From Onthophagus taurus (lineage: Eukaryota > Arthropoda > Insecta > Coleoptera > Scarabaeidae): DNA of 64,000 nt. Positions 1 to 64,000 of the stretch are shown piece by piece; position 1 is the first letter of the stretch, and every line of letters starts with the position of its first letter. Location of the stretch: positions 13,826,001 through 13,890,000 of the forward strand of contig NC_091967.1 in assembly GCF_036711975.1 (NCBI RefSeq). The letters are read 5' to 3'. A program made the translations under genes and the position numbers. Under the pieces are notes generated by a model, which did not search any database, was not told the DNA's origin, and saw nothing but the letters and a program-made list of their open reading frames with translations.

Positions 1-3000
1 CCACGTTTTGTAAGGAGAAGTTTAACGACATCTTCTCTTGAATACATCGCCGAGATATGTAATACATTGTAGTTGTCCTGAAATAAATCAGACCATAAAA
101 AAATATTTATAAAAAGTGATCTAAATCTAGATATTTTACAAACAATCTTTGAAATGTACACGATGCAAAACTTTGTTCGTCGAGTGTTTATACACGCAAC
201 TTAGTAGTAGGTAAAGTTAGTGTGGAATTTCTTAGAAATCGTCAAGTCACTTCAGAAAAGAAAAGTCACGTGAGAAAATCACGTTTAAATATAAATCATG
301 ATCTGATTTCAAATCTTTTGATCATTTTAGCATAAAATAATCAAAAAAAAATTGTTTTGGAACATATTTCTTTTTTAAATTAGACCATATCACGTTCATG
401 ATGCATTATGGGAAGCGTGATTTGACGCCCTCCATCACACAAATGGGTTTTTGAATTTTAATTGAACAATGGGGAAATTGATCGGTTTGGCCTCGATTTT
501 CGGAAAGGGTAATCAGGATAAAATGTGAGGCTTGGCGCAATCTTAATGGATTAGATATAGAATTTTGAAATTATAAAAAAAGAGACGTTTTTATTTAAAA
601 TTTTCTTTACTTACATTGTTTCTGGCACCAACGTCTGATCCTAAATCGATTAATTTATCCAATAGCGATGTCCTATTGTCCTTAACGGCGTACATCAGCG
701 GTGTCATTCCGGTTGCCTGGAAACTCAGATTTTTAACGTTTTAATATCGAACAAACTTTGTCCTGCACGTGTCTCTTGTGTATTTATGACACGGCTTATT
801 AAAAATGAATCAAAAATCTAAATTTATAAACGCAATACTTATTTATGAAATAAGTTGGGTAATGATATAGTTGAAATTTATTTTTTAACAAATTTTTATT
901 AAACATTTTGGGCTCTTTATTCTTTATCGATTCCTTTCTAGACATATTTAGAACAAGTTGGATTGGAATTAATACGGTTTCTGGTTTTAATTAATGGTCG
1001 TTTTCCTTTAGTGGATTGTAGGAAGTTGTAAATAATTAATACGATCTTTATGTCACAGTTAGGGAACAAGTTACATGTTCAATTTCAATTCAAGGTGAAA
1101 GATCTTGTACTAGAATAAGTCATGGAGTCTTATCAAGATTTATGTTAAATAGGAACTGTAAAAAAAAGATTTGTAGATATTGTTAAAACGTAAATAATTT
1201 GTAGTGGGCTAAAATCTATTTTAATATTGCGTGGAAAACTTCTAGATAATAAAGAAATTCAACACTTTATAAAGATTGTATTGTATTGAAACATTTTAGT
1301 ATATTTATTTATATATCAAAGGCAAGAAGTGAAGCAGTTTAAACATTTCGAGAGAAAGATTGCGATTAATCTCGAGACTGTTTGAGATAAATCACGCCCG
1401 AGGTATACACAACAATTATAACTAAGTCCGTTTTGCCCGAGTATATAGAAATTGGCTCCCACAATGTTATTAGCAAACAGAAAACAGTAACAAAAACCAG
1501 AAATTCTGCAACGGTTAGAAAAAAATAAAAAAGAAAGCAACTCATTCATTACCGTTATAACGAAGAAAGCACAATAAAATATGAAAAAGCTACCTAAGGA
1601 TCGACCATTAAGCCCAAAACTTAAAACCACCAAGAAAGTCGTTGCACAGAAATTTTGGCTTATAACACAAGATCCGTTCCTAACTTATCCAACTAAACCT
1701 CTATCATGCTAGATTAGCAATGATCCGCATTTGTTCTACAGGGTCTTCTCCTCCTTAAAAATGGTACTTTGTAGTCTAAATGATATAGTAGAGTACTAAA
1801 AAGATGCTTAATGTGTGACTGCTTTTGCTAACTCGATCCAAACACCTAACGATGCTCGTATTCGTGAAGACGAGTGTTTCACTCTCCACGGTAGATGAAT
1901 CAATAGAGGGAATCAATAATAATGAGTATTCAAACGGATTCCTCAGATTAGGAGAAATCCGCCATCAACCTCCGCCTCGTTATTCGATAATTGTTCGATC
2001 CACAACTGAAGCATAAGCTGCTGTTTGCATCACACTTTAAAAAACGTCTTGCTGTTATCTTTTTGGACGCCCAGAAGGCTTGTTTGCCTCTGTGTGAAAT
2101 ATCAACCTAATAAATCATTTTCTGTCAATCGTTCTCTTCTCTCCATCACACACAATCTCTTCTGCCACGATATCTACGATCAAATTTTCGAAGTATTTGA
2201 GAATACTACCGGTTGCCTTGTTCAAAACTAAACTTCTTATTCCTTTTCTGTCAATCCACTTCACTATTTTATAATGCGAATCCAATGATCCATCATTTCA
2301 GTCTACCTTACTTCTAAATACGTAGCCAGTCAAATTAAATTGTGCAACTTAGAATCCAATAACCCCGAGTAGGAAGAGTAAGATTTAATAAAATATTGAA
2401 AAAAATGTATAATATAGTATATCGCCAAAACGGGTAAAGTTCTAAATAGAAAGGTTATATTTAAACAGTTATATATTAGTATATAGTCCCATATAAATGG
2501 TACATTTCGAAAAACATAGTTTACTTAATATGGGTAGACTTAGAAAATATTACAAGAGATTGAATTTGAACTCCTAACCTTCTTTCTATTATATAAAAAT
2601 TAAATTGAACAAACAATTGTATCATATCCAACTAAGAATACAATATAAAGTGTAATAAATAAACATAAATGTATTCAAACAAGATTATTTTTGTTAAATT
2701 ATTCTTTTTTTTGCCTCTTTTTAACTTTTTGTATATAATTGTACAATTACGGTCAATTTTCAATTGCATAACATTGAAAAAGATTTTATCATCAACACAT
2801 GTTCAACCTTGAAAATGTTATTTATTTAACATTTTCTGCACAACATGTGTTTATGTTCTGATGATATAATTATACTGATTAATGTAGCAAATGATGTAAT
2901 TTTTAAATTCTTTAACCCACATCTATTTTAAATTTTTTTTACCTGATCTGCAACTCCTAATAAAGGCACTGTGTTGGCATCTTCTCCGGCGTTAGCAATG

Positions 3001-3320
3001 GCTTTTTCAATAGATTTAAGGATCTGGTCAACAGGTCCCCATTCTCCTTTTTGACAGAGACTGAGAACCTTTTGGGCAGCATCCCTCGTGGAAGCCCCTG
3101 CGCTTTGTGGTTTGGAAGACGGAGTCTCATCCGTTTCCGCATTAGATCCGGTTTCATCTTTCCCGTTATCCTTATCCTTGACATTATCTTTGCTACCCGT
3201 TTTATTAATTTTACCTTTATCGTCTTTAGGTTCATCGTTTTCCTTCTTATTTTCTTTTTCTTTATTTACGTTTCCAGCACCTTTGCTTCCGGCGCCTTTT
3301 TTACCACCCGATGTAGACAT
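1..3320 (-). CDS. nompC: NompC/TRPN mechanosensitive channel, first three coding exons (partial)
   Basis: NompC is the TRP channel whose long ankyrin spring gates touch, hearing and proprioception in insect sensory cilia. Coding exons are 3320-2943 (starts MSTSGGKKG), 716-615 and 77-1, where the gene runs off the window. All three junctions are phase 0 with GT-AG borders, and the reading frame is continuous. The first exon is 126 codons: a Lys/Asp/Glu/Asn-rich disordered stretch (about residues 1-70), then PSAGAS-like sequence and a helical segment (KVLSLCQKGEWGPV) that resembles the fly NompC N-terminus. The second and third exons read ATGMTPLMYAVKDN, DLGSDVGARNN and DNYNVLHISAMYSREDVVK, which are the first ankyrin repeats and match my memory of fly NompC closely. 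Ankyrin repeats after the first two and the membrane part lie outside. Intron 1 (717-2942) is 2.2 kb and intron 2 is 537 bp. Confidence 0.93.
717..2942. other. nompC intron 1, non-coding
   Basis: This intron is AT-rich and has no host exon that I can support. Short open frames at 1316-1633 and 1825-2231 have no recognisable protein. The part at about 1740-2230 is richer in GC than its surroundings and looks like transposon debris, but I could not name a family. Confidence 0.4.
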
Positions 3321-4084
3321 AGTAGGTGCGAACGCACATATCTCTTAACGCGAACGATTCGACGAGTTCAAGTGAAATGATTTTCCACGTATTTTCCGTA
3401 AAAATAAAACTAACATTAACCGGAAACACGCTGCTATTAAATCCGTTGTTTGCAACATTTTTGTTTAGTCAATAATCGAGGTGTTTGTTACGACCGGAAT
3501 CGAAATTTTCATTGCCGGAAAAACCTTTAAGAACGAAAAATGAAACAACAAAAATGTCTTTTCACCAACCCAACCAACAGTCATCTAACAAAGTGTGCTC
3601 GAAGTCGTTTTCTTATAAGAACAGATTTTCTTCGGTCAATCGAAATACCCCCTCTTCAATGTGATCGCGCGGTTTTGGAAAAGCCCTGCGCCTAAGTCCG
3701 AGAAATCCCCACCACTTCATAGAAATAAGGGTGTTTTGCACACAGTTTTGCGATTCACGACGAAACTAACAAAGGCAGCAATGTGCATGCGGCCAAGTTG
3801 ACCTAGAAAGTAATTATATTGCGACTCCCCTCAAAAGCTAAACTTGTTGTTGGTGGTTAATTTTTATTGGCGTTGGATTTTCTTTTTACAACGCCGCAGT
3901 AGTATTAGGACGGCGAGCTTTCGAAAGGTTTTCCAACGTAAATTCAACGATCGATACGCAACGAACCATTTTTTTCCTTTCTTTTCTTCTTGGTGATTTG
4001 CATATTGCTTACGTAGATGAGAATTACGTCACAACAATTTTTTGAAATGACATGTTACATCTATATTAATTGAAACAAGATATT
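3321..4084. promoter_or_regulatory. nompC 5' flank
   Basis: This is the stretch directly upstream of the nompC start codon on the minus strand. It must hold the 5' UTR and probably the promoter, but I see no clear TATA box or X-box with confidence. It ends where the satellite array begins, so the satellite lies less than 800 bp from the start codon unless a remote 5' exon exists. Confidence 0.35.
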
Positions 4085-6108
4085 CCTAAAAGTAATATAT
4101 AAATTCATATCATATCATGATTCATAAAAGTACAGACGATATGGTTTTTTGAAAATATTGTATTATTTTTTATTATAAAAAAATTTATTAAAGAAGAACC
4201 AATTTCTTCTTTAATAATTTTTTCCTGAAAATTTCAATAATATTGTCTTATAATTTTTATATCATATCATAAGCTAGAACCTTTAAGCTTCAATTTAACA
4301 TACATATCATATCATTATTCTTAAAAATACAGTCGATATGACTTTTTGAAAATTTAATATCATCCTTAATTTATAAATTTGGTAATTTCTTCTTTAATAA
4401 TTTTTTCCTGAAAATTTCAATATTGTCATATAATTTTTATATCATATCATAAACTAGGACCTTTAAGCTTCAATTTAACATACATATCATATCATGATTC
4501 TTAAAAATACAGTCGATATGACTTTTTGAAAATTTAATATTATCCTTAATTTATAAATTTGGTAATTTCTTCTTTAATAATTTTTTCCTAAAAATTTCAA
4601 TAATATTGTCATATTATTTTTATATCATATCATAAACTAGAACCTTTAAGCTTCAATTTAACATACATATCATATCATGATTCTTAAAATCACAGTCGAT
4701 ATGATTTTTTGAAAATTTAGTGTCATTCTTAATTTATAAATTTAGTAACTTTCTTCTTTAATAACTTTTTCCTGAAAATTTTAATAATATTATCTTATAA
4801 TTTTTATATCATATCATAAACTAGAACCTTTAAGCTTCAATTTAACATACATATCATATCATTATTCTTAAAAATATAGTCGATATGACTCCTGAAAATT
4901 TTAATAATATTATCTTATAATTTTTATATCATATCATAAACTAGAACCTTTAAGCTTCAATTTAACATACATATCATATCATTATTCTTAAAAATATAGT
5001 CGATATGACTTTTTGAAAATTTAATATCATCCTTAATTTATAAATTTGGTAATTTCTTCTTTAATAATTTTTTCCTGAAAATTTCAATAATATTGTCATA
5101 TAATTTTTATATCATATCATAAACTAGGACCTTTAAGCTTCAATTTAACATACATATCATATCATGATTCTTAAAAATACAGTCGATATGACTTTTTGAA
5201 AATTTAATATTATCCTTAATTTATAAATTTGGTAATTTCTTCTTTAATAATTTTTTCCTAAAAATTTCAATAATATTGTCATATAATTTTTATATCATAT
5301 CATAAACTAGGACCTTTAAGCTTCAATTTAACATACATATCATATCATGATTCTTAAAATCACAGTCGATATGATTTTTTGAAAATTTAGTGTCATTCTT
5401 AATTTATAAATTTAGTAAGTTTCTTCTTTAATAATTTTTTCCTGAAAATTTTAATAATATTATCTTATAATTTTTATATCATATCATAAACTAGGACCTT
5501 TAAGCTTCAATTTAACATACATATCATATCATTATTCTTAAAAATAAAGTCGATATGACTTTTTGAAAATTTAATACCATCCTTAATTTATAAATTTGGT
5601 AATTTCTTCTTTAATAATTTTTTCCTGAAAATTTCAATAATATTGTCATATAATTTTTATATCATATCATAAACTAGGACCTTTAAGCTTCAATTTAAGA
5701 TACATATCATATCATGATTCTTAAAAATACAGTCGATATGACTTTTTGAAAATTTAATATTATCCTTAATTTATAAATTTGGTAATTTCTTCTTTAATAA
5801 TTTTTTCCTAAAAATTTCAATAATATTGTCATATAATTTTTATGTCATATCATAAACTAGGACCTTTAAGCTTCAATTTAACATACATATCATATCATGA
5901 TTCTTAAAATCACAGTCGATATGATTTTTTGAAAATTTAGTATCATTCTTAATTTATAAATTTGGTAATTTCTTCTTCAATAATTTTTTCCTGAAAATTT
6001 CAATAATACTATCTTATAATTTTTATATCATATCATAAACTAGAACCTTTAAGCTTTAATTTAACATATATACCATATCATAATCCTTAAAAATACAGTC
6101 GATATGAT
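4085..6108. repeat. Satellite array of about 183-bp units with a three-unit higher order
   Basis: The block containing cctttaagcttcaattta recurs at about 4286, 4466, 4649, 4833, 4953, 5136, 5319, 5503, 5686, 5869 and 6052. Spacing is 180-184 bp except one of 120 bp, which is a unit shortened by deletion. Three subtypes alternate: type 1 has attattcttaaaaatacag, type 2 atgattcttaaaaatacag with tattatcc, and type 3 atgattcttaaaatcacag with gtcattc. The order is 1-2-3-(short 1)-1-2-3-1-2-3, a repeat of about 550 bp made of three monomers. End units are more diverged. No coding potential is seen. Confidence 0.9.
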
Positions 6109-6781
6109 TGTTGGTGATTTTTTGACACTGTATCGTGTTAGAACGTTAGTTTCAAACGTGTGGGGAAATTTTTAAAACACTTTCACTTATATGAAAAACT
6201 TATTTTCGAAGAATTAGATTTTATATAAATATCATAAATTTATATAAAATTAATTGATGATAGTTCAGAAAATATTGATTTTAATTATCTGGGTTAATGA
6301 ATAAACTTTACCAAACTAAATTAAAATTAAATCATTAATAGAAAAAATAAAAATAAACCTGATGTCATAACATGCTTATCCATTGAAGTTCAATTTTTGT
6401 TTATGACTGAATAAGTAGAGCGTTTAACTTTGATATGTGTTGAAACAACGAGAGGGGTTGGCGAACCTTCAAAGAAAACGACGCGTGCTAACCAAAGGCA
6501 CGCTATACGTCCGGTTCAGTCCCTTAAAGAAACTTAGATTTACCTTCATTTCAAGTGGTAACCCAAATTTCCAAATACAAATTTAGCCTTTTTATCAAGC
6601 AAGGTCATAAGATTCATTTTACGTTATTGTTAAAAATAAAAATAAACGTTCTTATCAGATTAAAAAGCATCTAATAGCCGTTTATATCGACTTATCATTA
6701 TCAGCGTATTTAACATTAATTATAAAGAAATAAAACAACTTATCTTTCTATTTCTATGAGGGAATTTGGTCAGTGTAGATT
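6109..6781. other. Intergenic 5' flank of the acyl-CoA synthetase gene
   Basis: This is AT-rich sequence between the satellite and the first coding exon at 6782. It must contain the promoter and 5' UTR. I see no repeat or RNA gene in it. Confidence 0.4.
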
Positions 6782-8780
6782 ATGTCGAAGGTTTCAAAAA
6801 TTGTTTCTTATGGAAAGATTGGGTAAAATATTTTTTTTTTTAATCAAATTTTTCCATTCATCTCTTTTAGATGGAGATTTTCATCGACGTTAAGTTATAA
6901 ACACCAAGCATGTGAAGAACCACTTAGGCACATTTCCATTGGTACATTACTTGAGGAATCTGCAAAAAAATATCGAGATGTTCCCGCAATTATCTCAATG
7001 CACCAAAATGAAACTCTAACATATGGTGAGTTATTAAAAAAATCGGATCAGTTAGCAGCTTCTCTTCAAAGTCACGGTTTGGAAATCGGCGATAGAGTTG
7101 GTGTTTATCTTCCTAATCAATACGAATGGGTTATTATTATGTTGGCATGTTGCAGAGCTGGATTAATTACAGTAAGTATTAATCGAAATAATAATTTAAA
7201 ATAAACACTTTAAGTTTTAATTTATGTCAGGTGGCCTTAAATCCTTTTTACGAAACCCCCGAAATGGAATACTGCATTAATAAAGTTGGGATAAAGGCTT
7301 TATTTACTGGGGATAAAGTAAAACAACAAGATTATTACGAAATTATGAAAAATGTGGCGCCCGAATTACCCAATTGTGATCCCGGAAAATTGAAGTCAAA
7401 AAAAGTGCCTACCTTAAAAACTATTATACACTCAACAGATAAAGAAAATAAGTGAGAATTTTTGAAACAACTTAACACCCAAAAAATTTTTTTTTATTTT
7501 AGAGGAACATATACTTTCAACGAAATTCTTAATTTTTCAAATGAAACTCAAATCAAAAATATCCAAAAACATCAACATTTAATTGATTCAGACCTACCAT
7601 GTAATATTCAATTCACATCAGTAAACAATACCCCCAAAAATAAATCTTTTAAAAACATTCTAAATACATTTTTTTAGGGTACAACTGGAAAACCAAAAGC
7701 AGCCGTAATCAGTCATTTCAATCTGGCAAATAACTCCTATTTCATCTCAAAAAGAATGGAACTAAACAAAAAGCACCATAAAGTGTGCGTTCAAGTTCCA
7801 CTTTTTCACGCTTTCGGAACAACTATAACGATAGCTTCTGCGATTCATTTCGGAACAACTTTAGTTTTTCCAAGTTTAAGTTACAACCCTGAAAATAATT
7901 TGGATGCATTAGCCACCGAAAAATGCACCATAGCTCATGGAACTCCAACAATGTATGTTGATTTAATCAATGTTCAATCAAAACGGAAAGAAAACTTATC
8001 GTTGGAAGTTGCTTTAAATGGTGGTTCTCCATGTTCTCCAGAACTGTTACGTAAAATGATCGATGTGTTGGGTGTTAAACGTGTTAAATCGGTTTATGGA
8101 TTGACAGAAACGACCGGGTCATCATTTCATTCACTTCCTGGTGAATCCCAGGATCTCTCGATTAACACAGTTGGTCATCTTCAAGAACATTTGGAGGCGA
8201 AAATTGTTGATGAAAAAGGAAATACGGTTCCTATAGGAAAAAGAGGGGAATTATGGATAAGAGGTTATTCTGTTATGTTAGGATATTGGGGTGATGAAGA
8301 AAAAACTAACGAATTAATTACACAATCGAAATGGTTAAAAACTGGTGATCAATTTGTTATGTTCGAAAATGGTTATGGCAAATGTGTTGGACGGATCAAA
8401 GACATGATTATTAGAGGCGGAGAAAATATTTTTCCTAAAGAAATTGAGGATCTATTAAACACACACCAAAATATTTTAGAGACACAAGTAAAAATAAATT
8501 TAAAAAAATAATAGACAAAAAAATTTTAATTTTATTATTATGATTATAGGTTATTGGGATAACTCACGAAAGATTAGGTGAAGAAATTTGTGCGTGTATT
8601 CGATTAAATGATGAAGCTATCGATTTGAAATTGGATGATGTAAAAAAATTTTGCGAGGGAAAATTAGCCAAGTTTAAAATTCCTACTCAATTAAAAGTTA
8701 TGAAAACGTTTCCGAAAACAACGTCGGGAAAAGTGCAGAAACATATCTTAAGGAAATTAATTGAAAAGGAAATAAACTAA
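6782..8780 (+). CDS. Acyl-CoA synthetase, ACSF2-like (medium-chain, mitochondrial type)
   Basis: Members of this family activate fatty acids to acyl-CoA through an acyl-AMP intermediate. Six exons: 6782-6822, 6871-7171, 7231-7451, 7503-7620, 7678-8487 and 8550-8780. They add to 1722 nt, 573 residues, with no frame break; introns are 48-62 bp. The start MSKVSKIVSYGKIGWR is basic and Ser-rich, as in a mitochondrial presequence; an upstream ATG at 6756 is in another frame. Visible motifs are the AMP-binding signature FTSGTTGKPK near residue 225, VPLFHAFGT, YGLTETTG near 366, the hinge region TGDQF...GRIKDMIIRGGENIFPKEIE near 464-484, and the C-terminal lysine motif KTTSGKVQKH near 553. ACSF2 proteins are about 600 residues, so this gene looks whole and functional. 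The insertion NCDPGKLKSKKVPTLKTII between the N-terminal motifs is typical of ACSF2. Substrate chain length cannot be read from sequence. Confidence 0.92.
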
Positions 8781-8860
8781 AATGTATTGTAAAATTAATT
8801 TGTAAAAAGATGATAAAAAATCATTTCTCGTTCTTCATCGATTTTAAAACAATATACAGG

Positions 8861-10077
8861 GTGTCACACAAAAAACGCCCCAAGCTGTAACTCTGTCATT
8901 TATATTCCGATTTTCATGACCGAGGCATCAAATGAAATGGTTTGATGAATACTATGGTTCATGCTACAAATAATTTTTTTTCAAGGCCATCTTCAATTTT
9001 AAGCAATTATTAACTTTTGTTTTTTAAATTGCTCCATATATTTGTCTTCACGTCATTAGATAGAGATTGTTTTTCTGAATCCACTGATGTGCAATACACC
9101 CACTTTGAATGTAATTTTAGCAGAAAAAAGACACCTGTATATACAGGTTGTCGCACAAGAACGCCGTAAGCTGTAACTCTGTCATTTACCTTCCGATTTT
9201 TATGAACGAAGCAACAAATGAAATGGTTTGATGAATGCTATGATTCATGCTACAAATAAACTTTTTCCAACGCCATCTTCGATTTGAAGCGATTATCAAC
9301 TTTTGATTTTCAAATTGCTTGGTATGTTTTTCTTCACGTTATGGGATAAAAATTGTTTTCTGAGCCCATTGATGTACAATACATTAACATTAATTGTAAT
9401 TTTAGCAGAGTAAAACAATTAAAACATTTTCCAAACATTGTCTTATCGTTAGTCACTTCTGTAATACTGCAGTGTGCCATGGAAAAAAATAACACGCAAA
9501 ACTGATAACAGTCATTAAATGCTATTTCAATGCCCAAGCAGTTGTAAATGATACTTATAAGTTGGTTTTTCATTTATCCCATGGCGCACTACAGTATAAC
9601 ACAAGTGACTTTAAGAAAATGTTCAGAAACTATTTTAATGTTTTTCTATGAAAAAGTCTAGAAAAAGTTTATTTGTAGCATGAATCACAGTATTCATCAA
9701 ACCATTTCATTTGATAGCTAGGTCATGAAAATTGGAAGGTAAATGACAGAGATACAGCTAGCGGCATTCTTGTGTGGCAACCTGTATATACAGGTGTCTT
9801 TTTTCTGCTAAAATTACATTCAAAGTGGATGTATTGCACATCAGTGGATTGAGAAAAACAATGTCTATCCAATGACGTAAAGAAAAATATATAGAGTAAT
9901 TTGAAAAGCAAAAGTTAATAATCGCTTAAAATTGAAGACGGCCTTGGAAAAAATTTATTTGTAGCATGAATCATAGTATTCATGAAACCATTTCATTTGA
10001 TAACCCGCTCATGAAAATCGGAATGTAAATGACAGAGTTACAGCTTGGGGCGTTTTTTGTGTGACACCCTGTATATG
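8861..10077. mobile_element. Nested foldback (long inverted repeat) element, TA-flanked, Tc1/mariner-type ends
   Basis: The left end tacagggtgtcacacaaaaa at about 8861 is mirrored by the right end ending ttttttgtgtgacaccctgta at about 10077, with TA on both sides. Each arm is about 280 bp. A second, related pair of arms lies inside: about 9138-9420 (caggttgtcgcacaagaacg) and 9560-9790 (cattcttgtgtggcaacctg). The order is A-B-B'-A', and A and B are diverged copies of the same terminus. No transposase frame is present, so it is non-autonomous. It sits about 80 bp after the acyl-CoA synthetase stop codon and could overlap that gene's 3' UTR. Confidence 0.85.
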
Positions 10078-10104
10078 TCTGCAGTCGATGAGCTGTAATA
10101 TATG

Positions 10105-10790
10105 TTGTCCAATTCCAATGGTAGTATCGAGATGATACCAATTATAGCGCTTCGGCATCAAGAGACCTCTTCTTCGTCTATTCAGTCTTCTTTTTCCTTC
10201 TGGTTTCATATCGAATATTTTCTTTGGCATACTTTTCTCATCTATTCGAACCAAATGGCCATACCATTACAGCTGTTCTACCTTCTACCTCCTTTATTAG
10301 AGCTTTCACGCTTAGTTATTCTCTAATTCTATTGGTTTTGTACTGTGTCTTCTGGTTTTTCGTATTTTTGCATTGGTCCCTTTCAACTTCTTGGCTACGT
10401 CCCAGAACTGTATCTGGTTTTTCTTATAATTTTCCCTCAACTTCCGGATTCTTTCTGCTTCCTCCTGATCTGCGTGTATCTTGTATAGTTCCTGATCTGC
10501 GACTGTTCTCATTCTCTTAAATCTATTCCATACTTCTTTTTCTCTTTTAGCTTATCCTTTACCATTTTGTTCTTCTTTGATTTTGGCCCGTCTTAATTGG
10601 TTTTGTTGTACATACTTTGTTGTGGTCTTCTGTCTCTACTTCTTGCTCTTATAGACTTGTGAATTAATTTACAAATGTAAATTAAATTGACTTCGTCTAC
10701 AATTGACATTTGTAGTATGTCTGAGACAAATTCCAGAAACTTGAACACCGTAAATTTTGAGCCTACCCAATATGTAAACATATAATTATT
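10105..10790 (-). mobile_element. LINE remnant (endonuclease-reverse transcriptase tail)
   Basis: On the minus strand, 10254-10100 reads LVRIDEKSMPKKIFDMKPEGKRRLNRRRR, which matches the Arg/Lys-rich segment after the reverse transcriptase in many insect LINEs (GHLVRMDE...PEGKRRRGRP). The separate piece at 10512-10312 (LYKIHADQEEAERIRKLREN) is probably from the same element. The reverse transcriptase core is missing, so the copy is deleted and not mobile. The clade cannot be fixed from this piece. Confidence 0.6.
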
Positions 10791-11469
10791 GCATATAAAC
10801 TACTAATATAGTCTTAAAAATACTAAAAATTGTTCTTAAAATAATAATATATTAAAGATTACGTAAGATTTTTTAAGAAACTCATTCCATGAGATGCAAT
10901 TAAGATGGAATGTACGATTGATAAATACAAAAACATAAATTTCGTCATGTCCTTAATTACAATACCTTTGTTGTACTTCCACATACAAAAAAAATACAAT
11001 AATTGATATGCAATTACACGAGTTTTGCTTCGTTTAATTAAAAATAAATTGCTTGGGAAATTTGCCAAAGGTTTCCACGTGGTTATAAAAAACAATAATA
11101 ACACCGATCTTTCTTAATGTTATTTTAATGCAATCTAATTAAATCAGAATCGTTTTTAAAGTTTAATTTAAATAATTAAAACGATCTCGAAACATTTATT
11201 TTAACCGAGTTACTCTAAACATTTTGGCTCAAAATCAAAAAAAAAGTTTTTCCACTAAAAGTAACAAAGAACATCGTTCCATTACAATTATTTTTAGACG
11301 TCCACATTAAATTACGTAACTTAATGTACAGAGACTACTCTAGACGCCGACGCCGCGGTTGATTCAGTTTTAAATAGGGAGGCATCGGCGTCTCGGCGCC
11401 TTTAACTAAACCATTAAGGACAGAAAAAGATCGTTTAAGAGTAACTTTTAAACATTTTTTTTCGGTAAT
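10791..11469. other. Intergenic 5' flank of the acylphosphatase-like gene
   Basis: AT-rich sequence with no gene that I can support. The GC-richer stretch at about 11335-11400 (gacgccgacgccgcgg and gaggcatcggcgtctcggcgcc) contains a short inverted repeat and lies about 100 bp upstream of the start codon. It is the best candidate for promoter or 5' UTR sequence of that gene. Confidence 0.35.
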
Positions 11470-11881
11470 ATGGGAAGTGGAATCGAACCGACCGTTTCTG
11501 TTGAATTTGAAGTTTTTGGCAGAGTTCAAGGTAATATTCTTAAAGAATTTTATTCTTTTTTCTTTGAATGAATTTGTTATTTAGGTTGTTACTTTACTAA
11601 ATATTGTAAAGAAACGTCTGAACATTTATCGTTATCGGGTTGGGTTAAAAATACTAAAAAAGGAACGATTGTTGGTAAAGTACAAGGTCCTAGAGGAAAT
11701 ATTGAACAAATGTAGGTATTTCTTTTGAATAAATGCGATTTATTTTTACGTTGTTTTTTTTTCTAGGATAGTTTGGTTGACAAATACAGGATCACCTGGT
11801 TGTACGATTGAAAGATGTGAATTAACCAATTGGGAGAATTTGGCAAGACCAGAATTTAAAGACTTTAGTATTAGGTTTTAG
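11470..11881 (+). CDS. Acylphosphatase-like protein, catalytic Arg replaced by Thr
   Basis: Acylphosphatases are small cytosolic enzymes that hydrolyse acyl phosphates such as 1,3-bisphosphoglycerate. Three exons: 11470-11530, 11585-11711 and 11767-11881. Together they give 303 nt and 100 residues, the normal length. The fold signature is clear: VEFEVFGRVQGCYFTKYC (residues 11-28), GWVKNTKKGTIVGKVQGP, WLTNTGSPG and a C-terminal FKDFSIRF. The catalytic asparagine is present (N43 in GWVKN). In the classic enzyme the loop ends FFR or NFR, and this arginine binds the phosphate; here the position is Thr25. From memory, some insect paralogues also read YFTKYC, so this may be a conserved non-standard subfamily. 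An AATAAA at 11923 can end the transcript. It is convergent with the phosphoglucomutase-like gene ending at 12053. Confidence 0.9.
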
Positions 11882-12052
11882 GAATTTTTTTATTGTTATA
11901 AATAATACTTTTTACTTTTTCAAATAAATCTATAATATTTTTAAAAACGAAATTGTTTGACTTTAAACAAAAAAATAAAATACATTTTTATGTAGAAACA
12001 TTTAATCTTTATTTCTTTTTAATTTTTTTTAAAATAAAATTCTCCCTTATTG

Positions 12053-14682
12053 TTAATCTTTTGGAAAAGATAAAGCATTCTTAGATGGATTAATAAAATC
12101 GTGAATCATTTTATGTATAACCTCATTAAGCAATCTTGTACCATCCCTCAAACCCATATCTTCCTTTTGCGTAATAAATTCAGCGCAATATCTTAATTTA
12201 GTATCCCCCGAATTTGCTCTAAGTGTAGCTTCAATTCCATTAATAAACTCAAAAGTAATCATTTGCATATTCGGTTGAACGGGAAAAACAGTCAACCTCC
12301 TATATGGATCACTGTTATCAAAACCAAGTGTTATATCACGAATATGAGTTATTTCAAATTTTCCTTCCCCAACCGATCTTGGATAAATTTTTATAAACTT
12401 TGACGACGGTGGATTACAACTACACCCTTTTCTTTTCTTTACTGTAGCATCTTCGTACGGTTCCGGAGCGCAATTACATGAATTTTTTGGCTTTTCCGGT
12501 ACGTTATCTTTGTACTCACGAAGATCGTTAAAAATGGATTCGATTACATCGTAATTTGCGGCGTTGAAATACGAACCATAATAAATATGAAACCCGTATT
12601 GGCTATAGATTTGATCTAACTTATCATCTAGTGTAAGATCCTTCGAAGTTAAATAGTTAACCATCGTCATTATTTGAATACTCGCTATAATTCCATCTTT
12701 ATCGAGAATTTCATCGGTAAACATATAACCGTAAGCCTCTTCGAAACCAAATATTACTTCTTTACCCTTTTCTCTTAATTTATATGCTTTATTGGCTGAA
12801 AATAAACAGTTAATTAGTTAAAAAATTATTTAAACTACATCTGTGTCAAATGATCTGTTAAGTTCTCAAAGGAGTTTCGAAAGCACATGGAGAATTTGCA
12901 TCGTGAACAAGAAACATTATCAATTTGGAAAAAACAAAAAGACATTATTAAAGACAGATATTTTGCAATGGATGTTCTGCTTAGCCTATTTCCTTTACAG
13001 TTGCATATAGAGAAAGTGGCCAGAACTACCATTTATAGGTTTAAGCAATATGCCCAAAACTGCTCCGACATGTCCTAACAATGGACTGCGGAAGACACTA
13101 TAAGTACTGATATTGTGCTATCGTTCAGCTCTGGGAACGGAGCTATAAGTTCAGCTCCGAAGATTCCAAGATGTGCCAAACGTGAAGCGATGTAATGTTA
13201 GAAACAGAAACTTTCTCAACTGTCTCCAGAATCATAACCATTTTTGGTCGATTTCACTCAATTTTCAACGATGGTGTTAAAGAAAATTAAGTTGAATAAT
13301 CTTACCGATCCATCTAAATCCTGGAAGTGTTTCAACAAAATTAAATTTTTCTTCTCGTGCCATAGTTCTTAAAATTTTTGAACTAACCGTAGTCGCAATC
13401 ATATAAACATTTTTTAAATCTAACGTTTCTTCGTTCCTCTTTTTATACTGATCTAAAGTCCACCAACCAAACAAAGCACCTAATTCATTTCCATCAAAAG
13501 TTTTCCATGTTATATTGCTAAAATGAAATTATAATAGTGAATATAGTACTATTAATTAAATTCATACTCTTTTCCCAATTGAGAAAATGTTATCCTACAT
13601 CCATCAGGATCAGCCGCTATAACATACTTAATCTTATTTGTTTGAGCCAGATTTTTAGCTTTCTTTATTGATTTAGGATCTTCGGGGTTTGGATTTTTAG
13701 TCGTTGGAAATGTTGGATCGGGGTTAATTTGGCTGGGAACCGGTTCTATCATCAAACAGTGATTATCGACGACTTTTTTGAACACTTCATAAGTTACTCC
13801 ATGAAGAGCGGTAAAAACAAATTTATTTGTAGATTTTGAAGCAATCGCTTTATACTCATTTATTATGCTGTCGCTCACTAATTCTACATAACACTCAAGT
13901 ACTTCATCGTAAGGATCTGTTAACATACAAGGTTTTGCGTACTCTAAACCATCAGTATCCCAACTCTGCGCTCTGGGTTCTAAGCGTGTTAAAATAGTGG
14001 CATCTATCTCCTCATCTGTTGGTGGAATTATTTGACAACCATTTGATGTAAATATCTATGTTACAAAAAAAAAGAATTTGGATTTACACTAAAAAGTAGT
14101 ATTTTTAATTATTACCTTAATTCCATTGTAAGTTTTTGGACAAGCTCCTCCTGAAATCATGATACCAGCTACACATTCAAATAGTGTAACCGCATAAGGA
14201 ACAAAAGAAGTTATAACTTCTTTACTAAACATTCTGACTGGATAAGTTTGGCCAATAAAAATATTAGCGAGAAGTTCTGAGTATCTTTTACTGTTATAAC
14301 GTCCATCGTAACCAATAACAACACCGAACAGTTTTAAATCGTCCTTATTAAGATCTTCTAAATACTTAACTAATCCTTGGCCGATTTGAATTACCATCAA
14401 ATCATTTATACCATTAAATCCCGGTACCATATCACCTTTAATCGTTCCCCCGACGATTTCTAACCGCTCCATAAACATATTCTTAAGAGTATTTAAATCT
14501 TTTTTGTGTATTAACGTTTTTACCAAGTCGGAATTGCAGTGATTTTTTTCCCATTTTAGGTAGTCTTTGATGATCGGATCGAGATTTTTGTCACCTGTTT
14601 TGAATTCGTCATCAAAACTATCAAATGGATCATTCGCTACGCATTTTATAACACCTTTCTGTTGGTTTTTTAAAGAACCCAT
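12053..14682 (-). CDS. Phosphoglucomutase-2-like protein, copy A (predicted pseudoenzyme)
   Basis: Ordinary PGM2 interconverts hexose or pentose 1- and 5/6-phosphates. Four exons, in transcript order: 14682-14116, 14055-13568, 13517-13306 and 12795-12053. They total 2010 nt, 669 residues (human PGM2 has 612), with exon junctions in phases 0, 2 and 1. All four domains align: GYDGRYNSKR, FVFTALHGV, DPDGCR (338-343), NELGALFGWW, FGFEEAYGY (438-446), LDKDG, and GKFEITHIRD. The catalytic loop ITASHNPK is ISGGACPK (176-183), so the phosphoserine is Gly179. The third Asp of the metal loop DPDADR is Cys342. The FGTAGLR motif reads VGGTIKG, and the phosphate loop TSGTEPK reads NSGDTK. The sugar-binding FEEA loop is kept. 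Domain 4 has an extra segment with cysteines 529, 531, 547 and 549. Normal mutase activity is unlikely. Confidence 0.93.
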
Positions 14683-14743
14683 TAAGGGAAATTACTTATA
14701 ATTTAGGTGGAATTTTCTAATTTTTTTTTCTTTTTATATATAA

Positions 14744-14756
14744 TGTCTTAATGACA
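14744..14756 (-). promoter_or_regulatory. Shared 13-bp palindrome upstream of copy A
   Basis: On the minus strand this reads TGTCATTAAGACA, 62 bp upstream of the copy A start codon. A TATA-like ATATATAAAAAG follows toward the gene. Copies B and C have the same motif at nearly the same distance, so it is probably a promoter element of the family. Confidence 0.55.
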
Positions 14757-15037
14757 TTTCCTAAATATGTACGTCATAGAATAATGCAGAAAACGATAAT
14801 CATAATTAATTAAATCCAGGTGTATTACTCTCATATGACGAGGATGGTAAAAGCATTGATTATACTACTCGAGATTGCTAACCATATGTATAAAGCCGGC
14901 AACTGTATATGTATATAAATGTATATGGGTTGCATCACGCACTGTTTATTCTCAAAAAGAGAATAAATGTAGATAAGTGAGATAGAGTCATAATAAGAAA
15001 AGAGACGATCAATTAGCCCCGACCTCAAAGGACGTCA
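14757..15037. other. Spacer upstream of copy A
   Basis: Sequence between the copy A promoter motif and the first inverted-repeat element. I see no gene here. Confidence 0.3.
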
Positions 15038-15850
15038 CCTATATATATATATACCATATATATACTATCTTCTATATCGCTGACTAAGGCAGCAAAAGAG
15101 TGTAAACACTAGAGTGCAGATATATATATATCTGTCTTTGTCGTACCCCCGTCGACTCAAGAGACATGTGTGAACACGTGATGAGTACGCTTTTATCTTA
15201 TTGGACGGTGAATTAAAAATTAATAGCAACTGATGACCTTGATGTTTATAAATCAACAAATAAATGTTTGACATAAACATAACCTAAAATCTAAATATTT
15301 AGTTATGTATATTATAGGTTTCATGTGTATAATAACATAATTATTAACATATTTTAGGACTAAGCAATTTAAAATGTAATTGTTATTTGTTAAGAAAGTG
15401 AAGCAAATGTGTTAAAAGTAAAATAAAAAAGAAAAAGAGTAGTGGAGATATTTTTGGGTCCTAAAAATTGGTTGAGCAGGTAGAAGGAAAGGTCTCAGTG
15501 TAATAAAAAAGAATTCAAAGTCCTCCTTTTCTTGAAACATTTTTCTTTATAAACATTTAGAGTACATATACTCTAATTTATTTGATGCATCAGTGATAAT
15601 TTATAGTTAAAGTAAACCATCTACAATAATAATTGCATTTTAAAGCTGCATAAAATACGCGCGAAACACTTCAAACTCTTTAAAATTTACGATTCGCGCT
15701 AGCGCTTTCGCGACACGGGGGTACGACAAAGACAAAACATATATCATTCCGTCTTCTTTTGATGGAAACGCTCGCCACTCATTGCTTAGATAGGGAGTCA
15801 GCGATATAGAAGATAGTATATATATGATATATACACTGTATCTAAATGAC
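15038..15850. mobile_element. Inverted-repeat element, family unknown
   Basis: Two arms face each other. The outer block ctatcttctatatcgctgac at about 15065 is mirrored near 15795-15825, and the inner block tttgtcgtacccccgt at about 15138 is mirrored near 15713-15728. Both arms carry (TA)n runs. The middle has no recognisable protein. It looks like a non-autonomous terminal-inverted-repeat element of about 0.8 kb, with arms that have diverged by insertions. Confidence 0.6.
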
Positions 15851-16692
15851 ATCAAAGAAATAGCATCTGAAAAAGTTTTCTTCATCTCTCTCATTATCCG
15901 AGGAATAAAATGCTTTCACTTTGCTCAAGGGTTTAATGTTTAAGGGTCGATAGCTAACAATTAATACATAAAGTTGATTGGTGTTACTTAGATACAATCG
16001 TTACTATTTAAAATTCTCCTTAGAAAGAATCTTAAAAACGCACCAAAATGAAGTAGGACTAATAAACATTTTACTGAAGGAAATAATAACAATCTTTAAA
16101 TGTGGAAATGTCTTTTAGTGTATCTTGTTTAGTGATTTGATGGCGTGAATTGGCGCACGCATCTATTAAAGAAAAAAAAATTAAATAAAATAAAAGTTAT
16201 GTAAAGCAAACGCTAGGGCCTCCGTGCCTAACCGTGAGATCAACTATTGAAACAAATTATGAAAGAAATAAATAAATATAATTTATTTAAATAAATTAAA
16301 GAAAAAATACAATATTTAAGGCATATATTCGAACATAGACGCTACAATACTAATTATTATAAATTATCTTATCGCATATACTCTAATAACGACTAGCGGT
16401 AATGGTGAGGAAAACGAGAATAAATAAAGAAAACTTAGCGTAAATCTAGCTTAAACTATGGGCACAAACGAGAGAAGAATCATGTTTAAAGAATCTGCCA
16501 GTTCCAAGATTCCGGAGGGGACTGAAAGCTATTATCACGGAAAATCCGATATATACCATTGACATGTTTTTCCAATTTAATGTTTGAATTCAATTTGTAT
16601 TATATCACAATGTAATTATTGTTAAATTGACGCACTCTATGCTTTTTTGTAAAATGGAGAAATAAAATATTATTATTAAAATATTAAAAATA
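15851..16692. other. Spacer between inverted-repeat elements
   Basis: AT-rich sequence with no gene or repeat that I can name. Confidence 0.3.
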
Positions 16693-18025
16693 TTATTCCT
16701 TGTGGAAAATATATTGAATACTTCCATATCTTGAGCTAGTGTACCATATGTACATATGAATAGAACATTCGTGCAAAATTATTTAATATTAAAATAGTAT
16801 TATTTAAGTGTTTGCCGAACCTATCCTTTGATATCGACTCCTTCCGCTGACAGAATGAGAGTCATTCGGCTTGCGCATACTACATATCAATCCTATTATT
16901 CCACGTGGAAAATAACATGATGCAGATATACCCACTTCATAGGCATGCTGGAGGGTTTGTAAGCCTCGCTAACGACAATGCCTCCATGAAAGTACTACCT
17001 CTCATTGAGATCAGAGCATTATGGTTATTTTCCACGTGGAATAATAGGATTGATATATAGTATGCGCAAGCCGAATGACACTCATTCTATCAGCAGAGGG
17101 AGTCCATACCAAAGGATAGGTTAGGCAAACACTTAAATAATACTATTTTAACATCAAATTATTTTGCATGATTACTCTATTTACATATACATATGGAAAA
17201 CTAGCAGCTTCAGATATGGAAGTGTTCAATATGCTTTACACATAATTATTCAGCCAGACGCAAGCTTTCGTTTGAGATATAGAACATTGAAATCGTTCAA
17301 ACCGTTCTTTAGTTATAGCGAATTTAATCAAAATTATTTTTTTTCTAACTAGGGGCCAGACTTCCAGTCGGTAGATACGTGGAGTCATTTAAATGGTAGG
17401 TTAGGCCAACACTTAAATAATAGTATTTTAATATCAAATTATTTTGCATGAATATTTTAGTTATACGTATATATGCAATTTTTATTATAATTCCTCGTGG
17501 AAAATATATTGAATACTTCTATATCTTGAGCCAGTGTACCATATGTACATACAAATAGAAAATTCGTGCAAAATAATTGAATATTAAAATAGTATTATTT
17601 AAGTGTTTGCCGAACCTATCCTTTGATATCGATTCCTTCCGCTGACAGAATGAGAATCATTCAGCTTGGGCATACAGCATATCAACCTATTATTCCACGT
17701 GGAAAATAACCATGATGCAAATATACCCACTTCATAGGCATGCTGGAGGGTTTGTAAGCCTCGCTAACGACAATGCCTCCATGAAAGTACTAACTCTCAT
17801 TGAGATCAGAGCATCATGGTTATTTTCCACGTGGAATAATAGGATTGATATGTAGTATGCGCAAGCCGAATGACTCTCATTCTATCAGCTGAGGGAGTCC
17901 ATATCAAAGGATAGGTTAGGCAAACACTTAAATAATACTATTTTAATATCAAATTATTTTGCATGATTATTCTATGTATATGTATATATGGAAAACTAAC
18001 AGCTTCAGATATGGAAATAGCCAAC
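16693..18025. mobile_element. Tandem pair of about 520-bp foldback elements with CCACGTGG near the arm tips
   Basis: Copy 1 (about 16716-17236) and copy 2 (about 17507-18025) are each near-palindromes with arms of about 200 bp. Shared landmarks are gtttgccgaacctatccttt on the left, its complement aaaggataggttaggcaaac on the right, and tattattccacgtggaaaat against attttccacgtggaataata nearer the loop. The loop holds ggagggtttgtaagcctcgc. Both copies start after the same flank (tcctygtggaaaatatattg), so the whole 0.8-kb block was duplicated in tandem. A broken third right arm lies at about 17396-17475. Confidence 0.8.
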
Positions 18026-18200
18026 GTTCCACATTGGAGCACCAGACTCATCCGCGAGTCCATCGAAATAGAGAAGAACGGTACCTTCAACAAGAGAAAT
18101 GACGCCCTGCACTTGTCAGCCACTTGGAAAACGGTCCTACACCGTCCCCGATCCGGAGCAGCCTTCCTGAGGGAGGGGATTTTGGGCAGACCATAGAGTT
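18010..18200 (+). mobile_element. Penelope-like retroelement fragment (C-terminal end)
   Basis: The plus strand reads HWSTRLIRESIEIEKN...FNKRNDALHLSATWK, the conserved stretch that ends the endonuclease part of many Penelope-like elements (HW.TR..RESIEI.....N.R...L.LS..W). It joins directly onto the right arm of the second foldback copy, so the foldback may be part of this element's terminal structure. The reverse transcriptase is absent; this is a fossil. Confidence 0.65.
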
Positions 18201-18364
18201 TGGGGCACCTGCTTGATTTTTCCCGAGGGATTAAAGTTTTCTTGATCTCGGGGCCTATTGGAGATGCCTCTATTATCGATTTGGTGTTTTTTTCCAGGTA
18301 AGTTGTATGGTTTTTTGCTGCAAAAAAAAATTAAAAGTCATATAAACGATGAAAATATTTTATT

Positions 18365-18416
18365 TCGGTGCTATCTTCGAAGATTTCGAACGATTATCGT
18401 TCTTCTTCAGGCAGGA
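18365..18416 (-). ncRNA. Hammerhead-ribozyme-like motif (degenerate candidate)
   Basis: On the minus strand: CTGAAGA (18410-18404, fits the core CUGANGA), one extra A, a perfect 6-bp hairpin GAACGA-TAA-TCGTTC, then GAA, then a short stem ATCT-TCGA-AGAT, then A, then GCA, which pairs with the TGC before CTGA. This is the type I hammerhead order with the short stem III known from Penelope-like retroelements, and Penelope sequence lies 170 bp away. The extra A after the core and the weak stem I argue that it is degenerate or a chance match. Confidence 0.35.
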
Positions 18417-20580
18417 CTAAGGAACATTCAAATATAACAAAAACACAGATAAAAAATATATATAATTACCGTCGGTGTAGGAGCATCGAGAGTGAAGAGA
18501 GTATTGTTTCAGAGTATTTCTTCAAAAAGATTCCGTTTACGAAAAATTCAAATGTAAAAAAACTTGAAGAGTCAATTGAAAAATCCAAAAAATTAAAATG
18601 GCGTTTTTCTATTCATCGTAAATCTCGTTTTTCAAAGTGTTTAAAAATAAATGTTAAAAATTAACGACAAAACAAATTACCAAACCTGTAGAGAAAGAAC
18701 CATATTAACTAAATATAAGAAATCAAAAAAGAAAGAAAATTTTTAAACTTACAATTAACACGTTAAAATTTCCTTTAAAATTAAATAACTTGAGTCAACA
18801 TGATGAGGGATGAAATTGGACTGAAGGCCATAAGGAACGTTCGCCAGATGATAAAGGTGAAAGAGTGAGGGAAAACGAGTGGGAATAAAAACGTCAACAT
18901 AAAATCTTTCCATACTAAATTAATTCTTCGCATCATTAAAAATCTGAAACATAAAATTAAAATAGAAAATCGGATTGTTACCATGGGAGACAAAAATGCA
19001 GGCCTCGTTGAGTTGGATAAAGAGTCATACATAAAAAAGACATTAACTTTTTTCTAAGAAAATAACATTTTAAAAATTAAGAATAATTTTATCTTTGTTT
19101 GTTTATTTATTTATTTATCTTTATCTCTCTAGCTCGACCTCTAGCACTTCCAGGTATGCGTTCTTCTTCCGAAAGGTTTTCTTCTTAGAAGAAACAACAT
19201 ATGCTTGTATAAAGCTAGATCTACACGATACGCGAACTGGTTCGCCACTTCATTGAAGTATCTCTAGCCAAGTACCCCTACCTCAAGTACCTCTATCTCT
19301 ATCTCAAGTACCTCTATCACTACCTCAAGTATCTCTATCTGAAGTACCTCTACCTCAAGTACTATAATAAATGTCAAGCTCGACCTTTTAATATATTTTG
19401 TTTCCGTGCCTTTTAACCCCTTATTACTATATTATTTCAAAATATTAATAAAAGATAAAGCTTGTTTACAATTATGGACCAATAATTTTAGGTTTAATAA
19501 CTAGTTTTAAATAATAATTATAGATATTTAAAGCAAATCAACTAAAATAAACTCCGCCTGCGACGTTAAGCCCGCCTTTACCAACTTTTTCCGTAGAAAC
19601 TGGTGGAAACAACCTGTCAGTTATCTCGGGATTTCCCCAAGTACTTAACTTAAAACCAGATAGAACAACTCTTAAAATTGTTCAAAGTATTGAAAAAATT
19701 TCTCTAAAAATTAATATTATTTTTTAATGAAAATAAACTGGTAGAAACAACCGGTTTTTACGGAAAACGTATAATGTTTTCATACAATAAAATTTTATTT
19801 ATTAATTAAAAAAGAAATATTAAACAATTTTTATTATTAGTACAAGAAAATATAAGAGGGGGAATATAAATCAAAAATAGTGCTGCCATCTCTTAATCAT
19901 ATCCATTATTATTATAAAATCCACCAGCGCCCCCATAGCGGACAAATCCAAAAATAACACTTTACGCGTTACCAATTTTTACGTAGCGGTTAGCAGTCTG
20001 GTATAAAATAGTCAATGGTAAAAGTAACATTTATGATTAATGTACGGTTGCAATCAAAAAATTATAACTTATAACAATCAAACATGCAGAGTTGGATTTA
20101 AAAAATCGTAACAACGATGATTAGGAGAAATAAGAAATTATTTGTGGTTTCCTTTAAATTGCCTTTTTGTTTCATACCGATACCTCAATTAGTTTTTGAG
20201 ATACGTAAAGATTATCCGAATATTTTTATGTTTAAGTTTATGTAAGGTTGCAATCAAAAAATCATAACTCCTAAATTTGAAGATTCGAAGAAATGATCTT
20301 CAATACATTAAATATTAAATAAATTTACTTTAAATTGCATTTCATTTCATGATGATATCTCAATTAGTTTTTGAGATACGATTTTTTTAATATCAGCTCT
20401 TAATGTTTAGAATAATCAAAGAAAAAAATTGAGTTTTTAATTCATTTAACGTCACAAAAGTGATCCAAAACAAAAAGAATTTAGTAATTGTAAATAAAAA
20501 GTCAACAAATTTTTATATTTATTATTCTTACTTTGCTTTCATTATTTTTAGTTTCAAAATAAAATCATCCCTTATTTGCT
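18417..20580. other. Spacer between copy A and copy B, with simple and dispersed repeats
   Basis: No host gene is supported. A frame at 18368-18664 is rich in Lys and Ser and matches nothing I know. At about 19255-19370 there is a degenerate array of ctcaagtacctctatc-like units. At about 20043-20195 and 20234-20395 a diverged repeat occurs twice in the same direction (ggttgcaatcaaaaaat ... ctcaattagtttttgagata). At 19605 and 19735 gaaactggtggaaacaacc is also seen twice. Confidence 0.45.
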
Positions 20581-23500
20581 TTAATACTTTCTTAAAGATA
20601 AACCGTTTTTAGTCGGATTAATAAAATCACAAATAATTCTATGAATAACTTCACTAACCAATCTCCGTCCATTTGATATACTCATACTCCTCTTTTTAAC
20701 AATTAACTCCGCGCAATATCTCAATTTTGCTTCTTTGGGGTTCATTCTAAGTGTGGCATTAATACCATTAATGAATAAAAAAGTTATCATTTGCATATCT
20801 GGTTGAATAGCAAAGGTTGATTTTCTATCAGGTTGACTATTATCGTAACCAACCGATACATCCCGAATGTAATCGATACAAAATTTTCCATGTCCAACCG
20901 ATTGAGGATAAATTATCTGATTCGGATTTTCATAGTGTCCAAACGCACAATTACACGACTTTTCCAGTTTATCCTGCACGTTATCTTGTTGGTGATGACG
21001 AATTTCGTCAAAGATTTTCTCAATCACCTCATAACTTTGAGCGGTAAAATATGAGCCAATGTTGATATGAAATCCATATTGGGTGTAAATTTCATCTAGT
21101 TTATCGCCAATACTTTGCTGCTGTGAATTTAGAAACGAGACTATCGTCATTATTTGTACACTGGCTATTATTCCATCTCTATCTAATAACTCATCGGTGA
21201 ACATATAACCATAATCGTCGTCAAAACAGAAAATTACTTCTTTACCTTCTTGTTTTAAATCATATGCTTCGTTAGCTAAAAAGATTTTTTTTTAATTACA
21301 ATTTAGTATTATTAATTTTATTCGTGTCTGAGGATGACCTAGCGATTGAAATCTGTACCACCGAACACATTGATAACGATCTTAATGATGATGATGAGTT
21401 TAGAATCAATTTTATAAAGAAAGATTAATTATTGTATCATGTTTTTAAATGTATCCTTTTTGAAATTAATATAAATTAAGTAATTTGGTACTGCCATCTA
21501 TAGTCGCGGAGAAAAGTAATGCTTACAATCGGAAATTATACATGTTTACCTTCTCGGCGCTAAAGCCGATAAAACCTCGTATTGGACTAGTCCACTAGAT
21601 GGCTAAATATGAACATAAAAATTTTTAGTTTTTATTAATCAATTATTTTTAAAAACAATATGTGTTAGAGACGACATAAGTGTGTTTAGAAACATTTTTT
21701 TTTAAGTTACCGATCCATCCAAATCCCGGAAGAGTTTCAACGAAATTAAATTTTTCTATTTCTGCCATGGTTCTTAAAATTTTTGAGCTAACACAACTAG
21801 CAATCATATAAACATTTTTTAAATCCACCTTTTTTTCTTTCTTCTTCTTGTACTGATCTAAAACCCACCAACCGAATAAAGCTCCCAATTCGTTAGGATC
21901 AAAAGTTCTCCATGTTATATTACTGAAATTAAAATATAAAAAAAGTTATAAAAGAATCATTATTACTTTCATACTCTATTCTGAGCTTAGAAAAAATCGT
22001 TCTGCATCCATCAGGATCGGCTCCAATAACATATCTAAGCTTACTCTTTTGAGCTAGATTTTTAGCCTTATTCAATACCAGTGGATTTTCAGGATTCGGG
22101 CTTTTAATCAGAGGAAATTTTGGATCTGGTTCGATTTCAGTAGGGACTGGTTCTATTTTCACACAGAGATTGTTAACGACTTGTTTAAAAATATCATAAG
22201 CAACTCCGTGTAGTGCGGTGAAAACAAATTTAATAGGCGATTTTGAAGCTATCACTCTATACTCTTTTATTATAATGTTATTCACCAATTTAATGTAACT
22301 TTCAAGAATTTCTTCATAAGGATCCGAAAACAATGCCAAATCGGCATATTCTAAAATTTCGGTGTCCCAACAATGTTGCTGAGGTTCCAAATTTTCCAAA
22401 ATAAACTTCTGTATTTCTGACTCCATGAGTGGGGTCACTTGACAACCATTTGAAGAAAAAATCTAGGACAAAATATAAACTTTTTTTTTAGAAATTGATG
22501 TTTACGACAGAATTTAAGTGTATCTTTAGATGTTTTTGCAAATAACTTATTTGTTATGTTATTTTATCTGATTTTAGTACTTATCAAATAATTTCGATGT
22601 TTATCAAAAGATGACACTGTAAACGAACAATTGGTTTGCATTTAATACTAAGTTACGTAATAGCTACGACAAAGTTATTCATCTTTCTAAGACTGCACAA
22701 AACCAGCATCAAACGATAATTGCTTTGTTCAATCTGGAGTTAGATTATACATGTATTATTTAACGCAGTAGAAGAAACATTCAAAATTGCAATTTGATCA
22801 TTTGCCAAAGTTGCCATCAATCCACATACTTGCGAAAAAATATACTAGATATTACATTGAGTTAGGTTGAATTGGATTGGATTGGGTTAGGTTAGGTTGG
22901 GTTGAGGGACAAATGCTGGGATGGATACTTGCTGCAGGGTGAAGGCTGAAAGAAGACATGAGGGGGGCTATTTCATAAATCAAAGATATTTATTTTATTT
23001 CATAATGCTATAGAGATGAACCAAAACCATGAACTGCAACGAGGTCAAAGAAGGGCAAGGGAAAAAAGGACGCCTAAAAAGTTAATGAAGGGAAAGACCA
23101 AAAAAGATCTCAACTAGGTTTCAACACTATAGATTGTTCCGAGCGAGTATTAAGACGTCATGGAAGACAGGACAAGAACGAGAAAGAAAGGAAGAAGAAG
23201 GGAAAAAGAAAATAAGAAGCAACCCCGAAGAAATGCCCTGGTGGGTGGTTCCGGGGTATGGAAATGGGGAGTTTTTAGTGGGTAGCTGTGGCTATGATAG
23301 CAGGAAAAGGTAGGAAAAGGCAAGATGTTTGTCAAAACGCCTCCAGAATAAAAAATCTAGAAAACCACCTATGTCCATTCCTTCGAAACCATATACCAAA
23401 ATTGGTATTATAAGGGTCTTATAAATTCAGATTTTTGTACTTTGGGAAATGTTAGTTGTATGAAGCCGTGGAACTTGGACAGGCTGAATTAGCATTTATT

Positions 23501-24601
23501 CGCACATACGATGCATTTTTTAATTTCTTCAATCTAAATATAGGATAAAAGCTGAAACAGTTGTCCTGATTATCACCAAATGTAATGTCAGCGTAGTTAT
23601 GGACAAAAAGAAATGCGACGACAAGATAAATATATTTAGCAGACACTTATGGCGGAATTATGGATTATCAAAATTCCAAATAAAGGAACCAAAACTTTTT
23701 TAGAAAACCAATTCAAAAAGTAAGCATAAACTTTTGATAAGCACTAACTTTAGCTAAACTGCAATGTGATAGCGTTTATTGTTTACACATAAAAACGGTC
23801 CGGCATTATTATATCAGCTGTGTCCCTAAACGTCTCTATTCTTAAATATAATGATTTTTAACTTACAGAATTTTTAATAACAGAAGCAAATAACGTTATG
23901 TTTCACAGAACCATCTTTTTACAAACACCAAATAACAAACAGAAAACTTTTTTAATTAATTTTCAAAACATTTCCTGGTATTTTGTAAATAAATTTACAC
24001 TTTCTGTCGTAAATTATTACTCCCTAAAATTTCTTTTAGATATTACTTTAATCCCGTTAACATTTTTTGGGCAAACTCCACCTGATATCATGATACCAGC
24101 TACGCAATCATATTTTGTAACTGTAAAGGAAACAAATGGAGTTATAATTTCTTTACAAAACATTTTCACTGGATAATTTTCTACAACGAAAATCGTGGCG
24201 ATAAGTTCCGCATATCTTTTACTGTTATTTCTTGCATCATAACCAATCACAATGCCGAATTCTCTTAAATTAGCTTTATCAACATTTTCTAAATACTTTA
24301 GTAATCCTTGCCCGGTTTGAATAACCACCAAATCATTCATACCGTTATACCCTGGTATCATATCACCTTTAATCACACCTCCAATTATTTCTAATCGATT
24401 TAGTAACATTTTTTTGAGGGTGACTATGTCTCTTCTTCGCACCAATGCTATTATATGCTCTCTGTTGCTTTGAATTTTCTCCCATTTTAGATAATTTTGT
24501 ATGATCGGATCGAGGGTTTCATCGTTCGTACTAAATTTATTGTACACAAGATCAGTTACTTCACATTTTAAATTTATAATTTTTTGGTTTGAGTCACACA
24601 T
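20581..24601 (-). CDS. Phosphoglucomutase-2-like protein, copy B (predicted pseudoenzyme)
   Basis: Four exons: 24601-24047, 22462-21975, 21922-21711 and 21275-20581. They total 1950 nt, 649 residues, with the same junction phases as copy A; exons 2 and 3 are exactly the same lengths (488 and 212 nt). The first intron has grown to 1.6 kb. The catalytic loop reads ISGGVCPK (172-179), with Gly175 in place of the phosphoserine. The metal loop reads DPDGCR (334-339). The phosphate loop reads RMNPKEAK, with no trace of SGTEPK. This copy has also changed the sugar loop, FCFDDDYGY instead of FEEAxGY. It keeps only the first cysteine pair of the domain-4 insertion (SCNCAF) and lacks the second. It is the most altered of the three but has no stop or frame break, so it is probably expressed with a non-mutase role. 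Confidence 0.92.
21276..21710. other. Copy B intron 3, with probable transposon remnant
   Basis: The plus strand at about 21325-21430 has an acidic frame (EDDLAIEICTTEHIDNDLNDDDEF) ending in a stop, and nearby gccatctatagtcgcgg and ccactagatggc. This composition is unlike the host gene and looks like the end of a transposon. I could not name the family. Confidence 0.3.
22463..24046. other. Copy B intron 1 (1.6 kb), with telomere-like stretch and repeat debris
   Basis: About 22855-22905 on the plus strand contains gggttaggttaggttgggtt, close to the insect telomere repeat TTAGG. It is followed by purine-rich sequence to about 23400 that looks like transposon remains. No extra exon is supported. 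Confidence 0.4.
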
Positions 24602-24671
24602 TAATAAAAAAAATTTTGAATTTTGATTAATAAGGTCAGATCTTATCTTGTATTATTTTTTTTATACAAAT

Positions 24672-24684
24672 TGTCTTGATGACA
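24672..24684 (-). promoter_or_regulatory. Shared 13-bp palindrome upstream of copy B
   Basis: Minus strand TGTCATCAAGACA, 71 bp upstream of the copy B start codon, followed by a TATA-like TTGTATAAAAAA. The whole gap between copies B and C is only 207 bp, so promoter B must lie in it. Confidence 0.55.
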
Positions 24685-24808
24685 ATTTATAGCTTCATTT
24701 TTAGTCGCCATCTATTGAAATGTATTACAACTATAAAATTACTTTAAACAATAAAAATTTTTTGTGATATCTTTAATCGCAATGTTTAAAAAAAAATTTT
24801 TTTTGTAT

Positions 24809-27046
24809 TCAACTTCGAGGTAATGATAAACAATTTTTTGTCGGTTTTAAAAAATCATTAATAATTCTATGCATAACTTCTTTAACTAATTTCGTACCAT
24901 TCAACAAACCCAAATCTTCCTCTTTTGTAATAATCTCAGCGCAAAATCTTAACTTGGCTTCCTTAGGATTTGTTCTAATCGTAATTTCAATGCCATTACT
25001 AAACTCAAAGGTAATCATTTGCATATTCGGTTGACGTGGAAGAACCGACTTTCTGTTAGGTTCATTATTATCGAAACCAATTGTTATATCTCGAACGTGA
25101 GTTATATCAAATTTTCCTTTTCCAATCGTTCTTGGGTAAATTTTTTTATCTGGCGGGGGAAATGGGTTGCAACAACACCCTTCCTCTTTCTTCAATGGAT
25201 CTTTGTAAGCTTCTGGGATGCAGTGGCACTTCTCTTGTGGTTTTTCCGGTTCGTCGCCGTGATAATGACGAATCTCTTCAAAAATTTGTGCGATATCATC
25301 GTAACTTACGGCGTTGAAATATGAACCATAATTGATATGAAATCCATATTGCGCGTAGATTTCGTTAAGTTTATCTTCAAGGGTTTGTTTTTGCGCATTT
25401 AAAACGGCGACCATCGTCATTACTTGAACGCTCGCTATAATTCCGTCTTTATCGTAAAGTTGATCGGTAAACATGTAACCGTAAGTGTCTTCAAACCCTA
25501 AAATTACTTCTTTTCCTTCTTGTTTTAAGTCATAAGCTTTATTTGCTAAAAAAACATTTCATTGGCGTTTTATGAACTTCATTAAATTAGTTATGTACCT
25601 ATCCATCTAAATCCTGGAAGAGTTTCAACAAAATTAAATTTTTCTGTTCGTGCCATAGTTCTTAATATCTTCGAACTAACTGAACTTCCTATCATATAAA
25701 CATTTGATAAATCAATAACTTCGTCTTCTCCTTCTGTAGGATGTTTCTTTTTATACTGATCTAGAACCCACCAGCCAAATAAAGCTCCTAATTCGTTGCC
25801 GTCAAAAGTTCTCCATGTTACATTACTAAAATAAAAATGTTAATGAAACTTAACAAAATTTTATTAATTTTATACTCTTTTCCCAGTTGAGAGAAAATCA
25901 TTCTACATCCATCAGGATCCGTTCCAATAACGTACTTAATCTTTTTAGAAACAGCTAAACTTTTTGCTGCGTTCAAAGCTTTAGCATCTTCCGGATTAGG
26001 ACTTCTAACACTTGGAAATTTTGGATTTGGTGCAATCTGTTTAGGAACTGGTACTATTTTCAAAGAAAGTACTGAAACGACTTGTTTAAATACATCATAA
26101 GCAACTCCATGAAGTGCGGTGTATACAAATTGAATGGGAGACTTTGAAGCTATGGCTAAATATTCTTCTATTACAGTAGTACATACTAATTGGAGATAAG
26201 CATCGAGTACGTCAGTATAAGGATCCGTTAACATTGGAGCCAATTGCAAAATATCGCTCTCCCAACAATGCTCCATTGGTTCTAAATTTTCTGAAATATG
26301 ATTTTCTATTTTTAAATCTGCTGATGGGATTACTTGGCAACCATTTGAAGTGAAAAGCTGTTTCAAATAACAATTTAATTTTATTATAAATAAAATTATT
26401 ATTTTTTTAATACCTTAATTCCATTATAAGTTTTTGGACAAGCCCCTCCTGAAACCATAACACCCCCAACACAACCAAGTGTAGTAATAGCATAAGACAC
26501 AAAAGGAGTTATGACTTCTTTACTGAACAATTTCACCGCATAATTTTGGCTGAGAAAAATCGTTGCAATGATTTCTGCGAATCTTTTACTATTAACTCGG
26601 GCATCATAACCAATCACAATACCGTATTTTTTTAAATAATTCTTTTCATCTATCACCATCTCCATTTCTTCTTCTTCTACATCTCCTTCATCATTCTCTT
26701 CCCAGACCACCTCTGGTACCTCTTCTTCCACAATTTCCACTTCCTCCTGCTCTTCCGCATCTCTTTGCCTTTTTTCTTCAACGGTTTCCAAATACTTAAT
26801 AAATCCTTGTCCAATTTGTATAACAACCAATTCATTTATCGCGTTAAATCCCGCCACCATCTCTCCTTTAACTGCCCCTCCTAACAGTTCTGCTCGATTC
26901 ACTAACATTTTTCTGAGAGTAATTAGTTCTTTTTTGTGCACCAACGATTTTACCAATTCCAAATATTCCTCGTTTTTCTCCCATTGCAGATATTCTTTAA
27001 TTTTCGGATCGATGTTTTTATCATACGTTTTAAATTCATCACCCAT
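24809..27046 (-). CDS. Phosphoglucomutase-2-like protein, copy C (predicted pseudoenzyme with acidic insertion)
   Basis: Four exons: 27046-26414, 26357-25876, 25825-25599 and 25545-24809. They total 2079 nt, 692 residues, with the same phases as copies A and B. The catalytic loop reads VSGGACPK (198-205), Gly201 replacing the phosphoserine. The metal loop reads DPDGCR (358-363), the sugar loop GFEDTYGY, and the phosphate loop RTNPKEAK. Two additions stand out. Residues about 89-136 form a Glu/Asp-rich stretch inserted between GFIKYLETV and KYGIVIGYDAR, absent from copies A and B. The domain-4 cysteine segment has C554, C556 and C571-573. Exon 3 is 15 nt longer than in the sisters. The gene is compact, with introns of 50-60 bp. 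Intact frames and splice sites suggest a working protein, but ordinary mutase chemistry is unlikely. Confidence 0.92.
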
Positions 27047-27107
27047 TTTTTAATTAACATTTAGTTTTATAAAATACTTAGAATTTGGATTAAATTTGGT
27101 TTTAATG

Positions 27108-27120
27108 TGTCAAAATGACA
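27108..27120 (-). promoter_or_regulatory. Shared 13-bp palindrome upstream of copy C
   Basis: Minus strand TGTCATTTTGACA, 62 bp upstream of the copy C start codon, the same distance as in copy A. A TATA-like ATTTTATAAAAC lies between it and the ATG. Confidence 0.5.
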
Positions 27121-27164
27121 AAAGGTATGAAACTATAAAATCCCTAGATATAAAGTCTACATAC

Positions 27165-27795
27165 AATATACTTTTTGTAATTCGCGACGGTAATGAAAGC
27201 TATTACAGTACTCAAACGGGTGCTGTAATGAGACTCCTTACAGCATCCGATGGTGTAATGAGATTTTAGTAACATTTTATGGAACCAGTTCAAGTTGGTG
27301 ATATTGGGTTATTAATTTTTCTAGTTGTCAATGTGACAATTTTTGTTTATTAATGTTTAAACACGTTCTTAGCATCGAATACAAGGTCCACAATGATGAG
27401 GACATTGAGCAACATTTTTTTGGGTGAATGCGTTTTGTGTTTTGATTTCTAATTGTCAATTCAAATTTCTATTTTCAAGTGTTACGGTGTTACCAACTGC
27501 TACATACCTATTTCCCTACATTATCAAAATTTATTTTATTTTTGTTAATAACAAAGGATAAAACGCGAATTACAAAAAATAGCATAAAAACACGTTTCAT
27601 AAAACTTAAAGCACTCATTCATTAAAAAACTCGTGGCTTAGCCACTCGTTTTTCAATTTGAATTCGTGCATTTCAAGCGTGTCTTACGAAACTTGTTTTT
27701 TAATATACTATTTTGTAAATCGAGATGGTAATGAAAACTAATACAGTACTCAAACGGGTGCTTTAATGAGACTCCTTACATCACCCGAAGCTAGG
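27165..27795. repeat. Non-coding element flanked by about 75-bp direct repeats
   Basis: The block containing acagtactcaaacgggtgct and aatgagactccttaca occurs at about 27175-27252 and again at about 27713-27790 in the same direction. Between them lies AT-rich sequence with a short palindrome, cgtggcttagccacg. It may be one repeat with direct ends, or two copies of a short repeat. No coding potential is seen. Confidence 0.55.
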
Positions 27796-30700
27796 AATTA
27801 TACAATAATCAAACAAACCCAAATAAAATAACACTAAGCCGATCGATAAGAAAATAAACGCATTAAGAATGATTACCAAAAAGCTGATTATTTACATCTA
27901 CTACGGCAGCTACTACAACATCTGCTGAATTCACTTAAGATATATTGCGTCAAAGTGGGCGTCGAGATTACACGTGCGAATAATTTAGTTAAAGAAGCGG
28001 TTCTGACCATTTCCAGTTGGATACGTATTGTTATGTGATAAAAACCATTGCGAAGTGGTTGGTCTCTTATGAAATTTACCTCCGAAGGACATGAATACTT
28101 AGAATGATCTAATAACATCGTCTATATTATTTTAAGCTCTTCTAAATAATTAAGATAGTTTTTATTAGTATTATCTTATACGGAAGTAATCTAATAACTT
28201 TTTAGAACAATTCCAAACAAATCTATTTCACCCAAACAACTTTAAATGGCTAAACGTGTTTCTATTTTTAAATTAATGTTAAAACTATAGACATGCTTTA
28301 AAAACAACGATCACTTTCACTTATCTCCTTAAGAAGATATCCATTTTTTTTGATTTCCTTGTATAGAACATAATTACAGGCTTAGTTTTTTTTCCATCTC
28401 AATGAATTGTTCGTTCGGTTTAAAAGAATGGCAATAATGCAATAATCGGTTTTGTAACTTGAAACTTGACGTTAACAATTATCACCGCCCAAACATCTCA
28501 ATTATCGTAATTAATTTATGCTAATGAATAGCTGTTAAAACGTTTTTTTTTTAAATTTTTATTTTTAACGCTGAACTTTAATTATTATTGCATTGACCGG
28601 TTTTGTTCGAAACGAGGCAACTCCAAAAAAATGAAAGTTAGCGGAATGCGATTACAATAATCCAAAGATGATGTTTAGTTGTTAATTAACGGAATGTGTA
28701 AATTAGAAATTGCATTGGTTTTTTTTCTTCGTTTTTTTGGCTAATTGCCAAGTTGAGTGTAAATACGAGAGTTTAGAACATTTTTTATCGCAATGAAAAG
28801 TTGTTTTAGTCTACTTTCACTTCAGGTTGTTTAAGAGATTTTAACATCACATTTTATCAACTAAACCGATCTAAAGTAATATTTAACGTTGATTAAAGCA
28901 AACAGAAGAAAAATACTATTATTAGTTTTGGTTTAAAATATTTTCTATTAAGAAATGTTCCAAATTGACAGGTTTGTTAACTTAAGAAAATAGTATATAA
29001 TAATCATTAATTTATGAAGATATTCCTATTATAGGTTCAACCTTGTTCTTCCAAACATTTAACCTTTTATTTTTTGTTTAATGAGAACCACACCTGATCA
29101 CATTCAACACGAATGCGAATCGTCTGTCTGTTACTTTACATCATTACGCGAACGTGCACTTGTTAGAGACCGTTTCGTAACAAACAAGAACCAAGAGTCT
29201 TGTAACGCAAGAACTATTGTGAGAGCATGTGGAGTGGAAAAATGGCGATTGTTAGTGAAGCAGGAACTGCAACCGATACTCGTCGGTGATACCACAACGG
29301 CATATTACCAGTATTACGTTACGGTAGCTTCGTTCGAAGGCAACTCAAAGAGAAGAGCAGAAACTGTACACAAATCGTTCTACGACGTTATTATATTTAA
29401 AATTATGCGCGTATTTGTCCACATAAGGAATAGATTTATCGTGTCTTCGACCAATTTGTTTCCGCGTTTCTCAAGAGATCTTATCCTTATTTGCGTTTAG
29501 TTAGCTTAGGAATTCTTTAACAAATGCGATGACATAACAGAAATGGTTAAAAGACTGAAAAGAAATTCAAAAAACTTTGTGATGGAGAATTTCTCAAGAT
29601 CAGATAAGAAGGTAACCTTCCCAAGGGCCGCGACGAGTAAATTTGTTGTATAGTAGTAAAGAAGAAAATGCTAAACACGAAAACGACGCGATTGTTTACG
29701 AGTTGAAATTGCAAATTGTGGGAAAACGCGTAGGAGAGTGCTAATCGGCCGGTTTAGCGACCATCAAATTTATCCTTGCCTGTTCTTGCACTTGGCACTT
29801 CGTTTCGCTTAGCTCTTTCTCTCTCTTTACCACGCGGATAACAGGAGGAGGTAATCGGTAATCTGTTCGTCCAACCTTCCGGTCATTGAAGACCAACCTG
29901 GCGTTGCTAATTACGTAAGTACAACGCGCTCGACGTCGTTGTTGTTGTTTTCCAAAAGACCCCTGGGGACGGACAAACAGACTTGACACAAAAATTAGAC
30001 AACAATTACTTTTATCCTGTATGGCCTTAAGGCATCTTTTTATTATTACACAGGATACATAAATTAAAATGGTTTTTGGTAAAAAATGTTAAAAAACTTT
30101 TAATATAATCAGATCGGAAACAGTTTATTTAACTTTCAACAAGAGAGATACTTTCAATTGCGATTTTATCGATTCATCTTGTGCGGATATAATAGCTCAG
30201 TTCAAGTCCGGTGGAAAGTAAAATTATTTGTCGCGTCTATTATTAAAGCTCTAATATCATTCTAAAAACTATTCTCGGTGAAATTTACTTTCACATCTTT
30301 GATTATAGTTTACGCATGTACTTTCGATTAACAGTCATACGCAATTTCCGATGGTATTTTTTGTTTACCTTCATAAACAAGGTATTTAACATAACTTCTG
30401 TTATTTGATTCGACAAGGACAGTAAACAAACAAATTGTTCTTTGAAATCTCTTAAAACGTTCATTAACCAGGAAAATTACTACGATTTTCTTCTATTAGT
30501 AATAACACACATCAATATATTTCTCTATGTTTACGCTTTATTTTTCTTTTTTTGTTTTAGTAAATACCAAACATAACATTTAACTTTTAGTCCAGTTACA
30601 AGAAAGTCATTTTATCTTTGAAATGTGTTGTAAATATTTATTTAAAGGTGTGAACGTTCGCAGTTGTCTCACCTGTTCAATCAAACGACACATAACAATA

Positions 30701-31539
30701 CCGTTTAAAACCATTACACAATGGTTTCTTCAATTTACAAGACAAAGAACAGAAGTAAACCTTGAATTCTCGCCTAAAAAATTCTTTAGTGGGATGTGAA
30801 TAATCGAAAAAACAACATGGAATAAGCTTGCTAAATACCGAAAAAAAATTATAACCATTTTAGGCAGGAAAATCTAATTAAGCAAAGAGCCTTTCAAAAG
30901 AAAGCTTCGTCGAAATCACACCTCTCGTGGTCCTATAGCAAAGCTTTCAATTACAAACCTGGTTCGCAATTAGTACTTTTACAAACCGTTTACAGCGCCT
31001 ATTTTAATAGCTACTCATAAACGGAGCGCGAAGAAAGTTAACTACTTGTAAAAGTCTTGTCTTAAACGACTTTTCCATCATTTTTTTATATAGTACTTGT
31101 TTAACGGTTGTTAATAGTGAAACTTCAAAGTTCTTAAGATTAAGCAAACATTATTTTTTAATTGAAAAATTCTGATGAATAAAAAGATCGATCTATTAAT
31201 AGTCATAGAAAATTTTTATTGGAAGGACGCGCATCACTGTTTTTACTAATATCTAATTACATTTACATGTGCTTTATCGAATTTCGACCAACATATACTA
31301 TAAGAATGAAATACGAATGATCTTGTCGAGTTTTGGAATACTATCAAAACTAACTAAATTAATTATGCTAACTATGAATGAGACCATCAATCAAGTTAAA
31401 ATCCAAAGTAAGCTTATAGATAGATTTATAAGTAGTTACCATCAGTATTCAATCTGATCCTGGGATAGGTCATGATATCATATAAAACAACAAATCCTAA
31501 ATAATACTAAATAATAATAAATACAGAGGGATATTAAGG
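27796..31539. other. Long intergenic region without a supported gene
   Basis: This is 3.7 kb without a recognisable protein. An open frame of 139 codons at 29081-29500 has no motif I know. About 29080-29990 is richer in GC and CpG than its surroundings and could be a promoter or 5' UTR of a gene whose coding exons I cannot place, possibly the orphan gene at 37085. The rest is AT-rich. Confidence 0.4.
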
Positions 31540-31780
31540 TGAATTTGAGGATTGGTGTGAGAGAGGAGATGTGGAGAATGAGATACAACAAAGAGCTTTA
31601 TAGTTTGCATGATTAGCAACCTATCTCTGTTACTGTTAGTATAAAGTTTAAAAGGTTGCAATGGGCGGGTTATGTACTAAGAAGTAGTTGGGTGGATGCT
31701 CTAGAAGAGGACACGAGGATTTCTAGATGTAAGGTGTTGGAAGTGGAGGGCTAGGGATACTCAGGATTGGAGGAACCTGA
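31540..31780 (+). mobile_element. LINE 3' remnant
   Basis: The plus strand reads MRYNKELYSLHD, VTVSIKFKRLQWAGYVLRSS and, in pieces, VDALEEDTR. This matches the segment after the reverse transcriptase in many insect LINEs (RLQWAGHVLRM). Stops interrupt it. It runs directly into the 132-bp tandem repeat, which may be the element's own 3' tail. Confidence 0.55.
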
Positions 31781-31850
31781 ACAAACACTGTATACATCAA
31801 GTCTACAAACCAACTTCTTGATGACATCAAGTCTAAAAACCAGATGTCAC

Positions 31851-32240
31851 CAACAAAGACAGAACTCCTTTTTCAGGAAAAAAGGAAAGGAAAAGGAGGT
31901 GTTAGTTTATTTCTGCATGGTGGTGAGAAAACATTTTAATGTTCATCAATTTTATGGCATTAAATTACTTCTCAACCCAACTCAACAAAGACAGAACTCC
32001 TTCTTCAGGAAAAAAGGAAAGGAAAAGGAGGTGTTAGTTTATTTCTGCATGGTGGTGAGAAAACATTTTAATGTTCATCAATTTTATGGCATTAAATTAC
32101 TTCTCAACCCAACCCAACAAAGACAGAACTCCTTCTTCAGGAAAAAAGGAAAGGAAAAGGAGGTGTTAGTTTATTTCTGCATGGTGGTGAGAAAACATTT
32201 TAATGTTCATCAATTTTATAGCATTAAATTACTTCTCATC
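31851..32240. repeat. 132-bp tandem repeat, three copies
   Basis: The unit starts caacaaagacagaactcctt at 31851, 31983 and 32115. Copies are nearly identical (single-base differences), so the array is recent. Because 132 is 44 codons, an open frame runs through all three copies. That frame has no start context or homology that I recognise, and I do not treat it as a gene. Confidence 0.85.
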
Positions 32241-32559
32241 TTATGCTTTGCTTATTAAAGTAAGATAAAATGATTACCATTATCCATTAACTCAAGAGTT
32301 TCTGTCAACTATTAAAATCCTCTTACAATAATCCCTCAAACTTTCTCTCAAAATTATTCTTACATAACCATCTCACTTTACATATATTAAAGTATAATGC
32401 AAGTGAAATTTCAAGGTGAAGTACTAATAAAACCGCTTTAACCAAATTTTCTCTTCTTTTAATCCTACCAGCACCAACTAAAGCAACGAACCGCAGGTCA
32501 TCATCTCCTGTCGTCTTTAAATCTTTAAAGAATCAAAGAAAACCACAACGATAGTTGTT

Positions 32560-32949
32560 GGTTTCGTTCGTTGCGGTGCTTTCTCCGAAGCGGTTCGAAA
32601 AGTCTTTACGAAGAACGACTTTGGCTCTGGTCATTCGCGCTCGTGCTGCTGTTCTTGAAGCACCTTCGAAAGCGAACGGATACATCGAGACCTCTCTCTC
32701 GAACGCTCGTATCTTCTCGCGCCTCGTGTTATTATTTTGTTGCTTTTTTTTGTTCGTTTTCTCGATTCTTTTTACGTTCGGTTTTATAGCGTTTTTAAAC
32801 GAAAAGCGAAAGTGTGAATGTAATCGAAACACCTGATGTGACGATGATGACCCGTCCTTTTCAATTTATGAGAGGAGAAAAGTATCCTTTTTAAAAATAA
32901 TTGAAGAGGATTGATTTCGGTTTTGAGAAAATTTTCTTTGAAAGTTAAG
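32560..32949 (+). promoter_or_regulatory. Probable promoter and 5' UTR exon of the orphan gene at 37085
   Basis: About 32560-32720 is the most CpG-rich part of this region (gcggttcgaaaagtctttac, cgaacgctcgtatcttctcg). A good donor, aaagttaag followed by gtaagg, lies at 32949/32950. The next suitable acceptor, tttatttgcag at 37064, precedes the ATG at 37085 by 20 bp. The splice from 32949 to 37065 is an inference. Confidence 0.4.
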
Positions 32950-35900
32950 GTAAGGAAATTAATCAAAATTAACTTGATTCTTTAATATATAATTTGAAAA
33001 TATAATTATCTTTAGATAAAATTTATGTAAATTGCGAGGTGTATTTAGTTTTTTTTTATTATAAACCTATAAGGTAATTTATAAGCACATAATTAGAATA
33101 TTCGTGATTTTATGATAGATGAAGATCACTATCTAAGTTAAATATGTACTCTAACTTGTGATTTAAGTATATTAAAGTTTTATTCGTGTTATAAGGGTTT
33201 CATTATTTGCGTTGGACGCATTTCGTTTACGAAATATCCATTAATATTATCGTGTGATGTATAGGAATTTGTATCACAACGTGTATTGCTTATGCGCCTT
33301 TCTGTCATGTGCCAATACTAAATTGTTGCAATGATAATTTACGATATAGTAACCATTCAAACCTACTTCAAATGTTTCGAATAGTTGTCTTAGGACAGCT
33401 CCCTTTTTTGAGGAGAAATACAATGGATAATGGATTTAATTAAATAACTTTTTTTGATATAAACAATAAATACAAAATACTACAACGCAATAAAATAAAT
33501 AAAAGAAAAACGTTTGGTATTCAATGGGATTTCTCCCACATAAAATATTTTTAATGAAAATAACACGTGGTAATCATCGTAGTCTTTCTATCTATCTATT
33601 CACAATCACTCGTTTTGTTCGAATCCCTGACTTATTTATCCATAACGCAGTTTCGTAGATTTATGTTAATGACCCCTCTTTGTATGGATTTGTGATTCAC
33701 CACGAACACACTGCATACCGAAAGATATTATCGAAAGGATGAAGCAATTAAGATTTTTTTTTCAAACTTGTGTCCATTTTACGATCGAGGTATAAATCAT
33801 AAAGAAACGGGAATAATGCATATGCAATCAAATGTTCACTGCACCAAAACGCATCCAAAAAAAGGGTGATTAAGCAAACGATGTTTTAAAAAAATGATTC
33901 TATAGAAAGCAAATTGTGTTACTTAATTAGATTATTGATAGGTATTGTTTTAACGTAAACTGTTTAAGGAAATCCATTGCAGAAGTAATAGAGCGTAACT
34001 TTCACGATACGATTATGGATTATGGCACGGTGTTATTAATAAATTCGATGGAAAACGTCTGTGGTTATGTAAGGAAATTGTTCAAAGAAAGGATTGAAAT
34101 TCGATAAAAAAATTTCTCTATTGTTAGATTTGCATATATCTACGTAACTTTAATTACGCATCTTCACTTCGGTTTAGCTATATTAACTCAATCTTTTGAG
34201 TTAAACGATTTCGAATTTGGTTTAGAATCATTGCAATCATCAAAAGTTTAAAATTTCTATTTAAAATTATTGTATGATACCTCCACTAAATTTGCTGTGA
34301 CAGTATCTGAATTCCTACGTTTACCTCGCGAGTTAAATGTTGATGGAATGCTGTGAGCATCGCCACGTATTTTATTACTTTCTTCTTCTGTACTTGTAAT
34401 TTCAGCAATTCCTTAAAAATTTTCCTACTACTATCCTGTTGCACTTTCAAATAAATAAGTTTGATGCAGAGTGTGAGTCATATGATATGGTATGTACATT
34501 TTTACTCTATGTACTAAATCTATATTTTAAAAAAAATAATAAAAATATATTTTGTGAACTGTTCTAGCCATTCAGTTCAGTAATTCATCTAAGTTTGGAA
34601 CACTATCGTATGTAGAACTTATGGTTCGTGAAAGAATCTTGTTTAGAAACAATTTCTAAAGTGAACTGAATTAATGACTAATTGCAAAGTTATTCTTGTA
34701 GCGATAAATTTCCTATCAAGTATTTCAGTATTGTCGATTTTTTTTGCATTAGCATTCCACATAGCACGATTCACTGCTGATTGCTCAATTAATTCCAATC
34801 TGGTGTCCCTTTCGTGTTTTCCTATTTAATACTTTCAGCCACAAGCCAAATGTAAGCAAATGTACTCCATGCCCATACAATTTTCAATACCATGTGTTCA
34901 GTATATTAAAATGATACGCATGGACATGAGCTACGTGTGTCGTATCTATGCATATGGGGCTGAAAGAGTTGAGAGTTTTGTCCGGCATAAATTTATCTTT
35001 GATGACATAAACATGCTTATGTTTCTCTTATAGGTTTTTTTATAACATATAATTGAATGGTATATATTTCTTCTTACTGTCAGTTTGCCCTCTTCATTAT
35101 AATTTTTTGCCCCTAAACATTTTTTTGCCAATCAGCATAGAATTGAGCATTTCTGTTCATTTTACGATGGTTAGGTCGTCTTCCAGTTGAGCTGGTTGTG
35201 GCATTGTGTAACGATCTTTTGTATAGTTCTTTCAAATTTCAGAAGCCATGTCATGTCAACAAAATTAGGTTGTAATTTTGTTGGAGAATTGCATCCATCT
35301 GATATGCGGAGTTCAGTAATTCTGTGTAATCTTCTGGTTTCAATTTGTGGAGTGAAACCAAGTATTTTCTGGAGTACATGTATTCTGGAAATGACTTCTG
35401 TGCACATTAATATGGAACACATCATAAAACGGTTAAGTTTTGTGATTTACTTGTTTCTTCATATCAAAAGATTTTCTTACAACTACGTCTGTTATAATTT
35501 AACACCGCATCTTTTTCTATTTTTTTTACTACCACAAAAACTAGTACTATAAAGATCCAAAATAATTTATTTAAAACATCCTAATTTTGAAATAATTTCT
35601 TCTCATTAATTCTAAACATTCGATATCGAAAATATGCAAATAAATACCAATAAAACTATAACACTCCTTTTTTAATAGATCATTCGTCAAGCTTCAAAGT
35701 ATAACTAAATACTTTGATCCAAAAACATATTAACCTGATTATTTTAAACTGAAAGCATTCGATAGTCTTACTAATAACTAGACTTTTTAGTATGTTATTA
35801 TATTAATGGAGCAGATGGCCTTTAATAACAAGAAAAAATGAAAACCACCTGGCTGATTTTATGGCGTTACCATCATTTAGAATACTAACGTTCAAAGGAA

Positions 35901-37064
35901 GCGACCAAGACTAGCACGGAATGAATACAAAGTGATTCATAACTGATGCATCGCTTGCATACGTTGTACTGTAATTTTTATTCCGTTTTCCTTGGTAATA
36001 AATAATGTAAATGTCGGCTTCTTTGCTACGAAACCCTACGTTATCTATTGTATTCCACAAGAAGTTAAAATAAGAAAAAAAGATACAAAATAAGGAGATA
36101 AAACAAAATATAAATGAAAAAGTTTCTCTTATTTAATTCATACTTGTACGATTCAATGTTTTTTTTAATTAAACTCCATAAATCATTTATGTGTGTATAA
36201 AATAACTTTCATTTTTTCATCAATTTCAATTCACATAAAATTTATGAAACTTACACAATACAATTAAAAATATCTACCATTCGTACATTTTTAACATCAT
36301 TTTGTAACAAAATTTTAAAGTATAATATCAGCAAATGTAATGGATTCTGTCTATCCACGTAATCCACATAAAGGAAATTGAATTTGTAAGATATTACACA
36401 ACGATAATTTCCTGTTCGTTTATTTGCTCGGCAATTATTTTTATTAATCGTACGTCTACATAAGTGGCAGACATAAAAAGAAAATGACATCGAAGCAAAC
36501 ATTCCTATTTAACTTCACTTTTTATAGGTGTTACATTCGTTTAATTCCACAGAACAGTTACATATTTACATTGTGTTCAACGCTTTACCAAAAAAAGAGT
36601 CTTTTTTACCACGATTTGAATACAATTAGAAACGTAAACTGAAGCGTTTCAACATCCGAAAGATTTTCGAAAGTATCCGTGAAAGTAATTACTAGAAGAA
36701 ATAAAATTGCTATTTTATCTCAATTATTTCCTTAAATACTTGTTTCGTTAAATGTACTTTTATTTACATCAATAAATTTCTTCATCTTTGATGAACTTCT
36801 TTGGTTTTGTTTATAGTATATTTGTACTCCAAGAGAAGGTGTTGTTAAAATCAAGAATTGGTAATCTAAACGTTGTAATCGAAACCGTTAAGAATAAACC
36901 GAAAAGGATGTTACTGTTAAATGTAAACTAATATTAAATATTTATATTATAGTTTAAATTTACAAATAGTTCTTGGAAACATTTAGATTACTAATTTTGC
37001 GATAGATAGAATGAGACAGTAGGTGATTAAATTTTTATCAAGATCGTATTTCCTTTATTTGCAG
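32950..37064. other. Probable large 5' UTR intron of the orphan gene
   Basis: This 4.1-kb stretch has no supported coding exon. A frame on the minus strand at 35425-35171 (HVLQKILGFTPQIETRRLHRI) could be old transposon sequence, family not recognised. The remainder is AT-rich. Confidence 0.35.
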
Positions 37065-37084
37065 TTGTAAGAAAATAAAAGAAA

Positions 37085-40000
37085 ATGCCAGCTGATGATG
37101 TTTATTGGAGTCCAACAGAATTGGAAAGTGAAGAATCATCAAGTAATATTTACAAAAGTTACATCGATCCGTGGGATTTAGAAAATTACGCCTACATAAG
37201 AGAACACTTAGATTCTCTTGATTTATCCACGACATCTTCAGAAGCTGATGGTGGTGGTGGCGGGGGAGAAATGCATTCTTTGCCGCCATCCGCATTTTCG
37301 TATACGTCCCATCAAAGAAATCGGCCTCAAGAGTTAAGAAATTCGAACGTAGTCGATAAATATGGCAGTTTAATGAAATCGGAACGAACGACAACAACCA
37401 CTTCTAATTACGCGGCTATTGATGAAATCCGCGATACAAGAGACTTTGATGGATTTTATTATGGCCCCAAAAGAAATATCGAGCGAAGATACAGCATGAG
37501 AAATCGAGATTACGGCCATCAAAGTGTGGGTAAGTTTCGATTTTTTCTATAAATTAATTAAAAAAATAATGATCTAAAGAGATAGAAACTACGACTTTAT
37601 GCTTTCTAAACTTAGAGGGAGTGTATCTTACAGCGAAACTGTTTTGATTCATGTCGTTTAATAAAAATGGTTTGTTATTGAGGAAAATTGTAGAGAAATC
37701 TCGTTAGTGGTTCAAGGAAAGTGAACGAACGAGAACAAAAATCAGATAAAACGTGCCCCATTGCAAGACACTTCTATGGCAAATTACATAAATCCATCCT
37801 GGACATGCGAGAGACTATAATAAATTCCCAACGACTTTCCCGCCGACTTCTACATGCTACGTTGCACATTGCTCATGAAAAAAAGATGCACGTAAAAAAA
37901 ATGGCACATAAAGATTCTTACTATATGGTTATTGTTACCATTATTAGCACAATGCATTCAGGGTGAAGAAATATGAATAAAAATGAGAATAAAAAATAAA
38001 CTTTAATTAAAAAAAATTAATTAACTTATAATCTAAAAGCATTAGTAAATGCTATTAGTTTGTTTGATTATATCTAACTATTATAGAAACGATTCAACCA
38101 TAACGAGAATTGGGACATAGATAATTTTCCGTACATAATCGGTAAATAAGAATTATGAACAATAATCTTGTACGGAAAAACGATTCGATAGATTTGCTAA
38201 ATGATCAGCTCGGTTAGATTTGCGTGGATTTCGAAAGGATTAGAAAGGATCTAAATGTGTGTTGGATAGAAATTCACTTTTACAAAACATTATTTTATAT
38301 TGGAAAATTTCATTTAAATTGAAACCAATTTTTTTATCACATATTCATAATAGCAAATTTCCGTATTTATTTTACTTTCTAATTGGAGCAATCCTAGTTA
38401 ATAAAGCAATTAGGTAAACAGTGACATTAAATTGTATTTTATGTAATTTCTTACATCATTTATTCCAAATCGAATTATTTTTATTTATAAATACATATTT
38501 TTTGTTATTCTTTCTCTTCCCCAGTTTGAGGTTGAGCATGTCGACCACCGAAGTTGCTCTTTTTCTCTTGCATGTCTTCAACCATAAAAGCTACAAATAG
38601 CAATGGGAATAAACTGTCTTCCTGTCTAATACCTTTTTCTATGGCGAACATACTAGAGCTCTTCCTGTTAAGCCTCACCTCTCCCTCCACTTGCTGGAAC
38701 ACGACCCTGATGGCCTGAATCAGTTGTGAGAGAGTCCCTTTCTTCTCTAATGCTTTCCGGACCTCTTGCCTGGGCAATTCATCAAACGCAGAGTGTTTAT
38801 CCAAAAAAGCTAGGTATGCAGATTTCCCTCTTCTGATCTACTTATTAGTTATACAGCGCAGGGAAAAAATGAGATATTGTGGTTATCGTCCTGGTCTGAA
38901 ACCATCCAATTCATCTTCAATGCAAGTCCTTAAGGGTATCTCCAGAATTCTGGAGTATAGTCCCCTTTTTTGTATATAGGGATGAATATATTTCTTTGTC
39001 AATCTGCTGGTATCTGCCCTAGTCTCCATACCGTTTGGAATAGTTCTTTAATTTCGTCGGCCAATACCATGCCTCCTGTCTTCACCATTTCTGGCACAAT
39101 TTAGTCCTCTCCAGCTCCTTTCAAGTCTTCATTTTCTTAAGGGCGTCTTGCATCTCCCTCGAAAGTTATTAGGCCTGTTTTGGTTTAAGTGTTCTGAACT
39201 ACAGAACTCTTCTTTATCGCTGATTCTGATGCTTCCCCTCTCCTGCACCTATCTCCCTCCCACTGTTTCCGGTTCCCCTCCTCATCCATCCTTGAATTTC
39301 TCCTTATTTTAAGTAATCCATACTTCTAGTGCTTCTTCCATTTTCTCTTTTATCTTTCGTCTTTTAGGCTCATTCCTTTTCTTCCCCGTATGTGGTTCAC
39401 GACCTTCCTAAATTATCTCCTATGTTGTCAGAGTTTCTTTCCACGTTTTCTTTTGTTAAGTTTGTTTTTCTTACATTTTTACATAAACATTTACATAATA
39501 AATACTTCTACAATATCGCTAAAAATAGTTTAATTCTAGATCTAATATAAATACACGATATAATCCGAAATAAAAACAGCATTTACATATTTATAATAGA
39601 TATTAACTTTCGTAACATCAACTGTCTATAAAACTCGTAATTAGTTTCTCCACAAGGTTGAAACGATTCGTGTTGCGATTTCCTCTCTGTTCAGAAGTTA
39701 TAATCATTTAACTTTAACCATGCATTTTTTCACCTTCGACATTGACTGAGTTTCGTTGATTGCAATTTCTAAAATTGACGAGATCACGTATTTACACGCA
39801 ACGCGTGCTAATACACGTCCTTCTTAGCCATTGAGAGGTCACTAATCTCTTCTTGAGTCAGTTTCTCTGCTGGCACGTGAGGGAAAACGTTTAAAGCCAA
39901 CGTTGTCGTGCGTCTTTAAAGAAGTGAAAATCACTGTTTACGTGTTTATTTAACTTGTCATAAAAGAGTTTGTTTTGAACCGTTTTCTTTCTGGAACTAG

Positions 40001-41715
40001 CATTAGTAAATAAATGAAATGTGTCGCTTTTTAAAAGTTGTTGAACTTTATTTTGAATTGTTTGACCTAAATGTTAAAGATATGATACACCAACGTTTTT
40101 GTATAAATTAATTTAAGTTTATGTTATAATTAGATGCAAAGTCAGTTTAATAACCGTAAAAACTACGCACATACACACTCAATTGTATTTGTTTCTTGAT
40201 TATTAGCATAACGTGGCGATTGAGAAATACGAAATACAAAACGTATTTGTGTTTCAACAGGAAGGAAATGCAAAATAAATAACCCGCTTGATATCCTGTC
40301 GCACACCAAGAAGGATGTCGACGAATTAGATATTATAGAAAGTTAGAATTGACCGATACTGTTTGAAAAAGGCTATTCGAAGAAGATGTAGTAAAAACAG
40401 TTTGTTTCTCCTTTTTTATTTTCTTTTGAAATGTTTTTTTTTCAATTACTTATTGGTGCATGTTGCACGAGTATCCCATTGCGGAGAGATGGAGGTCGAT
40501 TGTAAGATGAGAACTACACTTTTTATTGACCCAGTTCTTTTATCTGTAAAATAACCTTACAAAGTGGATCGTGACTAGATTTGTAATGGGATATATTACA
40601 TAGGAAAAATTGTAAATCTTCAAAGAGAACACCGGTTATTAAATTATACTTCATCATATCAAAACAAATTGCACGAAGAGAAAGACCATAAAACATCATG
40701 AATGAAACTTAATGAAAGAATTAATAAATTAACTAGAAATTATAGGATTTATGAAATGTCACATACACTTTTATGTATTTCTATGCTTTAAACACAATAG
40801 GTGTATTGAATAAAGTTTATGTATGGCTGATTGTGATTTTATGATACCATTAAATCGTAAAAGGTTTCTAGTTATTAAAAAATTTACTGTTGGAAAGTCG
40901 TCATCTGGAAGCTGTAATAACGAAATCGTATTGACGAGTTGTATGCTTTCTATTGATTTCTAATTTGAGCCCCACAAAAAATTATTCTAGATTGATTCGA
41001 TTATCGAACTAGTTCCAATCAATCATCATGGCCGAGACTGTTAATTGTTGTATTAAATAATTACCGGGTGACTTCAACTTCCATATTTTCACTCCCCGTA
41101 TAAGTCGTTGAGTTTACACAATTGGAAATTCATGTATATTTATGGATGTGCGGAAAATAACTGTTCGATTGTCATGAATATAAATTTAGCAGTGCCGTTT
41201 TTGGTTATGTAACTGGGACGAGCTGTTTATCTTGATTTAAGAACGAAGGTCAATTTGCAACTGGAAGCACAATACAGTTATTTAAAAAATATTGTAACAT
41301 ATAAAAGTATTTATTAATGTTTTTTCAATTTAGACGAAAGCTTGTATGGAGATGTTGACAGCATGTCTCATATTTACGCAAAAAGGCGCCAAGAAACTAA
41401 AATACCCGCCGCCAAAATAAGAAGACGAAGAAGTTACAGTTATAGTCAAGGAGATTATGGGTATAATACTAAATTTGTTTTTTGCATTTTGTTCTAAACA
41501 TATATTTTTTAAATTCTAGATACGAACCATTAAGCTCTTACCAAATTTATAGTCGATTAGAAGACATAAAGCAACCCATCCCATCATCACCAATTTACGA
41601 CGATATCCGACAACCAACTCCAACGCCGACCAATTTCGGCTTGAGCAATTACGGTCATTTAAAAATTGACTATTCCTACAGCTGGAACACGCTAAATAAA
41701 TTTATTTATAATTGA
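37085..41715 (+). CDS. Orphan Tyr/Ser-rich protein of unknown function
   Basis: Three coding exons: 37085-37529, 41334-41460 and 41520-41715. They total 768 nt, 255 residues, and every junction keeps the frame. I do not recognise the family. The N-terminus (MPADDVYWSPTELESEESSS) is acidic; there are acidic and aromatic stretches (DPWDLENYAYIREHLDSLDL), a run of six glycines near residue 58, a basic patch (KIPAAKIRRRRSYSYS, exon 2) and many Tyr residues in short acidic or Pro-rich settings (SPIYDDIRQP, SSYQIYSRLED). No signal peptide, membrane segment or zinc motif is seen, so it is probably a disordered cytoplasmic or nuclear protein, possibly a tyrosine-phosphorylated scaffold; that role is a guess. 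Intron 2 is 3.8 kb and contains LINE debris. Splice consistency over three exons supports a real gene. Confidence 0.75.
38490..39440 (-). mobile_element. LINE reverse-transcriptase remnant in the orphan-gene intron
   Basis: The minus strand at 38804-38577 reads DKHSAFDELPRQEVRKALEK...LIQAIRVVFQ...GIRQEDSLFPLLF. This is the LINE reverse transcriptase region around the D.AFD and GVRQGDSLSPLLF motifs. More degraded pieces extend to about 39440. GIRQED replaces GVRQGD, and the frame is broken elsewhere, so the copy is dead. It is antisense to the host gene. Confidence 0.8.
39441..41333. other. Rest of orphan-gene intron 2
   Basis: AT-rich intron sequence with no supported exon, RNA gene or named repeat. 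Confidence 0.35.
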
Positions 41716-42479
41716 TTGGTATTCATGATCTGTTTACGTTAACTTTCTGAAAGTCTAACACGTTAAAGATGATGTAAAGGAACGTGTTGGAACGTCACTA
41801 TCGTTGTATTTAATTTTAATGTATTGTTTACTGTTGTATACTATGTATTAACTCTTTACCAAATTGAAAAACACTATTAAAAAATAATTTGTTGTAATTA
41901 ATTGTTGTAACTCTTTACATGCAATCATGTATACTAAGCAAAAGACGAGAGTCTAATTCAAAATCATTTCTTGTTTAACAGAAAGATGAAATACTCTCTC
42001 TTTTTAATGGACAGAAAAATTTAAAATAACCGTTTAAACGAAATCGAAATTTATTTCATTTTATAATTTTATTTCATAGGTACCAGATAAATTGCTAACT
42101 TCACAAATAATAATTAGGCAATGCAAGATAAAATTGTCAAGATTCACATAAATATGTGTTTTCTAAATGTGTTTCACAAATATTTTTGATGGCTAATTTA
42201 TCTTAGCATATAATGACAGTTTTGAATAAAAAATGTTGTATTCAATGCTTTGATACACATAAGGCGTCATAACGAATTTTTTAGTGTTCAAGTGTTAAAA
42301 AAAATGTGTAAAATTTACATGCGCATAATTGATACATCAAAAGCCAAAATAGAAAATTATAGGAATTCATTCATACACTCCTTCTTACATCGACTTCACT
42401 ACTTTTCTTCCGTCATTCATCCAAACTCATAAAAGAAAAACAAGACCAGTTCAAACTGTAATACCAACAGTCTAAGAAA

Positions 42480-43180
42480 TCATCTTTATATGTTTCATCC
42501 TCCATTCACAGAAACCTCATCAGCGGTGATCTTTTCACGTTTATTTATGTTGAATTGAATGTCTTATTGTTAGTCAAAAATTCAAATCTTCTATATTCTG
42601 TTTTGTATCTCTTTGTCTATTGTTCTATTCTTAGTAATAATGGTGTCCATATATTACAATTTATCTAGTATTTCTAGTCTTTCAGTCTCTCCCCGTATAG
42701 TCCCACACTCATGTTTTTATCTTCTTCTCCTTTCTTTATGTGCGTAATCTTCGTTTTTCCTGTATTTATTTACATTCCCTTTTCTTCTAAGGATGCTTTC
42801 CAGATATTAATTCTTCTTTGTAGTTCTATTGTCGTAGTATCAACATTAGTTCGTCTGCATGGATTACATCGAATGTCTTCATCGGTGTTCCTTGTAATTT
42901 TCGCATCGGAGCTTTTCCACATCGACTATAATTGCTTGAGCAACCATCTTTTAACGTTTCTATACGGTGCGTATCTTGTCAGGTCCAAAGTCAATACAGT
43001 TTTCAAGTTTGTCAATAAAAATGCAGATGTATGGATACTGATATCTTTTCTTTCACAATTTCTACTTAGAATTTTTTTTTCAGTTTATCGATCTTCGATA
43101 ATTCTTTTAACTGCGTTTTTTCTAAGTCCTGTATTGCCTTTATTCCAATTGGATGCCTTTGACTAATTGAATTATCTGTC
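42480..43180 (-). mobile_element. LINE remnant, minus strand
   Basis: The minus strand reads, in pieces, RRINIWKASLEEKGM and INTGKTKITHIKKGEE, which is the conserved stretch after the catalytic YADD region of insect LINEs (LK..GLKIN..KTK.M). Open frames seen on the plus strand here are its antisense shadow. Several stops break it. Confidence 0.7.
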
Positions 43181-44375
43181 CATCAATCAGATTTCTAACA
43201 GGATCTAGTTTAGGACTAGTTTTAAAGCTATGTATAAATTACTTAGTATTTATATTATCTTAAATGAAAAGCCGAACAATAACAGAACACAGAATACAGA
43301 ACACAAATTTGAATGCAATTACGAAGGTGTTGACAAACAGACGTGCATTCCAGTTCGCACGCACGTTTCTCATCAATCATGAATTGTTTGGCTAAAGTAA
43401 AAAACACGCAAACAAAATAACCACTTCGCGAAGAATGCGTACCGTAACTTCCACTGTTGTTATCCCATAACAGTGGGAGTAGCACGAACACTCCTTTTCT
43501 TAATTTATCGTTTCAAGAAACGACGACTCGAACGTAATCCAGTTTTAAATTTAAAACTATTTCATTAACCACCGAAAAAATTATTTCCGCAACCTAACCC
43601 GAACTTCATAAACACGAAGACCTGAGGAAACAATCTTTTTTGCTTCTCGTCCTTTAAACTTAAACCTACACAACCTAGACACAACTTTATCAACACAATG
43701 ATATAATGATCTAAACACAAAGTATCTTATCTGCAATGATATTGCATCATATTGAAATCAATCACCAACTGTTATCGGTAGTAAAACCATTCGTTGAAAC
43801 AACATGAAGTATGTATTAATTAAATATAATCTTTAAATGTTTTGGCTATCTCTATTTCGGCGCCTAAGCTGCGAAATAGAAGTAGACACAACTCTACATC
43901 ATAAAGATAAATGTAAAAAAATATCAAAAATGAAAAGTCGATCATTATTCCAACAATACGATTTATTAATACAAATAATAAACAACCTTTGCGACTATGT
44001 GTTAAGAAATAAATACAGATATTTGTACAATTTATTAATAGTGTCATTTGACTTCTAAAATAAAACTATGTTAACAAAAATTTTTTGTGTTAAAGAGTTA
44101 ATACAACATTAATAGTATTCGCACCAATATTTTCGATGCTATGTATCATTCATATCGTTGTTTTTTTCTTTTTATAATTATTATCGATAGATTTGGTTAT
44201 TTTTAATTTTTATTTTATTCACGCTGTAATAAAGGAACATATTATTTATTTTTAAATAAACCAAATAAAATTTTACTATTTTTAATTTATACATTTATTT
44301 CGCTTAACAAATTTACATCAACACTAATAACACAAATTACAAAAACAAAAAAATTTTTTTTTTCATCTTTTTCTT
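43181..44375. other. Intergenic sequence without a supported gene
   Basis: About 1.2 kb of AT-rich sequence that contains the 3' flank of the coiled-coil gene. Short frames on both strands have no motif. Confidence 0.35.
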
Positions 44376-47300
44376 CTATTTTTTATGGTCCTCTGGAGGT
44401 TTCATCATATATTCTAGATGAGCTGAAGTAGGATCATATAGCTTTCTTTTTTTCGGTTTATCTTTAACAGGACCCGATTCAGAAGAACTTTGTAATTTAT
44501 GTTTATAATCGTTTAACTGAAAGGCATCGTCCTTTTCGGCGGTAATTTCAAGTACTGATTCCGATACCATTGAAAGACTTGGTCTTAAATAATCGTTGGA
44601 ACTAGATTTAGGTGAATCTACGCAAGTATGAGGAGATGAGGACTTTTTAGTGAACGTATATGGACCTTTTTTAGTATTCGTTTTATATAAATCTCTTCCT
44701 GGGCTAGGTGATAATCTGTAATTTTCTTTTACGTAAAGAACTTTCCGAGCCATAGCTAAGTCTTTCTCTTTCTGTTCTAATTTGTTTTCAAGTTCGCGAA
44801 CTTTCTATAATTAAAACAAAAATAAATGCACTTAATAATAAATATTATAGTTATTTCAGTTTAAAATAATCAACCTTTTCTAGTAAATCGTTATTTCTTT
44901 GCCTATAATTTGCCTGAACGAGTTGAGTTCGAAGAGTTGAACACGATAAATTCGATTCTTTTAATTTACGATTAGCATCATCTAAGCATCCTTTCCATTT
45001 CATATCGCACTCTTGTACTTGTTTAATTAAACTGCTTGAAACATTCTTCAACTCATTTAAATAGTAATTTTCTATTTAATGAAAATTAAAATGAAAATTC
45101 TTAAATTAATTAATTTCTATTTACCTTTTTGGGTAAACTTTTCTTGCTCTTTAGCTAAAATATCTTGATAATGTCGAAGCTGTTCCTCATATTTTTCGAC
45201 AATTTCAATTTCTTGCTTTTTAAAAGCATCCGAAGATATCTTTTTTTCGTCAAGTATTTTTTCATACTTTTCTAAAAGCAACATAGTTATCTTCCAGGAA
45301 AAATAATTGATTAATTGAAAAATACAAACAAAAATTAACAAGAAATCTAAACGAGATATCAATACCGAGTAGTTTGATTACTTCGCTATATTAAACGGTA
45401 ATTTGACTCGTTTCATTGAAACTTAATACATAAACTTTGTAGATAATTTAAACCACGGACAATTTACTTATGTTCACGCCACCAGTAGCTAAGTGCTAAC
45501 CATTGTGTTAAGACGATAATCCACAAAAAAAAATTATTAATCTATAAAGTTTATGCCATAAATTTCTAAATACTTGCACTAATTAACTCAATCATAATAT
45601 TGGTAAGTAGTTGCTTAAAAATCTGCTCTACGTTTTTATTTTTATCAATCAAAAGATTTTTTGATTCGAAATAAACCGTTTTAAATTTAGTGTTCTATCT
45701 CCTAGAAATATATTTGATTCCTCGTGACATTCACAAATACAAAACAGGAATTCTATTGCGTATTAACAAAATATGGAATAGCAAATAAGCAACAATGGTA
45801 GTTACCATAAATACGGGAAAATTAATTATTGTGCGCAGCTATTGTTAGGACAAGAGTTCTTTCATAACTGCTTATTCTAATAGATAAAATAGATATTGGA
45901 AAATTGACCCATTACATGCCAAAAAAAGCAGTTGTTATAATCCCTGGCACCTGCTCGTTTTCAGAACTATTACGCCAGGATGTTGTCATATAGGTAACAA
46001 AATACAGAAATGTAGTTAAACATCCGAACAAATTAATACAGAAAAATCAAGAAACCTCGAAATTCTAGAAAAGGATCGGAACCGCAATATACAGGGTGTC
46101 ACAATAGTCTCGGTATTACTGTTGACAAAAACAGAATAGAACCATAAAATGACATGAAATTGGGCATAACTTTTATTTAAACATTAAAAAACGACAATAT
46201 ACAATCAAAATTTGAAGCATCCACCCTTTGCCTTCACATAAGTCCGCAGACGCTTGGGGAATGCAAACACCGTGGTGGAGGTACTCGACATCGAGATCAC
46301 CCCATCCTTCCTGAAGGGTACATTTCAAACTGTTGAGCATCTTGTGGGGAGTAGCATAGTCCTTGGTCCCAAGAACCAACCGCAGAGAAAAATCGAGGGG
46401 GTTTAAATCAAGCGAGAGGGGTGATTATCATATAGATATTATGATCACTTCCTTCTTCAGAATCTCATCAAGATAGTTCTGGAAGTTGATCTTGACCTCT
46501 TGATCCACCTGTCGTTTTGGCGGTTGAATGTTTACTCAATCGTTAATATCTCAAAGTCAGTAAAGAGGATGTCTTTGAGCTCCGCCGGTGAGAAGCATTT
46601 CAGAAATTCGAGACATATCTTAAGGAGGTCTTCATCTGTTCCGTGAAAGTTTGAGTCTTTTGTATCTTGATGCTACGAAGCCCTAAACCATGTTTGACAA
46701 TTTTATGCACAGATTCGCGGCTGATATTCAGCTTCTTAGCGATTTTTCTAAGACTCCTAGAACCGCTAGAATCCTTTGGGAATTCTAGCGGACAAAACCT
46801 TGTCCCGGACACGCTTAATCATGGTGGGAGTCGCGGTAGTCTTTGGTTATTCACTTCTAGAACGATCCGCGATATTGATTTCCTTCTGAGTCATCACGAC
46901 CTGTCTCAGCCCCAAAATCGTGGCATGGTTTACCCTTTTTGCATCCTCCACCTTATCCTTCTTGAAGATTATACTCAATAGCTCTTTGTTCGAGCATTCT
47001 TATCATGTGTCCAGTCCACCTGAGTCTTTGCGATTTAATAAACCATATGACATCTTCGCCTCCTATTAAGTCCTGAAGTTCGGAATTCATTCTTCTTTGT
47101 CTTTCCTCCTCCTCTGTCACGAGGGTTTCACGAGGTTGATCCTAATATTTTACGGAGTATTTTTCTCTCAAAGAGACGAAGAGTTGAATCCTCAAAGTTC
47201 GAACATTTTTATTTTCAACTTTTCTCTCTGCTTTTCCTCATTTATGCATAGATCTTTGGAAGTCAATGTCAGTAAATATCTCTACAAGTCTCCTGCAACT

Positions 47301-48799
47301 TTTGGACATTACCAGTACATCATCTGTGAATGCGCATATTTGAAATAATTTCGTTATTACATTATCGCTGTTTTCAAGGCCCTCAATAGCAGAGTACCAA
47401 GCAAGATTGAACATCAGCCCTGTCTCACACCAACCCGTAACCCGAATTAACTCATTGTCACCACTACCAGCGTTGTTAATTTTTGGGGGATGTCACTATT
47501 ACGTGAACACGCACAAAGCAGTGCTTTGGATTTTTTTAACAAGATGAACAAAATTTCAGATTCATACGACAAAAACGAACAAAGTTACAACATCACAAAG
47601 TTAGGCTTTTTTTTGTGTGACACCCAAAGAGGACACGAAACGAATTTAATTCGTTTTAGTATCTTTGCAGCTTTGTCCACGACCGACGTAGCAAGTATGA
47701 ACAGGATAATTTTCTATTTTGGCATCGAAGATGATATGATTGAAAAATTAGAAGGCAATAAGTTACTATATTTTTACAACTTTACCACTTACAACATTCC
47801 ATAAAAACTGATATCATTGGTATCAAATAAGTTTTGTACTTTTTTATTACAAATATCCTAAATAGCCAAACCTGTGGGAAATCTGACTTACTTTTTATAA
47901 CTTCTGAACCAGAAGGAATATTAGAAAAAATTATTTAGTCCAATTTTTGTCATTGCTGAATTATAGCTTAGACGATGTTGTAATACCAACAGAGGATAGA
48001 TGATACTATTATGATGAAGAACGTTTTAGGACTTAAAGGATCAAAGAAGAGAACAGTGATAAGTATAACTTATCAATCATTTATTATATTATTATTTAAT
48101 CAAAATCTTGCAATGACTTTTTCTTAATTTTTGTAATAAAGGTACTATTGCAAATTTCATGAAGTTTCCTCTCCCACAGATTAAACATTTCCACGGCGGA
48201 ACTTAACCAGCTCAGAAAGAATTCGTTTTGGTAAGTACCGTGAAAACACTTTTGTTGAACCCAACGGTGTTTTCAAAAAATATGTAATTTAACTTTTTAC
48301 TTGTTACAAGGAACCCGCGTCGACGACGGTGCTATAAAACTTTAAAAAAACACATTGTTGCGTCCTTAACTGCATTGGCAGCGAGTTTTTATTGCATTTA
48401 ACTCGACGGTGCTTGGAAATGTCGTTTCGTTCAGTTTTATTTTAAAAAATATTTGTTAATCCACACCATTTACTTTTAAATTACATTATTTTAACGTTTT
48501 TATTTGGTACTTTCTAATACCTACCTTTCATATCCATATACTTTCCAGTAATATTTTCCACATTCAACGTATTCTCCAAAGCCTCTTTAATCTGATTTTG
48601 CATCTTTAACTCATTATCCCGTAACGTTTTAATTTCCAACATTTTCTCATTTAACGTTTCGACCAAATTTAAATTTTTCTGTTGAATTCTTTTGTAATCC
48701 TGAAATAATCTCATCGTCACTTTCTTTTTCAAACCTGAAATGAAACTTTATTGTAACCTGAATTAACGTTTTAACATCACTTAAATAGTTATTATTCAT
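44376..48799 (-). CDS. Coiled-coil protein of unknown function
   Basis: Five exons: 48799-48781, 48734-48525, 45271-45125, 45071-44875 and 44804-44376. They total 1002 nt, 333 residues, with all splice phases consistent. The first exon is only 19 nt and its donor (GTGATG) is a choice I made to keep the frame; the N-terminus is therefore less sure than the rest. Residues about 10-205 are almost wholly heptad-like (LVETLNEKMLEIKTLRD, EKYEKILDEKK, KVRELENKLEQKEKDL), a long parallel coiled coil. The last 125 residues are Ser/Pro/Lys-rich and disordered, with the basic motif KDKPKKRKLYDP near the end. This layout is common in centrosomal, kinetochore and synaptonemal proteins, but I cannot assign it. 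Its promoter is shared head to head with the zinc-finger gene at 49718. Confidence 0.75.
46091..46960 (-). mobile_element. Tc1/mariner-family transposon remnant
   Basis: Inside intron 2 of the coiled-coil gene. It starts tacagggtgtcacaatag at about 46091. The minus strand encodes pieces of a mariner transposase: the helix-turn-helix RKIAKKLNISRESVHKIVKHGLGLRS near 46755-46670, and the C-terminal part with a broken SPDLNPLDFSLW-like stretch near 46440-46380, TPHKMLNSLK, and FPKRLRTYVKAKGG near 46260-46210. Frameshifts and an internal deletion have removed much of the catalytic core. The partner end is unclear; ttttttgtgtgacaccc at about 47612-47629 is a weak candidate. Confidence 0.75.
46961..47480 (-). 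mobile_element. LINE reverse-transcriptase remnant next to or inside the mariner copy
   Basis: The minus strand reads, with breaks, MFNLAWYSAIEG, FQICAFTDDVLVMSKSCRRLVEIF (a FTDD variant of the YADD motif region) and LRWTGHMIRMLEQRA. It belongs to the same broad kind of insect LINE as the other pieces. If the distant gggtgtcaca end is real, this LINE was inserted into the mariner. Confidence 0.65.
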
Positions 48800-49129
48800 G
48801 ATAACGGACGAATAATTTATAATGGCCACTTTAGAACAAACAATAAGATTTTTTTTTCATAGAAAATTTCAAATTAAATTGTCATTTGTCAAATATTTAC
48901 TTCGAAAATTATTGGAATATGAAATAGCGCCATCTCGTAATTAATTACTTAATAATTATTTTTATTAATTTATATCGTAATTATTTATTTTGATTAGAAG
49001 ATATATTATATCTTTTTTTTTTAATTATGTTTAAATGGTTAATTAAAAAGTATGTAAAAATTAAATTTTCTTAATAAAATTTTATTGAAATATGAGCGCC
49101 CTCTATTATTAGATAGTTTAAAAGTATTC

Positions 49130-49420
49130 ACAAACAATAATTTGCGCATGCTCAGGGCGACCGAAAAGATGGCACAGATGCAAAATAGCTTCGAACATTC
49201 CTTCAAATTTATTCTAACGTTAAAATTAAACGAGCTTCGGTTTTTAAATCCCTTAAATATGTATAATTAATATAAAATAATTTGATACGGTAAATTTCTT
49301 ACCGCAAACGGTATTATGTTGGCTAACCTGTACAGTATTGTGCTATGTAAAATGCAACGCCATTTTATTAACCTTTTAGGCGGGGAGACGTAATTTTGCG
49401 AAATATTACGCTCCTAGCTC
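49130..49420. promoter_or_regulatory. Bidirectional promoter candidate
   Basis: Between the coiled-coil gene (minus, start 48799) and the zinc-finger gene (plus, start 49718). It contains tttgcgcatgctcaggg at about 49141, which resembles the NRF1/Ewg site GCGCATGC, followed by aaagatggc, like a YY1/Pho site. Both are typical of housekeeping promoters. The 0.9-kb gap has no gene. Confidence 0.4.
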
Positions 49421-49717
49421 TTAAATTATCAATCGTGAAATAGAAACGTTGAAGGGAATACACATAACGTTAATAAAGGTAATAAATTTAATCTGATATC
49501 CTCGCGTTTAGTAAAAATTCCGTATTGTACGTTTACGTGTGACGAAGTAGTGCGGTTGTGGTGTGCTGCTGGTTCATTGTCATTATTCGTTTCTCGTTTG
49601 TTTAAATTATTTGACATTTATTTACAACGTTTCTAACCTAAACGTCGTCATTTGACAGGTAAACGTCATAATTGTGTTTTGGTTGTAGTAATAAAACTGG
49701 AGGAAATTGAATCCGGA

Positions 49718-52700
49718 ATGGAAGATGGTTCTGATGGTCCTCTGGAACCTATCAAAAACGGCGAAGTGATGGCCAAATTACCGGAAGAAACTGAAGAGAA
49801 ACAAGAACCAAAGACTTCGATTAAAATAAATGGAAATGCAAATGCTAATAATGCCAACTCAGAGGACAGCGATGACAGTTCAGATTTTGATGCACTGGTG
49901 ATAGATGAATCGGTGAATACAAAAAAGAAGACGCGAAAAGGGCGGCAAAGAGGATTTAAGGGGTTTAAAAATACCGGGGAGAACCATGTGCATAGTAATC
50001 CGTATTTTAAGGAGTCTATTTTTGAATTGTTGGAAAAAGCACAAGGTAAGAAGAAAGAAGTAAAAATAAAAGAGGATGATAAAGTGGTAAAAAATAATAA
50101 TAGTAATAAGATAGTTGAGAAAAAAGGAAAAGCAAATCCTAAATTAAGAGAATACACACAATATTTGGGTTTACAACCGACATTGCAATTTAAATGTAAA
50201 AAGTGTTTACGTGCTGGTTTCCCCTCGTTGGGATCATTAAACGTTCACATTTTGAATTGTACCCAAACACCTCCTTTAAATAATTTAACAAGTACAAATA
50301 ACATTTCTGGTCAAACAAATATTCGCGTTACTAGAAACGTCTTTTTATGTTCAGCTTGCGGCACTTATTACGAAAACTGGAATTTATTTTTGCATATGCG
50401 CGAAGTTCATCGGCGGTACATTTGTCTTTATTGTTTAGGAATGTTTTCACATCCGGAAAAGCTCTCGTTGCACATAGTCTCGAAACACAATTGCGTTCCG
50501 AATCAGATAAATACCCCCGAAGAATTTTATAACATTTACAAAGTACCCTGTTTTCTAATGTGCTGCGAATGTCAAAAGGGTTTTACCGAAACCGACAATT
50601 TTTTTGAACACCAATGTCTCGAAAATTCTAATAAAACCACCTCCAAATCCACAGTAAAAAATTCATCGAAAAATTCCAAACCAATCGATCACGTTACGGG
50701 AGACTCAGCATCGCAAAGCCCACCGCCTTTAGAAAACGAAATCGAACGGATCGACGAAACTAATTGCAATGAAACAAGCGCAAACGATAATAACGATTGT
50801 AACGAAGATTTAAATGTAATAGAATCTAAATCAGCACATGAATTTAAATCCATGGAAACGAGAGAAGATCATTTGACAGATTCAAATTATGATGACTCAA
50901 CAAAAATAATGTCAAAAGAAGAGAATGATTTAATACAACCTACAAATACGCAACAATTATCTCCAACTCACAATTTACAAGAAGACGAGAGACTTAGTGT
51001 GGATGAAGAAGAATCTATAGAAACTCGCAAGGTTCCAAAAGTTAGACTAAAATTACCAAAAACTTTTGATTATCAACAAGAAAAACTCGAAACGGAAGAG
51101 AATTACGACAGCGATGATAGCGAAAAATTAACAATGGAAGTCGACCAGATCGAAAACGAAAGTCAAGAATCAAACGGAAATATTGTAGAAATTGAAAACC
51201 ATCAAAATCAAGATGCTAATAGAATGCAAATCGCCGGCGTGGAAGTTCCAATTATCGAATTAGAATTAGAACAACCTTTGGATAAGTTTGATATACAAGT
51301 TTTACTAAGGAAATGTTTAAGTTTAACAATAGCGACGTGCGTTTATTGCAACCACGCCCGAAAAATTTCGGTAAATGGTAAACAATTAGGACTTCACGCA
51401 ATCGCTGAGCACAGATTTAGCGCCGTTGTAAACAGCATAACAGCCGAAGAATTAATACCGGAAAGTTTCGTTGCACGAATCAAAGATTCTTTACCCGACT
51501 TAGAATCGGTTTATTTCAATTTGGAGAGTAATTCGTCGGAGGCGATCACTTTTTCGCACGTTTTCGAATGTTTTCAATGCCGATACTCAACAACGGTACA
51601 CAAAGAACTTTACCTCCACAACCGAAAAATGCACGCAAAATCAATTTTACTATGTATAATGTGTAAATCGAATTTTTATAGTTATAGCGAATTAATTTGT
51701 CATTTATGCCCCGGTTTATACGAACTAAATAGCGAAATACATTTTCGTTGTTGTATGTGCGTTAGCGATGACCTCCCATCAGCTTTCCGCTTAATGGTAC
51801 ACGTAAGAAAACGGCATCATGCATGCGACGTTTGTTTAGAGTTGTGCCATAACCAATCGAAGCTTTCGAATCACGTCTGGAAGCATAAATTGCATCATTT
51901 ATGCTACCGTTGCGGAATAGCGTATAGAAACAAACCAGACATCACAAAACATTTATTTTGGAAACATGGAACTGAAAGTGTGTTATGCAAAAAGTGTTTG
52001 CAAAAAAAATGGCCGCATGTTTATCATTTTTGCATACCACCATTAAATTTTATTTGCGAAGAGTGCAACTTAAGCTTTTCTAAATCCGTTTATTTGATGG
52101 TCCATAAACGATTACACACCGGTGAGAAGCCTCACGTTTGTTCAGAAGAAAATTGCGGGGAGCGGTTTATTTCTAAAAAGTTACTGTTAAAACACGAATT
52201 TAAACATAGAGAACCCCAAGAAGAACCGCCCCCCATTGAGCCGGAAAAAATTGAAGAAACGGTTCAATCGGAGCAACTTGAAAACGCCGAAAAAGAAAAT
52301 GAAGGCCCGATAGAAGCGCCGGAAATAATCGAAGAAAAGCCCAAACCTAAAGTCGACGTTTACGATTTACCCGAATTAAATTTATCGGAAAGCGATAGCG
52401 ATTCCGACGATGAGAACGCATCAAAACCAAACTTATTAAACGCCGAAAATCTCGAAACTAACAACGAATCGGATAAACTCGAAGATAAACCCGTTTTAGA
52501 AACGATTTGGGACGATTTCCGAAACTACCAAGCGATCAAAGAAAAAGAAGAATACGAAAGCAAAATCGAAGAGATAAAAGAAAAAATTAACTTAGAAAAC
52601 ATCTTAAACGACCACGATTATTGCGTAATCCCGGAACAACCCGACTTGGAATTACGCGAAATCGATATGAGTGCAGACCACGATTATTGCACCGGCCCAA

Positions 52701-54010
52701 AAAATGAAACCCCCCAAATCGGGCAAACGGCAAGTAGTAAAAGTCCGCAAAAGAAAAAGCACGAAGGCAGCTCGTCAAGCGATAGCAGCGATTCCGATTC
52801 ATCAAGTTGTACATGCGGGTCAAATTGTTCGTGTAGCTCAAGTTCCGGGAGTAGTTCTTCATCATCAGATAGTTCCGAATCGGATAGTTCATCATCGGAA
52901 GGGAGGCGGAGACAAGAAGCCCGGAGAGAAAGGAGGAAACAAAAAGCGAATAAAAAGGCCGAAGTCGAAACCGTCGATGTTGTTAATAACGACAACCAAC
53001 CGGTTATTATCCCGGATGTTCCCATCCAAGAATCCGATTTAGAAACGACCGAATCGGACACGGACGAAGATTTTTACGACAAACAACCCCAAGAATTAAC
53101 GAGTAAAATTTTAGCGGAGAAGAAAAATCAATTATTACAAATGGCGTCAATTGGACCCTATATAAACGGGTCAATTATGGATGGGAGTCGACCCCCCACG
53201 CCCAGTTTACCCGAAGAACCTAAAAAGAAAAAATCGAAATCGAAGAAGAAAAAAAAGAAAAATAAAAGTTCTAAATACGACGTTGAAAATCCAATCACCA
53301 CCATTAATAATTATCAATCCGTGGCTCCTTTAACCCTAACCTTACCGAAAAATTCCCCGATAATCACACCTTCATATTCGCCAGATCCCGTTCAAACACC
53401 CACACCAAGTCATCAACAACCAAGTGAATCCGACTCAAATGTGCGAGCTTCTAAACGAAGACGAGTTCCAAATAAATTTTATGGATATTCGAGCGATGAA
53501 GAACAAGAAAAAGTTCAACCTCCCGTGCAAAAGTGGAGAAAAACCGATTTACCTTCAGTACCTAGATCGCCGTTAGTTGTACCTCCCATTACTATAAAAA
53601 CTACGCCTATTCCGGAACAATCCAGAATACCAGATTTTACACATCACATAAAACCTTATCGACCTCCAATTATTCCAAAATTAAAACCTTTACAAATCGC
53701 TGAACCTGAAAGTGGAACAGATTCAAACGATACCAGTTCGGATGAGGAACCCCCTCCTGCACCACCACCAATTGCTGCTCCACCACCGCCACCTTTAGCT
53801 CAACCTCAACCGGCTTTGTATTGTTACTGTCGGTGTCCGTATGATGAAGTTTCGGAAATGATCGGCTGTGACTCTAGTGACTGTGCGATAGAATGGTTTC
53901 ATTTTGAGTGTGTCGGGATTATGGTGCCCCCGAAAGGACAATGGTTTTGTCCAGATTGTCGGAAGAAGAAACAACAGCGTCGTGAGTTACTACAAGGTCA
54001 CACAGTGTAG
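49718..54010 (+). CDS. C2H2 zinc-finger and PHD-finger nuclear protein
   Basis: A single uninterrupted frame of 1430 residues. The frame is open further upstream, but the first ATG is at 49718 (MEDGSDGPLEPIKNG). About residues 157-180, 209-257, 674-770 and 777-832 hold C2H2-type fingers, including a tandem pair with the linker HTGEKP (FICEECNLSFSKSVYLMVHKR then HVCSEENCGERF). Between them are acidic disordered parts. A Ser/Asp-rich tract (about 1010-1070) and a poly-Lys stretch near 1170-1185 follow. The C-terminus has a Pro-rich run, then a PHD finger (about 1366-1414: YCYCRCPYDEVSEMIGCDS, CAIEWFHFECVG, PKGQWFCPDC) very like that of ING proteins, which bind histone H3 methylated on Lys4. It is therefore probably a chromatin regulator. 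The combination of fingers with an ING-like PHD is unusual, and I cannot give a symbol. AATAAA at 54142 may end the transcript. Confidence 0.92.
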   Translation: MEDGSDGPLEPIKNGEVMAKLPEETEEKQEPKTSIKINGNANANNANSEDSDDSSDFDALVIDESVNTKKKTRKGRQRGFKGFKNTGENHVHSNPYFKESIFELLEKAQGKKKEVKIKEDDKVVKNNNSNKIVEKKGKANPKLREYTQYLGLQPTLQFKCKKCLRAGFPSLGSLNVHILNCTQTPPLNNLTSTNNISGQTNIRVTRNVFLCSACGTYYENWNLFLHMREVHRRYICLYCLGMFSHPEKLSLHIVSKHNCVPNQINTPEEFYNIYKVPCFLMCCECQKGFTETDNFFEHQCLENSNKTTSKSTVKNSSKNSKPIDHVTGDSASQSPPPLENEIERIDETNCNETSANDNNDCNEDLNVIESKSAHEFKSMETREDHLTDSNYDDSTKIMSKEENDLIQPTNTQQLSPTHNLQEDERLSVDEEESIETRKVPKVRLKLPKTFDYQQEKLETEENYDSDDSEKLTMEVDQIENESQESNGNIVEIENHQNQDANRMQIAGVEVPIIELELEQPLDKFDIQVLLRKCLSLTIATCVYCNHARKISVNGKQLGLHAIAEHRFSAVVNSITAEELIPESFVARIKDSLPDLESVYFNLESNSSEAITFSHVFECFQCRYSTTVHKELYLHNRKMHAKSILLCIMCKSNFYSYSELICHLCPGLYELNSEIHFRCCMCVSDDLPSAFRLMVHVRKRHHACDVCLELCHNQSKLSNHVWKHKLHHLCYRCGIAYRNKPDITKHLFWKHGTESVLCKKCLQKKWPHVYHFCIPPLNFICEECNLSFSKSVYLMVHKRLHTGEKPHVCSEENCGERFISKKLLLKHEFKHREPQEEPPPIEPEKIEETVQSEQLENAEKENEGPIEAPEIIEEKPKPKVDVYDLPELNLSESDSDSDDENASKPNLLNAENLETNNESDKLEDKPVLETIWDDFRNYQAIKEKEEYESKIEEIKEKINLENILNDHDYCVIPEQPDLELREIDMSADHDYCTGPKNETPQIGQTASSKSPQKKKHEGSSSSDSSDSDSSSCTCGSNCSCSSSSGSSSSSSDSSESDSSSSEGRRRQEARRERRKQKANKKAEVETVDVVNNDNQPVIIPDVPIQESDLETTESDTDEDFYDKQPQELTSKILAEKKNQLLQMASIGPYINGSIMDGSRPPTPSLPEEPKKKKSKSKKKKKKNKSSKYDVENPITTINNYQSVAPLTLTLPKNSPIITPSYSPDPVQTPTPSHQQPSESDSNVRASKRRRVPNKFYGYSSDEEQEKVQPPVQKWRKTDLPSVPRSPLVVPPITIKTTPIPEQSRIPDFTHHIKPYRPPIIPKLKPLQIAEPESGTDSNDTSSDEEPPPAPPPIAAPPPPPLAQPQPALYCYCRCPYDEVSEMIGCDSSDCAIEWFHFECVGIMVPPKGQWFCPDCRKKKQQRRELLQGHTV

Positions 54011-54149
54011 GTGGCATATGTGGATGTTGAATTGTGTATATAGATAGGGACGTTTCTAAAAAAAATGAAGATACCTTTTTCTTTAATATTTAATGACAGT
54101 CGAACTAAAAACGTGAATTGTGGCTAAGTTGTTCAAATAAGAATAAACT

Positions 54150-57100
54150 TTTTTTTTTTTTCATCTTTTTATGATCTTTTTTTTGTGAAAAACGCATAAA
54201 CGATCTTACCATATTAATTTTTTTTCTCTTGTACATTTTCGTTTTATTTTTACAACTAACGAACTTTAGGTATTATATTAATACACACAAAGACGTTTTG
54301 GTCTAAAAATTGTTTGTTATAGGTTTTGTAATTTCACAAATTTATTTTAACTATGATGTAATCAATGATCTGTATAAAACTGATAACACAGAGTAACACA
54401 GAAGTGAAGGTTAGCAGTTATGATTGACTACAGATAATAAGATTATTTTAACAAGAACTATGATATTTATTAATTTAAAATTAAAACGTACGATATTGCC
54501 CGGTTAAGTGAAATGTTACTCTTTGCAAATTTGGTGCGCAACTTAAATGGAGTGCTTTTGACACATCAAAAAAGAGACGCCATTGGGTTCATTTATGTGT
54601 TATTCTGTATTATGTGATTATAAAGTTATCCAACTCTGACAATTTAAATGATAGATGTTTAATTAATTGATTAGTAACCATAGTTTTGATTGAAGAATAT
54701 AAATGATGCGTTTACATTAGACATATTTGTAATTTGCAATGCATTTACACTTAATTACAACAAAGATTATAACAACATTTCCAGATAACGCTGTTTTTGT
54801 CAGTTAAAAAGTCGCTATACAACAACGTCTTCCTGTTTTAGCTCTTTACGTAAAGTATGTCTTTTAAATTGGCAAAACACTTTAATCCTTTTGCCTCTGT
54901 AAAGAGCTGTTAGGCTAGATACGCAGTTGGTGGCCAAGTCTCAACGGAAATCGATATCTAAGTGGCCACGATTACATTATCCTTATAGAATTTCGGTGGC
55001 CAGATCGCCTAAAGATGTATCCAAACGTAACGCGGCAGCAGTACGCGGCGTTCGCAGGATGCAATAAGTATACGAAGAAAGATTTAGAACTCACTTATAA
55101 GCCACGCACTTATGTGTCACTCACATATCGCGTAGCACTGCTGCGAAAACATTTTTTGATATGTCCAAACTTGCACACGGCAAAATTGTGTCCTGTACTT
55201 GCCGTGCGCAAGTTTTTATATTGATAGTGGACACGCAATTAAATTGTGTTAAAGCCAGTATTAATCGGGGAAAGCGGTACACAATATTGATATTTGATTG
55301 AGTTAACGAGTTTTGGTAAACCACACAAACAGTTGTACTACTAAGTAGTACAAATAGTCATATAATGAAGGTAATTTTCCTCGCTGTCACTTTTGCTATT
55401 AAGTAAAGTTTCGGAAGTTCTGATAAGATTTCGATGTCATTAGCGATAGATACCGTTGATTGAATCCTGAAGGATTTACTCCAACAGTAGGTACATAACT
55501 TCCGTAGGTCACTATAAAATATCTTTTATAAGCCTTATTTACTAAAATTGATGAGTAGGTGTTTCCTTTCATTGATATTATATACATTTTATTAGTTTAT
55601 TTCTTTCGCAGATGTTGGTACAGATCAATATTTTTCTCTTTTTAGTTCCCGCAAATTTAAAATATTTATTCGATCATTTACTGTTTAAACCGCTACATTC
55701 CATTTTGACGTTTCCATAGTATTATGCATATCATCGCACATTATCGGTGAATGGCAAAGTTCCAAAGATATTTGTTCATAATTTTCTGCTATAATATCTG
55801 CAATACGTCATTTTTTGGTATTTGAAGGTCAAAACAACGAAATTGAGTTTATTGCTTGCACTTATCATTTTTCATTGTACATTTGCTCAAGAGCAGTCTT
55901 CTAATCTGTTGTTCAGAGCGGTATCTACTATAACAGAAATCTCTCTTACAATTAGTGTAATATGGTAATTTAGTCTTTTCTTCTTTTGGCCTGTATCTTC
56001 TATATTACAATCTCATTTCATTTTATCTGCTTTATTCTAACGAATTTTTTTCACTTAAAAAGAGCAAAATACTTAAAGAGTAACTTATACTCATAAAATT
56101 TTCTTGTCTTATCACCTTTCTTTTATGAACAAAAAAATATATATTAGCGACAGAATTATTCCGATTGGCCAGTCTCTTAACATTAACTTTGCTTGACATA
56201 GAGTCATTTAGACTAACTAGACACCTATTAAGTCTTCCTGTAAGTGTTTCGCGTGGTTGTGGAACTCACTGCTACTAAATATCAGTATATGTGTTGTGTG
56301 AATTTATTTCGAATAAGTTCTTGCTAAATCTATCAGGCATTCTGAGTAAGCTGGGTGACTCTATCATTCTAGGAGTCAACCTTAATAACTTCAATAAATG
56401 CGTTATTTAAAGTTTAGGTATTCTATATCATTAATTAGATTGAATTAGATTAGGTGGTTAAGAATCACATAAAGATCATTGACTCATTTTGAATGATTCC
56501 TGGTTTTCTACAATTCTCAGAGATATTGAGATTAGCATTATTTGGTACTGGAAAAGCTTTTGATGAAGCTTTGGCAAGCTTAAAGCAACTTGGCTTCACC
56601 GAGTTATTTTGCCTCTTCTTAAAATTGGAATACTAAAAAATTGTATTTTGGTAAGGAACTTCAAAAATCAAAGTCTAATTACTGCCACACATTAATTTTG
56701 ATCAAGTCACTGTTTTTGCCAAAGCTCTTAACATTCATTTAATCATTTCTGCTTGATTTAAAAACTCATATTTGTAAAAAAGTTGATTTTACCAGAACGC
56801 CAAAGCAAAATAGCTACTGTAACGGTTAGTTCAAGCCTACAGAATAATATTTGATAGTATTTTAAGATCAAGTGCATATGCGGAATTCACCAAATTCTGG
56901 CAGATTTACACTCACAGTTGCAGTGTACTTCCTAAACTATTGGCCAAATTCATTCCAAATAGAGAATAAACTTTTTTTTGGTTACATATTGAAAGGATTG
57001 GGTTTGACATAAATTGCATGTTAATAACAAATGTTAGATGTAAACGCATCATTACAAAAAGATTCAGACTTCATGTACCATTTTAAAACTTGCATCCTAG

Positions 57101-59244
57101 CGAGATCAAAAAATCGAATGTGGGTGTAATTGCATAAGTAATAGCTTCCGTTTGATTTTTTGATGATCGTGACATTCAAGAAAGAGTATCTCACAATCAT
57201 CAGGTGGTTATATAAAAAATCATGGTGGCGCGTGCAATGAGAGTATTAATTTTGCACTGAATTTTTTTGATAATTAATTGTCAAATTGTTTATAGTTAGA
57301 GAGTTGCAATCAATTATTTATCGTAGCCAATATCAATCAAAATTTGGTAATTTTTGGTTTAAATTTATTACTTGCCGTTGTTTTTGCCATTTTGTCAATT
57401 AATGCGTATTAAGTTTCGTATATTATATATAAAATCGATGTAGCCCCTTTTCACGGTTCGTAAATGGCAGCTACGAACGTAAGCGAGATGTCATCCTGAG
57501 TTTTGGAAAAAAAATCAAATCATTATGTTAAATTATATTAATGTATTAATTTAAATTATTTAAAAAAGGATCAAGGTGACGTCCTTATTACTATTACTCC
57601 TTATAATGTTCGGTTGCTTCCTCTTATGGAGAAATTAACATATTACGCTATATTTCCCAATTAGGATGACTTAAATTGAAAGCAACTTTATTCGGTTTTA
57701 TGACGATGTCAATTTTTTTGATCTAGGCAGAAGCGCTCTATAACCAATAAGCAGCAGATAGCCGAAAATATTAAAAAAATTTTGATTTTATGGGGTATAA
57801 CAAAAATTTGGCTTCAAAACGTTTTATTAACAGTAACGTTCATTTTGAAACTATTCCAAAAAAATATGTGACCTGTTACAACACCCCCTTTAATTGTCAG
57901 AGACAAAGAAAAGTTTTGATTATATTTTTTTACATCGGTTTATTGGCGTGATAAAATTTTATTTAACGAAATGATTGTTTCCTTTACATAAACGCATCAG
58001 TATTAGTCACAAAATATACACTTATTTTTTTCTGTAATTTAGTTATGAGTAATAACAATATTAAATTTCACTTCATTTTTGTTTATTAGCTATTCTACTT
58101 TTATTAATTAGTACAGTTTTATTGTAAATATTTATAAACAAACTTTCAATTAGTAATTACTTCATTGTTTATATTGTAAATAGCGCATATTGTGTTTGTA
58201 CCTGTAAATAAGGTATAATCCCGAAATACTTAAGCTATGTGATTCTCTTCAAAGGCAAGTATTTGTAGTTTTATTTTCACTTTTTTATGTTATGTTTATC
58301 ATTTTTTTTTGTACGACGCCAACGTTTTCTGTAATATCATTATTTAGTAGTAATAGTAACCGAAATCGAACCAGTAACGTTTTTGCCAAATTAATTAGTG
58401 TACATTTTGTAAATAGATAATTGGCCGGCTCTCTATTCGTCGTCTTCGAATGGAGCGTAAGTGTTATTTTTTAGCGTAGCGAGATGATCTGAAGAGAAGA
58501 GAACGAGGATTCTATGTAATAAAGAACTTTCTCAATAATAAAGTAAGATTTTTTTTAATGTATATCTTAAAAAATTCCCTCTTATTTTTTTAAAAATTCC
58601 TGAAAGAAAATTAAGTGTTTGTGTTAACATAAAGATGATGGATTAATGTAAAAATTAAGCATTTTTTTTTACAAAAATATTTTTATTAACTACTACTGAT
58701 GACATTATATACATACACTTTTTGCATATATGTAACAGAAAATAAAATGTGAAACGTAATGAGATCAGTCCACTTTTTTACGCATATCATTGCTTTCTGC
58801 CAAGGAAGGTACACATTTTCTTTGGCACTTTTCAAAAACATAAATATTCCTCGATTCAACAAAACTTGAAAAAAAATGTACAAAAAAAAAAGAAGAAAAA
58901 ATTAAAATTTTCGCTTAAAAAGAAAAGATTCAACCCAAATTTAAGAGAAAATCAAAACGAATGAAATCGACTAGCATTTTCAAACAGCATTTTAGACTTT
59001 CCAAAAATAGTAAATAAACCGCGCGATAATGGAGACTAAAAAGTCGTTTCGAAATAAATGTAAATGATTGAAAATTATTTTAATAAATACTAAGACTGAA
59101 TTGGTAATGTTATAATGAATGTAATTATGAAATTAATATTTTAAAATTGAGTATTCTTATAGTAATAGAATATTTTTAGATTCTTCTATTTAATATTACG
59201 TTTTGTTTGTTCAATCACATACAATTAATAAAACCAAAACGGGT
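54150..59244. other. 5-kb intergenic region with hairpins and no supported gene
   Basis: AT-rich and without recognisable protein. At about 54838-54910 agctctttacgtaaag faces ctgtaaagagct, a short inverted repeat. At about 55020-55225 lies a GC-rich island with nested inverted pieces (gcggcagcag against ctgctgcg; aacttgcacacggcaa against ttgccgtgcgcaagtt). At about 58430-58550 a second GC-richer stretch ends in two AATAAA motifs and could be a transcript end or a repeat terminus. I name no family for any of these. Confidence 0.4.

Positions 59245-64000
<4,756 letters not shown>

Follow-up and report, generated by a model that had tools for sequence, protein, structure and literature searches.

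Three tandem PGM2-like genes of Onthophagus taurus as probable pseudoenzymes retained by purifying selection

What role can be played by relatives of phosphoglucomutase-2 (PGM2) that have lost their catalytic residues and still have open reading frames? The question is raised by the window considered here, by which we mean the whole 64 kb stretch of Onthophagus taurus DNA that was analysed. Its minus strand carries three complete PGM2-like genes, A, B and C, with four exons each (Table 1). Splicing gave intact frames for A (14682-12053, 669 aa), B (24601-20581, 649 aa) and C (27046-24809, 692 aa); introns were bounded by GT..AG in nine of nine cases and their phases are 0, 2 and 1 in each gene. 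C and B are separated by 207 bp, and B and A by 5.9 kb. The preliminary description of a tandem three-gene family with full frames of 649-692 residues and identical splice phases was borne out by these spliced models.

Table 1. Exons and degenerate catalytic motifs of genes A, B and C (positions in the window).
Gene	Feature	Position	Strand	Basis
C	Exon 1 (domain I; 44-column acidic insert)	26414..27046	-	Gene model; PF02878 3.7e-19; insert visible in alignment
C	SGGACPK replaces TASHNPK	26432..26452	-	
C	Exon 2 (domain II, DPDGCR)	25876..26357	-	Gene model; PF02879 match in own-genome search
C	DPDGCR metal loop	25902..25919	-	
C	Exon 3	25599..25825	-	Gene model
C	Exon 4 (domain III end and C-terminal part; Cys-rich insert)	24809..25545	-	Gene model; PF02880 5.5e-8
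B	Exon 1	24047..24601	-	Gene model; PF02878 match in own-genome search
B	SGGVCPK replaces TASHNPK	24065..24085	-	
B	Exon 2 (DPDGCR)	21975..22462	-	Gene model; PF02879 match in own-genome search
B	DPDGCR metal loop	22001..22018	-	
B	Exon 3	21711..21922	-	Gene model
B	Exon 4	20581..21275	-	Gene model; PF02880 3e-4, 21.3 bits vs cut-off 20.7
A	Exon 1	14116..14682	-	Gene model; PF02878 1.9e-15
A	SGGACPK replaces TASHNPK (Ser to Gly, Asn to Cys181)	14134..14154	-	
A	Exon 2 (DPDGCR)	13568..14055	-	Gene model; PF02879 9.5e-17
A	DPDGCR metal loop (third metal Asp to Cys342)	13594..13611	-	
A	Exon 3	13306..13517	-	Gene model
A	Exon 4 (Cys-rich insert, degenerate phosphate loop)	12053..12795	-	Gene model; PF02880 1.8e-7

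The genome was searched for a conventional PGM2 with TASHNP, as the preliminary description had proposed, and one was found with the catalytic motifs intact. Catalysis can be carried by this PGM2. A fourth degenerate copy, D, lies outside the window, 14 kb upstream of PGM2; both are located about 6.5 Mb from A-C on the same contig. In a whole-genome protein search with A, the 22 matches among the best-scoring candidates all fell inside A, B, C, D or PGM2. Gene relics were found neither in the window nor in a 28 kb stretch that includes D and PGM2; every hit outside the known genes had E above 0.5. One intron is common to all five genes, and two with matching position and phase are common to A-D and absent from PGM2. 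Three introns of PGM2 are also present in D and missing from A-C.

Six exon frames (three of A, two of C and one of B) were compared with Pfam, and each gave one PGM_PMM domain (I, II or III) above the curated cut-off, barely so for B exon 4. Domain I of B and domain II of B and C were recovered by own-genome profile searches. PF00408 (domain IV) had a single match in the genome, outside A-D and PGM2; as it is silent in all five genes alike, domain IV does not discriminate between the copies and PGM2. NCBIfam mutase models matched A and D weakly and far below the cut-offs, as they did PGM2, and a PDB sequence search returned two distant prokaryotic mutases and nothing else. Two exon-only AlphaFold models built from three-row alignments were of low quality (mean pLDDT 44.5 and 35.0), and Foldseek with the better model gave no match at E 0.001, the top hits being unrelated; no structural claim is made from them. 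A-C share 40-43% sequence identity with the insect's own PGM2. In a tree calculated without PGM1, A-D and PGM2 form a clade with 100/100 support against 31 bacterial rows. By homology, A-C can be assigned by descent to the PGM2 branch of the alpha-D-phosphohexomutases.

With PGM2 as the query, an initial search of bacterial genomes gave no match. The bacterial outgroup was instead collected using a degenerate pattern around TASHNP, which gave at least 120 loci; 27 were cut off and two had too little coverage, leaving 91 PGM2-type rows, 31 of which were used in the tree. The outgroup is narrow, with most of the 80 bacterial titles among the matches listed being actinobacterial. Near-invariant positions were defined as those with one residue in at least 95% of the 91 rows and the identical residue in the insect's PGM2. 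Of these 102 positions, A retains 63, B 56, C 62 and D 49.

All six catalytic loops are degraded in A-C. The losses listed in the preliminary description were reproduced in the spliced models: the Ser loop reads ISGGACPK (A), ISGGVCPK (B) and VSGGACPK (C), the metal loop DPDGCR in all three, FGTAGLR has become GGTIKG (A), GGVIKG (B) and GGAVKG (C), and the phosphate loop SGTEP is lost (NSGDT or NPKEA), reading SGDTK (A), PKEAK (B) and PKEAK (C). Within the metal loop two aspartates survive (DPD), and Cys replaces only the third. The GFKW Lys (Lys398) is also gone, giving GFRW (A), GFGW (B) and GFRW (C), and at another proposed acid/base position Arg62 is replaced by Lys. The Glu pair for sugar specificity is altered in B and C; FEEA is retained in A. 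Thus, A-C lack the TASHNP loop, the full set of DxDxD aspartates, FGTAGLR, the GFKW Lys and the SGTEP loop that mark a PGM2 enzyme, and a homologous PGM2 with these motifs intact is encoded in the same genome, as expected of pseudoenzymes.

When were these residues lost? At 17 near-invariant positions A, B and C have all changed to one identical new residue, which places the losses before the A/B/C triplication. The active site of D has decayed differently, and a Ser is present in the aligned Ser column. Since D groups with A-C yet keeps Ser and has lost other residues, inactivation was at least partly independent. The earlier proposal that the loss came before duplication therefore holds for the triplication, but not clearly for the first duplication. 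Branch support for grouping A-D was 100/97; an AU test leaves standing both a D and PGM2 clade (p = 0.221) and an A-C and PGM2 clade (p = 0.229). Columns with shared changes numbered four for A-C with D, three for A-C with PGM2 and zero for D with PGM2. The two introns particular to A-D need not be derived, as PGM2 itself might have lost them. The trees gave no settled branching order within A-C.

Divergence between paralogs of one genome, which is the evidence for retention here, gave an omega of about 0.245 for A-C in a three-gene codon model (lnL values match IQ-TREE) and NG86 dN/dS values of 0.22-0.27. In the codon model the older branches were saturated, with lengths at the bound, and branch-specific omegas there are unusable. 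This comparison between copies, proposed in the preliminary description, gave values well below 1 and fits its view that the proteins are still selected, a further property expected of a pseudoenzyme and one seen here between paralogs only. Decaying pseudogenes that are open by chance would explain the missing catalytic residues. This reading was rejected and is very improbable: omega = 1 is rejected by a 2dlnL of 260, A-C contain no stop codons where 31-36 per gene are expected under drift, none of 2000 neutral simulations per gene from the present sequences was stop-free, and the splice sites are intact. Constraint persists on the reading frames and on about half of the near-invariant positions, including DPD, HGV and the NELG..GWW stretch.

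We consider that A, B and C are probably catalytically dead pseudoenzymes that arose from a duplicate of PGM2, the housekeeping phosphopentomutase/phosphoglucomutase, and that purifying selection has maintained for a role other than catalysis. PGM2 would have been duplicated in place, giving the divergent D 14 kb upstream. The intron map and tree suggest that a sister lineage of D then arrived about 6.5 Mb along the contig without the three introns common to D and PGM2, and that its catalytic Ser, third metal Asp, GFKW Lys and phosphate loop were gone before it triplicated. To judge by its class, the protein would most likely be a folded scaffold or binding partner. A possible but distinctly less favoured role is that of a regulator or sensor whose ligand, a sugar phosphate or glucose-1,6-bisphosphate, would be bound but not turned over, with PGM2 or another enzyme as the target of modulation. 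This role is consistent with the retained pair of metal Asp residues, NELG..GWW, HGV and, in A, FEEA, and herring PGM5 is described as inactive yet able to bind G1P (PMC7761743). Among A-C, constraint on the columns of the former catalytic loops is neither weaker than elsewhere nor significantly stronger (32/53 vs 275/554 identical, Fisher p = 0.15; tests p 0.15-0.64). Against such binding, the phosphate-binding loop and the GFKW Lys are gone in all three proteins, B and C have an altered Glu pair, and PGM5, with its Ser, metal site and near-identical substrate contacts retained, is a weak model.

Among known systems, PGM5/aciculin is alike in being an alpha-D-phosphohexomutase paralog that is reported to be inactive and to serve in structure and partner binding (PMC7761743, PMC5570346). 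It is described there as closest to PGM1 and found in vertebrates only, and it keeps the catalytic Ser (TASH in human; Arg for His in herring) and a metal site, whereas A-C have lost all of TASH and group with PGM2 by identity and in the tree. The vertebrate glucose-1,6-bisphosphate synthase PGM2L1 is the paralog closest to PGM2 and has changed its function, but is catalytically active with TASH kept (PMC5570346). Drosophila carbohydrate-enzyme pseudoenzymes, which are mostly testis-specific, appear to be the best-fitting class: Zaru and Marygold (2025; PMC11836677) describe 28 non-canonical carbohydrate paralogs, nearly all of which are testis-restricted and 18 of which are known or predicted to be inactive. 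Tktl, Pykl1, Hexl, Khkl1 and others resemble A-C in combining a canonical enzyme with diverged copies that lack active-site residues, and ten adjacent pairs are probable tandem duplicates; PGM is nowhere mentioned in the running words of the main text. In O. taurus, likewise, a canonical, active-looking paralog and copies predicted to be inactive occur in one insect genome. That genome has 134 matches to 7tm_6, a receptor family of insect type, against none in 14 prokaryotic controls; the telomere pattern TTAGG, with two overlapping matches at one internal place against 10 for its reversed control, was uninformative. The sperm-leucylaminopeptidases (S-Laps) belong to an enzyme family unrelated to PGM2. 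They are likewise an expanded insect family, in which S-Lap1 and S-Lap6 were assayed and are inactive, and differ in that a structural role in sperm mitochondrial derivatives has been demonstrated (PMC6388916). By analogy with these inactive paralogs and sperm aminopeptidases, the role of A-C would most probably lie in the male germline; the structural or germline roles of other insect pseudoenzymes fit at least as well as those of sensor, regulator or PGM2 partner suggested in the preliminary description.

Dead enzyme copies are thus already known in insects, and PGM2 duplication in beetles and flies has been published, with duplicates reported in Drosophilidae, in Tephritidae and in the common ancestor of Cerambycidae, Chrysomelidae and Curculionidae (PMC11377030). 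The A-D family may be one of these duplication events. A link between the duplicates and ascorbate synthesis is raised there, and the main text nowhere uses the words 'catalytic', 'active site', 'pseudo', 'serine' or 'inactive'. A literature search of titles and abstract openings found, among the matches listed, no report of catalytically inactive insect PGM2 copies. With A-C, the PGM2 branch would join the carbohydrate enzymes of which insects have made inactivated copies. One genome presents the stages: PGM2 still intact, its neighbour D degraded in another way and, at a distance, the triplicated set. Counts of insect PGM2 duplicates used for metabolic capacity (e.g. ascorbate synthesis; PMC11377030) may include non-catalytic proteins.

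Three residues of the old pocket have taken a common course. A, B and C all have Cys at three sites that vary little or not at all among the 91 bacterial rows and that are unchanged in the insect's PGM2: N161, which belongs to the Ser loop; the third metal aspartate, D321; and Y578, which closely follows the phosphate loop. In A these cysteines are Cys181, Cys342 and Cys626. An altered enzyme that uses another acceptor, for example one of these cysteines, for new chemistry would account for the shared change, but we regard it as quite improbable, because the residues proposed as acid/base (Arg62, now Lys, and Lys398, now Arg, Gly and Arg) and the phosphate loop have changed too. To our knowledge, no phosphohexomutase uses Cys. 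It is also conceivable, though unlikely, that the former Mg/phosphoserine pocket was rebuilt as a thiol or soft-metal pocket, so that A-C would use a phosphoglucomutase scaffold for zinc or redox binding. The three shared pocket cysteines lend themselves to a specific and inexpensive test. A CxC motif has also been gained within the C-terminal insert of A-C.

Contig C2, where the window is located, is 30.8 Mb long, and the genome comprises 290.8 Mb in 33 contigs. The genome is that of an insect: the odorant-receptor family 7tm_6, an insect-type family, has 134 matches in it versus none in 14 prokaryotic controls. Three PGM2-like genes (A, B and C; pairwise identity 60–63%) were modelled in the window, each with introns of phase 0, 2 and 1 and GT..AG borders. 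The full frames of 649–692 residues and the common splice phases noted in the preliminary description were borne out by these models, and its motif readings, with Gly in place of the catalytic Ser, were correct in the spliced translations. Exon frames scored over the curated Pfam thresholds for PGM_PMM domains I, II and III; the domain IV model gave no match in A–C, in a fourth copy (D) or in the conventional PGM2 of the genome. Gene C has an acidic insert of 44 columns within domain I. Ahead of YPRS, a CxC...CxC insert is found in both A and C, and B has its first CxC only.

Coordinates of the PGM2-like genes and of other features
Feature	Position	Strand	Description
Gene C	window 27046-24809	minus	4 exons, 692 residues
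Insert of C	window 26645-26782		strongly acidic, about 44 residues, unique to C
Gene B	window 24601-20581	minus	4 exons, 649 residues
Repeated elements	window 16691-18016		self-inverted, between A and B
Gene A	window 14682-12053	minus	4 exons, 669 residues
AMP-binding gene	window 6827-8511	plus	acyl-CoA synthetase-like, neighbour
Satellite array	window 4097-6113		tandem, unit roughly 183 bases
Tyrosine kinase	window 62633-63166	minus	with SH3 domain, neighbour
PGM2	C2 7.295 Mb		6 exons, 621 residues, all six loops intact
Copy D (L008)	C2:7278127-7281006		7 exons, 642 residues
Glucose-6-phosphate isomerase (L163)	C7:10105440-10106915		one open frame across whole Pfam profile

Whole-genome searches with domain I and protein A as queries gave, besides A–C, the conventional PGM2 and the degenerate copy D. 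PGM2, which the preliminary description had proposed to seek, was found with TASHNPK intact, as are FGTAGLR, DPDADR, GFKW, FEEA and SGTEPK. D and PGM2 share a strand, D being the upstream gene, and 14.3 kb separate its end from the start of PGM2 (17.2 kb start to start). Its loops read YGFKG, GLSTGSSNENG, NNSDCSR and YNYKLTP; the Ser column still holds Ser and GFKW still has its Lys, but the phosphate loop is lost, as are two of the metal Asp, the first and the third. Since these loops decayed otherwise than those of A–C, D and A–C do not have one complete set of losses in common. A further domain I match (L007) was read as a PGM3-type hexosamine mutase. PGM1 was not found in the whole genome by four Pfam domain searches and two motif patterns, nor with a fly PGM1 query (whole and part), the protein queries having no positive control.

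Near-invariant columns were defined as those with one residue in at least 95% of 91 bacterial PGM2-type sequences and the same residue in PGM2. Of these 102 columns, 63 are retained in A, 56 in B, 62 in C and 49 in D; 51 are kept by A, B and C alike, and at 17 all three share one and the same replacement. The lost columns include Ser, the third metal Asp and Lys398, together with the loop 0 Arg, Thr and Ala and the phosphate-loop S, G, T and P, and normal catalysis has very likely been lost in A–C. Old-loop columns are identical among A–C in 32 of 53 cases versus 275 of 554 elsewhere (p 0.15). No special constraint on them is seen in this comparison; being as conserved as the rest, they indicate a pocket region that is not simply drifting.

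Judged by their codons, A, B and C all look like constrained proteins. The dN/dS between copies, which the preliminary description had proposed to compute, is 0.22–0.27 (NG86; dS 0.9–1.3). A codon model (629 codons) gave an omega of 0.245 for A–C; omega = 1 fits worse by 2dlnL 260, three separate omegas (0.24, 0.22 and 0.29) are no better (lnL −5351.24 versus −5351.83), and IQ-TREE returned the same likelihoods for this set. Neutral drift simulated over the fitted lengths from the present-day sequences (2000 runs per gene) produced a mean of 31–36 in-frame stops per gene, and none of the 2000 runs for any gene was stop-free.

Three of the 17 identical changes are to Cys (N161, D321 and Y578 in PGM2 numbering), at columns that are Asn in 91/91, Asp in 91/91 and Tyr in 90/91 bacterial sequences, respectively. 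With Cys at ~2% of residues, 0.3–0.4 would be expected; the binomial chance of at least three is 0.004–0.008, in a post hoc test made after the pattern was seen. We take the three positions, from phosphohexomutase structures, to be in or adjoining loops facing one active site, and the boldest reading left open is a thiol or soft-metal pocket.

As PGM2-type pseudoenzymes A–C are well supported in sequence. A putative role as non-catalytic scaffold or partner is put first because of precedents: Drosophila has 28 non-canonical carbohydrate-enzyme paralogs, 18 of them known or predicted to be inactive; the 28 are nearly all testis-restricted, and ten adjacent gene pairs are listed (PMC11836677, the main text of which does not mention PGM); inactive S-Laps can serve as structural sperm proteins in insects (PMC6388916); and the mutase pseudoenzyme PGM5 is able to bind substrate and partners (PMC7761743). 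By the same analogy, the male germline would be the likeliest site. The sensor or regulator role proposed in the preliminary description ranks second to the scaffold or partner role. Published PGM2 duplications concern Drosophilidae, Tephritidae and the ancestor of Cerambycidae, Chrysomelidae and Curculionidae (PMC11377030, in the text of which the terms for catalytic loss that were checked are absent), and no report of inactive insect PGM2 copies is among the literature matches listed, where subscription papers are thinly covered.

In a tree of A–D, PGM2 and 31 of the bacterial sequences, A–D form one group (support 100/97) beside a short-branched PGM2, with A–C nested inside it (100/100) and D as a long branch; within A–C, B and C are not firmly grouped (87/21). 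Neither D + PGM2 (p 0.221) nor A–C + PGM2 (p 0.229) is rejected by AU tests, and shared-change columns number four for A–C with D, three for A–C with PGM2 and zero for D with PGM2. All five genes have a phase 2 intron ahead of (N)ITW/SGEW. Two introns, of phase 0 after NGIK/NGLQ and of phase 1 after RWI/KWL, occur in A–D and are absent from PGM2, being either gained in the copies or lost from PGM2. D has three PGM2 introns that A–C lack (after FPTVK, ahead of YPRS and near the C-terminus); the PGM2 intron following NSKR is in none of A–D. D is thus intermediate in its intron set between PGM2 and A–C. The most economical history would be duplication of PGM2 in place, divergence of the duplicate into D and the ancestor of A–C, relocation of this ancestor about 6.5 Mb away with loss of introns, and tandem triplication.

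No functional link of the AMP-binding and tyrosine kinase neighbours to the PGM2-like genes was seen. PGI was found at once in the same genome, and its single frame over the whole profile implies that there are no introns there. The satellite stretch is very AT-rich (19% GC in window 4001-6000), and the elements between A and B are perhaps a transposon with inverted ends.
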